Assembly (NCBI GenBank): GCA_019056595.1
Contig: CP036163.1
Coordinates: 1,116,001 to 1,180,000, forward strand
Reading direction: 5' to 3'
Length of the DNA stretch: 64,000 nt
Origin: Pectobacterium atrosepticum
Lineage (GTDB): Bacteria; Pseudomonadota; Gammaproteobacteria; Enterobacterales; Enterobacteriaceae
Shown: positions 1 through 64,000 of the stretch, one piece after another
Numbering within the stretch: the stretch's first letter is position 1
Layout of the letters: every line of letters starts with the position of its first letter
Made by a program: the position numbers and the translations under genes
Notes under the pieces: model-generated
Told to the model about the DNA's origin: nothing
Database searches by the model: none
Seen by the model: only the letters and a program-made list of their open reading frames with translations

Positions 1-218
1 TAAATGCTGATCCCACTACGCCGAAAGCCATCGTATGACCAGGATGCTGAGATGTTCTGAGGAAAAGGGAAAGTGACGCTCCGTTATTGCTTATAACCAA
101 CGGTCCTCCCTGAATCATCTTTGATAAACAGCCGGCAAAGAATTGATTCAACCAAATATTAACCGTTAGAAACATTTCATGTAACCTATCGCTCTTTTTC
201 AAAGGAGCAGGTCAGGGA
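1..218. other. Left edge, no supported gene
   Basis: No gene can be supported. A short leftward frame with an ATG at 31 runs off the left edge, but no ribosome binding site precedes it. The last 25 bases contain AGGAG and AGGGA stretches that can serve as ribosome binding sites for the gene beginning at 219. Confidence 0.4.
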
Positions 219-2273
219 ATGAAAGCCGTAAAGTTACTGTTTGGCATCTTACTATTGAATATGGCCATAGGGATTAGCACGGCTATCGCAGCACCGGACG
301 ACACCCCACACTCTTTTTACGCGGGTAAAACGCTGGCGCATCCGATCATTTCGGGCGCACGCGACAGCAACGCCCTTCTGGTTTTCATTCAGGAAAACCA
401 GGTGGTCAACGGCTATTACTGCTTCTGTAGCGAAGAGGATCACAGTGTCGATCACCTTCCCCACCTGCTCGGTACTTTCCCCGATTCCACCATCGAATCC
501 GTGTTTTATGCCGATGTGGACAAGTCTGGTCAAATCACGCTGGTGTTGAGTAAAAGTCACGGCAAGTTCGCCCTGCGCAGTTGGCGTTATATTGAAGACG
601 GCAGCTATATTCCGGTACTGAGTTTACAACCGGTTCTGGATAAGTTGGTGCGCGAGAATAAAGATCTCAATTCAACGCTGATAAAACGTGCCCTCGGCCA
701 GCTTCCGCCTTATGACTACAGCGCGCAGTACCCTACGTTCGATAATCAGGATTTCGATAACATCGACTTTACTCAGGGCAAGTTTGTCGGCTGGTATTTT
801 GAGGATGGCATACCTTCCCATGCCGCGAAACAGCCAGCAGAAAATGTCTACGCCTATAAAAAAACGTTTGCGGAAAAAGACGGTTTATTTCTCACCGCGA
901 CGTTCAGCCGTGAGTCAGACAGCGCCACAGCCGAATTTCGTGTAACTGCCATCAGTTGGCAAGCTGATCCGGCTAAATTCAGCGGCAGCGAAAATGGGCC
1001 CTATGTCTATTATTCGAAGCAATATGGCTTAGTAAAAGGGTTTTTCCTCCATGGCATCCCTGACGAAAAATGGACCACCGTTGGTGAGAACTTCGACAGT
1101 TCAGGTAGCTATATAGCGGGACAACAGCAAGGCCAGTGGACCATCAGCGATGAGCAAGAAACGGCCACTGGCATGATGAAAAACGATAAGCGAGAAGGCC
1201 GCTGGGAGATAACCGACGGCGCGAATAGCAATACACCCGAGCTAAGTGGCTTCGATACTTACCTCAATGGCCAGCGCCATGGCCCAAGTGAGCGCCGTCT
1301 GGCGGGCGTGCTGCGCACGAAAGGCGATTATATTGATGACCAGCCTGAAGGCATGTGGATCACCGAAAACGGCGAAGGCCCGTTTGTGAAAGGCGTGGCT
1401 AACGGGATGTGGCAGCTAAACACGGCTGACGGCGAGATCCAGCAGGTCGAACTGATCGCTGGCGTAAAGCAGGGAGAACTGCGCTGGAGTGATAAGAAAG
1501 GCCATCTGACACAAATCATTCATTATAAAGATAATCTTCCCCACGGGGTGTACCAGAAGTTCAACTCTACCGGGAAACTGGTTTATCAAGCTGGCTATGT
1601 GATGGGGACGCTGAACGGCCGCGAAATCGAATATTACGACGATGGCACCACTTTGCGCGCCGATCGCGGCTACCGCAATGGCGAGCTCGACGGCCGGAAT
1701 ATCTATAATTTCTCCGACGGAAAACCGCAGTCCATATCAACCTATGACCACGGTGATGAAGTCGGACTGGCGCAAGAATTTACCGCCGCTGGTGTCAAAA
1801 TTATCGAGCGTAATTACTGCCCTCCGTCGATGAGTGGTCGCGGCTACTGCGGCAAACAGCAAACCTTTAACCCTGACGGCACGCCCCTCACCGAGGCCGA
1901 TTATCTGTTCAACCGTCAGCAAACCAATAATACCTGGTATGCCAACGGCCAGCGTCAGGATGAAACGCGTATCGGCACCGATGACAGCTACACCCAAATC
2001 AGCTATTACCCTAACGGTCAGATGCAATGCATTAGCCGCGCACAGGGTTTCAAATCGTTAGTGGTCGATGGCAAAGAGTACAAAGATTATCAGGGTGCCC
2101 TGCGCCAGGGAGAAAGCGCCTGTTATTACCCCGATGGCAAAGTCAAAAGCAGCGGAGTCTGGAAAGACGGCAGGCTGACCACAAAATGTAAAACACGTTT
2201 CGATGAGAACGGAAAACAGACCGCACCCGGCCCTAACGGCTGCATATTCCCGAAATGGGAATATGCACGCTGA
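219..2273 (+). CDS. Secreted MORN/YwqK-like repeat protein
   Basis: This 684-residue protein begins with a clear signal peptide (MKAV start, hydrophobic run to about residue 24, AIAA cleavage site), so it is exported to the periplasm or beyond. From about residue 260 to the end it carries many short repeats of the type G-x-Y/W-x-x-G-x-x-x-G, such as GQRHGPSE, GVANGMWQL and NLPHGVYQ. These are typical of MORN and YwqK-family proteins, whose beta-hairpin repeats usually bind proteins or lipids. The first 240 residues have no recognised domain and include a CFC cysteine pair near residue 66. No toxin, secretion or membrane partner lies beside it, so its job is unknown. The start at 219 is the first ATG after a purine-rich stretch and includes the whole signal peptide. 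Confidence 0.8.
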   Translation: MKAVKLLFGILLLNMAIGISTAIAAPDDTPHSFYAGKTLAHPIISGARDSNALLVFIQENQVVNGYYCFCSEEDHSVDHLPHLLGTFPDSTIESVFYADVDKSGQITLVLSKSHGKFALRSWRYIEDGSYIPVLSLQPVLDKLVRENKDLNSTLIKRALGQLPPYDYSAQYPTFDNQDFDNIDFTQGKFVGWYFEDGIPSHAAKQPAENVYAYKKTFAEKDGLFLTATFSRESDSATAEFRVTAISWQADPAKFSGSENGPYVYYSKQYGLVKGFFLHGIPDEKWTTVGENFDSSGSYIAGQQQGQWTISDEQETATGMMKNDKREGRWEITDGANSNTPELSGFDTYLNGQRHGPSERRLAGVLRTKGDYIDDQPEGMWITENGEGPFVKGVANGMWQLNTADGEIQQVELIAGVKQGELRWSDKKGHLTQIIHYKDNLPHGVYQKFNSTGKLVYQAGYVMGTLNGREIEYYDDGTTLRADRGYRNGELDGRNIYNFSDGKPQSISTYDHGDEVGLAQEFTAAGVKIIERNYCPPSMSGRGYCGKQQTFNPDGTPLTEADYLFNRQQTNNTWYANGQRQDETRIGTDDSYTQISYYPNGQMQCISRAQGFKSLVVDGKEYKDYQGALRQGESACYYPDGKVKSSGVWKDGRLTTKCKTRFDENGKQTAPGPNGCIFPKWEYAR

Positions 2274-2292
2274 TCTCTACAGATAGACTGCT

Positions 2293-2626
2293 ATGACCAC
2301 CTATATTCTTCTTGGCCTAGCCATCGTTACAGAAGTGATTGGTACAACGATGATGAAATACTCTGAAGGGTTTTAGCGGCTTATGGCCCTCTGTGGGGAC
2401 AATTTCCTGCTACGCCGCCGCGTTCTACCTGCTTGCGCAGACATTGGCATACATCCCTACCGGGATAGCGTATGCCATCTGGTCTGGCGCGGGGATTATG
2501 CTGATCAGTTTACTAGGCTGGTTGGTCAGCGGACAAAAGCTGGATCTGCCAGCCATACTGGAAATGGGGCTGATTTGCGCGGGTGTGCTGGTGATTAATA
2601 TCTTTTCGAAAGTGGCACCGCATTGA
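2293..2626 (+). pseudogene. emrE: EmrE-type SMR multidrug efflux gene, frameshifted
   Basis: The sequence encodes a small multidrug resistance transporter of the EmrE family, normally about 110 residues with four helices that exports cationic drugs by proton exchange. The first frame from 2293 reads MTTYILLGLAIVTEVIGTTM and then MKYSEGF before a TAG. The next frame continues with the family sequence SGLWPSVGT, then LAQTLAYIPTGIAYAIWSG and LPAILEMGLICAGVLVIN, ending at the TGA at 2624-2626. The essential glutamate of helix 1 (the E of TEVIGTT) is present. The break is at a run of four T where three would keep the frame, so one extra base accounts for it. It is either a genuine recent pseudogene or a sequencing error. 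Both halves are otherwise intact. Confidence 0.85.
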
Positions 2627-2824
2627 GTGAGGTTATATGGAGGCGAGTGCTTTGCTTTCCATTACGCACTGGCCAGGATCATGCTGACGATGACGTCTGC
2701 AAAGGGTATAAAAAGGAACGCCTTAAGGACAGCATGACCGCCAGAACCTAGGTTATTAGGGCGCCGGTGATTGGGCACCCTAAGTCGGACGTAACATCAA
2801 TGCCACAGAGATATTGATCAGTAA

Positions 2825-3913
2825 TTAATAACGTTCCAGCCAGTGGGCGTACGGCGTTGGCAGCGTCCACGAGGCGCGATCGATGCCCAGTTCGCGTGCC
2901 GCCTGATAGCTCCAGTGCGGATTCGCCAAATGTGCTTTTCCTACCATTACCAGATCCAACTGACCCGATGCCACAGCCTGCTCAGCCAATTCTGGCGTCC
3001 CGAAGCCCCAGGCGGAGGACACAGGAAGATCGGCCTGTTCACGCACCTGTTGAGCAATTGGTCCCATAAAGGCAGGTGCCCACGGAATATTGGCTTCCGG
3101 CGTAGAGAAACCGATGCTGACGCTCAGCATATCCAACCCTGCGGCTTTGAAACGGCGCGTCAGTTCGATGGATTCTTGCAGCGTTTCTTCATCGCGGCCG
3201 TCAAATTCAATCACGCCGAAACGAGCAGTCAGCGGCAAATGTTGTGGCCAGACGTCACGAACGGCAGCCAGCGTTTCCAGCAGGAAACGGCTACGGTTTT
3301 CAAAACTGCCGCCGTACTGATCGTTACGCTTGTTGGAGTGAACAGAGAAGAAACTCTGTGCCAGGTAGCCGTGAGCAAAATGCAGCTCCAGCCATTCAAA
3401 CCCAGCTTCCAGCGCACGGCGAGCGGCAGCGACAAAGTCATCACGAACGCGGGCGATATCTTCCAGCGTCATTTCCTGCGGCTGCTTGGATAAATTTGCA
3501 CCGAAAGCCGCTGCGGAAGGGGCAATCGTCTGCCAACCGCGTGAGTCACCCGCGGGGATATGGTCATCACCTTCCCAAGGAATATTGGCACTGGCTTTAC
3601 GTCCGGCGTGCGCAATCTGAATACCCGGCACGGAGCCTGCATCCTTAATGGATTTGGCGACCTTGGCAAACGCCTGCGCCTGCTCATCGTTCCAAATTCC
3701 GGTACAGCGCGGAGAAATGCGGCCTTCGGGCGCAACAGCCGTCGCTTCAACGATAACTAACCCTGCTCCACCGCGCGCCAGCGACGCATAATGCACTTCA
3801 TGCCATTCGTTGATCAGGCCATCATTCGCGGAATAAGTACACATTGGTGGAACGGCAATGCGGTTACGTAACGTAATATCTTTCAGTTTGAAGGGCTGGA
3901 ACAGTGCGGACAT
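2825..3913 (-). CDS. Old yellow enzyme family NADH:flavin oxidoreductase
   Basis: This 362-residue protein belongs to the YqjM/XenA/NamA class of the old yellow enzyme family. These are FMN-containing TIM-barrel enzymes that use NAD(P)H to reduce activated alkenes and other electrophiles in the cytoplasm. The N-terminus MSALFQPFKLKDITLRNRI, the PPMCTYSANDGLINEWH segment (Cys and Tyr typical of the YqjM class), the HAGRKA motif and the active-site HFAHGYL segment are visible. The start at 3913 follows an AGGAAA ribosome binding site. A longer frame to 3979 would run across the operator region and has no binding site. It is divergent from the ArsR-type gene at 4001, which probably regulates it. 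Confidence 0.88.
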   Translation of the reverse strand: MSALFQPFKLKDITLRNRIAVPPMCTYSANDGLINEWHEVHYASLARGGAGLVIVEATAVAPEGRISPRCTGIWNDEQAQAFAKVAKSIKDAGSVPGIQIAHAGRKASANIPWEGDDHIPAGDSRGWQTIAPSAAAFGANLSKQPQEMTLEDIARVRDDFVAAARRALEAGFEWLELHFAHGYLAQSFFSVHSNKRNDQYGGSFENRSRFLLETLAAVRDVWPQHLPLTARFGVIEFDGRDEETLQESIELTRRFKAAGLDMLSVSIGFSTPEANIPWAPAFMGPIAQQVREQADLPVSSAWGFGTPELAEQAVASGQLDLVMVGKAHLANPHWSYQAARELGIDRASWTLPTPYAHWLERY

Positions 3914-3938
3914 AACATTTCCTATTTCATCTGTTAAT

Positions 3939-3962
3939 TTCGATAATTCGATATTAATCGAA
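3939..3962. promoter_or_regulatory. Candidate operator for the ArsR-type regulator
   Basis: Three TTCGAT-type elements lie in the divergent spacer. TTCGAT occurs at 3939-3944 and 3947-3952, and its complement ATCGAA at 3957-3962 makes a perfect 6-bp inverted repeat around an ATTA centre. ArsR-family dimers bind such short AT-rich palindromes. The location next to both starts suggests control of the oxidoreductase and of the regulator itself. Confidence 0.5.
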
Positions 3963-3988
3963 CAATGGATTTTAGACAACCCTATCGC

Positions 3989-3994
3989 TATAAT
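3989..3994 (+). promoter_or_regulatory. TATAAT -10 element of the ArsR-type gene
   Basis: A perfect TATAAT lies seven bases upstream of the chosen ATG at 4001, which would place transcription at or almost at the start codon. The -35 match (TGGATT at 3966-3971) is weak. A leaderless transcript is possible but not shown. Confidence 0.4.
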
Positions 3995-4000
3995 TCATCT

Positions 4001-4306
4001 ATGAGACCTTTTAAGCACCCGTCCCCTGAAGAATTTACTCTTGAGCGTGTTCTGTACGCCTTGAGCGATCCGTTGCGCTTAGCCATTGTGCGTTGCCTAT
4101 CCGTACAAGAAGAAGCGACATGTAGCGAACTCGACGGCGGTCGCCCTAAATCCAGCGTGTCACACCATTTTCGCGTGTTGCGCGATTCGGGCCTGCTGCA
4201 TACCACCAACAGCGGCACCACGCACATCAACCGGCTGCGCCGCAGCGAAATGCAACAGCGTTTCCCCGGCTTACTTGACGCGATCCTGTCTCAATCGGCG
4301 GAATAA
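4001..4306 (+). CDS. ArsR-family winged-helix transcriptional regulator
   Basis: A 101-residue DNA-binding protein with the ArsR/SmtB winged-helix pattern: ALSDPLRLAIVRCLSVQEE, then the recognition helix in PKSSVSHHFRVLRDSGLLHT and a short wing. It lacks the ELCVC-type metal site and has only isolated cysteines, so it may sense something other than metal. Members next to old yellow enzymes often respond to electrophiles. The start at 4001 (MRPFKHPSPEEF) leaves an 87-bp divergent spacer. An upstream ATG at 3965 in frame would reach into the candidate operator. Confidence 0.85.
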   Translation: MRPFKHPSPEEFTLERVLYALSDPLRLAIVRCLSVQEEATCSELDGGRPKSSVSHHFRVLRDSGLLHTTNSGTTHINRLRRSEMQQRFPGLLDAILSQSAE

Positions 4307-4385
4307 GTTATAAAAAAAGCATCTTGTTTTTTATCCCTATAAAGTGAATGGTTAAGGTTCTTCCATACCTGAGGGAAAAGCAGAC

Positions 4386-4907
4386 ATGACAACGCTATCG
4401 ATTTACCACCGCCCGCACATCACACAGCCCGTCCAGCAGCTCACCGCGTTTAATGATATTGCATCGCTGCTTGCCAGCGCCGGTATTCAGCTAGAGCACT
4501 GGCAGGCCGAAGCGCCTCCGCTCAACGCTAGCAGCGAAACCATTTTGACGCAGTATCATGCCGATATTGAGCGCCTCAAACAGCAAGAAGGCTACACTTC
4601 CGCCGACGTGATTAGCCTGGCGCCAGATCACGCAGAGAGAAAGGCATTACGGGAGAAGTTTCTTCAGGAGCACACGCACAGTGAAGATGAGGTTCGCTTC
4701 TTCGTACGCGGTAGCGGCGCGTTCTTTGTGCCGATTGGCGAACAGGTTTTTCAGCTTACCTGCGAAGCAGGCGATCTCTTGCGCGTCCCCGCCAACACGC
4801 CGCACTGGTTTGACTGCGGTGAATTTCCTGATTTTGTCGCGATCCGTATTTTTACCAATCCAGAAGGCTGGGTTGGGCACTTTACCGGACGGGAAACGTT
4901 TCACTAA
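4386..4907 (+). CDS. mtnD: Acireductone dioxygenase of methionine salvage
   Basis: This 173-residue cupin matches acireductone dioxygenase, which oxidises the acireductone intermediate of the methylthioadenosine pathway to the keto acid precursor of methionine (Fe form) or to off-pathway products (Ni form). The metal ligands are visible in HTHSEDEVRFFVRGSG (two His and the Glu) and a later His in PANTPHWFD. It is slightly shorter than the usual 180 residues because the C-terminal tail is trimmed. mtnB and mtnC, which normally flank it, are absent here, and the neighbours are an ArsR-type gene and yehS. A GAGGG stretch lies about ten bases before the ATG. Confidence 0.88.
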   Translation: MTTLSIYHRPHITQPVQQLTAFNDIASLLASAGIQLEHWQAEAPPLNASSETILTQYHADIERLKQQEGYTSADVISLAPDHAERKALREKFLQEHTHSEDEVRFFVRGSGAFFVPIGEQVFQLTCEAGDLLRVPANTPHWFDCGEFPDFVAIRIFTNPEGWVGHFTGRETFH

Positions 4908-4991
4908 TTCCACGATCGTTTCTGCATTTCTCCGCCGTTCCCTTTATACTGTGCGCTTTGTACCAAGACGAACGGCGAGACCCCCTCAGTA

Positions 4992-5456
4992 ATGATGAAT
5001 AACGATGTCCTGCGCAGCGTGCGCTATATGCTGAATTTCAATAATGACCACCTGCTGAAGATCCTGGCGCGGGTGGAGATGACCGTCCCTCCCCAGCAGT
5101 TGGCGAGTTATGTCAAAAAAGAGGGAGAGGAAGGCTATCAGCCTTGCCCGGATATCGTAATGAGTTATTTCCTGAATGGGCTAATTCTGCAAAAGCGCGG
5201 TCAAGATGAAAACCAGCCTGCGCCGCAGTTTGAGCGCAAGATGACGAATAACATTATCCTGAAAAAACTGCGTGTCGCCTTTTCACTAAAAACGGATGAT
5301 ATTCAGGCAATTCTACTGGCACAAAACTTTCAAGTTTCACTACCGGAAGTGACTGCGATGATGCGCGCACCTGACCATAAAAACTACCGCACCTGCGGCG
5401 ATCAGGTGATCCGCTACTTTCTAAAAGGGCTGACCGCTCGGGTACGGAAAGGCTAA
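4992..5456 (+). CDS. yehS: YehS-like DUF1456 protein
   Basis: A 154-residue cytoplasmic protein made of two DUF1456 repeats (about residues 1-70 and 85-150), each with the pattern N-x-VLRSVRYMLNFNNDHLL or NIILKKLRVAFSLKTDDI. It matches E. coli YehS in length and layout. The function of the family is unknown. Two adjacent ATG codons (4992 and 4995) could each be the start. It is followed by a strong hairpin terminator and appears to be a single-gene unit. Confidence 0.85.
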   Translation: MMNNDVLRSVRYMLNFNNDHLLKILARVEMTVPPQQLASYVKKEGEEGYQPCPDIVMSYFLNGLILQKRGQDENQPAPQFERKMTNNIILKKLRVAFSLKTDDIQAILLAQNFQVSLPEVTAMMRAPDHKNYRTCGDQVIRYFLKGLTARVRKG

Positions 5457-5481
5457 AAATATCCCGTTAACGAAAAGACGT

Positions 5482-5535
5482 GAGCGTTGCCTGACAGGCC
5501 TTTCCCCGTAAAGGCACTGACAACGCTCCGTTTTT
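5482..5535 (+). terminator. Nested-hairpin terminator of yehS
   Basis: An outer 8-bp stem GAGCGTTG (5482-5489) / CAACGCTC (5521-5528) encloses an inner 6-bp stem GCCTTT / AAAGGC (5498-5503, 5510-5515) and is followed by CGTTTTT. This fits an intrinsic terminator for the rightward gene. Confidence 0.6.
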
Positions 5536-5544
5536 AGTACGGTA

Positions 5545-5991
5545 TCAATGCTGAGTTTCATGCAGGACAGCCGTTACCAGTTGCTCCAGCTCTTCGTCAT
5601 CGAGTCGGGTAATTTGCCGCACTTTTTCCTTATCCATACCCGTTAACAGCAACTCTCGGGCAATCTGTCTGGCACTGTTTTTCATCCCTTGTTCAATACC
5701 CTGCTCCAATCCTTGCTGAATACCGCGTTGGATTCCCTCATCGAATCCCATTTTTTTCAATTGTTCTGCAATCGTCATAATGTCCTCCTGACCGGTTGAT
5801 AGCGGTGCAGCCAGTGCGTCAATGAAATCTGCGGGTCTGGATGTGCTTCCCGTTTGCGCAATATAGAATAGTATCGCTCGGCGCTGCGTCAGCGGTACCG
5901 CCCAGCGTTCAAATAATAACCCAATCTCTCGCGCCAACTCCAGCATATCGCGGGTACGAATATGTTTTTGCACCAGTTCCAACAACGCCAT
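5545..5991 (-). pseudogene. C-terminal stump of an Rpn/YhgA-type nuclease
   Basis: The 148 codons match only the C-terminal half of Rpn (YhgA-like) proteins, the PD-(D/E)XK recombination-promoting nucleases once annotated as transposases. Diagnostic parts are RRAILFYIAQTG, the repetitive IQRGIQQGLEQGIEQGM linker and the C-terminal helix bundle LTGMDKEKVRQITRLDDEEL. A full member is about 290 residues with the catalytic domain at the N-terminus. That domain is missing because cobA ends only 30 bases upstream. The piece is therefore a relic left by a deletion or rearrangement beside cobA. Internal translation of the C-terminal half has been described for this family, so a small product cannot be excluded. 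Confidence 0.75.
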
Positions 5992-6021
5992 CCGTCGGTG
6001 CGTACAAGGAGCCTGTTGCCA

Positions 6022-6855
6022 TCAGGCGGCTTCATGCTTTTCCATCGTCAGCAGCGCGGGTGTCGCTTCAACATGCAGCGCAGGATGGCGGCAGAAGCGG
6101 ACGACATCACCGACCACCAGCAGGCTGGGTGACTGTGGTTGATAGCGTGCCAGCAATGCCGGTAAGGTCGCCAGTGTAGCAATCAGTAATCGCTGATCCG
6201 GTTGCGTGCCGCGTTCAATAATCGCGACGGGCGTCTGCGCTGACAACCCGTGTTCGATCAGGCGCTGGCATAGCCGACTGCTGTGGCTCAGCCCCATATA
6301 AAACACCAGCGTTTGCTGGCTGTCCGCCAGCGTCGGCCAGTCCAGTTGCGGCTCGCCGTCGCGCGAGTGACCGGTGACGAAACGCACCGACTGCGCACAG
6401 GCACGGTGTGTCAGCGGTAGTCCTACAGCCGCCGCACAGCCTGTCGCAGCAGTAATACCGGGCACCACATGGCAGACGATCCCGGCTTGCTGGGCATAGT
6501 CCATCTCTTCACCACCGCGTCCAAAAATAAACGGGTCGCCGCCCTTGAGACGGATCACCCGCTGCCCAGCCTGCGCCAGCTCGACCAACAGCTGATTGAT
6601 TTTTTCCTGTGACAGGCGGTGACAACCGCGCGTTTTACCGACGTCGATACACAGCGCCAACTCCGGCACCAGATCCATAATCTCCGCCGATACCAGCCGA
6701 TCGTAGACCACTACATCCGCCTGCTGGATTGCCCGCAACGCCTTCAGCGTCAGCAATTCCGCATCACCGGGCCCTGCGCCCACCAGCCAGATTTCACCGC
6801 CGAGTACGGGCTGACGCCTCTGACCCTTCGCCAATATTGATTGTGTTGTCATCAT
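6022..6855 (-). CDS. cobA: Uroporphyrinogen-III C-methyltransferase for sirohaem
   Basis: A 277-residue SUMT that methylates uroporphyrinogen III twice with S-adenosylmethionine to give precorrin-2, the precursor of the sirohaem used by the nitrite reductase next door. The sequence shows [16 protein letters not shown] near the N-terminus, the DRLV and [15 protein letters not shown] motifs and PGITAATG, all typical of the family. It is a single-domain SUMT, not a CysG fusion. It ends the leftward nitrate operon, 25 bp after nasA. The start at 6855 (MMTTQS) has a GAGGTG binding site five bases upstream. The longer start at 6867 has none. Confidence 0.9.
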
Positions 6856-6880
6856 GTCACACCTCATTACGCCGTGGCGC

Positions 6881-9589
6881 TTAACCTGCTTTTTTCAATT
6901 CATTGACCGTTATCGGTACATGCTGGCTCAATAACGCCTTCAGTTCAGGGATACAGGAACCGCAGTTGGTGCCACATTTCAGTGCGCCGCCTAATGCCGC
7001 CACGCTGTGGCATCCTTTACGAATGGCGCCGACAATGATCGCTTCACCGACGCTATAGCAACTGCAAATCGTGGCCCCCTGCGTCACCTGACCTTGCGGT
7101 GCCTGACCCGCCAGCAGAGCATGGCGCTCGTGTGGCAACAGTGGTGGCGTGATAAACGCCTGACGTACCGCATCGCTATCAATATGAAGCGCCTGCGCAC
7201 TGACATAGCAGGCCAAGGCCACGCGGCTCTCGCGCCAGCCAATCAGATGAAATATGCCTTTGCCCTGCGCAATCTGACATTGCATATTTTCCAACCCATA
7301 GTGTTCAGTCAGCCATGCCTGCCAGTCATCTACTGTCGTGCGGTCGGCAAACAGGTACTGCGTCACGCCCTCATGAGGGATCTTGCTCCAATAGGTCGCA
7401 GGCGGAGGCAGAACATCATGCTCTGCGGGTAACGCTAATGGTGATGACATCGGTTCGTCGGCAAAGAATAGCGTGGCCTGCCAGGCGGTATGCCACGGTT
7501 GGATACGCACCCGACTGTGCTTGCTTTCCGGCTGGCCGGAATAAGGATCGGTAATCGGGGAAACTAAACTGTCGACCCGCGACTGAGCGCTGAACTGCTG
7601 ATTCCAATGCATAGGCACAAACACACTACCGCGCGCTTGCCCAGCATCGAGTCGCGCCCGCGCCAGCATCCAACCGTGTACTGACGACAGGCGCACCAGA
7701 TCGCCCGCCTGAATATCATGCGTCTGTGCATCCTGTGGGTGCAGCTCGCAGTAAGGTTCTCTGATATGACGCATCAGCCGAGCGGCTTTACCCGTACGCG
7801 TCATGGTGTGCCACTGATCGCGAATACGCCCGGTGTTCAGCACCAGTGGATACGCCGCACTCCACGGGCTTTGCGGCAGCGACGGCGTTACTGCCACCAA
7901 ATGCGCCTTACTATCGGTATGCCAGAATCGACCATCGTCACCCAGTCGGGCCCGTCCGTGCGGGAATGCCGCATTCACCGGCCACTGTATCGGTTCCAAC
8001 TGCTGCCACTGCTGATTACTGAGCGTCGCCAGCCCGCTGATATCGAACGCACGGCTGCCGTTATTCTCAAACCCAGACAGCGCAGCGTGTTCACGGAAAA
8101 TCTCTGCGGGATGCTGATAAGCAAACGCTTCAGCAAATCCCATGCGCTGCGCAACCTGACTCAACATCCACCAGTCAGCTTTGGCTTCCCCCGGCGCAGG
8201 CAGAAAGGCACGCTGGCGAGACAATCGGCGTTCGGAATTGGTTACCGTGCCGTCTTTTTCCCCCCAGCCTAATGCGGGGAGTAAAATATCGGCAGTTTCT
8301 GTGGTATCGGTATGGCGCATCACCTCGGAGACAATCACCAGCGGGCAACGCTCCAGTGCCAGTTTCACTCGGTCGGCATCCGGCATCGATACCACTGGAT
8401 TGGTGCCCATAATCCACACCGCTTTAATATCGCCACGTTCAATAGCGCGAAACAGATCCACCGCATTCAAACCGGGCTGTGTCGCGACATTATCGCTCTG
8501 CCAGAAGCGCCCAACCCTCTCGATATCCAGCGGCGTAAAGCCCATATGGCTGGCGAGCTGATTGGCTAAACCACCGACTTCCCGACCGCCCATGGCATTT
8601 GGTTGTCCGGTTATCGAAAAGGGGCCTGAACCCGGCACGCCGATTTTGCCGCTCAGCAGATGCGCATTGATGATCGCATTGCACTTATCACTGCCCGAAG
8701 ACGACTGATTAACGCCCTGCGAATAAAGGGTGACCACCTTTTCGCTGGTGCTGAACAGGTGGTAGAAACACTCGATATCGGCGTCATCAAGCTGGCAGAA
8801 ATCTGCCACCTGCGCCACCGACCATGCTTGCGCTGACTGTAGTGCCGCCTCCACACCGGAAAAACGTTCGGCCAGTTCAGTGAGATCGATGCGTGGGTCT
8901 TGTGCAATCCACTGCAGCAGGCCGTTAAACAGCCCTGCATCGCTGCCAGGTTGCAGCGGTAAATGCAGATCGGCGATATCGCAGGTTGCGGTACGTCGCG
9001 GGTCGATCACCACCACCTGCATCTGCGGTCGCTGCTGTTTCGCCTGCGCCAGCCGCTGATACACCACCGGATGCGCCCAGGCGGTATTAGACCCCACCAG
9101 CACCACCACATCCGCTTGTTCAATATCTTCATAATTACAGGGAACGGCATCCGCCCCTAATCCGCGCTTGTAGCCAATCACCGCCGATGCCATGCACAGG
9201 CGTGAGTTGGTATCCATATTGGCGACGCCAATAAAGCCCTTCATCAGCTTATTGGCGACGTAATAATCTTCCGTCAACAGCTGGCCTGAACCATAAAACG
9301 CCACCGACTGCGGGCCGTGCTGCTGCATAGTCGCCAGCAACCGTTCGGCCACCACATCGAGCGCCTGATCCCAACTGACGCGACGCCCTTCCACCAGTGG
9401 CCACAGCAGCCGGCCTTTCAGGTCCAGCGTCTCTCCCAGCGCGGAACCTTTGACACACAGGCGACCAAAGTTAGCTGGGTGCGCCGGATCGCCACTGATC
9501 TTTACCTCGCCTTGCCCGTCGTGTTCTGCCAGCACGCCACAGCCGACGCCACAATACGGGCAGGTTGTCCGACAGACGTGCGCGTTCAT
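6881..9589 (-). CDS. nasA: Assimilatory nitrate reductase catalytic subunit
   Basis: This 902-residue cytoplasmic molybdoenzyme reduces nitrate to nitrite for nitrogen assimilation. An N-terminal [4Fe-4S] motif CPYCGVGC (residues 10-17) leads into the bis-MGD molybdopterin oxidoreductase domain ([23 protein letters not shown]-type segment, [12 protein letters not shown]), followed by a molydopterin-dinucleotide-binding domain ([18 protein letters not shown]). The C-terminus carries a BFD-type [2Fe-2S] domain with CSCYSVGEA and CGTNCGSC, as in Klebsiella NasA. It overlaps the end of the NasC-NirB fusion by four bases (ATGA), so the two are translationally coupled. There is no Tat signal, in agreement with the cytoplasmic assimilatory role. 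Confidence 0.94.
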
Positions 9590-12500
9590 GATGCTTTCGC
9601 CATGTCATTGTCTGCCAGACCGACGCTTTCCGGCACGGCCAGCGGTTGACGGCATACCCAGATTTCGTCGTCTTCCACACGCACCGGCCAGGCGCGAACG
9701 TATAGCGCACTGTCATCCGGGCTGACGCCATCCCGCAGCTTGAAGCGTTTTTTGTACAGCGGAGAAATCACCACCGGTTCACCCGCGACATCACCGATCA
9801 ACCCACGCGACAGCACATTCGCCCCGCTGCCCGGTTCGTGGTTTTCCAACGCGTACACCTGCTGCTCGCTGCCCGGTAGGTGGAACAGCGCGATCTGCTG
9901 CTGTCCGAGACGGGCCGCCATTCCGGCATGACGCGGAATGTCACCCAGCGTTGCTACCTGTACCCATTCCGCTTCATGCGTGGCAGGTTTCAGGACTACC
10001 GGCTCTGTCGATACTGCTTTTTCATGTTCCTGCGCTGGACGAATCTGCCCACGTTCCGGCACCATCACCACCGCCTCATCCGGGCTATCGCTGTTCAGGA
10101 AACCACGGAACAGCGCCAAACGTTCTGGGTTTTCCAGCGTGGTTTGCCATTCGCATTGGTAAGCCTCCACCACGCGCTGCATCTCTTTATCTAACTCTTC
10201 GCCGATATTCAGGCTGTCTTCCAGAATCACCTGTCGCAGATACTCTATTCCGCCTTCCAGATTATCCATCCAGGTGCTGGTACGCTGGAGACGATCGCCG
10301 GTGCGGATATAAAACATCAAGACCCGATCGATGGTGCGCAGCAGAGTTTCGGTATCCAGATCGCTGGCAAAAAGATCCGCATGGCGCGGTTTCATACCGC
10401 CGTTACCACACACGTACAGATTCCAACCTTTGTCCGTGGCAATCACACCAATATCTTTGCTTTGTGCCTCCGCACATTCACGTGTACAGCCGGAAACCGC
10501 CATTTTGACTTTATGCGGCGAGCGCAGCCCCTTATAACGGTGCTCCAGTTGGATCGCCAGCCCAGTCGAATCCTGCACGCCATAGCGGCACCAGGTCGAT
10601 CCCACGCAGGATTTCACGGTACGCAGTGATTTTCCGTAGGCATGACCGGTTTCAAACCCAGCGTCGATCAGCTCACGCCAGATTTCCGGAAGCTGTTCCA
10701 ATCGCGCCCCGAATAAATCCACCCGCTGACCGCCGGTAATCTTGGTGTACAGGTTATAGCGCTGCGCGACCTGACCGATAGCGATCAGCCCAGCTGGGGT
10801 GATTTCCCCTGCGGGAACGCGCGGCACGACGGAATAGGTGCCATCTTTCTGGATGTTGGCAAAGAAACGATCGTTGGTATCCTGCAACGGCAGGTGCTGC
10901 GGTTGTAGCAGGTAGTCATTCCAGCAGGACGCCAGCATCGACCCCACTAGCGGCTTACACACTTCGCAACCTAAACCGTGGCCGTAACGCTCAAGAAGGC
11001 CATCGAACGAGCGGATCTCATGCACGCGGATCAGGTGATACAGCTCCTGACGCGAATAGGCAAAATGCTCGCAAATGTCCTTCTTCACTTCGACGCCCAG
11101 TTGCGTCAGTTCGTACTCCATCACCTGTTTAAGCAGTGGCACACAGCCGCCGCAGCCCGTCCCCGCCTTGGTGCAGGTTTTTAGCGCCCCCAGCTCGCCG
11201 CAGCCACCCGCCACTGCGGCTGAGATGTCGCTTTTGCTGACGTTATGGCAGGAACAGATCTGTGCGCTGGCGGGTAAGGCCGCCACGCCCAGTCCTTTCG
11301 GTGCATCGCCAGAACGCGCCGGTAAAATCAGTCCTTCCGGCTGTTTAGGCAACGGCATATCGTTGAGCATCATTTGCAGCAGCGTGCTGTAATCGCTGCT
11401 GTCGCCAATCAGTACCGCACCCAGCAAATGCTTACCGTCGGCAGACACCACGATTTTCTTGTAGACCTCGTTCGGACCGTCCGTCCACTGGTAGCTTTGG
11501 CTTCCTGCCGTGCGCCCGTGCGCGTCGCCAATCGACGCGACGTCCACGCCCAGCAGCTTCAATTTGGTACTCATATCTGCGCCAGTAAATGGCGTATCAC
11601 GCAGCGCTAACGTATCGGCCACGCTGCGTGCCATCTGGTAGCCCGGAGCTACCAGCCCGAAAATCTGACCTTTCCACAGCGCACATTCGCCGATAGCGAA
11701 AATCGCATCGTCAGAAGTTTGGCAACGGTCATCAATCACGATGCCGCCCCGTGGTCCTTTCTCTAAATCGCAGCTATCCGCCAGTTTGTCGCGTGGACGA
11801 ATGCCAGCGGAAAATAACACTAAGTCGGTTTCCAACACGCTACCGTCGGCAAAGCAGAGACGATGCAACGCCTGCTCGCCGTCGGTAATTTCACGCGTTT
11901 CTTTGCTGACATGAATCTGTACGCCCAGAGCCTCGATCTTGCGGCGTAGCATCGAGGCACCGCCGTCATCCAGCTGTACCGCCATCAGGCGTGGTGCAAA
12001 TTCCACCACATGAGTGTCCAGTCCCAGTTGACGCAGGGCGTTGGCGGCTTCCAGTCCCAGCAAACCGCCGCCAATCACCACACCGGATGTGGCTTTTTTC
12101 GCTTGTGCTGCAATCGCGTCCAGATCGTCTAACGTGCGATAAACCAGACAGCCAGGGCGCGTATTGCCGGGAATCGGTGGAACAAATGCGTAGGACCCCG
12201 TTGCCAGCACCAGTTTGTCGTAGGCGGTTTCTCTACCCTGCGCGTCACACACGCACTGACGTTCACGATCGATCGCCACGATCTCGCTGGTGCTGCGTAA
12301 TTCAATGCCGCTCTCGGCAAAAAAGCCGTCTTTTACCAGTGACAACGAAGCAGCGCTGCGCCCAGAAAAATACTCGGAGAGATGAACACGGTCATAGGCT
12401 TCATAGCGTTCCTCGCCAAATACCACGATGTGGTAATGCTGGTGCAGGTCACGCTCAACCAGCTGTTCAAGAAAATAGTGGCCGACCATACCGTGGCCTA

Positions 12501-13776
12501 CGACCACTAAAATAGGTTTGCTCATGACAGGAATCCTTACAGCTTCAGGCTGTGAGTCAGAATCAGGGGAAGAAAGTCCGAAAAGCAGCGTGGCAGGCGG
12601 TATCATCTCGCCTTCAGTCGTGTTATCCATCGCGGCTAGCAGGCGCGGGCTGTCGTCAGTGTCGCCATACAGCAGAACACCGCTCAGCCGACCGTCACGC
12701 AGTAGCAGACGGCGATAGTGCTGCGTCTGCGGATCAAACGTGGTGTACACCTCATCATTCGGAGCAACGTTAATATCGCCGCCGCTGACCACGCCAATTC
12801 CCGTGACTTTCAGCCGCGTCGTCGCCTGTTCACGCAGATAGTCTTGCGGTGCATGTCCAGCAAGGCGCTGCGCTACCAGCGTGGCATGGGCGAAACACGG
12901 GGCAACCAACCCGAACGTTTCACCATTGAGTTCGCAGCATTCACCGATCGCGCTGATATGTGGATCGGCGGTTTGCAACTGTCCGTCCACCAGCACACCA
13001 CGGTTGCAGGGCAAGCCGCACTCGCGAGCCAGTTGGCTGGCAGGGATCACGCCAGCGGTCACCACCACCAGCCCGGCGGGGATCGTGCGGCCATCTGCCA
13101 GTTCGACTGCCGTTACGCCGTGTGCGTCGCCATGCAGTGCAGCAACCTGCACATCTGTTTCACAGGCGATACCGCGCGCGCGCAGGCTGTCACACAGCAG
13201 GTCGCTTGCTGTGGCATCCAGTTGACGTTCCATCAGAATCGGAACACGATGCAGCAACGTCACATCAGCACCACGCAGCCTTAGCGCCGCAGCCGCCTCA
13301 ATACCGAGCAGCCCCCCGCCAATCACTACCGCAGGAACGGACCGGCTAATCGTCGCCAACATCAGTTCAACATCATCCAGCGTGCGGAAACCACATACGC
13401 CAGCCAGATCGATACCGGGCATCGGCGGCATAAACGGCGTTGAGCCCGTCGCCAACACCAGATGGTCGTAATGCAGTTGCCGTTGCGTCGTTGTCACCTC
13501 ACGCGCTTGGCGATCGATATGGGTAACCCGCTCCCCCAACAGAGTGTTCACCGGCAGTGCCGCATCATCGTCGATAACCGCAGGCGTCAGCAGCGTATCC
13601 GTAAACGCTTTTTCGCCGCTTAATACCGGCGACAATAGAATGCGGTTATAGCTGGCGCGCGGCTCATCACCAATCACAGTGATGCAGTAGCGCGTCGCGG
13701 CCAGTTGCCGCAGCGCATCGACGAATCGCGCGCTCGCCATTCCGTTACCAATCACTATCAGATGCGGTTTCATCAT
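9586..13776 (-). CDS. nirB: NasC-NirB-NirD fusion, assimilatory nitrite reductase
   Basis: One uninterrupted frame of 1396 codons joins three modules. Residues 1 to about 417 are a NasC-like FAD/NAD(P) oxidoreductase (IVIGNGMASARFVDAL, VIGGGLLGIEAA) that would pass NADH electrons to nitrate reductase. Then comes a full NirB starting at MSKPILVVVGHGMVGHYF (ATG at 12525): FAD and NADH domains, a BFD-type ICSCHNVSKSD domain, and the sirohaem/[4Fe-4S] ligands KSCVGSTWCRYG and SGCTRECAEAQ. The last about 115 residues are a NirD-type Rieske-fold domain without cluster ligands. The product reduces nitrite to ammonium. In Klebsiella nasC and nasB are separate genes. Here an AAGGA lies upstream of the internal ATG, so NirB-NirD could also be made on its own. 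The start at 13776 or 13773 has a GAGG upstream; the longer frame to 13920 overlaps the ATPase gene. Confidence 0.88.
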   Translation of the reverse strand: MMKPHLIVIGNGMASARFVDALRQLAATRYCITVIGDEPRASYNRILLSPVLSGEKAFTDTLLTPAVIDDDAALPVNTLLGERVTHIDRQAREVTTTQRQLHYDHLVLATGSTPFMPPMPGIDLAGVCGFRTLDDVELMLATISRSVPAVVIGGGLLGIEAAAALRLRGADVTLLHRVPILMERQLDATASDLLCDSLRARGIACETDVQVAALHGDAHGVTAVELADGRTIPAGLVVVTAGVIPASQLARECGLPCNRGVLVDGQLQTADPHISAIGECCELNGETFGLVAPCFAHATLVAQRLAGHAPQDYLREQATTRLKVTGIGVVSGGDINVAPNDEVYTTFDPQTQHYRRLLLRDGRLSGVLLYGDTDDSPRLLAAMDNTTEGEMIPPATLLFGLSSPDSDSQPEAVRIPVMSKPILVVVGHGMVGHYFLEQLVERDLHQHYHIVVFGEERYEAYDRVHLSEYFSGRSAASLSLVKDGFFAESGIELRSTSEIVAIDRERQCVCDAQGRETAYDKLVLATGSYAFVPPIPGNTRPGCLVYRTLDDLDAIAAQAKKATSGVVIGGGLLGLEAANALRQLGLDTHVVEFAPRLMAVQLDDGGASMLRRKIEALGVQIHVSKETREITDGEQALHRLCFADGSVLETDLVLFSAGIRPRDKLADSCDLEKGPRGGIVIDDRCQTSDDAIFAIGECALWKGQIFGLVAPGYQMARSVADTLALRDTPFTGADMSTKLKLLGVDVASIGDAHGRTAGSQSYQWTDGPNEVYKKIVVSADGKHLLGAVLIGDSSDYSTLLQMMLNDMPLPKQPEGLILPARSGDAPKGLGVAALPASAQICSCHNVSKSDISAAVAGGCGELGALKTCTKAGTGCGGCVPLLKQVMEYELTQLGVEVKKDICEHFAYSRQELYHLIRVHEIRSFDGLLERYGHGLGCEVCKPLVGSMLASCWNDYLLQPQHLPLQDTNDRFFANIQKDGTYSVVPRVPAGEITPAGLIAIGQVAQRYNLYTKITGGQRVDLFGARLEQLPEIWRELIDAGFETGHAYGKSLRTVKSCVGSTWCRYGVQDSTGLAIQLEHRYKGLRSPHKVKMAVSGCTRECAEAQSKDIGVIATDKGWNLYVCGNGGMKPRHADLFASDLDTETLLRTIDRVLMFYIRTGDRLQRTSTWMDNLEGGIEYLRQVILEDSLNIGEELDKEMQRVVEAYQCEWQTTLENPERLALFRGFLNSDSPDEAVVMVPERGQIRPAQEHEKAVSTEPVVLKPATHEAEWVQVATLGDIPRHAGMAARLGQQQIALFHLPGSEQQVYALENHEPGSGANVLSRGLIGDVAGEPVVISPLYKKRFKLRDGVSPDDSALYVRAWPVRVEDDEIWVCRQPLAVPESVGLADNDMAKAS

Positions 13777-13792
13777 CGTTCTGGCCTCGCTA

Positions 13793-14587
13793 TCAGGCTG
13801 CTTTAGGCTGTTTTTCATATAAGAAATGCAACACCTGCTGACGGTAATGGTGGTAGCGCGGATCGTCAGCCAGCGCGACGCGTGAACGCGGACGTTCCAG
13901 CTCAACCGCCATGATTTCACCGACCGTCGCCGCGGGGCCGTTGGTCATCATCAGCACGCGATCTGACAGCAGCACCGCTTCGTCTACGTCATGGGTAATC
14001 AGCACAATCGTGGTTTGCAAACGCTGCTGAATCTCCATCACTGCATCCTGAAGATGCGCACGGGTCAGCGCATCCAGTGCACCAAACGGTTCATCCATCA
14101 GCAGCACTTTCGGCTTCATTGCCAACGCGCGGGCAATCCCTACACGCTGCTTCATCCCGCCAGAAATCTCATTTGGACGCTTGTTCAGCGCGTGTCCCAT
14201 GTGCACCAGTTCCAGATTGTGGATAATCCATTCGTGCATTTCGTGCTTGTTCATCTGCCCGCGAAACACCTGCCGTACCGCTAGCGCGACGTTTTCATAG
14301 GTGGTCAGCCACGGCAGCAGAGAATGGTTCTGAAAGACCACGCCGCGTTCCGGCCCCGGCCCGTCAATTTCACGGTTGTCACACAGCAGGCCACCGCTGC
14401 TCGGCAGCGTCAGGCCGGCAATCAGGTTCAATAACGTAGATTTTCCGCAACCGGAATGGCCGATCAGGCTGACTGTTTCACCGGTATGAATATCAAAACT
14501 CACCTGATCCAGCGCCAGAAACTCACCGCTGGCGGTATTGAAACGCTGGCTCACCTTTTGCACTTGAATAATCGGTGTTGTACGCAT
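13793..14587 (-). CDS. Nitrate ABC transporter ATP-binding protein
   Basis: A 264-residue ABC ATPase of the NrtD/CmpD/SsuB class that powers nitrate uptake. Walker A is GHSGCGKST, the signature is EISGGMKQRVGIARALA, Walker B is VLLMDEPFGALD, and the switch His is in VLITHDVDEAV. It corresponds to NasD of the Klebsiella nasFED system. An AAGGAG lies six to seven bases before the ATG at 14587. The longer frame to 14671 runs back into the permease gene. The gene sits between the permease and the reductase fusion in the leftward operon. Confidence 0.9.
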   Translation of the reverse strand: MRTTPIIQVQKVSQRFNTASGEFLALDQVSFDIHTGETVSLIGHSGCGKSTLLNLIAGLTLPSSGGLLCDNREIDGPGPERGVVFQNHSLLPWLTTYENVALAVRQVFRGQMNKHEMHEWIIHNLELVHMGHALNKRPNEISGGMKQRVGIARALAMKPKVLLMDEPFGALDALTRAHLQDAVMEIQQRLQTTIVLITHDVDEAVLLSDRVLMMTNGPAATVGEIMAVELERPRSRVALADDPRYHHYRQQVLHFLYEKQPKAA

Positions 14588-14597
14588 CGTCGACTCC

Positions 14598-15512
14598 TTA
14601 GTGGTTGTCATAGCTGAAACGGTTAGCAATCCACACCAGCCCCTGCTCAAGCAGCAGACCAATAACGCCAATCACCACGATGGCGATGATGATGTTTTCC
14701 ACATTCAGGTTGTTCCACTCATTCCAAATCCAGAAACCAATCCCCACACCACCGGTCAGCATTTCCGCCGCCACAATCACCAGCCAGGCGATACCAATCG
14801 ACAGACGCACACCGGTCAACACGTTAGGCAGCACCGCAGGCAGCAGAATTTTGCGCATGATGGTGAATTCGGAAAGCTTCAGCACCCGCGCCACGTTCAG
14901 GTAATCCTGTGGGATACGGCGTACGCCTTCGGCGGTATTGAGGATCATCGGCCAGATGGAACAGATGAAAATCGTCCAACTCGATGCTGGCTCAGCACGC
15001 TGGAACAGCAACAGGCCGATAGGCAGCCATGCCAAGGGACTGACCGGGCGCAGCAGAGAAATAATCGGGTTGAGCATGTTGGCCAGAAAGGTAAAACGAC
15101 CAATCAGGAAGCCAGCGGGTATACCAACCAGCGCCGCCAGCCCGAAACCGATAGCCACGCGTTGCAGCGAGGCCAATACGTTCCAGCCAATGCCCTGATC
15201 GTTCGGCCCTGCTATGTAAAACGGATCGGCAAAGAGGCTGAGCGCCGCGAGCCAGGTCGTCCACGGCGTTGGAAAGTTTTCGCTGTTGAGCGCAGCAATT
15301 TGCCAGACGGCAATCAGCAGCCCCAGCCCCAGTACCGCTGGGAAAAGTTGCTGAAACAGCTTACGCAGCAGCGGGCGGTAAGCAAAAGCGGGAGCCGCTG
15401 GCGCTTTCCCAGGCGTCGCTGGTTTAGTTGGCAGCGGCATAATCTCGGCGCTGTGTACAGTTTCCGGGGCGTTATCTGCGGTAATTGGAATGACCTGGGC
15501 CTGGTTTTTCAT
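14598..15512 (-). CDS. Nitrate ABC transporter permease
   Basis: A 304-residue integral membrane protein of the NrtB/NtrB type. A hydrophilic, proline- and alanine-rich N-terminal tail of about 60 residues precedes six predicted helices, with the inner-membrane ATPase contact loop EGVRRIPQDYLNVARVLKLS, the usual EAA motif position. It corresponds to NasE and forms the channel of the nitrate transporter with the neighbouring binding protein and ATPase. The start at 15512 is six bases after GAGG. An ATG three bases earlier and a GTG at 15524 are alternatives. Confidence 0.88.
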   Translation of the reverse strand: MKNQAQVIPITADNAPETVHSAEIMPLPTKPATPGKAPAAPAFAYRPLLRKLFQQLFPAVLGLGLLIAVWQIAALNSENFPTPWTTWLAALSLFADPFYIAGPNDQGIGWNVLASLQRVAIGFGLAALVGIPAGFLIGRFTFLANMLNPIISLLRPVSPLAWLPIGLLLFQRAEPASSWTIFICSIWPMILNTAEGVRRIPQDYLNVARVLKLSEFTIMRKILLPAVLPNVLTGVRLSIGIAWLVIVAAEMLTGGVGIGFWIWNEWNNLNVENIIIAIVVIGVIGLLLEQGLVWIANRFSYDNH

Positions 15513-15524
15513 CATCAACCTCAC

Positions 15525-16784
15525 TTATTTCTTCACGCTAAAACTGTTGGCATAACCCGCCGGATCGCTACCGTCCCAGCGACGACCGTCGATGAGCACG
15601 CTGCTGCGCATGTCGCTACCGGGCAAGGGCACATTCCCTACGGCATCGGCTGCCTGCTTGTAGATATCAATACGGTTAACCTGCTTCGCGACGGCCAGAT
15701 AGTCCGGTTCTTCGGTGAGCAAGCCCCAGCGTTTATGCTGAGTGAGGAACCACATCCCGTCGGACAGGTACGGGTAGTTCACCGAACCGTCGTGGTAGAA
15801 ACGCATCGCGTGTTCGTCTTTCCAGCTTTTCCCTAATCCGTTTTCGTACTGACCCAGCATGCGTCCGACAATGGTTTCTTCTTTGGCATTGATGTAAGCG
15901 CGTCCGGCAACCACACCAGCCGTCTCACGGCGGTTGTCGTCCGAAGCATCAATCCAGCGCGAGGCATCGAGGATCGCAGCGGTCAACGCACGGGCACTAT
16001 TCGGGTTGCCGTTCACCCAGTCAGCGCGAGTACCCAGCACTTTTTCCGGGTGATCCGGCCAAATGTCTTGCGAAGTGGCGGCGGTGAAGCCGATGTTTTC
16101 ACTGATGGCACGCTGGTTCCACGGTTCGCCAACGCAGTAGCCGACCATGTTGCCAATCTTCATGTTCATCACCATCTGCGGCGGCGGTACTACTACGGTG
16201 CGCACATCGTTCAGCGGATGAATCCCCGCAGAGGCCAGCCAGTAGTAGAGCCACATGGCGTGTGTGCCGGTCGGGAAGGTTTGCGCGAAGGTGTAAGTAC
16301 CCGCAGGGCTGGCGGAGACATATTTTTGCAGTGCGGCGAGATCCGTGACGTTGGCTTCACGCAGTTGGTTCGCTAGCGTGATCCCTTGTCCGTTCTGGTT
16401 GAGCGTCATCAGCGCTGCCATATTACTCTGCGCCCCGGACAGCCCCATTTGCAGACCGTACAACTGCCCATAAAGAATGTGGGCCGCATCCAGTTCTCCC
16501 GACACCAGCTTGTCGCGCACCGCAGCCCAACTGGCTTCTTTGCTGGGAACGAGGGTGATGCCGTATTTCTTATCGAAGCCTTTCACTGCGGCCATCACGA
16601 CCGAGGCGCAGTCCGTCAACGGGATGAACCCAACCCGGATTTCCTTTTTCTCCGGCGCGTCGGAACCCGCAGCCCAGGCGCTATTCATCAACCCCGGCAG
16701 CATCAGGCTGCTTCCCAGTGCGGCGCTCCCCAACAGAAATTGGCGGCGAGAGACGGTTATGCTCTTGGTTTTGGAATCACTCAT
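15525..16784 (-). CDS. nasF: Nitrate-binding protein of the ABC transporter
   Basis: A 419-residue NrtA/CmpA-type periplasmic binding protein, first gene of the leftward nitrate operon. The N-terminus has a twin-arginine signal (SRRQFLLGSAALGSSLMLPG, cleavage near AWAAG), so it is exported folded through Tat. The mature part starts KKEIRVGFIPLTDCASVVMAA, the nitrate/bicarbonate-binding fold, and contains HAMWLYYWLASAGIHP. The start at 16784 lies after an AAGGGTG. About 160 bases of leader separate it from the sigma-54 promoter and contain the NasR-controlled attenuator. Confidence 0.9.
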   Translation of the reverse strand: MSDSKTKSITVSRRQFLLGSAALGSSLMLPGLMNSAWAAGSDAPEKKEIRVGFIPLTDCASVVMAAVKGFDKKYGITLVPSKEASWAAVRDKLVSGELDAAHILYGQLYGLQMGLSGAQSNMAALMTLNQNGQGITLANQLREANVTDLAALQKYVSASPAGTYTFAQTFPTGTHAMWLYYWLASAGIHPLNDVRTVVVPPPQMVMNMKIGNMVGYCVGEPWNQRAISENIGFTAATSQDIWPDHPEKVLGTRADWVNGNPNSARALTAAILDASRWIDASDDNRRETAGVVAGRAYINAKEETIVGRMLGQYENGLGKSWKDEHAMRFYHDGSVNYPYLSDGMWFLTQHKRWGLLTEEPDYLAVAKQVNRIDIYKQAADAVGNVPLPGSDMRSSVLIDGRRWDGSDPAGYANSFSVKK

Positions 16785-16820
16785 CAACGACACCCTTGCG
16801 CAAAATGCCTTTTCAGGCGG

Positions 16821-16879
16821 TAAAAACAAAAACGGCGTCCACAAGCCCATGCAGAATCTGCACGCTTATGGACGCCGTT
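16821..16879 (-). terminator. Leader attenuator of nasF
   Basis: On the minus strand an 11-bp arm AACGGCGTCCA (complement of 16869-16879) pairs with TGGACGCCGTT (complement of 16831-16841). A small TGCAGATTCTGCA hairpin lies in the loop, and TTTGTTTTT follows at once. This is an intrinsic terminator in the nasF leader, upstream of the structural gene. Confidence 0.85.
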
Positions 16880-16916
16880 GTCCGATTAACACCTTCCGCA
16901 CCGCCATTGGCCCGAA
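16870..16916 (-). promoter_or_regulatory. Two-hexaloop ANTAR (NasR) RNA target
   Basis: Two hairpins stand in tandem in the nasF leader RNA. P1 (16894-16916) has an imperfect stem closing the six-base loop AATGGC. P2 (16870-16883) has a perfect GGAC/GTCC stem closing the loop AACGGC. Both loops have A at position 1 and G at position 4, the known signature of ANTAR-bound RNA. The loop and the 3' strand of P2 are part of the 5' arm of the terminator, so P2 and the terminator cannot form together. NasR bound to nitrate would hold P2 and allow read-through. Confidence 0.82.
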
Positions 16917-16951
16917 ACGCATTATGAATGTTTGGTTGTTGCTAATGAGTT

Positions 16952-16969
16952 AAAGCAAGGTTTGTGCCA
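16952..16969 (-). promoter_or_regulatory. Sigma-54 promoter of the nas operon
   Basis: The minus strand reads TGGCACAAACCTTGC, with the -24 GG and -12 GC of a sigma-54 promoter at exact spacing. The start would be near 16943, about 27 bases before the first leader hairpin. It implies NtrC activation under nitrogen limitation. No convincing NtrC site pair was found upstream. Confidence 0.82.
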
Positions 16970-17143
16970 GCTATCACAGTTTTGCGTACCGTCCCTTCGC
17001 AGGGGGCGGTTTATTAATCACATATCTATACAGGTTCAGAGACAGTTTCGTGCGCCATACAGCACCCTTTATCTGCGATACCGTGCACGCGCCCGACGCA
17101 GGGCGCTCAAGCGCCGCAGCCCTGCGAACCCTGGCTTCCGGCT

Positions 17144-17279
17144 AAATTATGCCGCTACGCGGTGCCATCGGTGTTCATGATCGCTAGTCGAGCCGCCAGT
17201 GACGCGTTCCCTACGCGGCACTGACTTTCGCGGCATCCATGCCGCTCACTCGGCGGACATGCCCACCGCTGCATAATTT
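17144..17279 (-). repeat. 136-bp structured repeat, copy 1
   Basis: The element has 9-bp terminal inverted repeats AAATTATGC (17144-17152) and GCATAATTT (17271-17279). Read on the minus strand, the core has a hairpin GCGGCAT/ATGCCGC, the spacer GAAAGT, and a hairpin CAGTG...CACTG with inner stem CGCGT/ACGCG. It is homologous to copy 2 (17379-17514), has the same length and opposite orientation, and the stems show compensatory changes. Confidence 0.8.
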
Positions 17280-17378
17280 TTACGCCACTTGAAAGTAAGG
17301 CACTAATAAATATTGAAATTTATGATTTACGACCACAAAAGAACAGGGGAAGATCGCGGTTTGTCTTTTCTGCCGCGT

Positions 17379-17514
17379 AAATTACGCTGAGGACAAATCA
17401 GTATCCAGGATGAGCAGCATGGACGCTGCGAAAGTGGCTGCCGCGCCGGGAGCGCGTCAGCCACGGTCCGTCAGGTGACTGATTTTCCGAAGGAACCGCG
17501 CAGCGGCGTAATTT
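17379..17514 (+). repeat. 136-bp structured repeat, copy 2
   Basis: The ends AAATTACGC (17379-17387) and GCGTAATTT (17506-17514) form 9-bp inverted repeats. The core on the plus strand has the same order as copy 1: hairpin GCAGC...GCTGC, spacer GAAAGT, then hairpin GGCTG...CAGCC with inner stem CGCGC/GCGCG. No protein is supported in the 17279-17728 stretch. Short frames across it follow the GC-rich repeat. Confidence 0.8.
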
Positions 17515-17728
17515 CCCGCGAAAAAGCCTCGGGTCACGGGGCAGCGGCGACTGAGCGCCCCGTGTCGTGCGTGTGCTACGACGTAGCATAGAAATGGCGA
17601 TCTTTGTACGCACGAAACCACTTCACACCGTCAATTACTCCGCCATTGACTCCGCGATTTCCTCTTCACAAGACGGAGTCTTGCACCGCCAATAAGCAGA
17701 ACACGCACAGTTCATGTGCATATACCTC

Positions 17729-19018
17729 TTAAGGGGTATCTCCAAAAACATCTGCCACCGCGAGCATCGCCATCGCGATTTCAATCAGCTTTTTATTCTG
17801 GCTCATCGCCATGCGGCGCAGGGTTTTGTAGGCTTCTTCTTCGCTCAATCCACGGTGCTGCATCAGCAAGCCCTTCGCCCGATCGATCTGTTTTCTTTCA
17901 TTCAACGTGGCCCGTAATGCTGTCAGTTCATGGTCCAGCGCCTGTAAGCGCCGTGACTGTTGTTGCACCAGCGATAGCAGCGACCGCCCCAGTTGTGGGC
18001 TGACGCCGTCGCTATGTAGCCAACCGGGCTGCGCGTTTTGCCCTTCCATGTCGTGACCAGCAATAAATATCGAATAGCCTGGATCGTCATTTTCCTGCTG
18101 CGCCATCAGCTCTTCGAGATCCGCCCGCTGATCGCTGCACGCCTTCTCCGCTGCCGCAATACGGGTACGGCAGCGCTGCATCAGCGTCTGCTCCAGTTCA
18201 TCTTCCATCTGTTTCATTTCGTCAATGCGCCGTGTGGCAACCGAAAACCAGTGCAGGCTATCGGCTTCAGATAGTTTTTCTATCGGGCTTCGGGTACACA
18301 CAATGCGGCGCAGACGTTCAAACTCGCTGTCTGCCTCGATAGCACGCCAGCGCTGCTGGCTTTCTTCATCGCTAAAATTCAAGAAGGTATCGAAGCAGCG
18401 CTCTTGCCGCTCGATCAAATCCAGCAGTTTTTGCCGAGTGTCCTCATCGACACTGCCTGCCGCATAAGCCGCCGCGCCGACAGCACGCTCCTGCCCTGCC
18501 AGCTCTTTGCCCTGCATAAAACTGAACATGGCAATCAACGCGCGGGAAATTCCCGGATCGGCCGCCGTGTCCGACACTTCAAAAACCAGAGCCAGCAGGT
18601 TACGGATAATGTCGTTAAAGAATGTCATCGCCTGAGGCTGAGGCAGCAAACGCTGGCGAATCTGCTGGCGCAATGCGGGCAGCAGACTCAGCGCATAGAC
18701 CACGCTGGCGACGCGACTGAATAAGCGGCTCGCCTGTGGCAATTCCGCCGTCATTTTTTCTAATCCGGCCAGATGCGTCATCAAATGCGTCTGCGCTGCC
18801 TGTACGTCTTTTTCACGTAGCGCCAGTTCGTCGGCGAAAAATCGGCCATCGGAACAAAGAAACAGGTTGGCGGTTCCCCGTTCACGCTGCAATAGATGCA
18901 CAAGCTGGCTGATCTTTCCCACCAGTTCACCACTTTGCAGCAGGTAGCGCAGGCTGTTTAGCTCACACTGGCGCGAGGCGAGTAAAAATCGAATTGTTGT
19001 TGAAGGCTCCGCCACCAT
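17729..19018 (-). CDS. nasR: Nitrate-responsive antiterminator NasR (NIT-ANTAR)
   Basis: A 429-residue RNA-binding regulator of the assimilatory nitrate operon. The first about 330 residues form the all-helical NIT nitrate/nitrite sensor domain, with the LVHLLQRERGTANLFLCSDG motif near residue 41. The C-terminal 70 residues are an ANTAR domain (ERKQIDRAKGLLMQHRGLSEEEAYKTLRRMAMSQN) that binds two-hairpin RNA targets. In Klebsiella NasR binds the nasF leader to prevent termination when nitrate is present. Here the matching target is found about 800 bases downstream. The gene has an AGGAG binding site. It lies upstream of nasF on the same strand but is separated from it by the nasF promoter. Confidence 0.93.
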   Translation of the reverse strand: MVAEPSTTIRFLLASRQCELNSLRYLLQSGELVGKISQLVHLLQRERGTANLFLCSDGRFFADELALREKDVQAAQTHLMTHLAGLEKMTAELPQASRLFSRVASVVYALSLLPALRQQIRQRLLPQPQAMTFFNDIIRNLLALVFEVSDTAADPGISRALIAMFSFMQGKELAGQERAVGAAAYAAGSVDEDTRQKLLDLIERQERCFDTFLNFSDEESQQRWRAIEADSEFERLRRIVCTRSPIEKLSEADSLHWFSVATRRIDEMKQMEDELEQTLMQRCRTRIAAAEKACSDQRADLEELMAQQENDDPGYSIFIAGHDMEGQNAQPGWLHSDGVSPQLGRSLLSLVQQQSRRLQALDHELTALRATLNERKQIDRAKGLLMQHRGLSEEEAYKTLRRMAMSQNKKLIEIAMAMLAVADVFGDTP

Positions 19019-19313
19019 CGCTATCTCTCCTGAAAAAAACCACTGTCAGAAAGATGCAATTAATGCGCCATTTGCACTAATTCGCATTTGGTAGGAAGCA
19101 AGAGCATGTTGTCCGCACAGCCACCGCCGCTTCTATGTGCTTTTCACTTTAATTTTTAAACTCCGTTGCTAAACCCCCGTCATCCCAAACGCTACTCTCT
19201 TCGTCGTCACTAAAACGGTTTTATAGCCATAGCACGATGCTGGCACTAGCGCGGAAACAGAAAGAACCGCGGTAAAAGTCGCATCGTAGCTATGCCACAG
19301 TCAACAGGAGCGT

Positions 19314-21179
19314 ATGAACATGGCGAATTTATCTGAACAAGAAGACTGGATTGATGGGATTTATCAGCTTGAAACATCAGACCCGGTTGTCGCGGGCCCA
19401 GGGGGAATCTCCAACCGTCAGGCAGAGCAGTTAGCCAGCCGCACGGCTTACCTGAAAAAAATGCAGGAAACCACGGGCGAGAGTTTGCAAAAGCATATCG
19501 CAGCTAGCGACCCGCATTCGCAATATGCCCCCAAAAATAGCCCAGCGCTAACGGGAACACCAACCGCACCAACGACAGCCCAGACGGCAAACAATACGCA
19601 AATTGCCACCACGGCATTTGTGAAATCGGCTATTGCCGCACTGATCAATGGTTCTCCCGCGGCACTGGATACGCTGCAAGAGTTAGCGAATGCGCTAGGC
19701 AATGATCCGCACTTCAGCACAACTATATTGAATGCGATTGCTGATGTGAAAACTGACTCGACCAATAAGCTAAATGCCCATGCTTCCATTCTTGATGCGC
19801 ATCCCCAGTATGCCCCTAAAGCCAGCCCTGCACTCACGGGAACACCCACAGCACCAACGGCTGCCTCAGGTTCTAACGACATGCAACTGGCTACAACAGC
19901 CTTTGTGAAAACCGCCGTGGCAGCATTGGTAAATGGCTCGCCTGCTGCACTCGATACGTTGCAAGAGTTGGCGAACGCTTTGGGGAATGATCCGAACTTC
20001 AGCACAACGGTGTTGAATGCACTGGCAGGGAAGCTGGCAAAAAATCAGAACGGCGCGGATATTCCTGATAAATCGCAGTTTCGACAAAACATCGGGCTTA
20101 ATGCATTGTTTGGGGCGTCGCTAAACACTGGAATTATTAATGATTGCAATCTCATTGATGCAGGTGAAACAGCATTGTGTTCTGCTAATGCTGAAAACGG
20201 TCCAGGTTTTTATGCAATCGTGTTCAGCGCATACGGACATACTAATCAGTACATTATTCAAATTGCTTGCGCGTATGGCGGTAGCCAGTTTGCATACAGA
20301 GCGCGAAATGGAGATGTGAATCAGTGGACAGCATGGTCGCGCTCATGGAATTCATCAAATCTAAATCCCATGACCACAGATACAGCACAAACAATAACCG
20401 CGGCAAAAACATTTAAACAAAATTGGGAGTCGTTAGCTGTAATAAACGAAGGGTTAGGTGAACCAGGGTATTTGATTGGTAAGGATTTCGACGGTTCGGC
20501 GCGATGGACATTTGGCTATCAAGATATTGCAACGGATCGGCTGACAATCAGAAATAATAAAAAAAACAGCGCGATTGATCTGGATGAAAACGGCTCCGTT
20601 CGTGTTTTTACGCCAGATAATCAACCGTTCACAATAAATGGCATGGTGGCATATCATCGCGGAAACCTAACCTCGGCGACCATTGGCGCACTGCCAACCT
20701 CTGAACTAGCGGGTATCCCACTGCCGTTCCCCGGCGCTGTCGCACCCGCTGGCTATCTGAAATGCAACGGCCAGCAGTTCGATACAGCACAATTCCCTGT
20801 TTTAGCGTCCCGTTACCCTAGCGGTTTCCTGCCTGATTTGCGCGGCGAGTTCGTGCGCGGCTGGGATGACGGGCGTGGGATTGATACTGTGCGTGCATTG
20901 ATGTCGGCGCAGGGTGATGCGATCAGGAATATTGTTGGTTCATTATTTTATGGTTATGACGCAGATGTACCTGTACTGAACACAAACTCGTCGTCAGGCG
21001 CGTTGTATTACGAAATGAGCACTGCATTACGTGATACAGAAAGTTTGCTTTCATTAGTCACGGATTCAGTAGCGAACAACTGGTATCCGGCAAAATTAGA
21101 CGCATCACGCGTCGTCCCAACAGCAACCGAAAACCGTCCACGCAATATCGCCTTTAACTACATCGTGAGAGCAGCATAA
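19314..21179 (+). CDS. Orphan phage tail fibre protein
   Basis: A 621-residue tail fibre of the lambda Stf / P2 H type. The N-terminus has the phage attachment segment VAGPGGISNRQAEQLASRTAYLK. It is followed by two tandem homologous blocks (about residues 68-135 and 166-233), each containing GTPTAPT, ATTAFVK and the NGSPAALDTLQELANALGND motif. Near the C-terminus a tail collar domain reads PLPFPGAVAPAGYLKCNGQ and LPDLRGEFVRGWDDGRG, and the protein ends in PRNIAFNYIVRAA. It would recognise the host surface at the tip of a phage or tailocin tail. Only its chaperone lies beside it; no capsid, baseplate, integrase or invertase gene is present. An AGGAG precedes the ATG at 19314. Confidence 0.88.
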   Translation: MNMANLSEQEDWIDGIYQLETSDPVVAGPGGISNRQAEQLASRTAYLKKMQETTGESLQKHIAASDPHSQYAPKNSPALTGTPTAPTTAQTANNTQIATTAFVKSAIAALINGSPAALDTLQELANALGNDPHFSTTILNAIADVKTDSTNKLNAHASILDAHPQYAPKASPALTGTPTAPTAASGSNDMQLATTAFVKTAVAALVNGSPAALDTLQELANALGNDPNFSTTVLNALAGKLAKNQNGADIPDKSQFRQNIGLNALFGASLNTGIINDCNLIDAGETALCSANAENGPGFYAIVFSAYGHTNQYIIQIACAYGGSQFAYRARNGDVNQWTAWSRSWNSSNLNPMTTDTAQTITAAKTFKQNWESLAVINEGLGEPGYLIGKDFDGSARWTFGYQDIATDRLTIRNNKKNSAIDLDENGSVRVFTPDNQPFTINGMVAYHRGNLTSATIGALPTSELAGIPLPFPGAVAPAGYLKCNGQQFDTAQFPVLASRYPSGFLPDLRGEFVRGWDDGRGIDTVRALMSAQGDAIRNIVGSLFYGYDADVPVLNTNSSSGALYYEMSTALRDTESLLSLVTDSVANNWYPAKLDASRVVPTATENRPRNIAFNYIVRAA

Positions 21180-21721
21180 TGAGCAACTATTCAACACAAA
21201 TTAAAAACGCAGAACTGAACGAACGCGGCTTGGCAATCAACACAGGCTGGATTACGGTTTATCACGTCAATCCCGCAACGCGGGAATATCAGAGCGCCAG
21301 CTATGAGTATGTTATGCAAGGTGTCGGTCTTCCTGCCGATAGCTATGCCGACGAGCCTGACCTGCCGCCAGTTGGACAAGCCCTGCGCCGTTCCGCTGAT
21401 GGCAAATCGTGGGAACAGGTACCAGATTACCGCGGCCAGGCAGTTTACAGCACAGAAACACGCCAGCCGCAGACAGTTATGCAATTCGGCGTTCTGCCTG
21501 AAAACATGACGTTTCTGGCTCCGGTAACCGAGTTTGATGAGTGGGATGGAACGACGTGGGTGACAAACCAGAAGGCACAACAACTCGCCGCGACCAAAAG
21601 CCTACAGCAGGAACTGGCGGCACGGCGCGCGACGGCAAATACCCGAATTACCGAGCTGAGCTACGCGGTGGATTTAGCCATTGCCACGAATGAAGAGCAA
21701 CAGCCATTCATTATAAAATAA
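21179..21721 (+). CDS. Phage tail fibre assembly chaperone
   Basis: A 180-residue protein of the Tfa / gpG family that helps tail fibres fold and trimerise. The C-terminal block LAATKSLQQELAARRATANTRITELSYAVDLAIATNEEQ is the conserved helical end of the family, preceded by the WDGTTWVTNQKAQ segment. It overlaps the fibre stop codon (TAATGA) and must be its dedicated partner. The pair looks intact and translated together. Confidence 0.87.
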   Translation: MSNYSTQIKNAELNERGLAINTGWITVYHVNPATREYQSASYEYVMQGVGLPADSYADEPDLPPVGQALRRSADGKSWEQVPDYRGQAVYSTETRQPQTVMQFGVLPENMTFLAPVTEFDEWDGTTWVTNQKAQQLAATKSLQQELAARRATANTRITELSYAVDLAIATNEEQQPFIIK

Positions 21722-21750
21722 AATGTGCCGTATTTAACGTACGGCCATTT
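21721..21750 (+). terminator. Hairpin after the tail fibre genes
   Basis: GCCGTA/TACGGC (21727-21732, 21740-21745) extended by AAATG/CATTT forms a hairpin directly after the chaperone stop codon. A clear U-run is lacking, so it is a probable but weak terminator. Confidence 0.45.
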
Positions 21751-22227
21751 CAGTCTCAATAGACAAGATGCTCTGATAGTTCCCCATTATTATTTATCAA
21801 AAAATGTAAAATTAAATAAAAAATGAAACTGTTATATTTATCAATTACAAATCTGTACTAATTAAATTAACACTTCACTTTAACACCAACCAAAATAAAG
21901 AATAAAAAACCAATAAGTTAAAAAAATAAGAATTAAGATCCTAAAATTTAAATAAATAAAAACATAAAACCAAAATGACAGCATTAAAGATAAAAACGCC
22001 AAATCAACAAACTGTACTATTTATCCTCTCGTTTTTGCACGGTATAATCCCCGCACGTTTCATTCACTATTCATTCTTATCTCACTTCAATCAGTGAAGT
22101 TAATTTCCGACGGATGAAAATACCGTCGACGTTAATTTATTCGCATTTATTCATCACTATTTATTCCGGCAAGTATCGGAATAACAGCATTTTCCTGCCT
22201 GAAGCTAAATAGCTGATCCTAATATCG
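21751..22227. other. AT-rich gene-free stretch with an orphan promoter
   Basis: No gene is supported. The first 250 bases are extremely AT-rich. A perfect TATAAT occurs at 22043-22048, followed by two short hairpins (ACTTCA/TGAAGT near 22085-22101 and GACGG/CCGTC near 22109-22127). This could be the promoter and leader of an RNA or of a gene since lost to the IS630 relic. Confidence 0.35.
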
Positions 22228-23118
22228 CTACACTTTTGCCTGACCGTGCTTCCTGCCAGGAAATGGGCTTACCGTTTTCATAAAATAGCGTACTTTGTTC
22301 AGTAATTGCCACATCGAACGACAGCTATGATTTCTAGTTATTGTGTCGTGTAATGCCTGCCATAACCGTTCTACGTGGTTCACCCACGGTGAGTAAATTG
22401 GTTGATAAATAACAATAAATTTTGGGTTATTCTTCAGCCAACGAAGCGTTTCACGACTTTTATGGATGATGTAGTTATCAACGATCAGCGTGATCGTTTT
22501 TGCTCGCCGGTACGTGCTTTTTAGATGTTTTAACAAGCTGATAAATAACCCCGAGTTTTTACTGCTGCTGCCGACGTAACTGACTTTTCCTGTGCCGCTG
22601 TGCAACGCGCCAGCCAGATAATATTTTTCGTTTTTACTCGCTTTTGTTGACCACGTAGCTGCCAGTCACCACCTATTTTGGGGTTGAGATGGATATCGAC
22701 CTCATCCTCGACGCTACACTCGATTAGCGCCTCTGCGATAGCGGCCATTTTCTCTTATTTATACGCGTCGCGAATGCGCAGCGTCGGCACCCGGTTATCT
22801 CGTTGATTTTTATTGCTAACAGTTCAGTACTCCAGCGAGAACGCTGATAACCAAAATCTTCCGGCGAATGCTTAATCAGTTGACGCAACAGCACACAAAT
22901 GCGCTCAAACGGCCAGCGTCGGCCACGACCTGAGGGTAATGATTTCAGGCCTTCCAGCCCGTAAAGTGTGAACCAATTAATCCAGCGCCCCAGCGATGAA
23001 CGTGCGCAGCAAAGCGTTTTGGCAACGTCACTTATCTTGTCCCACGATGAAGCATCAACATCGCGGTGAGTCTGCGGGCATAGTTTTTATCACATGTTTT
23101 ATGGATGGTTTTTTGCAT
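22228..23118 (-). pseudogene. Decayed IS630-family transposase
   Basis: On the minus strand the frame begins MQKTIHKTCDKNYARRLTAM at 23118 and reaches a stop after LMLHRGTR. The family sequence goes on in another frame with SSLGRWINWFTLYGLEGLKS and LLRQLIKHSPEDFGYQRSRW. It shifts again to the DDE domain pieces VEDEVDIHLNPKIGGDWQL and the C-terminal TLIVDNYIIHKSRETLRWL and YQPIYSPWVNHVERLWQAL, which hold the second Asp and the final Glu. At least two frameshifts make it inactive. It lies between the tail fibre locus and the second bd oxidase operon. Confidence 0.85.
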
Positions 23119-23161
23119 CAGACACCTTTCGGCGTCGGGTATCGGTGCTATGATCGGCATG

Positions 23162-23225
23162 ACTCAGTCCGGTTGGTGATTTGGGATATTCAGCGATTGA
23201 TCAGATCGCTTAAATCGGACTGAGT
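23162..23225 (+). promoter_or_regulatory. Nested inverted repeat in the cydA leader
   Basis: ACTCAGTCCG (23162-23171) and CGGACTGAGT (23216-23225) form a perfect 10-bp inverted repeat. GATTT/AAATC and AGCGAT/ATCGCT nest inside, making a long cruciform-like structure 48 bases before the cydA start codon. It may be a leader element, an operator or the end of the IS630 relic. Confidence 0.45.
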
Positions 23226-23272
23226 TCCCTTCTGGTGATCTACTATTTGGAACAGCTATTTAGGAGCGTAAC

Positions 23273-24850
23273 ATGTTTGATGTCGTTGACCTGTCGCGGC
23301 TGCAATTTGCCCTGACTGCCATGTACCACTTTCTTTTCGTCCCTCTGACGCTGGGATTGTCTTTCCTGCTGGCCATTATGAACACCACGTATGTGTTAAC
23401 CGGCAAGCAAATCTACAAGGATATGACCAAATTCTGGGGCAAGCTGTTCGCCATCAATTTTGCACTGGGTGTGGCAACCGGACTGACGCTGGAATTTCAG
23501 TTCGGCACCAACTGGTCTTACTATTCTCACTACGTGGGCGACATTTTTGGTGCACCGCTGGCGATGGAAGGGCTGATGGCGTTCTTCCTGGAATCCACGC
23601 TGGTCGGCCTGTTCTTTTTCGGCTGGGATCGCCTGACCAAAGTCCAGCATATGATGGTGACCTGGTTCGTCGCACTAGGCTCCAACTTCTCCGCCTTGTG
23701 GATTTTGGTCGCCAACGGCTGGATGCAAAACCCGATTGCCGCCGAATTCAATTACGAAACCATGCGCATGGAAATGCTGAGCTTCGCCGAACTGGTGCTG
23801 AACCCCGTCGCACAGGTGAAATTCGTACACACCGTGGCAGCAGGCTACACCGCGGGTGCGATGTTCGTGTTGGGGATCAGTTCTTACTATCTGTTGAGAG
23901 GCCGCGATATCGCGTTTGCCAAGCGCTCGTTCGCCATTGCCGCCAGTTTCGGTCTGGCCTCAGTGCTGTCCGTCATCGTGTTAGGTGATGAATCCGGCTA
24001 TGTGATGGGCGATGTGCAGAAAACCAAGCTGGCAGCGATTGAAGCCGAATGGGAAACGCAGCCCGCCCCCGCCTCTTTCACGCTGTTCTCCATTCCTAAT
24101 CAGGAGACGATGCAAAACGATTACGCCATCCATGTTCCTTACCTGCTGGGATTAATTGCTACCCGTTCGCTCGACAAACCCGTCGTCGGCATTAAAGACC
24201 TGATGGCGCAACATCAGATACGCATTCGTAACGGTATGACGGCCTACGGTCTGTTGGAGGAGCTGCGCTCAGGCAACACCGATCCCACCGTTCGCGCACA
24301 ATTTGAGGCTGCCAAGCGCGATCTTGGCTACGGCATGCTGCTTAAGCGCTATACCGATGACGTCGCCAACGCCAGTGAAAATCAGATTCAGCAGGCGACA
24401 AAAGACTCGATTCCTCGCGTCGCCCCGCTGTATATCGCATTTCGCCTGATGGTGGGCTGCGGCGTGCTGATGCTCGCTATTTTTGCCCTGTCGTTCTGGA
24501 GCGTCATACGCGGCCGCATGGGACAGCGTAAATGGCTGCACCGTGTGGCGCTGTACGGTATTCCCCTACCTTGGATCGCCATTGAATCCGGCTGGTTTAT
24601 CGCTGAATACGGTCGTCAACCGTGGGCGGTCGCCGAGGTCCTGCCTACCGCCGTTGCCAACTCGTCTCTGGAAGCACACGATATTCTGCTGTCGATGGGG
24701 CTGATTTGCGGGCTGTATACGCTATTTCTGGTCGCAGAACTGTATCTGATGTTCAAGTTTTCCCGACTGGGGCCAAGCAGCCTGAAAACCGGCCGCTACC
24801 ATTTTGAACAGCCGACAACACCGCCACTCGCCGCACCTGCAAAACCTTAA
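23273..24850 (+). CDS. cydA: Cytochrome bd ubiquinol oxidase subunit I
   Basis: A 525-residue inner-membrane subunit that carries haems b558, b595 and d and oxidises ubiquinol. The haem ligand His in [14 protein letters not shown], the second His in [11 protein letters not shown] and the Met in RLMVGCG are present, as is the GRQPW motif of all bd oxidases. The Q-loop is of the long type, as in E. coli CydA and AppC. The operon is followed by cydX and yidHG rather than by tolQRA, so this is probably a second, AppC-like bd oxidase. Start: ATG 23273 after AGGAGCGTAAC. Confidence 0.9.
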
Positions 24851-24864
24851 CGGGAGCCACAATA

Positions 24865-26004
24865 ATGCTGGATTATGAAACATTACGTCTGATTTGGTGG
24901 GGATTGATTGGCCTGCTGTTCATCGGCTTCGCCATCACCGACGGCTTTGATATGGGCGTGGGCATTCTGCTACGCCTACTGGGAAAGAGCGACACCGAAC
25001 GGCGGGTGATGATTAACGTGATCGCCCCACACTGGGACGGCAATCAGGTCTGGCTGATCACCGCTGCTGGCGCGCTGTTTGCCGCCTGGCCGATGGTCTA
25101 TGCTGCTGCCTTTTCCGGTTTCTATTTCGCTATGATTTTAGTCTTGGCCGCCCTGTTTTTCCGCCCGGTTGGCTTTGATTACCGCTCAAAACTGGAAAAT
25201 CGCCGCTGGCGTAATATGTGGGACTGGGGAATTTTTATCGGCAGCTTCGTCCCCACGCTGGTGTTTGGTATAGCACTCGGGAACCTGTTGCAGGGCGTGC
25301 CATTGAGCGTAGATATGTATTTGCGCCTCACCTACCACGGCGGATTCTTTGGCCTGCTGAATCCGTTCGGGTTGCTGGCGGGGTTAGTGAGTGTCGCCAT
25401 GATCGTTTCCCACGGCGCGATTTACCTGCAAATGCGCACCACCGATGCACTTCAGCGTCGCGCGCAAAAAACGGTCCTGACCGCCAGCGTACTGATGAGC
25501 ATCACCTTCTTACTGGCTGGCCTCTGGGTACTAACCGGAATCGACGGCTATGTGATTACCTCCGCGCTGGATAAAGCAGCACCGTCCAACCCATTGAAAA
25601 AAGAAGTGGTCCAACAGGCTGGAGCCTGGTTAACCAACTTTACTGCGTATCCCGTGTTATGGACGATCCCAGCTCTGGGTGTAGTCCTGCCGTGGTTCAC
25701 GAGTCTCTTCTCACGCGTGAACCGCTGCGGCTGGGGCTTTCTGACATCGTCACTGACGATTGTCTGCGTGATTCTGACCGCGGGGATTACGCTATTCCCC
25801 TTCGTGATTCCTTCCAGTTTTGATCCCAATGTTAGCCTGACCATCTGGGATGCCACCTCTAGCCAGCTTACGCTTCAGGTGATGACGATTTTGGCCTGCA
25901 TTTTTGTCCCCACCATCCTGATCTATACCAGCTGGTGTTATTACAAAATGTTTGGCCGTATCGACGCACGTTACATCGAAGAAAATAAGCATTCTGTTTA
26001 CTAA
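24865..26004 (+). CDS. cydB: Cytochrome bd ubiquinol oxidase subunit II
   Basis: A 379-residue multi-helix membrane protein, partner of the bd oxidase subunit I. Family marks are the N-terminal IWWGLIGLLFIGFAITDGFDMGVG, the HWDGNQVWLI segment, FFRPVGFDYR and the C-terminal CYYKMFGR. It begins 14 bases after cydA with a GGGAG binding site and is followed by cydX, in the normal operon order. Confidence 0.92.
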   Translation: MLDYETLRLIWWGLIGLLFIGFAITDGFDMGVGILLRLLGKSDTERRVMINVIAPHWDGNQVWLITAAGALFAAWPMVYAAAFSGFYFAMILVLAALFFRPVGFDYRSKLENRRWRNMWDWGIFIGSFVPTLVFGIALGNLLQGVPLSVDMYLRLTYHGGFFGLLNPFGLLAGLVSVAMIVSHGAIYLQMRTTDALQRRAQKTVLTASVLMSITFLLAGLWVLTGIDGYVITSALDKAAPSNPLKKEVVQQAGAWLTNFTAYPVLWTIPALGVVLPWFTSLFSRVNRCGWGFLTSSLTIVCVILTAGITLFPFVIPSSFDPNVSLTIWDATSSQLTLQVMTILACIFVPTILIYTSWCYYKMFGRIDARYIEENKHSVY

Positions 26005-26025
26005 CGATTTTTGAGGAGAAAGAAG

Positions 26026-26130
26026 ATGTGGTATTTCGCCTGGATACTCGGCACGCTACTGGCCTGTGCATTCGCACTGGTCACCGCATTGGCCGTAGAG
26101 AATCATGAAGCGGGGAAAGACGCGTCCTAA
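26026..26130 (+). CDS. cydX: Small bd oxidase subunit CydX
   Basis: A 34-residue single-helix protein reading MWYFAWILGTLLACAFALV and then TALAVENHEAGKDAS. It matches the CydX/AppX (YbgT) family by the N-terminal MWYFAWILG and the conserved Glu after the helix. CydX stabilises the haem groups of bd oxidase. A GAGGAGAAAGAAG lies directly before the ATG at 26026, 21 bases after the cydB stop. Confidence 0.93.
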   Translation: MWYFAWILGTLLACAFALVTALAVENHEAGKDAS

Positions 26131-26282
26131 TAAAACGGCGCGCCGCCATCGCGGTGCTTCATCATGCCGTTCTGATGCAATCATCGCTGATACAATCGGG
26201 CAGACGAAATCCGCCGAGGGCGCTAGAATGCAAACGCGGCGCCCAAGCGGATACCTTTTTCAACCTGAAATCAGATGATAAC

Positions 26283-26648
26283 ATGACAACACCCAGACAG
26301 GACAAAACTCCGTGGTGGAGCCAGGGGAAAACCCCGGACTACCGTTTTTCATTAGCGAATGAACGCACCTTTCTGGCGTGGATCCGCACCGCGCTGGCGT
26401 TTCTCGCGGGTGCAGTGGGTATCGATCAATTTACCGTGCATATCGATCCGTTGCTGCGTCAAGGGCTGTCGTTGTTACTGGTCGTCAGTGCGGCGCTGCT
26501 GGGCGGCTTGGCCTATCGTCGCTGGGTCAGCAATGAAAAAGCCATGCGGCAGGAAAATGATATGCCGTACACGCCGATGCTGCTGATCGTGACGCTGTTT
26601 ATCACCCTCATTGCCATTGCTCTCGCCGCCATGATTCTGTTCGGGTAG
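26283..26648 (+). CDS. yidH: YidH-family DUF202 membrane protein
   Basis: A 121-residue inner-membrane protein of the DUF202 family with three helices. The motif DYRFSLANERTFLAWIRTALAFLAG (first part, residues 19-38) is nearly the same as in E. coli YidH, and RRWVSNEKAMRQENDMPYT follows. The function is not known. It sits after the bd oxidase operon and directly before a YidG-like partner. The start at 26283 is chosen because the family domain begins there; the longer frame to 26154 has no family match. Confidence 0.82.
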   Translation: MTTPRQDKTPWWSQGKTPDYRFSLANERTFLAWIRTALAFLAGAVGIDQFTVHIDPLLRQGLSLLLVVSAALLGGLAYRRWVSNEKAMRQENDMPYTPMLLIVTLFITLIAIALAAMILFG

Positions 26649-26651
26649 CGT

Positions 26652-26978
26652 ATGGAGACGACCCGCGATCCGGGGTTACAGTCACAGCGAACCGGCATGG
26701 CGTGGTCCCGTACCCTGTTTGTGATGCTGATCAATAGCCTTCTGTGTTTTCGCCTCAGTATGGCAGACGATAGCCGCGCGGTGTTTGCCTGCGCCATGCT
26801 GCTCTTATGCGTTTCCGCTCTGATGTCGGTGCTGGCGATTGTGCGTTATCGTTTTAATGCCAGTTGTCAGTTGGTGTTATCGCGCATTAACCACGGACTG
26901 ATCGTGCTGACATCTGCGTCAATTGTGATCACTGCGTTGGTATTGCTGCTACATTTCAGCGGTGTGTGGCAGAGGTAG
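26652..26978 (+). CDS. yidG: YidG-like DUF202 membrane protein
   Basis: A 108-residue membrane protein with the DUF202 start DPGLQSQRTGMAWSRTLFVML and three predicted helices. It is the usual partner of YidH and begins three bases after it. The sequence is more divergent from E. coli YidG than its neighbour is from YidH. Role unknown. Confidence 0.75.
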   Translation: METTRDPGLQSQRTGMAWSRTLFVMLINSLLCFRLSMADDSRAVFACAMLLLCVSALMSVLAIVRYRFNASCQLVLSRINHGLIVLTSASIVITALVLLLHFSGVWQR

Positions 26979-27031
26979 GTTTTCTAGACGAAAGGCGGTG
27001 AAGCCCAAACGCGCTTCACCGATTAGGTGGA

Positions 27032-27961
27032 CTATTCGATCGAACTTTCAGGGAACAGGAACGGGTTGATACTACTTCGAGAAAAACCTTCTTCCTCCAT
27101 TTTCACATCCAGTACCAGCGACGCCAGATCGTCGGCGACGGCTTCCACACGGTGATCTTTTTCCTGATATAACAGCTTCACATACGTGCCGCAGTGACCA
27201 CAGCTTTCCGCTTTAATCGCGGAGTTTTCGCTATCCAGAGACCAGTAATTGAGTTCACTGGACTCTTCACAGTTGCTGCATTTCACCCGCACCATGTGCC
27301 ATTCGCTTTCGCACAGATTACAGTGCAGATAACGCAGCCCGCTAGATGTGCCTAACTGCACCACGCCAGAGACGGGAATACTGCCACACACGGGGCAGAA
27401 CTGGCGATGCTCGCCAGGTACGGCGCGCGCTTTACCGGGCAACAGACCTGCCATCTGCGCCCAGAACAGCGACAGTGCCGCCCAGATGAACGGGGCTTTA
27501 TCGTTGTTTTCGGCACGAAACTCGTGTTGCAGCAGCGCCGTTGCCTGTTCTTCCAGCTCCTGCTCTGACGCTTTTTCCAGATTTTCCAGCGTGGATAACA
27601 CCTGTCCGCTGGCATCCGGTTTCAATTCTTCGATCAACGCACGCAGTAGCGTATGCCAGTGCGCATCACGCGGGAACACCGCAATATCGAGCGGCGGGCG
27701 TTCGCCGGACTGTTTCAGCACATCACTCAAATCAAGGTGCAGCGGATGATCGTGCAACACTTTCTGCTGAGCTTCCACCACACCTGCGGCGAAGGTGAGA
27801 TAATCCCCCAGCGGGTGGTCTTCAGCTAACTGACGCAGACGCTCCGCGCGACTGCTGTACAGGCTCTTCAGATTAGCAAAAAGCAGCGGAGGGATATGCC
27901 CTTCCCGCGTTGATTGTTCATTCTGTTCTAACTGTTCCTGAGGAACAATGCGAATACTCAT
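27032..27961 (-). CDS. fdhE: Formate dehydrogenase accessory protein FdhE
   Basis: A 309-residue cytoplasmic protein needed for maturation of respiratory formate dehydrogenases in enterobacteria. Two rubredoxin-like zinc or iron sites are visible: CPVCGSIP with [11 protein letters not shown], and VKCSNCEES with ESCGHCGTY. Its usual neighbours fdoGHI or fdnGHI are not in this window, so it is separated from its substrate genes or lies at the end of that cluster elsewhere. The start [13 protein letters not shown] agrees with the family. Confidence 0.9.
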
Positions 27962-28233
27962 CAGGGGGATTTTTCCTGTTGTTTACGTTGTCTATCCGAT
28001 AGATTTCGGGGTGCGGGAAGGCTGCCTGCGCGGTCCGAAAGATAGCGGGTATAGCTCACCTTTGATAGGGATTATACCCATCACGCCGATCGACTTCCTG
28101 ATTTCTGGCAAGGTTATGACTATTTTTCGCCATCAATACCTTTCAGCCATCAATGCGCGGCCTTCCCACTTTCCGCCATAACGGGAACAGTAGCAGAAAA
28201 ATGGCAAACCTCTCCACACCCATAAAGGAGTGA

Positions 28234-29673
28234 TCAGGTCATACGAGAGGATAGCTGCGCTCGAATCAGCGAGGCTAATGCGATCACGCTTTGTTCGCAG
28301 CGATCGTCCCAGTCGTAGGACGCGTTGAAGCGGAAGTAGCGATCGTATTTGTCGCCAGTCGTGAACATTTTGCCCGGAGCAATGCTGACACCCCGTTCCA
28401 GCGCACGCCGGTAGAGTTCAGTGCTGCTGACGCCTTCAGGTAATTCCAGCCAGAGAAAATAGCCGCCTTGTGAATGATTAATACGAACTTCGCCCGGAAA
28501 GTGTCGCCGTAGAGACTGTAGCGCAGCGTGTTTTCGTTGCTCCAGCGCCCGTCGCAGGCGGCGCAGGTGGCTGTCATAGCTGCTGGTCGCCAGATAATCC
28601 GCAATCGCCAACTGCATCGGTGCGCTGGTTGATAATGTACTCATCAGTTGCAAACGCTGAATGCTTCCCGCATAGCTCCCTGCTGCCACCCAGCCGATGC
28701 GGAACCCGGCTACCAAGTTTTTAGAAAAGGAGGAACAGTGCAAAATCGTACCTTTTTTATCCAATGCCTTGGCTGGCAACGGACGTTGCAGACCGGTATA
28801 AAGCTCGCTGTAGACGTCATCCTCAACCAGGCCAACACCGTGGTTTTCCAGCATCGCCACCAGCCGCTGTTTCTTCTCCCAAGACAGCGTGCAGCCAAGC
28901 GGATTATGGAAATTAGTCATCAGCCAGCAGGCTTTGATCGGGTAGTCATGCAATGCCTGCTGTAGCGCGTCAAGATCTATGCCCTGCTGCGGATCGGTAG
29001 CAATCGCAATGGCTTTGAGTTTAAGACGTTCAATCGCCTGTAGCGCACCGTAAAAAGCGGGAGATTCGATCACCACGTAGTCACCCGGTTCCGTCAGCAC
29101 CTGAAGGCTGAGATTGAGGGACTCCATCGCCCCTGCCGTAATAACAATCTCATCGGGCGAAACGGCAATGCCCTGCAACGCATAGCGCTGGGCGATATTC
29201 TTCCTCAGGCTTTCATTACCCGGCGGCAAATTATCCAGCGCGCTTTGCGGCTGCATATGACGCGCCACCGAGGCCAGCGAGCGCGTCAGTTGGCGCTGTG
29301 GAAAAAGCTGCGGATCGGGGAATGCCGATCCGAAGGGCATCACCGCCGGATCTTTGCTGGCCTGAAGTACATCAAAAATGAACGCATTGACGTCCACGTC
29401 TTCGGTAAGCTGGACGCGATCCTGCCCAACGGGCGAATACAGATTGTCTGCTGGCGTTGCGGCCAACTGAGGTGCCGCGTAGTAACCCGATTGTGGGCGC
29501 GACACAATCAACCCCTGACTTTCCAGCAGTTGATACGCATGCAGCACCGTCATCAGGCTCATGCCTGCATGCAGTGATTTTTCCCGCAGCGAGGGTAATT
29601 TATCGCCCGGCTGCCAGATACCTTCCTGAAGCTGTTCACGGATTTGGTGAGCGAGCTGTTCAAACTTTGCCAT
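28234..29673 (-). CDS. MocR-type GntR regulator with aminotransferase domain
   Basis: A 479-residue regulator with an N-terminal GntR winged helix (QIREQLQEGIWQPGDKLPSL, HAYQLLESQGLIVSRPQSGY) and a C-terminal fold-type I aminotransferase domain. The PLP lysine is in SFSKNLVAGFRIGW, and NFHNPLGCTLS and EDDVYSELY also match. It resembles E. coli YdcR. Such proteins sense PLP-bound ligands and usually control an adjacent gene, which could be the glutamine amidotransferase just upstream on the same strand. The start MAKFEQLAHQ at 29673 fits the family; no strong binding site is seen. Confidence 0.87.
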   Translation of the reverse strand: MAKFEQLAHQIREQLQEGIWQPGDKLPSLREKSLHAGMSLMTVLHAYQLLESQGLIVSRPQSGYYAAPQLAATPADNLYSPVGQDRVQLTEDVDVNAFIFDVLQASKDPAVMPFGSAFPDPQLFPQRQLTRSLASVARHMQPQSALDNLPPGNESLRKNIAQRYALQGIAVSPDEIVITAGAMESLNLSLQVLTEPGDYVVIESPAFYGALQAIERLKLKAIAIATDPQQGIDLDALQQALHDYPIKACWLMTNFHNPLGCTLSWEKKQRLVAMLENHGVGLVEDDVYSELYTGLQRPLPAKALDKKGTILHCSSFSKNLVAGFRIGWVAAGSYAGSIQRLQLMSTLSTSAPMQLAIADYLATSSYDSHLRRLRRALEQRKHAALQSLRRHFPGEVRINHSQGGYFLWLELPEGVSSTELYRRALERGVSIAPGKMFTTGDKYDRYFRFNASYDWDDRCEQSVIALASLIRAQLSSRMT

Positions 29674-29781
29674 AGCGCTACGGTTTCGCTGGGTGAGCCT
29701 GTCATTATTTTGGATTCGATCATCACCGATAGATGACGAGCGAGCAGGATTTTTTATTGAGAACAACGCATTGAACGCACG

Positions 29782-30504
29782 CTATTTCGCCGCATAACGC
29801 TGTACAAAATCCAGCAAAATCTTACGCGCCCAGACAGGCTCTTGTTGAATATCCATCATCCGATCGACATCCCAACCGCCCTGTCTCAGCGCCGTTTCAG
29901 TATGACGCAGGCACGTCAGCATGATGTCCGCATTGAATTCTGGGTGGAACTGCACGGTCAGGACTTTCTCGCTGTAGCGGATAATCTGACAACCGTCCAT
30001 CGCTGAACTCGCCAGCACCTGAGCACCTGCTGGCGCTTCCAGCACCGACTGTTGGTGGGTCAGGTAAGCGCCGAACTGCGATGGATAGTCACGCAGTAAG
30101 GGGTCTTGTGCTGCGGCGTCATGAGTTGTCACAACCTGAACGCCGACTTCCTTGCCGTTCGGGTTGTCGCCTACTTTGCCGCCCAGCGCATCGGCCAGCA
30201 GTTGATGCCCATAACACACGCCCAGCAGCGGCACATCTGCGTAATACGCCTCGCGCAGCCAGCCTGCGGTGTATTCGCTCCACTCCAGTCGATCCGTGAC
30301 CATCGACCACGAGCCAGAGATAATCACCGCTGCCAGCGTATCAAACGGTGGCAGCGGTTCCCCAAGATCGGGACGAACCACCTGTACTGGCTGAGAGTTA
30401 TCCTGTACCGCATCGCTAAACCATTTCCCCTGCTGCCCAACCTGAGAGGCAATACCTTCCGGCGGTTGGCCCAACTGAATCACCAGCAATACCTTTTCGC
30501 TCAT
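29782..30504 (-). CDS. Class I glutamine amidotransferase-like protein
   Basis: A 240-residue protein of the class I amidotransferase family, similar to YfeJ-type proteins and to the GATase half of GMP synthase. The nucleophile Cys is in LGVCYGHQLLADALGG, and the His-Glu pair in LTVQFHPEFNADIM. It has no fused synthetase domain, so the ammonia acceptor is unknown; members of this group often hydrolyse gamma-glutamyl compounds. The next gene on the strand is the MocR-type regulator. Confidence 0.85.
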   Translation of the reverse strand: MSEKVLLVIQLGQPPEGIASQVGQQGKWFSDAVQDNSQPVQVVRPDLGEPLPPFDTLAAVIISGSWSMVTDRLEWSEYTAGWLREAYYADVPLLGVCYGHQLLADALGGKVGDNPNGKEVGVQVVTTHDAAAQDPLLRDYPSQFGAYLTHQQSVLEAPAGAQVLASSAMDGCQIIRYSEKVLTVQFHPEFNADIMLTCLRHTETALRQGGWDVDRMMDIQQEPVWARKILLDFVQRYAAK

Positions 30505-30742
30505 CGTCCTGTTCTACCCGTATTTGAGAAACCATCAACCAGGAAAACTATCGGTCTGAAAAATCAAAAGAAATACGACATCCGTCGCTTACAATGAACG
30601 TAGCACTCTGTTTTTATGAAAACCAGTCTTTATGAAAACGAATCCCTGAGCAATCCAGACACCATACAAACTTCAGCATGGTGAAAACGACGGGATTATC
30701 TGGTCATTAGGAAAGTGGATAGTCGGAGGGCGAGAGCGCTGG

Positions 30743-31219
30743 CTATGCCGAAGGCTGTTGCCGATAGGCCAGCGAGAAGACGTCATAGAAATCAACATCA
30801 CCTTTGGTACGCTGAATTTTCTCTATCCCTGCTTTCACAGCGGGCGGCACCTGCTCGTTGCGTAACAGCTTATCCAGCGTGTCCTGCGATACGTGGCGGA
30901 TCGTAAACCACTCACCGTTGTAGCAAACACGTAAATCCAGCGTATCAATGTCTTCAAAGCGATAGGTCGGATTGATATCCATCGAGAGTGCCAGCGTCAT
31001 CACCAGCAGGAAGACGGTAAAGCCGATCAAGTACGGCAAACCAAAATAAGAGGCATAAAAGAGGATAATCGCAACCGGCACATAGCTCGCCAGCATCGCG
31101 GCAAACAGATAAGGGTGTGACTGCATGAATTTTCGGCTAAAACGTATTTTATTGTCGCGTTTCTCTTCCCGATTAATACGTTCGATCTCTTCGGTCAGAA
31201 GGCGTTTTACTTCATCCAT
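30743..31219 (-). CDS. ylaC: YlaC-like inner-membrane protein
   Basis: A 158-residue protein that matches E. coli YlaC over its length: N-terminal EEIERINREEKRDNKIRFS, two central helices (about residues 39-80), and the conserved RFEDIDTLDLRVCYNGEWF block followed by GDVDFYDVFSLA. The function of the family is unknown. Several ATG codons lie close together (31225, 31219). The one giving MDEVKRLL aligns with the E. coli start. Confidence 0.85.
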   Translation of the reverse strand: MDEVKRLLTEEIERINREEKRDNKIRFSRKFMQSHPYLFAAMLASYVPVAIILFYASYFGLPYLIGFTVFLLVMTLALSMDINPTYRFEDIDTLDLRVCYNGEWFTIRHVSQDTLDKLLRNEQVPPAVKAGIEKIQRTKGDVDFYDVFSLAYRQQPSA

Positions 31220-31399
31220 CGTCATCACCATCATGCATATAAAAACTGTCATGCTTTAACAAAAACACAACACGGCTGGCGTCGATTAGACCATAGCCAC
31301 CTGAGAGATAACAGATACAGTTTTCGACAGATTGGCTATAACAGTTTATCTGTTGCCGGGATAACGATCCCAGCAACATTGATGACAGAATGGCGGGGA

Positions 31400-32029
31400 T
31401 TACGGAATAGCGGGCATGGTGAGATCGGGATCGATCAGATTGTAGATGTGATTGCCAAACACGGGCTGTTGCAGCAGTTGATCAACCGCCAGCGCCACAT
31501 CCGAGCGTGACACCAATCCCAACGTAGCAGCACCTTGCGTCAGTTTCGCATTGTGTGTCGCCACTACGTCCAGCAGACCGCCAGGGCGAACGATACAGTG
31601 ATCCAACGTACTGCTTTGCAGCCAGCTTTCTGCCAGCGATTTCTCCCGTACCGCAAAGCCAAACGCAGCTCTAGCGCGTGGCGACAGCAGCGGCCAGCTA
31701 TCACCGCAGCCCAGTGAGGTCACCAGCAGCATACGCTTGATGCCAGCCTGCTCTGCTCCGTCAATCACCGTTCGGTGACCCTGATAATTTACCGTGCCGC
31801 CACCCATCGTCGATACTACAATGGCAGAGGGACCCGCAACACGGCAGGCTTCCGCCACCGTTTCTGGGTCGCAGGCATCACCTTCTACCACTGTCACACC
31901 CTGTTCACGCCAGTGTTTGGCCTGTTCAGGATTGCGTAATACCAGTACTACTGCCTGCTCGCACTCGATGGCGCGCTGTAATAAGCACCCACCCACCCCA
32001 TTACCTGCGCCGAAAAGTAACCACGTCAT
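31400..32029 (-). CDS. NAD(P)-binding Rossmann oxidoreductase in the hut operon
   Basis: A 209-residue atypical short-chain dehydrogenase of the NAD(P)H-binding (SDR_a5/NmrA-like) group. The N-terminus MTWLLFGAGNGVGGCLLQ is the dinucleotide-binding loop, and TSLGCGDSWPLLS matches related proteins. It overlaps hutX by four bases (ATGA) and is therefore the third gene of hutW-hutX. In Vibrio the third gene is hutZ, a haem-degrading protein with a different fold. Here this gene stands in that place and may supply or use NAD(P)H in haem breakdown; this is inference from position only. Confidence 0.82.
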   Translation of the reverse strand: MTWLLFGAGNGVGGCLLQRAIECEQAVVLVLRNPEQAKHWREQGVTVVEGDACDPETVAEACRVAGPSAIVVSTMGGGTVNYQGHRTVIDGAEQAGIKRMLLVTSLGCGDSWPLLSPRARAAFGFAVREKSLAESWLQSSTLDHCIVRPGGLLDVVATHNAKLTQGAATLGLVSRSDVALAVDQLLQQPVFGNHIYNLIDPDLTMPAIP

Positions 32030-32526
32030 ACCTGCTCCGGTTGTAATTCACTCGCCAGCGCGCGGAACGCATCGACCTGAGCGCTCAGCAACTGGCGGTG
32101 GCTGTCTCGTCCAAGGAAGATTTTAAACATCGCCGCACCATTGGCATTAAAGAACACCACGGACGCCGTGTCCATCCCCATGAACTTACGCTCAATAAAC
32201 GCAATGTGCTGACAGCTCGTCGCACGGATGTGTCCACTCAGGCCATTTTTGCCACGCAAGTTAAAGTAACCGTGGCGGTGCGTACCGGTTGGCAGCTCGC
32301 TCTTGAATTCCAGAATCGCATCCGCCGTGTGGCTAATGAGCGTCACTTCACCCCAGGTCGCAATCGTGTCCCACACCTGATCGAAACGATCGCCCGTCGC
32401 CAGCGTGCACTGAGCCGTAGGCAACGCCTCAACGACGGCAAACAGCGACGTATTGTATTTTCCGGCAATATCTTCCAATGTGCCATCAGGGTTGGTTGCC
32501 AGTAATTCATTCAGTGTCATGGTCAT
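32026..32526 (-). CDS. hutX: Cytosolic haem carrier HutX
   Basis: A 166-residue protein of the HutX/ChuX family, which binds haem in the cytosol after import and passes it to a degrading enzyme. The segment LPTGTHRHGYFNLRGKNGLSG and the FIERKFMGMDTASVVFFNANG block are family marks. It starts 14 bases after hutW and overlaps the next gene, so the three are one operon. Confidence 0.9.
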   Translation of the reverse strand: MTMTLNELLATNPDGTLEDIAGKYNTSLFAVVEALPTAQCTLATGDRFDQVWDTIATWGEVTLISHTADAILEFKSELPTGTHRHGYFNLRGKNGLSGHIRATSCQHIAFIERKFMGMDTASVVFFNANGAAMFKIFLGRDSHRQLLSAQVDAFRALASELQPEQV

Positions 32527-32540
32527 GATTGCGTCTCCGG

Positions 32541-33854
32541 TTAGTGGGCATGCTCTTCGGCATTAAGCTGAGGGATAATTTGTTGTAATGCCTGCATCAG
32601 GTTATTCGCCCAGAAGCGGCCATCGTTGGTCAAACGCAGGCAGGTGGAATCGTCACAGGTTAAACCGGCCTGATGCCACTGGCTCAGCAATGGCTGAAGT
32701 TCACGGGCATGCTGGGTCAGTTGAGGCAGTTTGATGCGACCGACCTCAATACCCGCCTGAAGCTGATGCTGCCACGGCCCGGTTGAGCTGGCTGGCGTCA
32801 TCATCATGATCGGTTTTTGCCCCTGATCGATCTGCTGATAATAGCGCTCCAGACTGCGTTCCATCATGTAAGCCTGTCCGTTTATATTGCCGCCCGCACC
32901 GCTCCCCATTGCCAGGCAATCCGCGCCTTGTTTAATCAACAGATTGTACAGATTGCGCTCACGCGTGGTGCGCGCCCAGTGGCTGTTACTAAGCTGGTGC
33001 CAGCCAGAGTCAGCCAGAAATGCCGCGCCAGTCCGGTAAAAGTCACGCCGAGCGACCACATCAGGCAACGCAACACGCTGGTTTTCGGCCGCTTTCGCCA
33101 GCGGCGTTGTCGGTAACAGATTAAGTGCATACAGATCGACGCCGTCTAACGGTAAATCGCTGACGATCGCCAGATCTTCGCGCCAGATTTCCGGCGTTTG
33201 TCCCGGCAAACCGAACATCAGATCGCATACCACAGCGGCCCTGTCCCGCCCGCACAGGCGTTCAAGGAAGCGGATTGACTGCTGTTTATCCGAGGTACGC
33301 GCCATACGCTGACGAATACGGGTATCAAACGTCTGAATCCCAATGGAGAAGCGGTTCGCTCCTGCATCCAAACAAGCATCAATACGCTCATCGTCAAAAT
33401 CCATCGCCCGCCCTTCTACCGTGATTTCACAGTCCGGTGCTAAGGGCAGCGAAGTGCGAATCGCACGAATGATTTGCGACAGCTCATCAGCCGCCAGCGC
33501 CGTTGGCGTACCGCCGCCAAAGTAAACCGCATGAATGGGCGCAGACTGGTGTAGCGGGCTGTCCGCTTCCATTGCTAATTCCTGCAACAGATAGCGGGTA
33601 TAGGTCGCCGTACTGTCATCGCGCAGTTTGTTTTGGTAAAAACCGCAGAACGTGCAGTGCGTGGCACAAAAAGGAATGTGCAGATAGAGCAGACGCTTAC
33701 GCGCAGGCACACTCTGCTGCTTCAGCGTCTGCCAACCGGCTGGAATTTGTTCTGGTGAAAGTGGCACATGGTTGCGCCAAGGCATCGCCATACGTCGGGC
33801 GCTAAAAGGCTGCTCACCGGGCTCGGCATAATACGGCGTCAAATCGATGTTCAT
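32541..33854 (-). CDS. hutW: Radical SAM haem-cleaving enzyme HutW
   Basis: A 437-residue radical SAM protein of the HemN/HutW/ChuW class, which opens the haem ring anaerobically to release iron. The cluster motif is LHIPFCATHCTFCGFYQNK (C-x3-C-x2-C), followed by YFGGGTPTAL, and the HemN C-terminal domain is present. The start at 33854 (MNIDLTPYYAE) has a GGGGG run upstream. A Fur-like box 30-50 bases further up suggests iron repression. Confidence 0.9.
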   Translation of the reverse strand: MNIDLTPYYAEPGEQPFSARRMAMPWRNHVPLSPEQIPAGWQTLKQQSVPARKRLLYLHIPFCATHCTFCGFYQNKLRDDSTATYTRYLLQELAMEADSPLHQSAPIHAVYFGGGTPTALAADELSQIIRAIRTSLPLAPDCEITVEGRAMDFDDERIDACLDAGANRFSIGIQTFDTRIRQRMARTSDKQQSIRFLERLCGRDRAAVVCDLMFGLPGQTPEIWREDLAIVSDLPLDGVDLYALNLLPTTPLAKAAENQRVALPDVVARRDFYRTGAAFLADSGWHQLSNSHWARTTRERNLYNLLIKQGADCLAMGSGAGGNINGQAYMMERSLERYYQQIDQGQKPIMMMTPASSTGPWQHQLQAGIEVGRIKLPQLTQHARELQPLLSQWHQAGLTCDDSTCLRLTNDGRFWANNLMQALQQIIPQLNAEEHAH

Positions 33855-33883
33855 TAACGGCCCCCAAATAATCAATAAAATAA

Positions 33884-33904
33884 ATTAAATGATAATTATT
33901 TTTA
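33884..33904 (-). promoter_or_regulatory. Fur-like box upstream of hutW
   Basis: The sequence AAATGATAATTATTTTTA matches the TGATAAT/ATTATCA hexamer pattern of Fur boxes and lies about 30 bases upstream of the hutW start. Haem-iron genes are typical Fur targets. Confidence 0.6.
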
Positions 33905-34204
33905 TTTGGCAATGTGGCGACAGCATAAATGAACGTGCAAAATTTCAGTGGGGTAAAATAACGCAATGGATTAACAATTTTTTTTCTTTTATGCAAACTG
34001 AAAATCATACAAGAAAAAGTTATTACCATTTTATTTCATGCAGTTACGATGAGTATTTCTTTTCTTTTTTAACAATTCCGAAAAAAACACCGCGTTTATT
34101 AAAGTTCGTTAATTTGGGTGATAAACAGACAGGATAAGTGAATATTTTCGCCCAATGACGACATCGGCAAGAAGAGATAAAAAGGAGAGAGAAACTGAGA
34201 ATAT
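33905..34204. other. Gene-free AT-rich spacer between hutW and ybiT
   Basis: No gene is supported. The stretch is AT-rich with several T-runs near 33980. Beyond the Fur-like box that borders it, no defined element was recognised. Confidence 0.4.
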
Positions 34205-34242
34205 CCGTTCCCCGTCCTAAACAGTGGTTAGGACGGGGACGG
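34205..34242 (-). terminator. Terminator hairpin of ybiT
   Basis: CCCCGTCCTAA (34210-34220) and TTAGGACGGGG (34228-34238) form an 11-bp perfect stem that extends outward by CCGT/ACGG with a bulge. It lies 9 bases past the ybiT stop. The U-run is poor, but the stem is very stable. Confidence 0.6.
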
Positions 34243-34250
34243 TTTATGGC

Positions 34251-35843
34251 TTACTGAATACCCTGACTGCGCAGGTAATCTTCGTAGTTACCGGTGAAAT
34301 CGTTCACTTTGTTTGGCGTCATTTCCAGAATACGGGTTGCCAACGAGCTAACAAACTCACGGTCATGAGACACGAACAGCAGCGTCCCTTCATACATTTC
34401 CAGCGCCATGTTCAGCGATTCAATGGATTCCATATCAAGGTGGTTGGTCGGTTCGTCCATTACCAGAATATTCGGACGCTGCATCATCAGCTTACCGAAC
34501 AGCATACGACCCTTTTCACCACCGGATAAGACCTTCACTTTCTTCTTGATATCATCCTGACTGAACAGCAAACGACCGAGCACGCTACGCACCGCCTGTT
34601 CGTCATCTTTTTCCTGTTTCCACTGGCTCATCCAGTCAAACACCGTCAGCGTCTCATCGAATTCGTATTCGTGATCCTGTGCGTAGTAGCCAATTTGAGT
34701 ATTTTCCGACCACTTAACGGTGCCACTATCTGGTGCGAAATCACCGACCAGCGTTTTCAGCAATGTCGATTTACCCACACCGTTGGCACCCAGAATGGCG
34801 ACTTTTTCACCCACTTCGATCATGAGACCCAGCTTGCTGAACAGCGGGCCATTATCAAAACCTTTGGTCAACGCTTCAACTTCCAGCGCATTACGGAACA
34901 GTTTCTTATCCTGATCAAAACGGATAAACGGGTTTTGCCTGCTGGAGGCTTTCACTTCATCCAACTGAATTTTATCGATCTGGCGCGCGCGCGATGTCGC
35001 CTGTTTGGATTTAGAGGCATTGGCGCTAAAGCGGCTAACGAACGATTGCAGTTCGGAAATCTGCGCTTTCTTCTTGGCGTTATCGGACAGTAAACGCTCG
35101 CGAGCCTGCGTCGCGGCCGTCATGTATTCATCATAGTTGCCCGGATAAACACGCAGCTCGCCGTAGTCCAGATCCGCCATATGCGTACAGACCATATTCA
35201 GGAAGTGACGGTCATGCGAGATAATGATCATGGTGCTGTTACGCTCGTTCAGCACCTGCTCCAACCAACGGATAGTATCGATATCCAAGTTGTTGGTCGG
35301 TTCGTCGAGCAGCAGGATTTCAGGATCGGAAAACAGTGCCTGTGCCAACAAGACACGCAGTTTCCAACCGGGAGCAATTTCGCTCATCAAGCCATAGTGC
35401 TGATCAACAGGAATCCCCACACCCAGCAACAGTTCGCCCGCGCGTGATTCCGCGCTATAGCCATCCATCTCACCGTATTCCACTTCCAGATCGGCCACTT
35501 TATAGCCGTCGGCTTCGCTCATTTCAGCCAATGAGTAGATACGGTCGCGCTCTTCTTTTACCGCCCACAGCTCACCGTGGCCCATGATAACGGTATCCAG
35601 CACGCTGTATTTTTCAAACGCGAACTGATCCTGACGCAGTTTACCCAGACGTTCATTAGGATCGAGGAAGACGTTACCGCCGCTCGGCACCAGATCGCCG
35701 CCGAGAATCTTCATAAAGGTGGATTTGCCGCAGCCATTCGCGCCAATCAAACCGTAACGGTTTCCGCCGCCAAATTTAACGGAGATGTTTTCAAACAACG
35801 GCTTGCTGCCGAACTGCATGGTGATATTGTTACTTAATAGCAA
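34251..35843 (-). CDS. ybiT: ABC-F family ATPase YbiT
   Basis: A 530-residue ABC-F protein, one of the ribosome-associated ATPases that act on translation at the E site. Two ABC domains have Walker [11 protein letters not shown] and [10 protein letters not shown], with signature regions ending in Walker [12 protein letters not shown] and [11 protein letters not shown]. The inter-domain linker ([20 protein letters not shown]) matches E. coli YbiT. Alignment to E. coli YbiT (MLVSSNVTMQF) places the start at a TTG codon at 35843, giving the same 530 residues. The longer frame to 35903 would run into the genomic island. Only about 40 native bases remain upstream before the att site. Confidence 0.9.
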
Positions 35844-35870
35844 AGGATTTACTCTTCTCTTATAGAAACG

Positions 35871-35912
35871 TGATTTTGGACACATTATGCCACAAGATAG
35901 CAATGGGATCGC
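35871..35912. other. attL of the genomic island
   Basis: The core CATTATGCCACAAG (35883-35896) is repeated at 43964-43977. On both sides the match goes on at the same offset: GTGATTT twelve bases before the core and GGATCGC nine bases after it. The ATG inside the core is the start codon of the serine recombinase. Confidence 0.85.
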
Positions 35913-37419
35913 CTACAGTTATGTGCGTTTTTCGAGCAAGAAACAGGCATCGGGTGATAGTCTCCGCAGACAAACGGAAATGGCTGAGGAATACGCCAGC
36001 AGACATATGCTGAGACTTTCCAGCAAGAATTTTCAAGATCTGGGGATAAGTGCTTTCCGTGAAGGTAAACGCCCTTCGTTAGCTGATATGCTCACCGCAA
36101 TAGATGAAGGGCAGATTACTGCTGGCTCAACAATTATTATTGAAGCACTGGATCGGCTTTCACGACGTGGCATAGATGTAACACTGGAAACGGTGAAAGA
36201 AATCCTCAGCAAGGATGTGCAAATCGTTAGTTTGTCTGATGGATTGGTTTTGACTAAAAGCAGCCTAAATGAGTTGCAAAGCGTTATTCGAATCGCTTTA
36301 GCCGCCGACCTTGCTTACAAAGAATCAGAGCGTAAAGCGCAACGTCTGCGAGAAACCAAAGGACAGCAGCGACAAGATGCACTTAACGGCATACCTATCA
36401 ATAAAATCCTCCCTTTTTGGCTAAAGCGCACTGAAACGGGATACGCGTTCAGCGACAAAGTGGAAACGGCTAGGCAGATAGTCACGCTCAAGCAAGAGGG
36501 TAAAGGTAGCAATATGATAGCTAAATTTCTCAATAAACAGGGCATAGCAGGGATTCGTACAGCACAATGGAATCATGCATCAATAACTAAAATGCTAAAG
36601 AACCCAGCGTTATATGGTGCCTATCAGACGGGGGAAACGAACAAAGAAAGAGAAATGATCCAACTAGAGATAGTAGAAGGATACTACCCTGCCCTGATCA
36701 GTAAAGATGAGTGGTTGTTACTTCAATCTGACCAAAGCAAATCCACGCGAGGACGCCGTAGCACTGATAATCCTTATAGTGGTCTATTACGCTGTGGATG
36801 CGGTGGTGCATTAATAAAAAGAAAGAGCACGGTAAGAGGGAAACTGTACGTTTATCATGGTTGCCTAAACGCCAAAGATGGTCGTTGTTCTCAAAATCTC
36901 TCGATCAAAGGATTAGATGACGCATTAGCAACTATGCTGGGTCGGCTAGAGTTCAAAAAGGCTGTTACGTCTGACAGATCAGCCTATCTTGAAAAAAAAC
37001 AGCTTGAGAAGAGAATAGCTAATCTAAACATCACGTTACAGGAAGTTGATGAAGTCCCTTCGTCTGTCATTAAAACAATCAGTACAATGGAAGCACGCGT
37101 AAAAGAAATAACAGAGCAGCAAGCAAAAATTGAGCGAGAACAGCGTGGCATTGACGCCGTCAATAACGCAAAGCTATCAAGTATCACTGATAGTTTAGAG
37201 CTTAATCTTATGCTAAAACGGGTTTTAAAAAGCATCACGGTAACTCGCTCAGGATCTAGTTGGGCAGTGAGAATTTTTCATCTATCAGGCCATACACAGA
37301 GCTTCATGCTAGACAATGGAAAACTCAAATTTGTGAGCGATTCGATCGCGATGCAAAGATTATTGGCTGAATTTACTGAAGACAATCAAACCTCGTCTTA
37401 TGAACCAATTTATGATTAA
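35887..37419 (+). CDS. Large serine recombinase of the genomic island
   Basis: A 510-residue site-specific recombinase. The resolvase domain starts [20 protein letters not shown] with the catalytic Ser at residue 16, and has [10 protein letters not shown] with the active-site Arg pair. A recombinase domain follows ([19 protein letters not shown]), then a zinc ribbon ([15 protein letters not shown] and [12 protein letters not shown], near residues 300-340) and a coiled coil (about 365-420). Enzymes of this type integrate and excise DNA between short att sites without high homology. The ATG lies in the att core, so the gene keeps a start codon in both the integrated and circular states, while the sequence upstream of it changes. 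No good ribosome binding site is visible on the ybiT side. Confidence 0.92.
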
Positions 37420-37493
37420 GCGAACTCTATCTAGAGTACATTTTCCGGTTCAAAAAAATCAAATAATAGTTAGTATCTTAACTCATACAAAGA

Positions 37494-38153
37494 TCATTTT
37501 CGTAAACTTTTATTATCAGTAGACAATTTTTTTATTATATAAAACTTATTATCAAGAATGTTATCAATATATTTCTTCCTACCGACTATTTTTTTATTAT
37601 CATTCGGTTTCTCGTTCTTTTTTGTGGGATATTTCAACCTCGCAATTAACTCACTTGCATCTTGTTTATCAGTATCTGACAAACTTAAAAAACCAATTTT
37701 TTCATAACCAAAATATGCACAACTTAAATAAGCCTTACCTATATCTTTTTTGTTTTTAATCTTGTAATTTAACAATATAGCAATCGCCTGTTCTCTTATC
37801 TTTCGGCGTAGGGTTCGCTCATATCTTCCGGTCAGAGTTCTAACCAATTGTTGATCTATTGTACTTCCTCCTTGTATGACATTTTGGGTTAATCTTAAAT
37901 ACACACACCGAATAATAGCTATTGGATCAAGGCCAAAATGAATACTACTCCTATGATCTTCAGCTATGACTAAAACATAATAATAGTAGTCATCTATCAT
38001 GGAGAAATGTTCTTTTTCATTATTAATGAAATCGACACATTTAGTTAAATCACTAGCAATTTTTCTATTGAAGCATGAAAACATAGTGACAATAAAAAAA
38101 GGTATAGTAAGTATGATTAATAAAACTCTCATTTCTTTAATGAAACTTTTCAT
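37494..38153 (-). CDS. GT51 monofunctional peptidoglycan transglycosylase-like protein
   Basis: This 219-residue protein has one N-terminal membrane helix (about residues 9-27) and a GT51 domain like that of MtgA and class A PBPs, which polymerise lipid II. Motif 1 is AEDHRSSIHFG (64-74), with the catalytic Glu65 but a Ser where Phe is usual. Motif 2 is QGGSTIDQQLVRT (94-106), with Asp where Thr is usual. Motif 3 is RRKIREQ with the second Glu121. The catalytic residues are kept, but the deviations and the short C-terminus, rich in Lys and Asn, set it apart from housekeeping enzymes. It overlaps the upstream membrane gene by 17 bases. It is AT-rich, island-borne and surely acquired. Role unknown; envelope modification or a defence effector are possible. 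Confidence 0.78.
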   Translation of the reverse strand: MKSFIKEMRVLLIILTIPFFIVTMFSCFNRKIASDLTKCVDFINNEKEHFSMIDDYYYYVLVIAEDHRSSIHFGLDPIAIIRCVYLRLTQNVIQGGSTIDQQLVRTLTGRYERTLRRKIREQAIAILLNYKIKNKKDIGKAYLSCAYFGYEKIGFLSLSDTDKQDASELIARLKYPTKKNEKPNDNKKIVGRKKYIDNILDNKFYIIKKLSTDNKSLRK

Positions 38154-38673
38154 TTTGGAATACAGCAATTCCATTAGCATCTGCAGCTGTTGTAGTAAAA
38201 ACTCCCGTAGTTTTATATTTGGCTTTATCCAAACTTACAACTAAGGATGATGGTCTCTGTACTCCATTTGGGTCACCATCTAAAGAAATGTGTATATTAG
38301 CTTTATTAAATCTCAAATAATATCTTTCTATTGTTAATATTACATTCCCTACATTTCTATCTTTACCTGTGTATTTTCTATGAAAACCTGTATTTTCTAT
38401 ATCATAAATCTTTTCTATTTTCCCAATTACCTTTGTTGCGGATTCATTAATTAATGTGAGCACAAAAAAAGAAGATAGCCCCTTGTAATCTTCTTTTTTA
38501 GAATTTTCCGTAGTTATTTTAAGATAAAAAACCCCAGAGAATGATGGTGGTTTTTTAAATACATCTTTAACAAAAAAAACAAAGAAAGTGCTAATAAAAA
38601 AAACTAAAAGTCCAGCTATAAAACTTCCTAAGTTAGTCGAAGAGGAAGCGAAGCAGTTGAGCGACTCAATCAT
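38137..38673 (-). CDS. Membrane-anchored beta-rich protein, partner of the GT51 gene
   Basis: A 178-residue protein with no recognised family. One membrane helix (about residues 15-36) is followed by a beta-rich domain with alternating strands: SGVFYLKITTE, SSFFVLTLINES, ILTIERYYLRF, ANIHISLDG, TTGVFTTTAADANGIAVFQ. The layout of a helix followed by a small G-x-F/W-x-G-type beta barrel recalls lipocalin-like sensor or effector domains, but no sequence family could be assigned. The ATG at 38673 has a strong AGGAG seven bases upstream. It overlaps the GT51 gene, so the two form a coupled pair. A pentanucleotide repeat lies 70-105 bases upstream of its start. Confidence 0.7.
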   Translation of the reverse strand: MIESLNCFASSSTNLGSFIAGLLVFFISTFFVFFVKDVFKKPPSFSGVFYLKITTENSKKEDYKGLSSFFVLTLINESATKVIGKIEKIYDIENTGFHRKYTGKDRNVGNVILTIERYYLRFNKANIHISLDGDPNGVQRPSSLVVSLDKAKYKTTGVFTTTAADANGIAVFQNEKFH

Positions 38674-38743
38674 ATGGTATCTCCTATCACGATCCATAAA
38701 TGATAAAATAGATATCCAAATCGATAAAGTATGGAATTCAGGT

Positions 38744-38778
38744 TAGAATAGAATAGAATAGAATAGAATAGAATAGAT
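38744..38778 (-). repeat. Pentanucleotide tandem repeat (TAGAA)n
   Basis: About seven perfect units of TAGAA lie in the promoter region of the leftward membrane/GT51 gene pair. Repeats of this kind slip during replication and can change promoter spacing, giving phase variation. Confidence 0.85.
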
Positions 38779-38963
38779 CATATTTTTATTAGCATGCCAT
38801 ATGCTATGCTTTATTTTAATATGCGATCAGAAAACTCAAAAAAAACAACTCATCAGCAACAATAGTACAACATAAAACCTACATGTAGAGAGATTTACTC
38901 AGACAGACTTAGCCATTACTTCCTGTCTGAGCTGGCATGCATAACTAATGATTTAACTGACTA

Positions 38964-39086
38964 TTATGCAGCAAAAATATCTAATATATCATCGGAATCA
39001 AACTGATAGTCAGAACCATCATCAACGCATTGGATATTGACAGGTAACTGTTCAACGTCGAAAGAGACATGATATGTAGTGATGTG
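38964..39086 (-). pseudogene. 3' fragment of an acidic protein cut by IS110
   Basis: On the minus strand an open frame enters from the IS end and reads HHITTYHVSFDVEQLP, then IQCVDDGSDYQFDSDDILDI, FAA and a TAA at 38964-38966. The 41 codons show coding character and a strongly acidic C-terminus, but no start. The IS110 element at 39087 has removed or displaced the rest. No matching upstream half was recognised on the other side of the IS. The product is unknown. Confidence 0.5.
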
Positions 39087-39159
39087 ATGGACGTCCCTCC
39101 CTCTATGTAAGTTTTGCCATACTTATGCTGAGCGATTTTATTCACAGAGGTACTGCATC

Positions 39160-40194
39160 ATGAACGAGATTAAAGTTATCGGTATCGATCTGGCAAAATC
39201 TGTCTTTCAAGTTTGCGTCTGGATGAACGATGGGAGTATTGCATCTAACCGTAAGGTTTCCCAGGCTAAATTGCTCGATACCATTCGTCAATTCCCTGCC
39301 GGTTCGATGATTGCAATGGAGGCTTGCGCGACTTCCCATTATTGGGGGCGGACTTTTCAGTCAATCGGCTTTCAGGTCAGACTCATACCCACGCAACATG
39401 TAAAAGCATTAACACATCATCAGAAAAATGATGCCAACGATGCACTTGCTATTTGTGAGACAGCTTTTCGCCCTGGTATTCATTTCGTGGCTATAAAAAC
39501 AGTTGAACAGCAAGATATTAAGGCTATCAGAGCTGCCCGCCAGTTGATGGTAGAACAGCGCACTGCGCTGGCAAATCAGGCCCGGTCACTGGCAGCAGAG
39601 CAAGGTGTTGAGATCCCTGTCGGAATTCATATTTTACAGCAGAGACTGCCCGATATTATTGAAGATGCAGAACAGCTAATTTCCCCCGTGCTGCGCCAGT
39701 TACTTGCCTCATTGCTCGAAAGTATACATTCACTTAATGAACGCATTCTTTCTGTTGAGCGCAGTCTGACAGCTCTTTGTCAGCAACAACCTAAATATAA
39801 AGTACTGATGACAATACCAGGTATTGGTCCACTTATCGCTACCGCTTTTCTGAGTGAAGTAAACGCAGATCAGTTTACTAACGGACGACAATTATCTGCC
39901 TGGTGTGGTCTTGTTCTCAGACAACATAGTTCAGGGTGCAAAAACAGTCTTTCTTCGATGACCAAAAATGGCAATCGTGATCTACGGACATTGATCATTC
40001 ATGGTGCGCGGTCTGTGATGCACTGGGCTCATAAACGCGATGATGCACTGGGTGTGTGGTTGAAACGGCTTACTGAACGAAGAGGTAAAATGAAAGCCAC
40101 AGTTGCACTGGCTAATAAGATGACACGGATTGTCTGGCGATTATTGACAGAGCCTACAAGTTTTAACATTAACAGGGCGTTCGCTATGAACTAA
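39160..40194 (+). CDS. IS110-family transposase
   Basis: A 344-residue RNA-guided recombinase of the IS110 family. The N-terminal RuvC-like DEDD domain begins IKVIGIDLAKSVFQV and contains the ATSHYWGRTFQSIGF and NDANDALAI segments. The C-terminal Tnp_20 domain has IPGIGPLIATAFLSE and the SSGCKNSLSSMTKNGNRDL block with the serine that acts in strand exchange. The frame is intact, so the element may still be active. An AGAGGTACTGC lies before the ATG. Confidence 0.93.
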   Translation: MNEIKVIGIDLAKSVFQVCVWMNDGSIASNRKVSQAKLLDTIRQFPAGSMIAMEACATSHYWGRTFQSIGFQVRLIPTQHVKALTHHQKNDANDALAICETAFRPGIHFVAIKTVEQQDIKAIRAARQLMVEQRTALANQARSLAAEQGVEIPVGIHILQQRLPDIIEDAEQLISPVLRQLLASLLESIHSLNERILSVERSLTALCQQQPKYKVLMTIPGIGPLIATAFLSEVNADQFTNGRQLSAWCGLVLRQHSSGCKNSLSSMTKNGNRDLRTLIIHGARSVMHWAHKRDDALGVWLKRLTERRGKMKATVALANKMTRIVWRLLTEPTSFNINRAFAMN

Positions 40195-40420
40195 CCATTG
40201 CTTTATCCAAGGAATATTATTCCCCCTGAGTTTGCAAATACTGATGAGAAAATGGTAAACCGATCCTGTAATAGCCTGACGTGTGCCAAGGTAGTAGTGA
40301 CATACCGGTGTAGTGATAAGGAAACAGGATGCGGATGACATCATGGCGCGGGTTGTTTGGCCCAGTAATGACGCCGAATATATGGCAGCAAACCATATCA
40401 ATTTAGTACTTGCACAACAC
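40195..40420 (+). ncRNA. Possible bridge RNA region of the IS1111-like element
   Basis: The stretch after the transposase stop is non-coding, of the length expected for a bridge RNA with target- and donor-binding loops. It is called only from position and subgroup; the loops were not resolved by eye. Confidence 0.35.
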
Positions 40421-40431
40421 GGGACGTCCAT

Positions 40432-40923
40432 ATGTGGCCAAATTCAGTGTGCCACTACAGACAACAATTAGCAGGGTAACTAAATTGCAAGGCTAGGTTT
40501 AACTAAATGATTTTTTAGATACTCCATTAACTGTATTTTCTTATGCTTTGCCTTATACTTTTCTGTTTGTAATCATATCTAATATGATTGGCTGCATTGT
40601 TTTTGTATTCATTAGGTTGTAGTAACGAAGTAGTTAGTGTTCTAACAAAAGCAAAGTGATCTCTAAGGAGTATGATAAAACTCATTAATATTTTCTTTAC
40701 AAAATATATTGTTATGTGGGATATTTACAGGTGAATTTTATTTTGGAATGATATATTGCTATTTCTGTAGGTAGTCAGCGCGTTATTCTTTAAAGAGTAA
40801 AGTTAATGAAGAAATCTAAAAATATTATTTTTTGTTCATTAGGTGCTCAGGGTAAAACCTTAGATTTTTTTATAAAATAGAGCAATCGAATGTATATGGC
40901 AATTTAGTTGAGAGTTCTGATTT
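40432..40923. other. AT-rich spacer upstream of the repeat protein
   Basis: No gene of normal size is supported. Two tiny rightward frames exist: one of 20 codons at 40672 directly after AAGGAG, and one of 24 codons at 40806 starting MKKSKNIIFCSLGAQGK. Either could be a leader peptide, but neither has further support. Confidence 0.4.
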
Positions 40924-42294
40924 ATGGATATGAAATATAAAAATCTGATGTTCCCCAGTAGTTCTATCAGTGCTTTAATCGCATCGCAGGAGACTATTGC
41001 TGAGAAATATAAAAATCTGATGTCTCCCAGTAGTTCTATCAGTGCTTTAATCGCAACGCAGGATACTATTGCTGAGAAATATAAAAACCTGATGTCTCCC
41101 AGTAGTTCTATCAGTGCTTTAATCGCAACGCAGGATACTATTGCAGATAAATATAAAAACCTGATGTTTCCCAGTAGTTCTATCAGTGCTTTAAGCGCAT
41201 CGCAGGATACTATTGCTGAGAAATATAAAAATCTGATGTTGCCCAGTAGTTCTATCAGTGCTTTAATCGCAACGCAGGATACTATTTCAGAGAAATATAA
41301 AAACCTGATGTTTCCCAGTAGTTCTATCAGTGCTTTAATCGCATCGCAGGATACTATTGCTGAGAAATATAAAAATCTGATGTCTCCCAGTAGTTCTATC
41401 AGTGCTTTAATCGCATCGCAGGAGACTATTGCAGAGAAATATAAAAACCTGATGTTTCCCAGTAGTTCTATCAGTGCTTTAATCGCAACGCAGGATACTA
41501 TTGCAGAGAAATATAAAAACCTGATGTTTCCCAGTAGTTCTATCAGTGCTTTAATCGCAACGCAGGATACTATTGCTGAGAAATATAAAAATCTGATGTC
41601 TCCCAGTAGTTTGATCAATGCTTTAGTTCGTCCACGGACATCTGGAGAAGGTGAACTTAACTCAATAAAAGTATTGTACAACTCAGTCAATAGCTATTTA
41701 GATAACATCAGTGCCGAAGAGTTAAATTCTATTGTCAATGTGGCAAATATTTATACAAGCACCGCTGAAGGTGCTGCGTATATAGCACAAAGTACTCAGG
41801 ATTTTAACGAAATCGAACCAGATGCAATTACTAAACTCCAAGAGTTTAAAGATAAAAGCTCGTATGTTAAAAAATTCAGAGAGTTGCCTATAGTAATACA
41901 ATTGATAGTTTATTATTTCATAATGCATATTATTTTCCCTATTGCTGAAGATAAGATAAAAGCTGAAGCTCTTGAGCTTTTTAATAAGAGTGGAGATTTA
42001 ATTATTCAATCTTTATCTATAAATTCCTATATAAAAGAACTTGTCTCCAATAAGAATGAAACTGTCAATTGGGAAGTATTGAAAGATTTCAGGGTCATCA
42101 CCGCTGATAGCGTTAGATTACGCGATAAACCTTCAATGCAAGGCGAAGTTATAGAAACGATTAAAAAATACTCTGTTGTTGCAGTTTTAGATAAAAGCAA
42201 TAAGAAATGGCTTTATGTTAAAATATCCTTAAATGGCGAACAAACTACTGGGTGGGTGAATAGAATTTATACAAAACCATTAAATAAATATTAA
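40924..42294 (+). CDS. 24-residue tandem-repeat protein with SH3b domain
   Basis: A 456-residue protein of unknown function. Residues 4-219 are nine near-identical 24-residue units of the form KYKNLMSPSSSISALIATQD plus TIAE, and a tenth degenerate unit runs to residue 243. Each unit is 72 bp and almost identical at DNA level, so the copy number is likely unstable. Residues 244-388 are mostly helical, with a hydrophobic segment LPIVIQLIVYYFIMHIIFPI at about 321-340 that could cross or bind a membrane. Residues 389-452 are an SH3b domain (TADSVRLRDKPSMQGEVIET, WLYVKI, GWVNRIYTKPL), a fold that often binds peptidoglycan or proline peptides. It is AT-rich island cargo, with a GAGAG before the ATG. 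Confidence 0.8.
   Translation: MDMKYKNLMFPSSSISALIASQETIAEKYKNLMSPSSSISALIATQDTIAEKYKNLMSPSSSISALIATQDTIADKYKNLMFPSSSISALSASQDTIAEKYKNLMLPSSSISALIATQDTISEKYKNLMFPSSSISALIASQDTIAEKYKNLMSPSSSISALIASQETIAEKYKNLMFPSSSISALIATQDTIAEKYKNLMFPSSSISALIATQDTIAEKYKNLMSPSSLINALVRPRTSGEGELNSIKVLYNSVNSYLDNISAEELNSIVNVANIYTSTAEGAAYIAQSTQDFNEIEPDAITKLQEFKDKSSYVKKFRELPIVIQLIVYYFIMHIIFPIAEDKIKAEALELFNKSGDLIIQSLSINSYIKELVSNKNETVNWEVLKDFRVITADSVRLRDKPSMQGEVIETIKKYSVVAVLDKSNKKWLYVKISLNGEQTTGWVNRIYTKPLNKY
40933..41580 (+). repeat. Nine 72-bp coding tandem repeats
   Basis: Nine direct repeats of 72 bp in frame with the 456-residue protein, differing mainly at a few codons (TTC/TCT/TTG at one site, GCA/TCG at another). 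The pattern of shared variants between non-adjacent units points to past duplication and gene conversion. Confidence 0.92.
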
Positions 42295-42500
42295 TAATCG
42301 AAATGATATTTACTTGATTTAATAGTTTTAAAGTCTACCTAAAGACAGTCCGTTCGTTTAGTTTCAGCTTTAAAATGTGTTCTTCTGTGAGTCGTAATTG
42401 TTCTACCGGCACGACTTCTGAGAGATATGTGTATAGATAGCTTTTTGCTCTTAGCTAGCTGTTGGGGGTAAAGGCAGAGCTTAATCAGAGTAAGCCCTAG

Positions 42501-43420
42501 GCTGTGTCCCGTAACTATTTTTTGTACAATCAATGACATGATTTCACCACAAAAAGTTCTTTAATTTGGCTCGTTACGATTTCCCCGATGAAGCATGGGC
42601 GCTGATTTCTCCCATGCTGCCACCTGAAAGAGGTTCTTCCAGAGGCGGGCGTCCTTACTTTGCTCACAGGCATGTCATGAATGGTATATTTTGGGTTCTT
42701 TGCTCTGGCGCGCCGTGGCGGGATTTACCTGAGCGTTATGGTCAATGGAAAACTATTTACAACCGCTTTAACCGGTGGTCTAAAGCCGGAGTAATGAACA
42801 GTATTTTCAATAAATTACTCCAGATCTTGGATGAAAAAGCGCTGATTGACTGGGATGTTATCGCGCTGGATGGCAGTAACGTTCGCGCCCTGAAAGCGGC
42901 GGCCGGTGCGAAAAAAAACATCCCGATGAACGCGAGGACCATGGGCTGGGTCGCTCTCGCGGCGGCTTTGGCACCAAAATCCATCTGGCGACAGATGGCA
43001 CAGGGTTACCGCTGAGTTTTTGTCTGAGCGGCGGACAAGCCCACGAAAGCCGGTATGCGGAAACGTTGCTTAATCGGGTCGGGATTATCCGAAGAAGTGG
43101 GCATCTGAAATCGCGTGCGAAAGCGGTACTGGCGGATAAGGGTTACTCAAGTAATAGCCTCCGCATTCATTTGAAAATAAAGGGAATAAAAGTGGTGATT
43201 CCGTTTAAATCGAATGAGAAAGCTAGTCAGGACAGACGTCGGCCCCTCGACAGATGCCTGTACAAAAAATGCAATGTCGTGGAGCGTTGCTTTGCGATAC
43301 TCAAAGAAAATCGTCGTATCGCTACACGTTCGGAAAAAACAGCCAGAAACTACCTGAGTATGCTAAAGCTGGGGGCGATCAGGTTATTTTTAAAGCGGTT
43401 GTTAAGTTAAGGGACACAGC
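42501..43420 (+). mobile_element. IS5-family element, IS427 group
   Basis: A 920-bp element with terminal inverted repeats GCTGTGTCCC and GGGACACAGC, flanked by the target duplication CTAG (42497-42500 and 43421-43424). CTAG/TA duplications are typical of the IS427 group. It carries one transposase split by an A8 run and interrupts a small gene of the island. Confidence 0.9.
42566..43410 (+). CDS. IS5-family (IS427 group) transposase with -1 frameshift
   Basis: The first frame (start TTG at 42566) encodes MARYDFPDEAWALISPMLPP and the first DDE aspartate in DVIALDGSNVRA, and continues to a stop at 43015. At the run of eight A (42911-42918), a slip by -1 leads into the second frame, KHPDERED..GLGRSRGGFGTKIHLATDG, then AVLADKGYSSNSLR and the C-terminal NVVERCFAILKENRRIATR with the last Glu. 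The slippery run is a known way to make the full-length enzyme in this group, so the element may be functional. Confidence 0.85.
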
Positions 43421-43485
43421 CTAGCGTTACTGAATAGCAACGACATTGTCAGCAGACTACAGCCCAACATACGCTTCACAGTCAT

Positions 43486-43963
43486 TAGAAAAACCTTATC
43501 ATTATCATAAAATCAAATAGTTAAGTCCATTTAGCAAAAAGAGTGGGTAAGACAAACTGCTTTTTACAACCAGACGAAGTATAGCATCCCCACACCTTTA
43601 AATCTATTAAATCTATCAATATCAATTTATCGATCGTTTTTACAGATCGATAAATTGATTAAAATCTCTTCACATTTTGCCTTATCAGGGCCATGTAGCT
43701 TAATCCATTGTTTAAATTGATATATTTCTCAAATTAGCCCTTCACATCAATTAATTCATGGCGGCTGTGAGGGATACAGTGCACATGCAGGAAAAAATCA
43801 CAACCAACTAAAGCCAGACGGTGCAATTCGTCTATGCGATGACAATGGGGAGCGGGTATGAAGGTATGGCAGAAAAATATTATTACCACATATGAAACTG
43901 CATGGTGATATTGTTGGTACTTAACACAGCACTTATACTCGAGTCGGAATGTGATTTGGCGCG
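43486..43963. other. Right end of the island, no clear gene
   Basis: No gene can be supported. A rightward open frame near 43730-43860 ends in GAIRLCDDNGERV and might be the end of a lost gene. A leftward frame of 80 codons from 43976 begins at a TTG inside the att core and is not convincing. The stretch also holds the 15-bp inverted repeat listed next. Confidence 0.35.
43621..43659. repeat. 15-bp perfect inverted repeat
   Basis: ATCAATTTATCGATC (43621-43635) and GATCGATAAATTGAT (43645-43659) are perfect inverted copies around a 9-base centre. It could be a bidirectional terminator or a protein-binding site near the right end of the island, such as one for an excision factor. Confidence 0.7.
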
Positions 43964-43993
43964 CATTATGCCACAAGCGCGCGATAGGATCGC
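43951..43993. other. attR of the genomic island
   Basis: GTGATTT, then the core CATTATGCCACAAG (43964-43977), then GGATCGC at the same spacing as in attL. The bases between these blocks differ, so only the core is a candidate for the crossover region. It lies 67 bases before the phzF start codon. Confidence 0.85.
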
Positions 43994-44044
43994 GGTTAGT
44001 TTTGAGTGATATTTAAACGATGCCGCATACAGGAGAGAAATGCG

Positions 44045-44941
44045 ATGCCTATAGTACGTCGTTTCAAACAGGTCGACGTTTTCACCCAGCAGCCTTTCAA
44101 AGGCAATCCGCTTGCCGTCATTATGGAGGCGAATGGATTAACCGATGAGCAAATGCAAGACATCGCCCGCTGGACAAACCTGTCGGAAACCACGTTTGTT
44201 CTGCCAGCCACCAATCCTTTAGCGGATTATCATGTCCGCATTTTTACGCCAGAATCAGAGATTCCGTTTGCCGGGCATCCCACACTAGGCACCGCACACG
44301 CTTTACTGGAAGAAGGATTACGTCCTAAATCCTCGGGGCAGTTGATACAACAGTGCGGTATTGGTTTGGTTCCAATCAACATCGGTGATGATGAGAGCCT
44401 CGCTTTTCACGCGCCGCAGGCCACCATCGTTCCGTTTGGCGATGAGCACATGCCGCTGCTGGAAAAAACGCTGGGCATTACCAACCTTGGTGCTAACCGT
44501 ATCGATAAACGCTATCCGCCTGCCGCCGTACACATGGGAATTCGCTGGCTCGTGGTTCGTGTAGACAGTGCCGACACCTGTCTGAACATCACACCGGATG
44601 CAGAAGCACTCGCCGCCGTGGAAAATCTCAGCCAGACCAACGGTATCGCCATCTATGGACCACACGAGGGTGCAACGCCCGCTGATTATGAAGTTCGCAC
44701 GTTCTATATTGAACGCGGCCATCTTAAAGAAGATCCCGTGACTGGCAGCGCCAATGCCTGTCTGGCAGCGCTGCTTCGTCAGCATCACTCCATGAATAAC
44801 ATCGACGCACCGCTCAGTTATCTTGTGCGACAAGGCACGATGCTGCAACGTGACGGCCGAATTACCGTGACTTATCTGAACGATGAACCTTGGATCGGCG
44901 GGCATAGTGTCACGATCGTTGATGGAACGTTGCAGCGTTAA
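44045..44941 (+). CDS. PhzF-family isomerase-like protein
   Basis: A 298-residue protein of the PhzF/YddE superfamily, with a diaminopimelate-epimerase-like double fold. Diagnostic segments are KQVDVFTQQPFKGNPLAVIM, the catalytic Glu in NLSETTFVLP, FAGHPTLGTAHAL and DPVTGSANACLAA. The substrate is not known. Phenazine genes are absent, so a phenazine role should not be assumed. An AGGAGAGAAATGCG lies before the ATG at 44045. The island at 43977 probably removed or changed part of its promoter. Confidence 0.88.
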   Translation: MPIVRRFKQVDVFTQQPFKGNPLAVIMEANGLTDEQMQDIARWTNLSETTFVLPATNPLADYHVRIFTPESEIPFAGHPTLGTAHALLEEGLRPKSSGQLIQQCGIGLVPINIGDDESLAFHAPQATIVPFGDEHMPLLEKTLGITNLGANRIDKRYPPAAVHMGIRWLVVRVDSADTCLNITPDAEALAAVENLSQTNGIAIYGPHEGATPADYEVRTFYIERGHLKEDPVTGSANACLAALLRQHHSMNNIDAPLSYLVRQGTMLQRDGRITVTYLNDEPWIGGHSVTIVDGTLQR

Positions 44942-44954
44942 AGGGAGGATCTTT

Positions 44955-45543
44955 ATGGAACAGTTATCTACAGATACGTTATTTGCAGACAACTTATTTG
45001 GAGACAAGCTGTATGAGCTACGCCATCAGCCCCATCTGCGCCTAGCGATACAGGAAGAGAGCGACGCTGAGGCGCTCTTTACCTTGATTCAGCAGGAAAA
45101 ACCACGTCTACGGCGAACGTTGCCTTGGCCAGATTCCGTCAAAAGCGTCGATGACACGCGGGAAACCATTCGCGGCAACAGAAAGGAATTCTTCGACAAA
45201 ACGGCCGCCGTATACGTCATCCGCTGGGACGATGCGCTGGCAGGCATCGTTTCCTTCAACACGATCCAGAATAAAGAAGGCGTCATCGGCTACTGGCTCG
45301 CCGAAGAATTTGAAGGTAAAGGCATCATTTCTCAGGCCGTCAGTACGCTGATAGCAGCCTATATCGATGCGAACCTCGTTGAGCGCTGCGTCATCAAAGC
45401 CTCAACCGCCAACACGCGTAGTAACGCCGTCGCCCAACGCCGTCGCCCAACGGCTCGGCTTCCTTTTTCATCACACAGAGAAAGATGCGGAGCAGATTGA
45501 CGAGCAGTGGTTCGATCACAATATTTACCACTATTCCGCCTGA
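44955..45543 (+). pseudogene. GNAT acetyltransferase broken by a 13-bp duplication
   Basis: The frame from 44955 (GGGAGG binding site) encodes a RimJ/RimL-type N-acetyltransferase: ELRHQPHLRLAIQEESDAEA, IGYWLAEEFEGKGIISQAVS, VERCVIKASTANTRSNAVAQ. At this last conserved block, AACGCCGTCGCCC occurs twice in tandem (45423-45435, 45436-45448). The extra 13 bases shift the frame and the protein ends at 45500 with unrelated residues. Without the duplication it would read AQRLGFLFHHTEKDAEQIDE and end at the TGA at 45541-45543, the usual family end. It is 13 bases after phzF and would be cotranscribed with it. Confidence 0.88.
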
Positions 45544-45644
45544 CACGGACTCGTAGTGTATCCCCTCACCTGATTCGCGGCGCTATCGGGCGCGCATCAG
45601 GTTCTCTTCACTCCTCCGTGTATTTCATTGACTCACTCGTTATA

Positions 45645-45721
45645 TTTTTGTGACTAACATCACAAAAATGTTGAAATCCAATTTCATCTCCGCTAACATT
45701 AAAAACGTGATGAACATCACA
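45645..45721 (+). promoter_or_regulatory. Two CRP-like boxes upstream of the 32-codon gene
   Basis: TGTGACTAACATCACA (centre of a 9-bp perfect inverted repeat at 45645-45668) matches the CRP consensus TGTGA-N6-TCACA exactly. CGTGATGAACATCACA at 45706-45721 matches it except for the first base. The centres are 57 bp apart. Both precede the small gene at 45751. Confidence 0.6.
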
Positions 45722-45750
45722 CTTAATTAACCCGTTAGAGGAGTCTGATA

Positions 45751-45849
45751 ATGACTATGCTTCGTAAAATCAGCAAATTCTTTAAAAGAATGGGAGACGT
45801 TTATGTCAGCTACTGTGAACGTATTGGTTCAATCATCAGCCCGTTCTGA
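45751..45849 (+). CDS. Small 32-residue amphipathic protein
   Basis: The frame reads MTMLRKISKFFKRMGDVYVS and then YCERIGSIISPF. It has a strong GAGGAG binding site eight bases before the ATG, CRP-like boxes upstream and an intrinsic terminator 24 bases after the stop, so it is a complete tiny transcription unit. The basic amphipathic first half could lie on a membrane. It recalls small CRP-controlled proteins such as AzuC in size and basic N-terminus (LRKI), but homology is not shown. It may also be a dual-function RNA. Confidence 0.62.
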   Translation: MTMLRKISKFFKRMGDVYVSYCERIGSIISPF

Positions 45850-45872
45850 TTGTGATATAAACAATCTCTAAA

Positions 45873-45904
45873 GCCGCCTCCTACAGGCGGCTTTTGTTTT
45901 TCTC
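45873..45904 (+). terminator. Intrinsic terminator of the small gene
   Basis: GCCGCCT (45873-45879) and AGGCGGC (45885-45891) form a stem followed by TTTTGTTTTTCT. A textbook intrinsic terminator. Confidence 0.88.
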
Positions 45905-46118
45905 CTGTTCCCACATTCCATTCATTCCTCTTTCTTTTTTTGTCTACCCACACATCACAGATTTGTGCATCACACCGCATGCCTGAACATTCTCTTTTAA
46001 AAACAGCCCAATGCATTTTTCTCTCGCAGCAAAATCATCATTAACAGACTATGCTTTTCTGTAGCTGTACTTGCTTCGCGTCCCCGACGTCTGCGTTAAA
46101 AGATATAAGGACATGACT

Positions 46119-47537
46119 ATGAGTAAAGTTAAACAACAGGATATTGACCGTCTGATCGAGCTGGTTGGCGGGCGTGAGAACATCGCGGCGGTCACGCACT
46201 GCATCACCCGTCTTCGCTTTGTCTTGCACGATGCTTCCAAGGCGCACCCCAAAAACATTGAAGAAATGCGTATGGTAAAAGGCTGCTTCACGAATGCCGG
46301 ACAATTTCAGGTCGTGATCGGCACTGACGTAGACGAGTATTACAAAGCGCTGCTCGCCACCACGGGAAAAGGAGAGATTAATAAGGAAGAAGCCAAAATC
46401 GCCGCCCGCCAGAATATGAGCTGGTTTGAGCGCAGCATTTCACATTTTGCCGAGATCTTTTTCCCTCTGCTTCCCGCACTCATCAGCGGGGGCTTGATCC
46501 TCGGGGCGCGTAACGTTATCGGCGACATCCCGATGCGTGACGGGCAAACGCTGGTACAGCTCTACCCGACCTGGCAAACCGTCTATGATTTCCTCTGGCT
46601 ACTCGGCGAAGCCATCTTCTTCTACCTCCCTGTAGCCGTCTGCTGGTCAACCGTACGTAAAATGGGCGGGACACCGATTCTCGGTATCGTGCTAGGCATC
46701 ACGCTGGTATCACCACAGTTAATGAATGCCTATCTCATCGGCCAACAAACGCCTGAAGTGTGGAATTTTGGCTGGTTCACCATTGAAAAAATAGGTTATC
46801 AGGCACAGGTCATTCCTTCCGTATTAGCCGGAATGGCGCTGGCTTTGATCGAAATACGACTGAAAAAAATCGTGCCGGATTACCTCTATCTGGTAGTCGT
46901 GCCCGTAACATCACTCATTCTGGCCGTTTTCCTGGCACACACGTTGATTGGTCCGTTTGGTCGTATGATTGGCGATGGCGTCGCCTGGGCCGTTAAGGCG
47001 GTGATGACAGGCAGCTTCGCCCCAGTTGGTGCCGCGCTGTTTGGGTTCCTGTACGCGCCGCTGGTCATCACGGGCGTACACCAAACGACATTAGCGATTG
47101 ATATGCAGATGATTCAGAGTATGGGCGGCACCCCAGTTTGGCCACTCATCGCGCTGTCCAACATTGCACAGGCAGCTGCCGTCGTCGGGGTGATTATCGT
47201 CAGTCGGAAAGCCAACGAGCGCGAAATATCTGTTCCCGCTGCGATTTCCGCCTTTCTTGGCGTGACCGAGCCGGCCATGTACGGTATCAACCTGAAATAC
47301 CGCTTCCCGATGCTGTGCGCCATGATCGGCTCCGCCGCTGCTGCGCTCATTTGCGGCCTATATGGCGTAACAGCAAATGGCATCGGCGTCGGTGGATTGC
47401 CGGGTATTCTCTCCATCAAACCTCAGTTTTGGGGAGTCTTTGCTCTGGCGATGCTGGTTGCCGCCGTCATCTCGATAGTGCTGACCGTGCTGGTCTATAA
47501 GCGCAAAAGTCGCAATGGCACGCTAGATCCCGCATAA
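46119..47537 (+). CDS. treB: PTS trehalose transporter EIIBC
   Basis: A 472-residue inner-membrane protein that imports and phosphorylates trehalose to trehalose 6-phosphate. The IIB domain contains the phosphorylated Cys in VTHCITRLRFVL (about residue 30), and the IIC domain from about residue 105 has ten or so helices, with GGVHQTT-type sequence (TGVHQTTLAIDMQ) and GVTEPAMYGINLKYRFP. It closely matches E. coli TreB. The start at 46119 is eight bases after AAGG; another ATG at 46113 is too near. It needs the general EIIA-Glc. treC follows. treR, which lies next to treB in E. coli, is not here. Confidence 0.93.
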   Translation: MSKVKQQDIDRLIELVGGRENIAAVTHCITRLRFVLHDASKAHPKNIEEMRMVKGCFTNAGQFQVVIGTDVDEYYKALLATTGKGEINKEEAKIAARQNMSWFERSISHFAEIFFPLLPALISGGLILGARNVIGDIPMRDGQTLVQLYPTWQTVYDFLWLLGEAIFFYLPVAVCWSTVRKMGGTPILGIVLGITLVSPQLMNAYLIGQQTPEVWNFGWFTIEKIGYQAQVIPSVLAGMALALIEIRLKKIVPDYLYLVVVPVTSLILAVFLAHTLIGPFGRMIGDGVAWAVKAVMTGSFAPVGAALFGFLYAPLVITGVHQTTLAIDMQMIQSMGGTPVWPLIALSNIAQAAAVVGVIIVSRKANEREISVPAAISAFLGVTEPAMYGINLKYRFPMLCAMIGSAAAALICGLYGVTANGIGVGGLPGILSIKPQFWGVFALAMLVAAVISIVLTVLVYKRKSRNGTLDPA

Positions 47538-47602
47538 CCGTCCTAATATCTATTCAGCCGCGCCTGTTAAGCCGCGGCGATAACGCTGCAGGAGGATTTT
47601 TC

Positions 47603-49294
47603 ATGAGTACATCACTCCCCTGGTGGCAAAACGGCGTGATTTATCAAATCTATCCGAAGAGCTTTCAGGACAGTACCGGAAATGGCATTGGCGACATCGC
47701 TGGTGTCACCGCCCGACTCGATTACCTACAACAGTTGGGCATCGATGCTATTTGGCTGACTCCGGTTTACCTTTCTCCTCAGGTTGACAACGGCTATGAC
47801 GTGGCCGACTACTGCGCTATCGACCCAGCCTACGGCACGATGGCCGATATGGAAACGTTGATCGCCGAAGCACATCGACGTCGTATTCGTATTGTCATGG
47901 ATATGGTGTTCAACCATACCTCTACTCAGCACCACTGGTTCCAGAACGCTCAGGATCGCCGCAGCCCCTATCGTCATTTTTATATCTGGCGTGATGGTAA
48001 TGACGGTGCACCGCCCAATAACTGGCGTTCAAAATTTGGCGGCCCAGCTTGGCTGTGGCACGCGGAAAGCAAACAATACTATCTGCACCTTTTCGCTACC
48101 GAACAGGCCGATCTGAACTGGGAGCACCCGCGCGTACGGGATGAATTAAAACAGGTCTGTGGATTTTGGGCGGATAAAGGCGTAGACGGGCTGCGGCTGG
48201 ATGTAATCAATCTAGTCTCCAAGCAGCAGGATTTCCCGTCAGACACACAGGGCGATGGACGCCGTTTTTATACCGATGGGCCACTTATTCACGATTACTT
48301 ACAGGAGTTCAGTCAGGATGTATTTCAGCCCCGCGGGTTGATGACTGTCGGTGAGATGTCATCGACCTCACTGGAACATTGCCGCCGCTACGCCGCACTG
48401 GACGGCAGCGAACTCTCCATGACGTTCAATTTTCATCATCTGAAAGTTGATTACCCTAATGGGGAAAAATGGACGCTGGCGGAACCTGATTTTATCCAAC
48501 TCAAGCTGATTTTTAACCACTGGCAGCAGGGTATGCATAACCACGCCTGGAATGCGCTGTTCTGGTGTAATCACGATCAGCCACGCATCGTGTCGCGTTT
48601 TGGCGATGAAGGGGAATTCCGTGTGCAATCCGCCAAAATGCTGGCGATGGTGCTACACGGTATGCAGGGCACGCCCTATATCTATCAGGGCGAAGAGCTG
48701 GGCATGACCAATCCCGGCTATACACAGATTGAACAATACCGCGATATTGAAAGCCTGAATCAATTTGCCGAACAGCGCGATCGGGGTCAGGTAGATGAGC
48801 AAATCTTAGCGATCCTCGCCAGCAAATCACGCGATAACGGCCGTACGCCAATGCAGTGGGATGAGAGCGATCATGCTGGATTTACGACCGGCACACCGTG
48901 GATAACCCCCAGCCAGAACTTTCCTCACATCAACGCAGAGCAGTCGCTGGCGGATAAAGAGTCCGTCTTTTATACCTACCAGCAGCTTATTGCTATGCGT
49001 AAAGCCCTTCCGCTGCTAACGCACGGCGACTATAAGGATCTGCTGCCAGACCACCCTAACGTCTGGTGCTATCAGCGCACTTGGGAGGGGCAACGGCTTC
49101 TGGTTCTGGCAAACCTCAGCAAACAGCCCCTGCGCTGGCAACCTCCGATGGAGACCCACGACCGCCGCTGGCGACTGTTATTTAGCAATTATTCTGATGC
49201 ACAGCCGCAACCGGCAATACTGGAGTTGCGACCATTTGAAGCCATCTATTGGATACAGGGAATGCAGGAGAAAGAGGATAAGATCCAAGAATAG
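47603..49294 (+). CDS. treC: Trehalose-6-phosphate hydrolase
   Basis: A 563-residue cytoplasmic GH13 enzyme that splits trehalose 6-phosphate into glucose and glucose 6-phosphate. Conserved regions are DMVFNHTSTQHHWF (region I), GLRLDVINLVSK with the nucleophile Asp (region II), TVGEMSST with the acid Glu (region III) and FWCNHDQPRIVSRFG (region IV). It starts 65 bases after treB behind a GGAGGA binding site and forms the treBC operon. Confidence 0.94.
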   Translation: MSTSLPWWQNGVIYQIYPKSFQDSTGNGIGDIAGVTARLDYLQQLGIDAIWLTPVYLSPQVDNGYDVADYCAIDPAYGTMADMETLIAEAHRRRIRIVMDMVFNHTSTQHHWFQNAQDRRSPYRHFYIWRDGNDGAPPNNWRSKFGGPAWLWHAESKQYYLHLFATEQADLNWEHPRVRDELKQVCGFWADKGVDGLRLDVINLVSKQQDFPSDTQGDGRRFYTDGPLIHDYLQEFSQDVFQPRGLMTVGEMSSTSLEHCRRYAALDGSELSMTFNFHHLKVDYPNGEKWTLAEPDFIQLKLIFNHWQQGMHNHAWNALFWCNHDQPRIVSRFGDEGEFRVQSAKMLAMVLHGMQGTPYIYQGEELGMTNPGYTQIEQYRDIESLNQFAEQRDRGQVDEQILAILASKSRDNGRTPMQWDESDHAGFTTGTPWITPSQNFPHINAEQSLADKESVFYTYQQLIAMRKALPLLTHGDYKDLLPDHPNVWCYQRTWEGQRLLVLANLSKQPLRWQPPMETHDRRWRLLFSNYSDAQPQPAILELRPFEAIYWIQGMQEKEDKIQE

Positions 49295-49308
49295 AGAGTA
49301 TAAGAAGA

Positions 49309-49331
49309 TGTAGCGGGTAACCCCCGCTACA
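49309..49331 (+). terminator. Hairpin after treC
   Basis: TGTAGCGGG and CCCCGCTACA pair around a short loop 15 bases past the treC stop, followed by TTGATTGTC. A probable terminator of treBC with a modest U-tract. Confidence 0.55.
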
Positions 49332-49451
49332 TTGATTGTCAAACATCTTACATGATTCTTCAGAAACTCGCCCCCTGCCTTGCTCATCGTTACCAAGCGA
49401 CGGTTACAGAGCTATGTACCGCAGAGCGACGTTGACTCAGTGTGGCAGAAA

Positions 49452-49763
49452 CTAGCGCTTAGCCAGCAGTAATCCCAGCACCAGACCGACCGTGGCGCCA
49501 ATACCGATGCCGTGCCACGGTTTGTCGTGCACATAAACATCGGCTTTATCGGCTACCTGCTTCGCGCGCGCATAATAGCCGTCAGTCACGCCAATGCGGG
49601 CTTTAACTTCCAGCAGCGCTTTTTCCGCTCCCTTCTTCAAATCAAGATAGGTTTGGTCTGCCTGATCGCCCGTATAGCGTAGTACTTCGTCTAGCGTTTC
49701 AGACAGAAGTTTTAAATCATCATCGACACGAATTTCTTCAGGCTGTTTTTTTGTCGCCGCCAT
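49452..49763 (-). CDS. elaB: ElaB/YqjD-type ribosome-associated membrane protein
   Basis: A 103-residue DUF883 protein. A soluble helical part (LKLLSETLDEVLRYTGDQAD and the coiled region to about 80) is followed by a C-terminal glycine-rich helix GIGIGATVGLVLGLLLAKR that anchors it in the inner membrane. E. coli ElaB and its paralogues bind ribosomes in stationary phase. As in E. coli, it is near the nuo operon. The start at 49763 has AAGGAAG upstream. Confidence 0.88.
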   Translation of the reverse strand: MAATKKQPEEIRVDDDLKLLSETLDEVLRYTGDQADQTYLDLKKGAEKALLEVKARIGVTDGYYARAKQVADKADVYVHDKPWHGIGIGATVGLVLGLLLAKR

Positions 49764-49890
49764 AAAGTGCTTCCTTCTGTTATGAAAAGTCATTAGTTAT
49801 AAATCGTGGCCTTCTTAACTATAGACAATTTTGCGCGACTTTTACGGCTTCAATAGACCAGATCATTCCTAAAACGAACGTTACTGATAT

Positions 49891-49920
49891 AAAAAACGCC
49901 GTTGACTCTCATCAACGGCG
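49891..49920 (-). terminator. Terminator of the nuo operon
   Basis: On the minus strand, CGCCGTTGA and TCAACGGCG form a 9-bp stem followed by TTTTTT. It lies 32 bases past the nuoN stop and ends the leftward nuo transcript. Confidence 0.9.
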
Positions 49921-49951
49921 CTTCATAACTCAACCTAACTCTCGTCAGTGG

Positions 49952-51409
49952 TTACATCATTGGCTGCGCCAATTGAACCAGAGAGATAAGCGGCTGCGGG
50001 TACAAACCAAAGAACAGTACCACGATGGAAGAGATCAACACGACCACACCACCCGCGGTTAATGCCCAGTTGTTTGGCGTATCACGCTGCAACACCTGAG
50101 GCGCATTCAGGAACAAGCTAACCATGACACGCAGGTAGTAGTACAGACCAATGGCGCTACCCAGAACGACCGCGCCGGTCAACCACCACAGTTCAGCATT
50201 AACACCGACAGCCAACACGTAGAATTTCCCGAAGAAGCCCAGCGTCATCGGGATACCCGCCAGCGACAGCATCATTACCGTCATAACCGCAGACAGAATC
50301 GGTTTATGCCAGAACAAACCACGGTAAGAGAACAGCGAATCGGCATCCGGGCCACGGTACGGGCTGGACATCAGACTAACTACACCGAACGCCCCGAGGC
50401 TGCTGAACAAGTAACCGACCAGATAAACACCGACAGTTTCCAACGCCAGTTGATGACTCTGAACCGCGATCAGGGCAACCAACAAGTAGCCCAGATGCGC
50501 GATAGAGGAGTAACCGAGAAGACGTTTGATATTAGTCTGCGATACCGCCATCACGTTACCGAACATTATCGATGCAAACGCAATAATACTCAGCACGATT
50601 CTGACGGATTCGCTGTCAGCCACCGGCGCGTACAGGAACAAACGCATTACCGCACCGAAAACCGCAATCTTACCGGCCGTCGCCAGAAACGTAGATACTG
50701 GCGCAGGCGCCCCCTGATACACATCAGGTGTCCACAGCTGGAACGGAACCAGAGACAGTTTGAAGCCCAGACCGACAATCATCATCCCCAAGCCAGCCAG
50801 CAGCAGCGGTTCATGGATTTGGTGATCGCTCAGGCTCTTACCTAGGCTGGCAAAGCTCATATCGCCCGATTCAGCATAGATCAGCGCCATCCCAAACAGC
50901 AGGAAGGAAGACGCCGCCGCCGACAGCAGCATGTATTTAATACTGGCTTCCAGCGAACGCTTCAGGCGGAAGGCATAACCGACCAGACCAAACAGCGGGA
51001 GGGAAAGCAGTTCAATCCCGATGAACAGCGAAGCCAGATGGTTGGCGCTCGACAGCAGGATCCCACCTAACGCAGCAATGAGAACCAGCAGGTAGAACTC
51101 ATCACGGTTGTCTGGGTAGCCTTGCAGCCACGGATAGGCAAACGTGCTGGTTGCCAGACTGGCAAGCAGAACCAGTCCGGTATAGAACATCGAGAAGCCA
51201 TCAACACGCAGCAGCGGCGTCACATCCGTTGGGCCAACCTGGCCGACAAAGTACAGTGACAGCAACGCAATATTCAGGCCGATAACCGTCATGGTTGCGT
51301 TGACAAAATGGTTGCGTCGCCACGCAATGCACAGCATCACAACCACTACCGTCAATCCGACGATCAACAGCGGCGATAGCGCAATTAGTTGTTGAAGAGT
51401 TATTGTCAT
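49952..51409 (-). CDS. nuoN: NADH dehydrogenase I subunit N
   Basis: A 485-residue antiporter-like membrane subunit of complex I and the last gene of the operon. It has the same length as E. coli NuoN and carries the proton-channel lysines in the conserved helices ([38 protein letters not shown]). It begins six bases after nuoM. Confidence 0.95.
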
Positions 51410-51415
51410 GGCGAA

Positions 51416-52951
51416 TTACGGCCTTGTTGTTGAAATAATTGAATCTGGAGCAGACGACATAAACCACTGCTGGATATTTGACATCGCGGCACTGGAGGTA
51501 TCCAGAATCGGTTGCGGGTAAACCCCTAACAACACCAGTAATACCACCAACAGCAGCACGATAGACAATTCGCGGATCGACATACTCTTCAATGGTTCAT
51601 CAGATTTAGGCGTACCGTAATAAGCACGCTGGATCATGATCAGTGAGTAGACCGACGCAAATACCAGACCGAAGGTTGAGATCACCGTAATCACCGGCAC
51701 AACCTGATAGCTGCCGAACAGAATCATGAATTCGCCAACAAAGTTGCCCGTACCCGGCATCCCCAAGGTCGCCACAGCAAAGAACAGAGACAGCGCTGGC
51801 AGGAACTTCAGACGCGACCATAGCCCCCCCATTTCACGCATGTCACGGGTATGCAGACGTTCGTACAGCTGGCCGCACAGAATAAACAGACCGGCAGCAG
51901 ACAAACCGTGCGCAATCATCTGAATCACTGCGCCCTGATAAGCGAGTTGATTACCGGAATAGATGGCAATCATCACAAAGCCCATGTGCGACACCGAGGT
52001 GTAAGCAATCAGGCGTTTGATATCCGTCTGTTTGAACGCCAGCCATGCGCCGTAGAAGATACCAATCACACCCAGCCACATGGCAATCGGTGCAAAGGCA
52101 TGGGAGGCATTCGGGAACAGCGGCAGACTGAAACGCAGCAGACCATAGGCCGCCGTTTTCAACAGAATACCCGCCAAGTCAACAGAACCTGCTGTCGGAG
52201 CCTGACTGTGTGCATCCGGCAACCAACCGTGCAATGGCACGACCGGCATTTTTACAGCAAACGCAATGAAGAAGCCCAGCATCAGCAGATATTCAACGCC
52301 ATATGACATTGGGGTCTTCAGCAGGTCTTCATAGTTGAACGTCCAAACGCCGGTAGCATTGTGATGCACAAAGACCAGCGCCAGAATCGCGATCAACATG
52401 ATCAGGCCGCTCGACTGGGTATAGATGAAGAACTTGGTCGCCGCCGTAATTCTGGTTTTACCATCGGAGCCTTTATGCCCCCATAGCGCAATCAGGAAGT
52501 ACATCGGCACCAACATCATTTCCCAGAAGAAGAAGAACAGGAACATGTCGATGGCAAGGAACACACCGATAACACCGCCCAGAATCCACAGCAGGTTCAG
52601 GTGGAAGAAGCCCTGATAGCGCTGAATTTCATTCCAGGAACAGAGGATTGCCAACACGCCCAGCAAACTAGTCAGCACCACCATCAGCAGCGACAGGCCG
52701 TCTAGCGCAAGATGAATGCCAATGCCGAAGCGCGGGATCCACGGCACATAAAACTCGGATTGCCATTGTGGTACGCCTGTCGGCGCTGTCAGTGAGTAAC
52801 CGCCTTGCAACCACAGTTGCAGAGACAGTGCGAGTGTCAGCCCCATTGCAATCAACGCTATCCAGCGCGGCACTTTCGTACCAAAACGCTCTAACTGCCA
52901 ACACAGCAGACCGCCGATAAAGGGGAGAAGAATTAGCCAAGGTAGTAGCAT
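51416..52951 (-). CDS. nuoM: NADH dehydrogenase I subunit M
   Basis: A 511-residue proton-pumping membrane subunit of complex I. The conserved channel segments VKMPVVPLHGWLPDAHSQAP and KQTDIKRLIAYTSVSHMGF and the Glu in FFFFFWEMMLVPMYFLIALW are present. It is very close to E. coli NuoM. The gap to nuoL is 100 bases and contains no gene. Confidence 0.95.
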   Translation of the reverse strand: MLLPWLILLPFIGGLLCWQLERFGTKVPRWIALIAMGLTLALSLQLWLQGGYSLTAPTGVPQWQSEFYVPWIPRFGIGIHLALDGLSLLMVVLTSLLGVLAILCSWNEIQRYQGFFHLNLLWILGGVIGVFLAIDMFLFFFFWEMMLVPMYFLIALWGHKGSDGKTRITAATKFFIYTQSSGLIMLIAILALVFVHHNATGVWTFNYEDLLKTPMSYGVEYLLMLGFFIAFAVKMPVVPLHGWLPDAHSQAPTAGSVDLAGILLKTAAYGLLRFSLPLFPNASHAFAPIAMWLGVIGIFYGAWLAFKQTDIKRLIAYTSVSHMGFVMIAIYSGNQLAYQGAVIQMIAHGLSAAGLFILCGQLYERLHTRDMREMGGLWSRLKFLPALSLFFAVATLGMPGTGNFVGEFMILFGSYQVVPVITVISTFGLVFASVYSLIMIQRAYYGTPKSDEPLKSMSIRELSIVLLLVVLLVLLGVYPQPILDTSSAAMSNIQQWFMSSAPDSIISTTRP

Positions 52952-53051
52952 GGCGTTTTGTGTCCCTAAATTAAAGAAATCTGAAAACTTGCCGTGGCGG
53001 GCATTCCTGTCTGCTGAATACCCTACCTTTTATACGTTACCGGATACTGCC

Positions 53052-54902
53052 TTACACCAGCAGTAACAAGCCCAGCACCAGTACGGCACCAAAGCCCATA
53101 GAAGCAACGTACCAGCGCAACTGACCATTCGCACTGAGCGCCAGCCCACGATTACCCCAGCGGATAACAGTAGCCGGAAGGGTCATCAATGCATTCAACG
53201 GATCACGCTGCAACAGCTTCGCGATAGCCAGATACGGTTTAACAAAGACATGGTCGTACAACCAGTCGAAGCCCCACGCGTGGAACCACCAGGTCGAGAA
53301 GAAACGGCCCGGGGCACTCTTCGCGATGCTATTCACCGCCTGACGTTTACCCAGCCACAGCAGAGCGGCAAGCAGAATACCGGCAATCGCCACCACGCCA
53401 GAGGTAATTTCCAACGTCATCAACTGGCCGTGTTCAAGCTCAGTCGTCGCCGGTAATACACCGTGCAACGGCGGAACAATCATCGCACCAATAAAGGTGG
53501 ACAGAATCATCAGCACAACCAACGGTAAGTGGTGAGAAATGCCTTTTCCTGCATGCGCCTTAATTTTCTCTTCACCGTGGAACACGATGAAAATCATACG
53601 GAACGTATACAGCGAGGTCATGAAGGCACCAGCCAATCCAGCCACCATCAGATTGATGTGACCATTTGCCCATGCGCCAGCCAGAATCTCGTCTTTACTG
53701 AAGAAACCTGCGGTAACCAGCGGCAATGCAGATAGCGCAGCGCCCCCGACCAGGAAGCAGACATAAACCAGTGGAATGGTTTTACGCAGGCCGCCCATCT
53801 TGAAGATGTTCTGCTCGTGGTGGCAGGCCAAAATCACCGAACCAGAAGAGAGGAACAGCAGCGCTTTAAAGAATGCGTGCGTCATCAGGTGGAAAATCGC
53901 GGCATCCCATGCCTGAACGCCCAGCGCCAGGAACATGTAACCAATCTGGCTCATCGTGGAATAGGCCAGCACGCGTTTGATGTCGGTTTGCACCAGAGCG
54001 GCAAAACCCGCCAGTACCAGCGTCACCGCACCCACAATACCTACCAGATGCAGGACATCCGGTGCCATCAGGAACAGGCCGTTGGTACGCGCAATCAGGT
54101 AAACACCCGCAGTAACCATCGTAGCGGCGTGGATCAATGCAGATACCGGTGTTGGACCGGCCATCGCATCTGCCAGCCAGGTTTGCAACGGCAGCTGTGC
54201 TGATTTACCAACCGCACCACCTAGCAACATCAGCGTAGCCCAGGTGATTTCCGGTGAACCTTCAGCCAGTTTCTGCGGTGCCAATACCATCAGCTCGCGG
54301 AAGTTAAGCGTGCCCAACTCTTTGTAAAGAATGAACAGTGCAAAGGCCAGAAAGACGTCACCCACGCGCGTAACGATGAAGGCCTTCATTGCAGCCGCGC
54401 CGTTTTTCGGATTGGTGTAGTAGAAACCGATCAGCAGATAACTGCACAGCCCTACCCCTTCCCAACCGAGGTACATCAGCAACAGGTTATCAGCCAGTAC
54501 CAGAACGACCATACTGGCGATAAACAGGTTGGTGTAAGCGAAGAAGCGAGAATATCCCTCTTCCCCACGCATATACCAAGAGGCAAACAGGTGAATAAAG
54601 AAACCGACACCAATCACCACGGACAGCATCGTCACAGAGAGACCGTCGAGCATCAGCGTTACGCTAATGTCGAAATTGCCAACGGTCATCCATGTCCACA
54701 AATGCTGATTAAAGAAGGTGACACCACCGGTGTGCTGCTGGCCCATAAAATCGACCACAACCCAAGCGGCAACTAGCGCGGCCAGACCAATCGAGCCAAC
54801 ACCGACGGTCGCGGACGTATTTTCCGACCAGCGACCGCGGGAAAATGCCAGCAACAGAAAGCCGAGCAGCGGGAAGAGTATTGTTAAATAGAGTAAGTTC
54901 AT
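53052..54902 (-). CDS. nuoL: NADH dehydrogenase I subunit L
   Basis: A 616-residue antiporter-like subunit at the distal end of the complex I membrane arm, with the long lateral helix at the C-terminus. Marks: [39 protein letters not shown] and [19 protein letters not shown]. It overlaps nuoK by four bases (ATGA). Confidence 0.95.
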
Positions 54903-55201
54903 CCGCGCATCTCACTGACTGTATCAATATTCAGGGTCTGACGACGACGATACATCTGTAACAACAAGGCCAGACCAATACTGGCCTCGGCTGCTGCCAG
55001 CGTAATCGCCAGAATGTACATCACCTGACCATCTGGCTGCTGCCAATAGCTACCCGCGACGACAAAAGCCAGTGCGGCAGCGTTGATCATGATCTCCAGA
55101 CTGATCAACATAAACAGCAGGTTACGACGAATCAACAGACCCGTCAGCCCCAGAACAAACAGAATAGCGGCTAAAATCAACCCATGTTGTAACGGAATCA
55201 T
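54899..55201 (-). CDS. nuoK: NADH dehydrogenase I subunit K
   Basis: A 100-residue three-helix subunit (MrpC-like) of complex I. The conserved Glu residues lie in [20 protein letters not shown] and [13 protein letters not shown]. It overlaps both nuoJ and nuoL by four bases. Confidence 0.95.
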
Positions 55202-55761
55202 GCGCGTTCCCCCGTTATTTTTTTCTCAACGTCCTGGTTCGCGCCGCCTTCTTTATTGACAACGTCACCACGTTTATCTTCACGACCAATATGGAAAGCG
55301 ACAACCAATCCCGCCAGCAGCAACATTGACGCTAACTCAACTGCCAGAACATAAGGCCCAAACAGGCTGATGCCCACCGCTTTCGCCTCAACGGGCGTGC
55401 CAGTGATACCCTGATCTTTCAGGCTAAGGATCGCGTTGACCACAATCACCAGTAACGCCAGTGAGAGAATACTTGGACCAATCCAGACGCTGGGTTTCAG
55501 CCAATTCCGCTCTTGTTCTTCTACAGAAGAACCGAGGTTGAGCATCATGACGACGAACACAAACAGCACCATGATGGCACCCGCATACACGATGATGCTC
55601 AACGCGCCGGCAAAATTAGCCCCCAGCGAGAAAAAGACGCCCGCAATCGCCATGAGCGAGGTGACCATATACAACAATGCATGCACAGGATTGGTATGCG
55701 TAATGACGCGCAGTGTCGCCAATATCGCAATCAAACCTGTGGTATAAAAAGCGAATTCCAT
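55198..55761 (-). CDS. nuoJ: NADH dehydrogenase I subunit J
   Basis: A 187-residue membrane subunit with five helices; the pi-bulge helix region [20 protein letters not shown] is typical. The hydrophilic C-terminal tail is rich in Lys, Glu and Asn, as in E. coli. It lies 9 bases after nuoI. Confidence 0.95.
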
Positions 55762-55770
55762 GCTAGCTCC

Positions 55771-56313
55771 TTAGGGCAACAGGCCTTTGACATCAATAGG
55801 TTTGGCTTCGTTTTCAGCTTCGCCTTTATCTTTCCCATCGATTGCCATACCAGCCATCCGGTAGAAATTGTATTCCGGATATTTACCCGGCCCCGATATC
55901 AGCAGATCTTCTTTCTCGTACACCAGATCCTGACGTTTGTACTCGCCCATCTCGAAATCCGGTGTCAGCTGGATAGCCGTTGTCGGACACGCTTCTTCAC
56001 AGAAGCCACAGAAAATGCAGCGCGAGAAGTTGACGCGGAAGAACTCGGGATACCAGCGACCATCTTTGGTTTCCGCTTTCTGCAATGAGATACAGCCGAC
56101 CGGACACGCCACCGCGCACAGGTTGCAAGCAACACAGCGCTCTTCACCATCGGGATCGCGCGTCAGCACGATACGACCACGGTAACGTGGCGGCGGATTC
56201 ACAGGCTCTTCTGGGTACATCCTGGTTTCGCGCTTCTTGAAAGCATTCGATCCCACCATACAGATACTGCGTATCTGGGTGCCGAAACCAACCACTAACT
56301 CTTTCAATGTCAT
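55771..56313 (-). CDS. nuoI: NADH dehydrogenase I subunit I
   Basis: A 180-residue peripheral-arm subunit with two [4Fe-4S] clusters, N6a and N6b, in [12 protein letters not shown] and [12 protein letters not shown]. It passes electrons to the terminal cluster near the quinone site. Length is the same as in E. coli. Confidence 0.96.
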
Positions 56314-56330
56314 GGTTTATTCACCCCTTC

Positions 56331-57305
56331 TTAAGCGTTGTACAAAATGACGGCGGCTGTCGCCAGCAGATTCAAAAGCGTTATCGGCAGACAGACTTTC
56401 CAACCGAAAGCCATCACCTGGTCATAACGTGGACGGGGTAACGAAGCACGAATCAGGATGAACATCATCATGAAAAAGCCTGTTTTCAGCGCAAACCAGA
56501 CAAACGGTGGCAAGAACGGACCATGCCAGCCACCGAAGAATAAGGTCACCATCAGCGCAGAAACGGTAACGATCCCGATATATTCGCCCACAAAGAACAG
56601 ACCGAACTTCATACCGGAATATTCAATGTGGTAACCATCGGCCAGTTCCTGTTCAGCTTCAGGCTGGTCAAACGGGTGACGGTGACACACCGCCACGCCT
56701 GCGATGGCAAACGTGATAAAGCCGAAGAACTGCGGAATAACGTTCCACAAATGTTCCTGAGAATCGACGATGTCACGCATGTTGAACGAGCCCGCCTGCG
56801 CGACCACTCCCATCAGCGATAGGCCGATGAAGACTTCGTAGCTCACGGTCTGAGCGGAAGCACGTACCGCTCCCAGCAACGAGTATTTGTTGTTACTCGC
56901 CCAACCAGCGAACAGAACCGCGTAAACCGCCAAACCTGCCATCATCAGGAAGAACAGGATACCGATGTTCAGATCGGCGACACCCCAGGTTGGTGTGATC
57001 GGTACAATCGCAAAGGCAATGAGCATTGACGTAAACGCGATCATCGGTGCCAGTGTGAAGATTACTTTATCGGTGAAGTTCGGCACCCAGTCTTCTTTGA
57101 AGAACATTTTGATCATGTCAGCGACAAGCTGTAATGAACCGCCCCAACCAACCCGGTTCGGTCCATAACGTCCCTGGAAGAGGCCGAGCAGTCGACGTTC
57201 ACCCATACTCATGAATGCGCCACAGGTCACCACAACCAGCAGAATCACGACCGCTTTTCCGACGGTGATCAGAATCTCGATTAATTCCGGCGTTAACCAA
57301 CTCAT
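56331..57305 (-). CDS. nuoH: NADH dehydrogenase I subunit H
   Basis: A 324-residue membrane subunit that forms the entry of the quinone chamber. Conserved parts are [20 protein letters not shown], the Glu-rich loop [20 protein letters not shown] and [12 protein letters not shown]. It overlaps nuoG by four bases. Confidence 0.95.
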
Positions 57306-60028
57306 TGTGCGGCCTCCCGCAGATTTTCAACGGTTGCACCCGCCAGCACCGGTGCAATACCCGGCAAGCCCAGCGGTAAACCAACCTGTCCCTGACTCAA
57401 TGCCGCACTTAAGCGCAATGGCAGACGTAGCGTTTGCCCTGCACAGGTCAACTCCAGCAACGTACCAGCGTTTACGCCCAGCGTCGCCGCATCAGCCGGG
57501 TTCACCATCACGTAAGGCTCTGGCATACGCTGCTGAATCACATCAGAACGCTGTGACATTTCATCACTGCCAAACAGGTGATAATACGGCGCAACGCGCC
57601 ATTGACCCACTTGTGGGACGAAAGCCGCAGGAATGTTGTCGAAGTACGCCAGCGAACCTTCTCCGGCTTCGATCATACGCACACCCGGATCGCCATGACG
57701 CAAATGTCCACCCACTTCATTCTGGAATTTGTTCCAGGCTTGCGGTGAGTTCCAACCTGGCGCCCAGGCAAACGGAATCTGCTGACGATTGGCTGTCGGA
57801 CTGTTGTTCCCTTCCATTGAGAAGGCAAACATAGTGTCTTTATCGACTGGCTGACGCGGTTCATGCACGCTGATATTGGCACGCATCGCAGTACGTCCAC
57901 TGGAGCGAATTGGTGAACGCGACAGTTTCTGACCACGAATACGGAACGAGGCGTCTGGTGCGGCATCTTTAATCGCAGCCAACTGCGGCAGCGCAGCGAC
58001 ACACGCGTCAATCACGTTATCCAACTGCGTCCAGTCAACCTGACGGCTGTTATAGGTGATATAGAGTGAGTGCAGCCAGCGCCAGCTTTCCAACATCACA
58101 ATCTTGTCGTTGTAGTACGTTGGGTCATAAACCTGGAAGAAACGCTGAGCGCGGCCTTCCTGATTCACCAACGTACCGTCGCTTTCAGCAAAGCTGGCGG
58201 CAGACAGAATGATGCTGGCCTTGTCCATGATGCGAGTACGCTGATGATCGACCACAATCAGGTTCTCAGCTTTTTCCAGTGCCGCATCAACGCGAGCGAC
58301 CGGTGCATGACGGTAGAGATCATTCTCCAGAACCACCACGCTGTCGGCTTCGCCGTTTTCCAACTGCACCAGCGCGTCATCCAGCGAACCGCCGCCCATG
58401 ATTGACAACCCAATGCTGTTTGCAGCAGGTGCAACAAAGGTAATACCGACGTCAGAGCCGCGACTCTTCAGCGCCTTGGCAACGTTTGCCGCAGCAGAGA
58501 TCACATCTTCGCTGCCCGCGTTAGTGCCGGAAATGATGAGTGGTTTTCTCGCACCAGCCAGTGCCTGTACGATGATATCGACTTTCTGGTCGAGACCTGC
58601 AGCCAGATCGGTGACTGCTGGAGCACTGCTATCTAACCCGTGTGCAATCGCAAAACCAAGACGTGCCTGATCGGCAACGGGTGCACGGTAGTTCCATGCA
58701 GCAATATCGTCCAGACGGGTATTGTCGACGTTGGTGACAAACAGCGGGTGCTTGGCATGCTGACCAATGTTCATGATCGCCGCAATCTGCCAGTCAGCCA
58801 CTTTCTGCGCTGCTGCCATTTCGCGAGCTTTGCCTTTAACGGCTTGACGAACGGCCAGCGCGATACGCGCACCGGTCTGTGTTAAATCTTCACCCAGAAT
58901 CAGAACTGCATCGTAGCCTTCGATCTCACGCAGCGCCGGCGTTCTTACACCGCTTTCGCGCAGCACTTTCAAGATCAGTTGCAGACGATTTTGTTCTTCC
59001 TGCGCAATACCGGTATAGAAGTTCTCTGCACCCACCAGCTCACGCAACGCGAAGTTGCTTTCAATGCTGGCACGCGGTGAACCGATACCGATGGTTTTCT
59101 TCGCCTGACGCAGAACATCCGCAGCACCTTGCAGTGCCTGATCGGCATTCAGCGCGATCCAATCATCACCACGGCGTTGCAGTGGTTGGTTCGGACGGTC
59201 TTTCTGGTTGACATAGCCGTAACCAAAACGGCCGCGATCACACAGGAAATAGTGGTTTACGCTACCGTTGAAGCGGTTTTCGATACGACGAAGTTCGCCA
59301 TAGCGTTCACCGGGGCTGGTATTACAGCCGATGCTGCACTGTTGGCAGACGCTCGGTGCAAACTGCATATCCCATTTACGGTTATAGCGCTCGGAGTGCG
59401 TTTTATCGGTGAATACACCAGTAGGGCACACTTCAACCAGGTTACCGGAGAACTCGCTTTCCAGCGTGCCATCTTCCGGGCGACCGAAGTAGACGTTGTC
59501 GTGTGCACCGTAAACACCGAGATCTTTACCATCCGCATAGTCTTTGTAGTAACGCACGCAGCGATAGCACGCGATACAGCGGTTCATCTCATGAGAAATG
59601 AACGGCCCGAGATCCTGATTGCGGTGAGTACGCTTGGTGAAGCGATAGCGACGGAAGTTCTGCCCCGTCATAACCGTCATATCCTGCAAATGACAGTTAC
59701 CGCCTTCCTCACACACCGGACAATCGTGCGGGTGGTTGGTCATCAGAAACTCAACTATCGTCTTACGGAATAGTTTCGCTTCTTCATCTTCAATCGCGAT
59801 GAACGTTCCTTCGGTTGCCGGTGTCATACAAGACATCACCAGACGACCGCGAGTATCTTCCGCGTTTTGATACTGTTTTACCGCACAGAGGCGGCAGGAT
59901 CCTACGCTCCCGAGCGCGGGGTGCCAGCAAAAGTAAGGAATATCAAGTCCCAGAGTCAGGCAAGCTTCGAGAAGGTTGTTCGCTCCGTTTACTTCATACT
60001 CTTTGCCGTCTACATGAATAGTAGCCAT
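57302..60028 (-). CDS. nuoG: NADH dehydrogenase I subunit G
   Basis: A 908-residue peripheral subunit, as long as E. coli NuoG. The N-terminus has the [2Fe-2S] site ([20 protein letters not shown]), the His-ligated cluster in [14 protein letters not shown], and the clusters [13 protein letters not shown] and CQQCSIGCN (N7). The rest is a molybdopterin-oxidoreductase-like domain without cofactor. The start at 60028 ([15 protein letters not shown]) agrees with E. coli; longer frames to 60037 or 60076 lack support. It is preceded by an unusually long gap of 187 bases to nuoF. Confidence 0.95.
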
Positions 60029-60151
60029 AGTCAGCATGCTTCCATAATGGCCCGTGTTACCACAGGCGCTAATCAAAAATTCTGTATACCCTTATCTTTC
60101 AAACCGCAAATGCGTTGGCTACCTGCGCCTTGAAATCTATTGGGTTTATGA

Positions 60152-60173
60152 GGGTGGCTTATTTGCGCCACCC
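60152..60173 (-). other. Hairpin in the nuoF-nuoG gap
   Basis: GGGTGGC (60152-60158) and GCCACCC (60167-60173) form a 7-bp GC-rich stem between nuoF and nuoG, with no U-run. An RNA-processing or stability element inside the operon is more likely than a terminator. Confidence 0.5.
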
Positions 60174-60215
60174 TGCGGATACATTCACTGCATCTCGCAC
60201 GTGTTAGGCGCTGGT

Positions 60216-61565
60216 TTACCAGCGCTCTTTCAACAGGTTAGGCTGAATACCGCCAATCGCTTTAAGGTTGCCTAAATACTGTTTAGAGATACCCGCTTCG
60301 AATTCTTCCCGGAAATACTTGATGGCACTTTGCAGCGGCTCGACCGCACCCGGCGCATGCGCACAGAAGGTGTTACCCGGTCCGAGGAAACGGCAAAGCT
60401 GCTCCAGCGTTTCGATATCGCCAGGCTGACCTTCACCATTTTCCAGCGCACGCAGAATCTTCACACTCCACGGCAGACCATCACGGCACGGTGTACACCA
60501 GCCACAGGATTCACGGGAGAAGAACTCTTCCAAATTGCGCGTCAACGAGACCATATTGATTTCGTGATCGACAGCCATCGCCAGCGCGGTACCCATACGG
60601 CTACCTGCTTTTGCAATGTGCTCAAAGTCCATCGGCAGATCGAGATGGCTTTCCGTTAGGAAATCTGTACCTGCACCGCCCGGCTGCCAAGCTTTAAGTT
60701 TCAGACCATCGCGCATGCCGCCCGCGTAATCTTCCAGAATCTCACGCGCCGTGGTGCCAAAAGGCAGTTCCCAGAGGCCCGGATTCTTGACGCGGCCAGA
60801 AAAGCCCATCAGTTTCGTGCCGGCATCTTTACTTTTACCCGCAGACAATCCCTGATACCACGCCGCACCGTGCTCGATAATCGCGGGCACGTTACACAGC
60901 GTTTCGACGTTATTGACGCAAGTCGGTTTGCCCCAAGCACCCGCAGACGCAGGGAACGGCGGCTTGGAGCGAGGGTTAGCACGACGGCCTTCCAGCGAGT
61001 TAATCAGTGCAGTTTCTTCGCCGCAGATGTAACGCCCTGCGCCCGTATGCACGAACAGCTCGAAATCAAATCCGCTGCCCAGAATATTCTTACCTAGCAA
61101 GCCAGCGGCTTTTGCTTCTTCAATTGCGCGACGCAAGTGAACAGCAGCTTCGATGTATTCACCACGCAGGAAGATGTAGCCGCGGTAGGCTTTCAGCGCA
61201 AAGGCGCTGATTAGCATGCCTTCAACCAGCAGATGAGGCTCTTGCTCCATCAACAGGCGGTCTTTATAAGTACCTGGCTCCATCTCATCTGCGTTACATA
61301 GCAGATAGCGGATGTTCATGCTTTCGTCTTTCGGCATCAAGCTCCACTTCAAGCCTGTTGAAAAGCCCGCGCCGCCACGCCCTTTCAGACCAGCGTCTTT
61401 AACCAGTGAGACCACTTCATCCTGCGCCATACCCGTTAACGCTTTTTGCGCGGCAACATAACCATTTTTACTGCGATACTCATCCAGCCATACCGGCTGT
61501 TTGTCTGCGCGTAAACGCCAGGTCAGAGGATGCTGCTCAGCCGTCAGAACAATGTCTTTACTCAT
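60216..61565 (-). CDS. nuoF: NADH dehydrogenase I subunit F
   Basis: A 449-residue subunit that binds NADH and FMN and carries cluster N3. The FMN/NADH loop is [15 protein letters not shown], the second glycine motif [19 protein letters not shown], and the cluster cysteines are in [12 protein letters not shown] plus a later Cys in TFCAHAPG. It overlaps nuoE by four bases (ATGA). Confidence 0.95.
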
Positions 61566-62107
61566 TGATACTGCTCCAATAACGATTCAATACCTTCTGG
61601 CGTCACATGGCTGTGGGTATCGTCATCAATCATCATTGACGGCCCCTTGTCACAGTTACCCAGGCAGCAGGTCGGCAGCAGCGTGAAACGTCCATCGAAC
61701 GTTGTCTGTCCCGGTTTGATGCTGAGCTTACGCTCAAGCGCAGCCTGCACGCCCTGATAGCCATTGATGTGGCACACGACGCTGTCGCAATAGCGAATAA
61801 TATGACGCCCGACCGGCTGGCGATAAATCTGGCTGTAGAACGTTGCCACGCCTTCCACGTCACTCGCAGGGATCCCCAGCAGATCGGCAATCGCGTTGAT
61901 AGCACCATCAGGTACCCAGCCGCGTGCTTTTTGCACAATTTTCAGTGCTTCGATTGATGCGGCGCGTGCATCTTCGTAGTGATGTTTTTCGTGCTCAATA
62001 GCGTCACGTTCAGCGTCACTCAATACAAAAGCATTGTCTTTTGTCAGCGAATCAGCAGCAGGTTGTCCCTGAGCGTCGATATGATCGTGATTGTTGTGAT
62101 CATGCAT
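61562..62107 (-). CDS. nuoE: NADH dehydrogenase I subunit E, His-rich N-terminus
   Basis: A 181-residue thioredoxin-fold subunit with the [2Fe-2S] cluster N1a ligated by the cysteines of [14 protein letters not shown] and [14 protein letters not shown]. It is about 15 residues longer than E. coli NuoE; the extra N-terminus begins [11 protein letters not shown] and is rich in His and Asp. The ATG lies two bases after the nuoCD stop, which fixes this start unless a later ATG or GTG is used. Confidence 0.93.
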
Positions 62108-62109
62108 AA

Positions 62110-63909
62110 TTAGCGGTCCACATCTGACATTACGAAATCAATACTGCCGAGGTAAACGATCAGGTCGGATACCAGACACCCGCGAATTACAGAAGGAATC
62201 TGTTGCAGATGCGCATAGCTCGGCGTGCGAATACGAGTACGGTAGCTCATCGTGCCGCCGTCACTGGTCAGGTAATAGCTGTTAATGCCTTTTGTTGCCT
62301 CAACCATCTGGAATGATTCATTGGCAGGCATAACCGGTCCCCAGGAAACCTGAAGGAAGTGGTTGATCAGCGTATCAATATGCTGCAACGTGCGCTCTTT
62401 TGGCGGCGGCGTCGTCAGCGGGTGATCCGCTTTGAACGGCCCTTCCGGCATGTTCTTGAGGCACTGATCCAGAATCCGCAGGCTCTGACGCAGCTCTTCA
62501 ACTTTCAGCATAACGCGGCTATAGCAATCGCTGATGCCGTCGCCTACTGGCACTTCAAAGTCAAAGTTTTCATAGCCGGAATACGGACGCCATTTACGCA
62601 CGTCGAAACCGATGCCTGTGGCACGCAGACCTGCACCCGTTACGCCCCATTCCAATGCTTCTTTCGCATTGTAGGCGGCAACGCCCTGAGTACGGCCTTT
62701 CAGAATGGTATTCTGCAACGCGGATTTGACATACGTGTCCAGACGAGCTGGCATCCAGTCGAGGAATTCACGCAGCAGTCGCTCCCAGCCGCGTGGCAAA
62801 TCGTGCGCCACACCACCGATACGGAACCAGGCTGGGTGCATACGGAAACCGGTAATCGCTTCAACCAAATCGTAAATTTTCTGGCGGTCAGTAAACGCAA
62901 AGAACACCGGAGTCATTGCCCCGACGTCCTGAATATAAGTACTGATATACAGCAGGTGACTATTAATACGGAACAGCTCAGACAGCATCACGCGAATCGT
63001 TTTAACGCGATCTGGCACCTCAATACCTGCCAGTTTTTCTACTGCCAGCACGTACGGCATTTCGTTAACGCAGCCGCCAAGGTATTCAATACGGTCGGTA
63101 TAAGGGATGTAGCTGTGCCAGGACTGACGCTCGCCCATTTTCTCCGCGCCGCGATGGTGGTAACCCACATCAGGCACGCAGTCGACGATCTCTTCGCCAT
63201 CCAACTGTAGGATAATACGGAAGGCACCGTGTGAAGACGGGTGGTTCGGACCGAGGTTGAGGAACATGAAGTCCTCATTTTCAGTGCCACGCTTCATTCC
63301 CCACTCTTCCGGTTTGAACGTCAGCGATTCCATTTCCAGATCTTCTTTCTGCTTAGTCAGCTCGAAAGGATCGAATTCAGTCGCACGCGCCGGATAATCT
63401 TTACGCAACGGGTGCCCTTCCCACGTCTTCGGCATCATAATGCGCGTCAGATTTGGATGACCATCGAAGGCCATGCCGAACATCTCCCACGTTTCCCGCT
63501 CATACCAGTTGGCATTCGGAAACAGTTTGGTCACGGTCGGCAAATGCATATCATTCTCGGCCAACGCGACTTTTAGCATGATGTCGCGGTTACGCTCGAT
63601 AGAAATTAAATGATAAAAAACGGAGTAGTCGGCAGCAGGTAAACCTTCACGATGGGTACGCAGACGCTCATCCATACCGTGCAGGTCAAACAGCATGACA
63701 TAAGGCTTCGGCTGTTTTTTCAGGAATGTGACAACATCGAGTAATTGCTCACGTTTAACCCACACAACAGGAATACCTGTGCGGGTTGCCTGTACAGTAA
63801 ATGCATCTGGTCCAAAACGGTTACACAGTTCGCCAACGACCGGATCATTAAGGTGATCGCGGGTTTGCCAGCCTGGCTGAGCGAGATCGTGTGTCGTTAA
63901 ATCTGTCAT
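62110..63909 (-). CDS. nuoC: NADH dehydrogenase I fused subunit CD
   Basis: A 599-residue fusion of NuoC (about residues 1-185, with [20 protein letters not shown]) and NuoD (from about 200, [18 protein letters not shown]), joined as in enterobacteria. The NuoD part forms the quinone site with the H-x-x-x-H loop near HPSSHG and the Tyr region. The gene starts at 63909. nuoB must lie just beyond the right edge. Confidence 0.95.
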
Positions 63910-64000
63910 AAATATGTCACCACATTAAATGTGCTATTTCTGTATCTGATAATGACCGCACACTATTATCGGGGTATTACACGGCCACCGGATTTATCAT
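63910..64000 (-). other. nuoB-nuoC spacer at the window edge
   Basis: No complete gene. On the minus strand the spacer has two short inverted repeats (GATAAT/ATTATC and CACATT/AATGTG) before the nuoCD ATG. The nuoB stop codon probably lies at or just past the right edge. Confidence 0.4.

Follow-up and report, generated by a model that had tools for sequence, protein, structure and literature searches.

A mobile compact GT51 glycosyltransferase with exchangeable partners as a candidate regulator-effector module in Pectobacterium atrosepticum

A mobile island in Pectobacterium atrosepticum carries a compact peptidoglycan glycosyltransferase of the GT51 family whose gene overlaps that of a membrane-anchored beta-barrel protein. 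Judged from the aligned relatives, the GT51 is the constant element of these loci and its partner is exchangeable. Two types were distinguished: in type A, found in the window (the whole 64,000-nucleotide stretch of DNA analysed here), the GT51 is accompanied by the barrel protein, and in type B by a minimal Pol-beta-type nucleotidyltransferase. As the GT51 is constant and the partner changes, the simplest reading is that the GT51 is an effector held by a barrel or nucleotidyltransferase regulator. We tentatively favour the view, to which we give somewhat less than an even chance, that the pair represents one version of a mobile regulator-effector module in which a GT51 at the inner face of the membrane would be freed by a phage signal or by loss of the regulator and would block wall synthesis. 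The features on which the analysis is based are collected in Table 1.

Table 1. Features of the island and of the gene pair, in window coordinates.
Feature	Position	Strand	Details and basis
Island left end, 20-base direct repeat, in 5' codons of ybiT-like gene	35812..35831	+	Empty site in G987 and G991
Large serine recombinase of the island	35887..37419	+	Resolvase and Recombinase Pfam domains
Compact GT51 (peptidoglycan glycosyltransferase) gene	37494..38180	-	Longest ORF 228 aa; 219 aa from the tenth codon (ATG)
GT51 motif 3, R126-E130 (RKIRE), second catalytic Glu	37791..37805	-	Alignment of 85 relatives
GT51 motif 2, G104-Q111 (GGSTIDQQ)	37848..37871	-	Alignment of 85 relatives
GT51 motif 1, E74-D85 (EDHRSSIHFGLD), first catalytic Glu	37926..37961	-	Alignment of 85 relatives
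GT51 hydrophobic N-terminal segment (residues 19-37), central proline	38070..38126	-	Hydrophobicity
Membrane-anchored 8-strand beta-barrel protein	38137..38697	-	186 aa (178 from the ninth codon); AlphaFold2 pLDDT 92.3
Eight-strand barrel (residues 55-181), predicted cytosolic	38155..38535	-	AlphaFold2 model
Membrane helix of the barrel protein (residues 23-47)	38557..38631	-	AlphaFold2 model
Island right end, same 20-base repeat	43896..43915	+	Empty site in G987 and G991

The coupling of the two genes extends well beyond the window. The first-pass annotation had reported an overlap of 17 bases, which holds with the start codon it used; between the longest ORFs the overlap is 44 bases, with the barrel gene upstream of the GT51 gene. 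When 84,980 collected genomes were scanned with a GT51 profile, at least 491 relatives were found; the best 80 of these were analysed, therefore more distant GT51s may have other partners. Among the best 80, the barrel gene was directly upstream of the GT51 in 39, barrel and GT51 were fused in two (L067 and L068), and a nucleotidyltransferase gene followed on the same strand with a gap of less than 150 bases in 38. The one locus in which no partner was found by HMM (L080) has an N-terminus that, by eye, is similar to the end of the L067 barrel. The ten relatives from viral contigs, which include three near-identical pairs, comprised seven of type A, two of type B and one of neither type. With a partner at 79 of the best 80 of at least 491 genome relatives and at 9 of 10 viral loci, the examined enzymes are not solitary, the coupling proposed earlier is upheld and a chance neighbourhood of the two genes is ruled out. 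Overlap of the two genes was seen in 43 of 46 loci of type A and in 34 of 40 of type B. When the barrel was used as the only query in a search of the order, all five matches adjoined a compact GT51. The pair is patchy and rare, present for example in 4 of 295 genomes of the order (window genome included), and barrel profiles matched the window genome only, both among 369 genomes of the class and among 398 of the phylum. No pair of nucleotidyltransferase and GT51 was found in unbiased samples of 398 and 150 genomes.

Partners and enzymes have also diverged together. Distances between partners correlate with those between GT51s (r 0.59 for 46 type A pairs and 0.77 for 39 type B pairs), and none of 2000 permutations gave as high a value in either type, although the correlation may in part be due to shared host descent. 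These tests excluded six near-copies, as well as L067, L068 and L100 in type A and the truncated L071 and L085 in type B. In a tree of the GT51s (without five near-copies; two of the three canonical proteins sought by motif were found) the partner label changes 6 times, compared to a mean of 35 in shuffles. The two fusions carry a barrel, yet their GT51 domains cluster with type B or adjoin it, and one locus, L100, holds both partner types. In L100 the GT51 and nucleotidyltransferase genes are convergent with the barrel gene (L100:6887-8739), and a large adjoining ORF (8838-10718) appears by eye to encode a NERD/UvrD helicase.

The window enzyme is clearly a member of the GT51 family: its Pfam Transgly match (2.4e-20) scores 73.1 bits against a cut-off of 27, and its nearest relatives in the PDB are PBP1A and a monofunctional glycosyltransferase. 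Its match covers only positions 19-124 of the 178 in the Transgly profile, compared to 25-176 in the fusion L067. The two catalytic glutamates, previously numbered E65 and E121, are indeed present (E74 and E130 of the longest ORF). They are invariant in an alignment of 85 rows, as are D75, R77 and D85 of motif 1, G104, S106, T107, I108 and Q111 of motif 2, R126 and K127 of motif 3, and R201; H81 and G83 are found in 84 of 85. These rows include the window enzyme itself, and much of motif 2 was also fixed by the pattern of the genome scan. With neither catalytic glutamate lost and the main motif residues fully conserved, the enzyme is, on sequence grounds, probably active. The substitutions that the first-pass annotation had pointed out in motifs 1 and 2 exist, but the two differ in meaning. 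Serine in place of phenylalanine follows a trend of the barrel-linked type, in which 9 of 46 GT51s retain F or Y compared to 33 of 38 of the other type. Aspartate in place of threonine is in line with the relatives, which carry E, A or D; this agreement is no independent evidence, because the scan pattern imposed [EDA] at that position.

Compact GT51s share with MtgA and the glycosyltransferase domain of class A PBPs a Pfam score above the cut-off as well as the catalytic glutamates and motif residues. Unlike these, they are partner-linked and mobile, have an arginine after the ED pair of motif 1 (EDxR, in 85 of 85 compact rows) and, in most type B members, have no membrane helix. A housekeeping MtgA or a PBP fragment was rejected as an explanation of the window gene, as three near-full-length GT51 matches occur in the genome in addition to the two compact ones, and as the compact family is set apart by a signature and partners of its own.

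For the barrel protein, one membrane helix and a beta-rich domain had been proposed, and the AlphaFold2 model agrees with this, adding an N-terminal helix at residues 3-18 before the long helix (23-47) and the eight main strands. In Pfam, PADLOC, NCBIfam and PHROGs nothing matched the protein at E <= 1, and no match was found among 50,697 phage records. It matched none of the housekeeping envelope families covered by the libraries searched. Neither the barrel protein nor the GT51 matched in PADLOC-DB 2.0.0 at E <= 1. Of the phage records, 17 matched the GT51, all below 60% identity, and a single match extended over 80% of the query; where annotated these are PBP or mgt genes.

The location of the pair on a mobile island, which had been assumed, was confirmed by the 20-base direct repeats bounding about 8.1 kb and by the empty site in the genus-mates G987 and G991. 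The target gene is ybiT-like. Both genes lie in an AT-rich stretch (G+C 0.32, compared to about 0.53 to either side), and the other genes of the island encode the serine recombinase, transposases of the IS110 and IS4/5 types, and an SH3-domain repeat protein. Several further observations were made on the island. Its insertion point lies within the 5' codons of the ybiT-like gene (window 35812-35903), whose first codons and promoter the island seems to replace while preserving the frame. The SH3-domain protein, between two IS elements (window 40924-42294), begins with ten tandem repeats of 24 residues, in which KYKNLM recurs at a spacing of exactly 24, and over the repeats the opposite strand is also open (276-aa ORF). 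A 96% identical copy of the recombinase gene and island end occurs with different neighbours elsewhere in the same genome (L125:3441-4943). In the genus-mate G188 the sequence at ybiT matches the island side up to window position 36001 and has other genes beyond (L123:1402-1597), therefore the ybiT site may be a hotspot.

Other copies are likewise found on mobile elements. A DNA match to a plasmid-borne pair was found in 5 of 5,426 E. coli genomes; four of these were examined, and the fifth record shares its length and coordinates with one of the four. In a P2-like prophage the pair is located between the tail fibre assembly and tail sheath genes, in two prophages between the antiterminator Q and a lambda-family holin, and in the fourth genome on an integrase island, and the E. 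coli plasmid copy is in a similar integrase region. In P2, the gene fun lies between G and FI. An Aliarcobacter plasmid bears a type B pair, and on a viral contig (L024) such a pair follows a gene that, by eye, we take to be P2 gpD-like. The window genome itself has a second, diverged pair (L013:8329-12206), with 33% identity in the barrel and 42% in the GT51, near genes for a P4-alpha-like primase, AlpA, AbiEi with a short AbiEii-like ORF, a ParE toxin and a Phd/YefM-type antitoxin. The region is a probable P4-like satellite.

Excerpts of PMC9122126 and PMC9519451 describe P2-like prophages and P4-like satellites as carrying anti-phage cargo in hotspots, and our copies are similar to such cargo in that one is in a P2-like prophage and one in the probable P4-like satellite beside AbiE genes. 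The P2-like copy differs in its place, since the hotspot described in the excerpt of PMC9122126 lies between Q and A; the excerpt of PMC9519451 mentions a second P2 locus, holding fun. The word transglycosylase is absent from the main texts of both. The defence role suggested in the first-pass annotation thus gains from context (the position in the P2-like prophage, the positions between Q and holin, and the probable satellite beside AbiE genes), but not from the neighbours in general, as a PADLOC scan found no clear enrichment in 136 nearest ORFs (of 153, with 17 left out) compared to all 90 farther ones, when matches were tallied by family and not by ORF. Matches of the nearest ORFs were led by five UvrD-like helicases, three of them with a NERD domain by Pfam, and some restriction genes (among the 25 of 139 families listed), and the farther ORFs hold such genes too (among the 25 of 58 families listed).

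The side of the membrane on which the enzyme is located separates our preferred reading from its strongest alternative. Lipid II is described in an excerpt of PMC6053597 as being made on the inner leaflet, flipped and then polymerised outside by membrane-anchored synthases. In type A GT51s, N-terminal hydrophobicity reaches at least 1.6 in 40 of 46, compared to 2 of 40 in type B, and the hydrophobic segment is 19-25 residues long (45 examined). It is flanked by 2.4 and 2.6 K/R on its two sides, with more after it in 25 of 51 and equal numbers in 5, a count that includes near-copies. As the charges are about equal, the enzyme of the window may be a periplasmic GT51 of the ordinary kind. The pair would then be a superinfection or wall-modifying moron, whose GT51 alters the wall locally from the periplasm and so blocks DNA entry or counters the lysis of other phages, with the barrel anchoring or regulating it from the cytosol. 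The location of two prophage copies directly before holin and endolysin genes would suit such a role. We nevertheless find this explanation unlikely. The segment is absent in 38 of 40 type B GT51s and after the barrel in the fusions L067 and L068, and a periplasmic enzyme would be apart from its cytosolic partner: the barrel helix has more K/R after than before it in 44 of 48 homologues, equal numbers in three and fewer in one, in a count that is non-redundant. Also, a proline is found in the central half of the segment in 42 of 45 barrel-linked GT51s, unlike in the barrel-protein helices (3 of 49), and such a segment fits, as far as sequence can tell, a kinked or re-entrant anchor. In L067 and L068, hydrophobicity between the barrel and the GT51 peaks at 0.63 and 1.3, too low for a span that crosses the membrane, so the two domains probably share one side. 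The GT51s of these fusions are those that cluster with type B or adjoin it, thus their topology may not apply to the window. From these features together we tentatively infer a cytosolic placement of the type A enzyme.

In the regulator-effector reading that we prefer, the compact GT51 would be the effector, an enzyme whose catalytic residues are intact and which would be kept on or close to the cytosolic side of the inner membrane. Its regulator would be the membrane-anchored, Cap15-like barrel in type A or the minimal Pol-beta-type nucleotidyltransferase in type B. In a resting cell the regulator would hold the GT51 off, and a phage signal or loss of the regulator would free it. The freed enzyme would polymerise or sequester lipid II of the inner leaflet before flipping, wall synthesis would stop, and the infection would end along with the cell. 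A cytosolic GT51 would meet lipid II only on the inner leaflet, and consumption of lipid II there would starve or poison wall synthesis. We infer the inhibition by the partner, lipid II as the substrate, the phage trigger and the outcome from the arrangement of the loci. The earlier idea that the beta domain senses a signal and the enzyme disturbs the wall is thus borne out in the coupling, and in its other two parts, sensing and the effect on the wall, it stays a proposal. Epsilon-zeta (PezAT) toxins are mobile conflict effectors directed against cytosolic wall precursors. Min-Wnt effectors are proposed, in an excerpt of PMC12419801, to attack lipid II before flipping. The enzymes of both are unrelated to those studied here, where the candidate effector is a glycan polymerase and not a kinase or a lipid head-group domain.

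Two overlapping genes on plasmids, prophages and islands, with a patchy and rare distribution (the 4 of 295 genomes of the order) and with exchangeable partners, could also be an addiction (toxin-antitoxin) module, in which a toxic GT51 is neutralised by its partner mainly to stabilise the element. We regard this as rather improbable, because it would be unusual for an antidote to have a membrane anchor, as the type A partner does, and in some cases (L067, L068) to be fused to its enzyme. Many toxin-antitoxin pairs defend the cell, and an addiction reading would be compatible with defence.

The structure of the barrel brings up nucleotide-signalling immunity like CBASS or Panoptes, in which the nucleotidyltransferase would make a signal, the barrel would bind one and the GT51 would be the gated effector. 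In the model, the C-terminal domain has the eight-strand barrel fold of Cap15 and other S-2TM-beta proteins, members of which are described in an excerpt of PMC12657218 as disrupting the membrane. The third-ranked BFVD match is a viral SMODS-associated 2TM-beta protein (E 0.01). The barrel resembles the Cap15 receptor, but avidins score nearly as high and Cap15 is absent from the best 50 Foldseek matches. Cap15_CD_rec was not among the Pfam matches of 42 barrel homologues at E <= 0.1, and hhalign gave 24% against four Cap15 proteins, a weak test with a profile of four sequences. Compared to Cap15 of CBASS and OptE of Panoptes, the window protein has one clear membrane helix and the short N-terminal helix, and it adjoins a GT51 gene with no nucleotide synthase gene beside it. 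Unlike in CBASS, no CD-NTase gene is next to the barrel gene of the window, whose neighbours on the island encode recombinase, GT51, transposase and SH3-repeat proteins.

The type B partner is in turn a single short domain of about 220 aa in which G80, D102 and D104 are invariant and D160 nearly so, and these residues speak for a signalling role, as does the presence of both partners in L100. It differs from CD-NTases, AbiEii and other Pol-beta nucleotidyltransferases in this single domain and in having no profile kinship to two CBASS nucleotidyltransferases (L109 and L111; hhalign 2.5%, a weak test with a profile of two sequences). In 39 type B partners no convincing Pfam match was found (best E 0.0038), and AbiEii was not among their matches at E <= 0.1. 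One of four tested gave a PADLOC cyclase match (E 0.0054), and fold searches with the nucleotidyltransferase found no close known relative. These few-sequence profiles therefore lend no support to placing the barrel in Cap15, or the nucleotidyltransferase in the CD-NTases, by sequence. Together with the single kind of partner at all partnered loci but one, and with no match to the nucleotidyltransferase in the window genome, this makes nucleotide signalling improbable as the function of the pair.

Finally, a shield against lipid II-directed bacteriocins or antibiotics, with the extra polymerase or lipid II binder protecting the wall, would agree with a mobile GT51 having an intact active site and with the plasmid location of some copies, but is highly improbable, as cytosolic type B enzymes would be unable to protect flipped lipid II and no bacteriocin annotation was found in the six neighbourhoods examined.

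When the type B nucleotidyltransferase was searched with its own profile, all four proteins found adjoined GmrSD_N genes. These minimal nucleotidyltransferases form a two-gene unit with GmrSD_N (DUF262) in four genomes (L115:236-1833, L116:1408-3060, L127:1366-3016 and L128:186-1851), which is possibly a further undescribed system. A broader view, in which a cytosol-facing GT51 is an immune effector acting on unflipped lipid II under interchangeable regulators and the nucleotidyltransferase also gates GmrSD_N effectors, is one that we offer with more reserve, as a possibility of roughly a third.

The general kind of system, a mobile conflict pair of regulator and effector, is known, whereas the effector chemistry and both regulator families appear to be undescribed: no description of a GT51 conflict module was found among the matches listed, in titles and the starts of abstracts, in the open-licence PMC literature. 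If the reading of the pair as a regulator-effector module is true, the polymerisation of wall precursors inside the cell would join the known ways of stopping phage, and two regulator families with no convincing Pfam match would be defined. It would also allow a direct test of the use of lipid II on the wrong side of the membrane, and it would account for the presence in prophages and plasmids of some genes annotated as transglycosylase domain-containing. In case the broader view of a cytosol-facing immune GT51 is true as well, these loci would make up a family of conflict systems built from modules, in which the chemistry of the effector and both families of regulators are undescribed.
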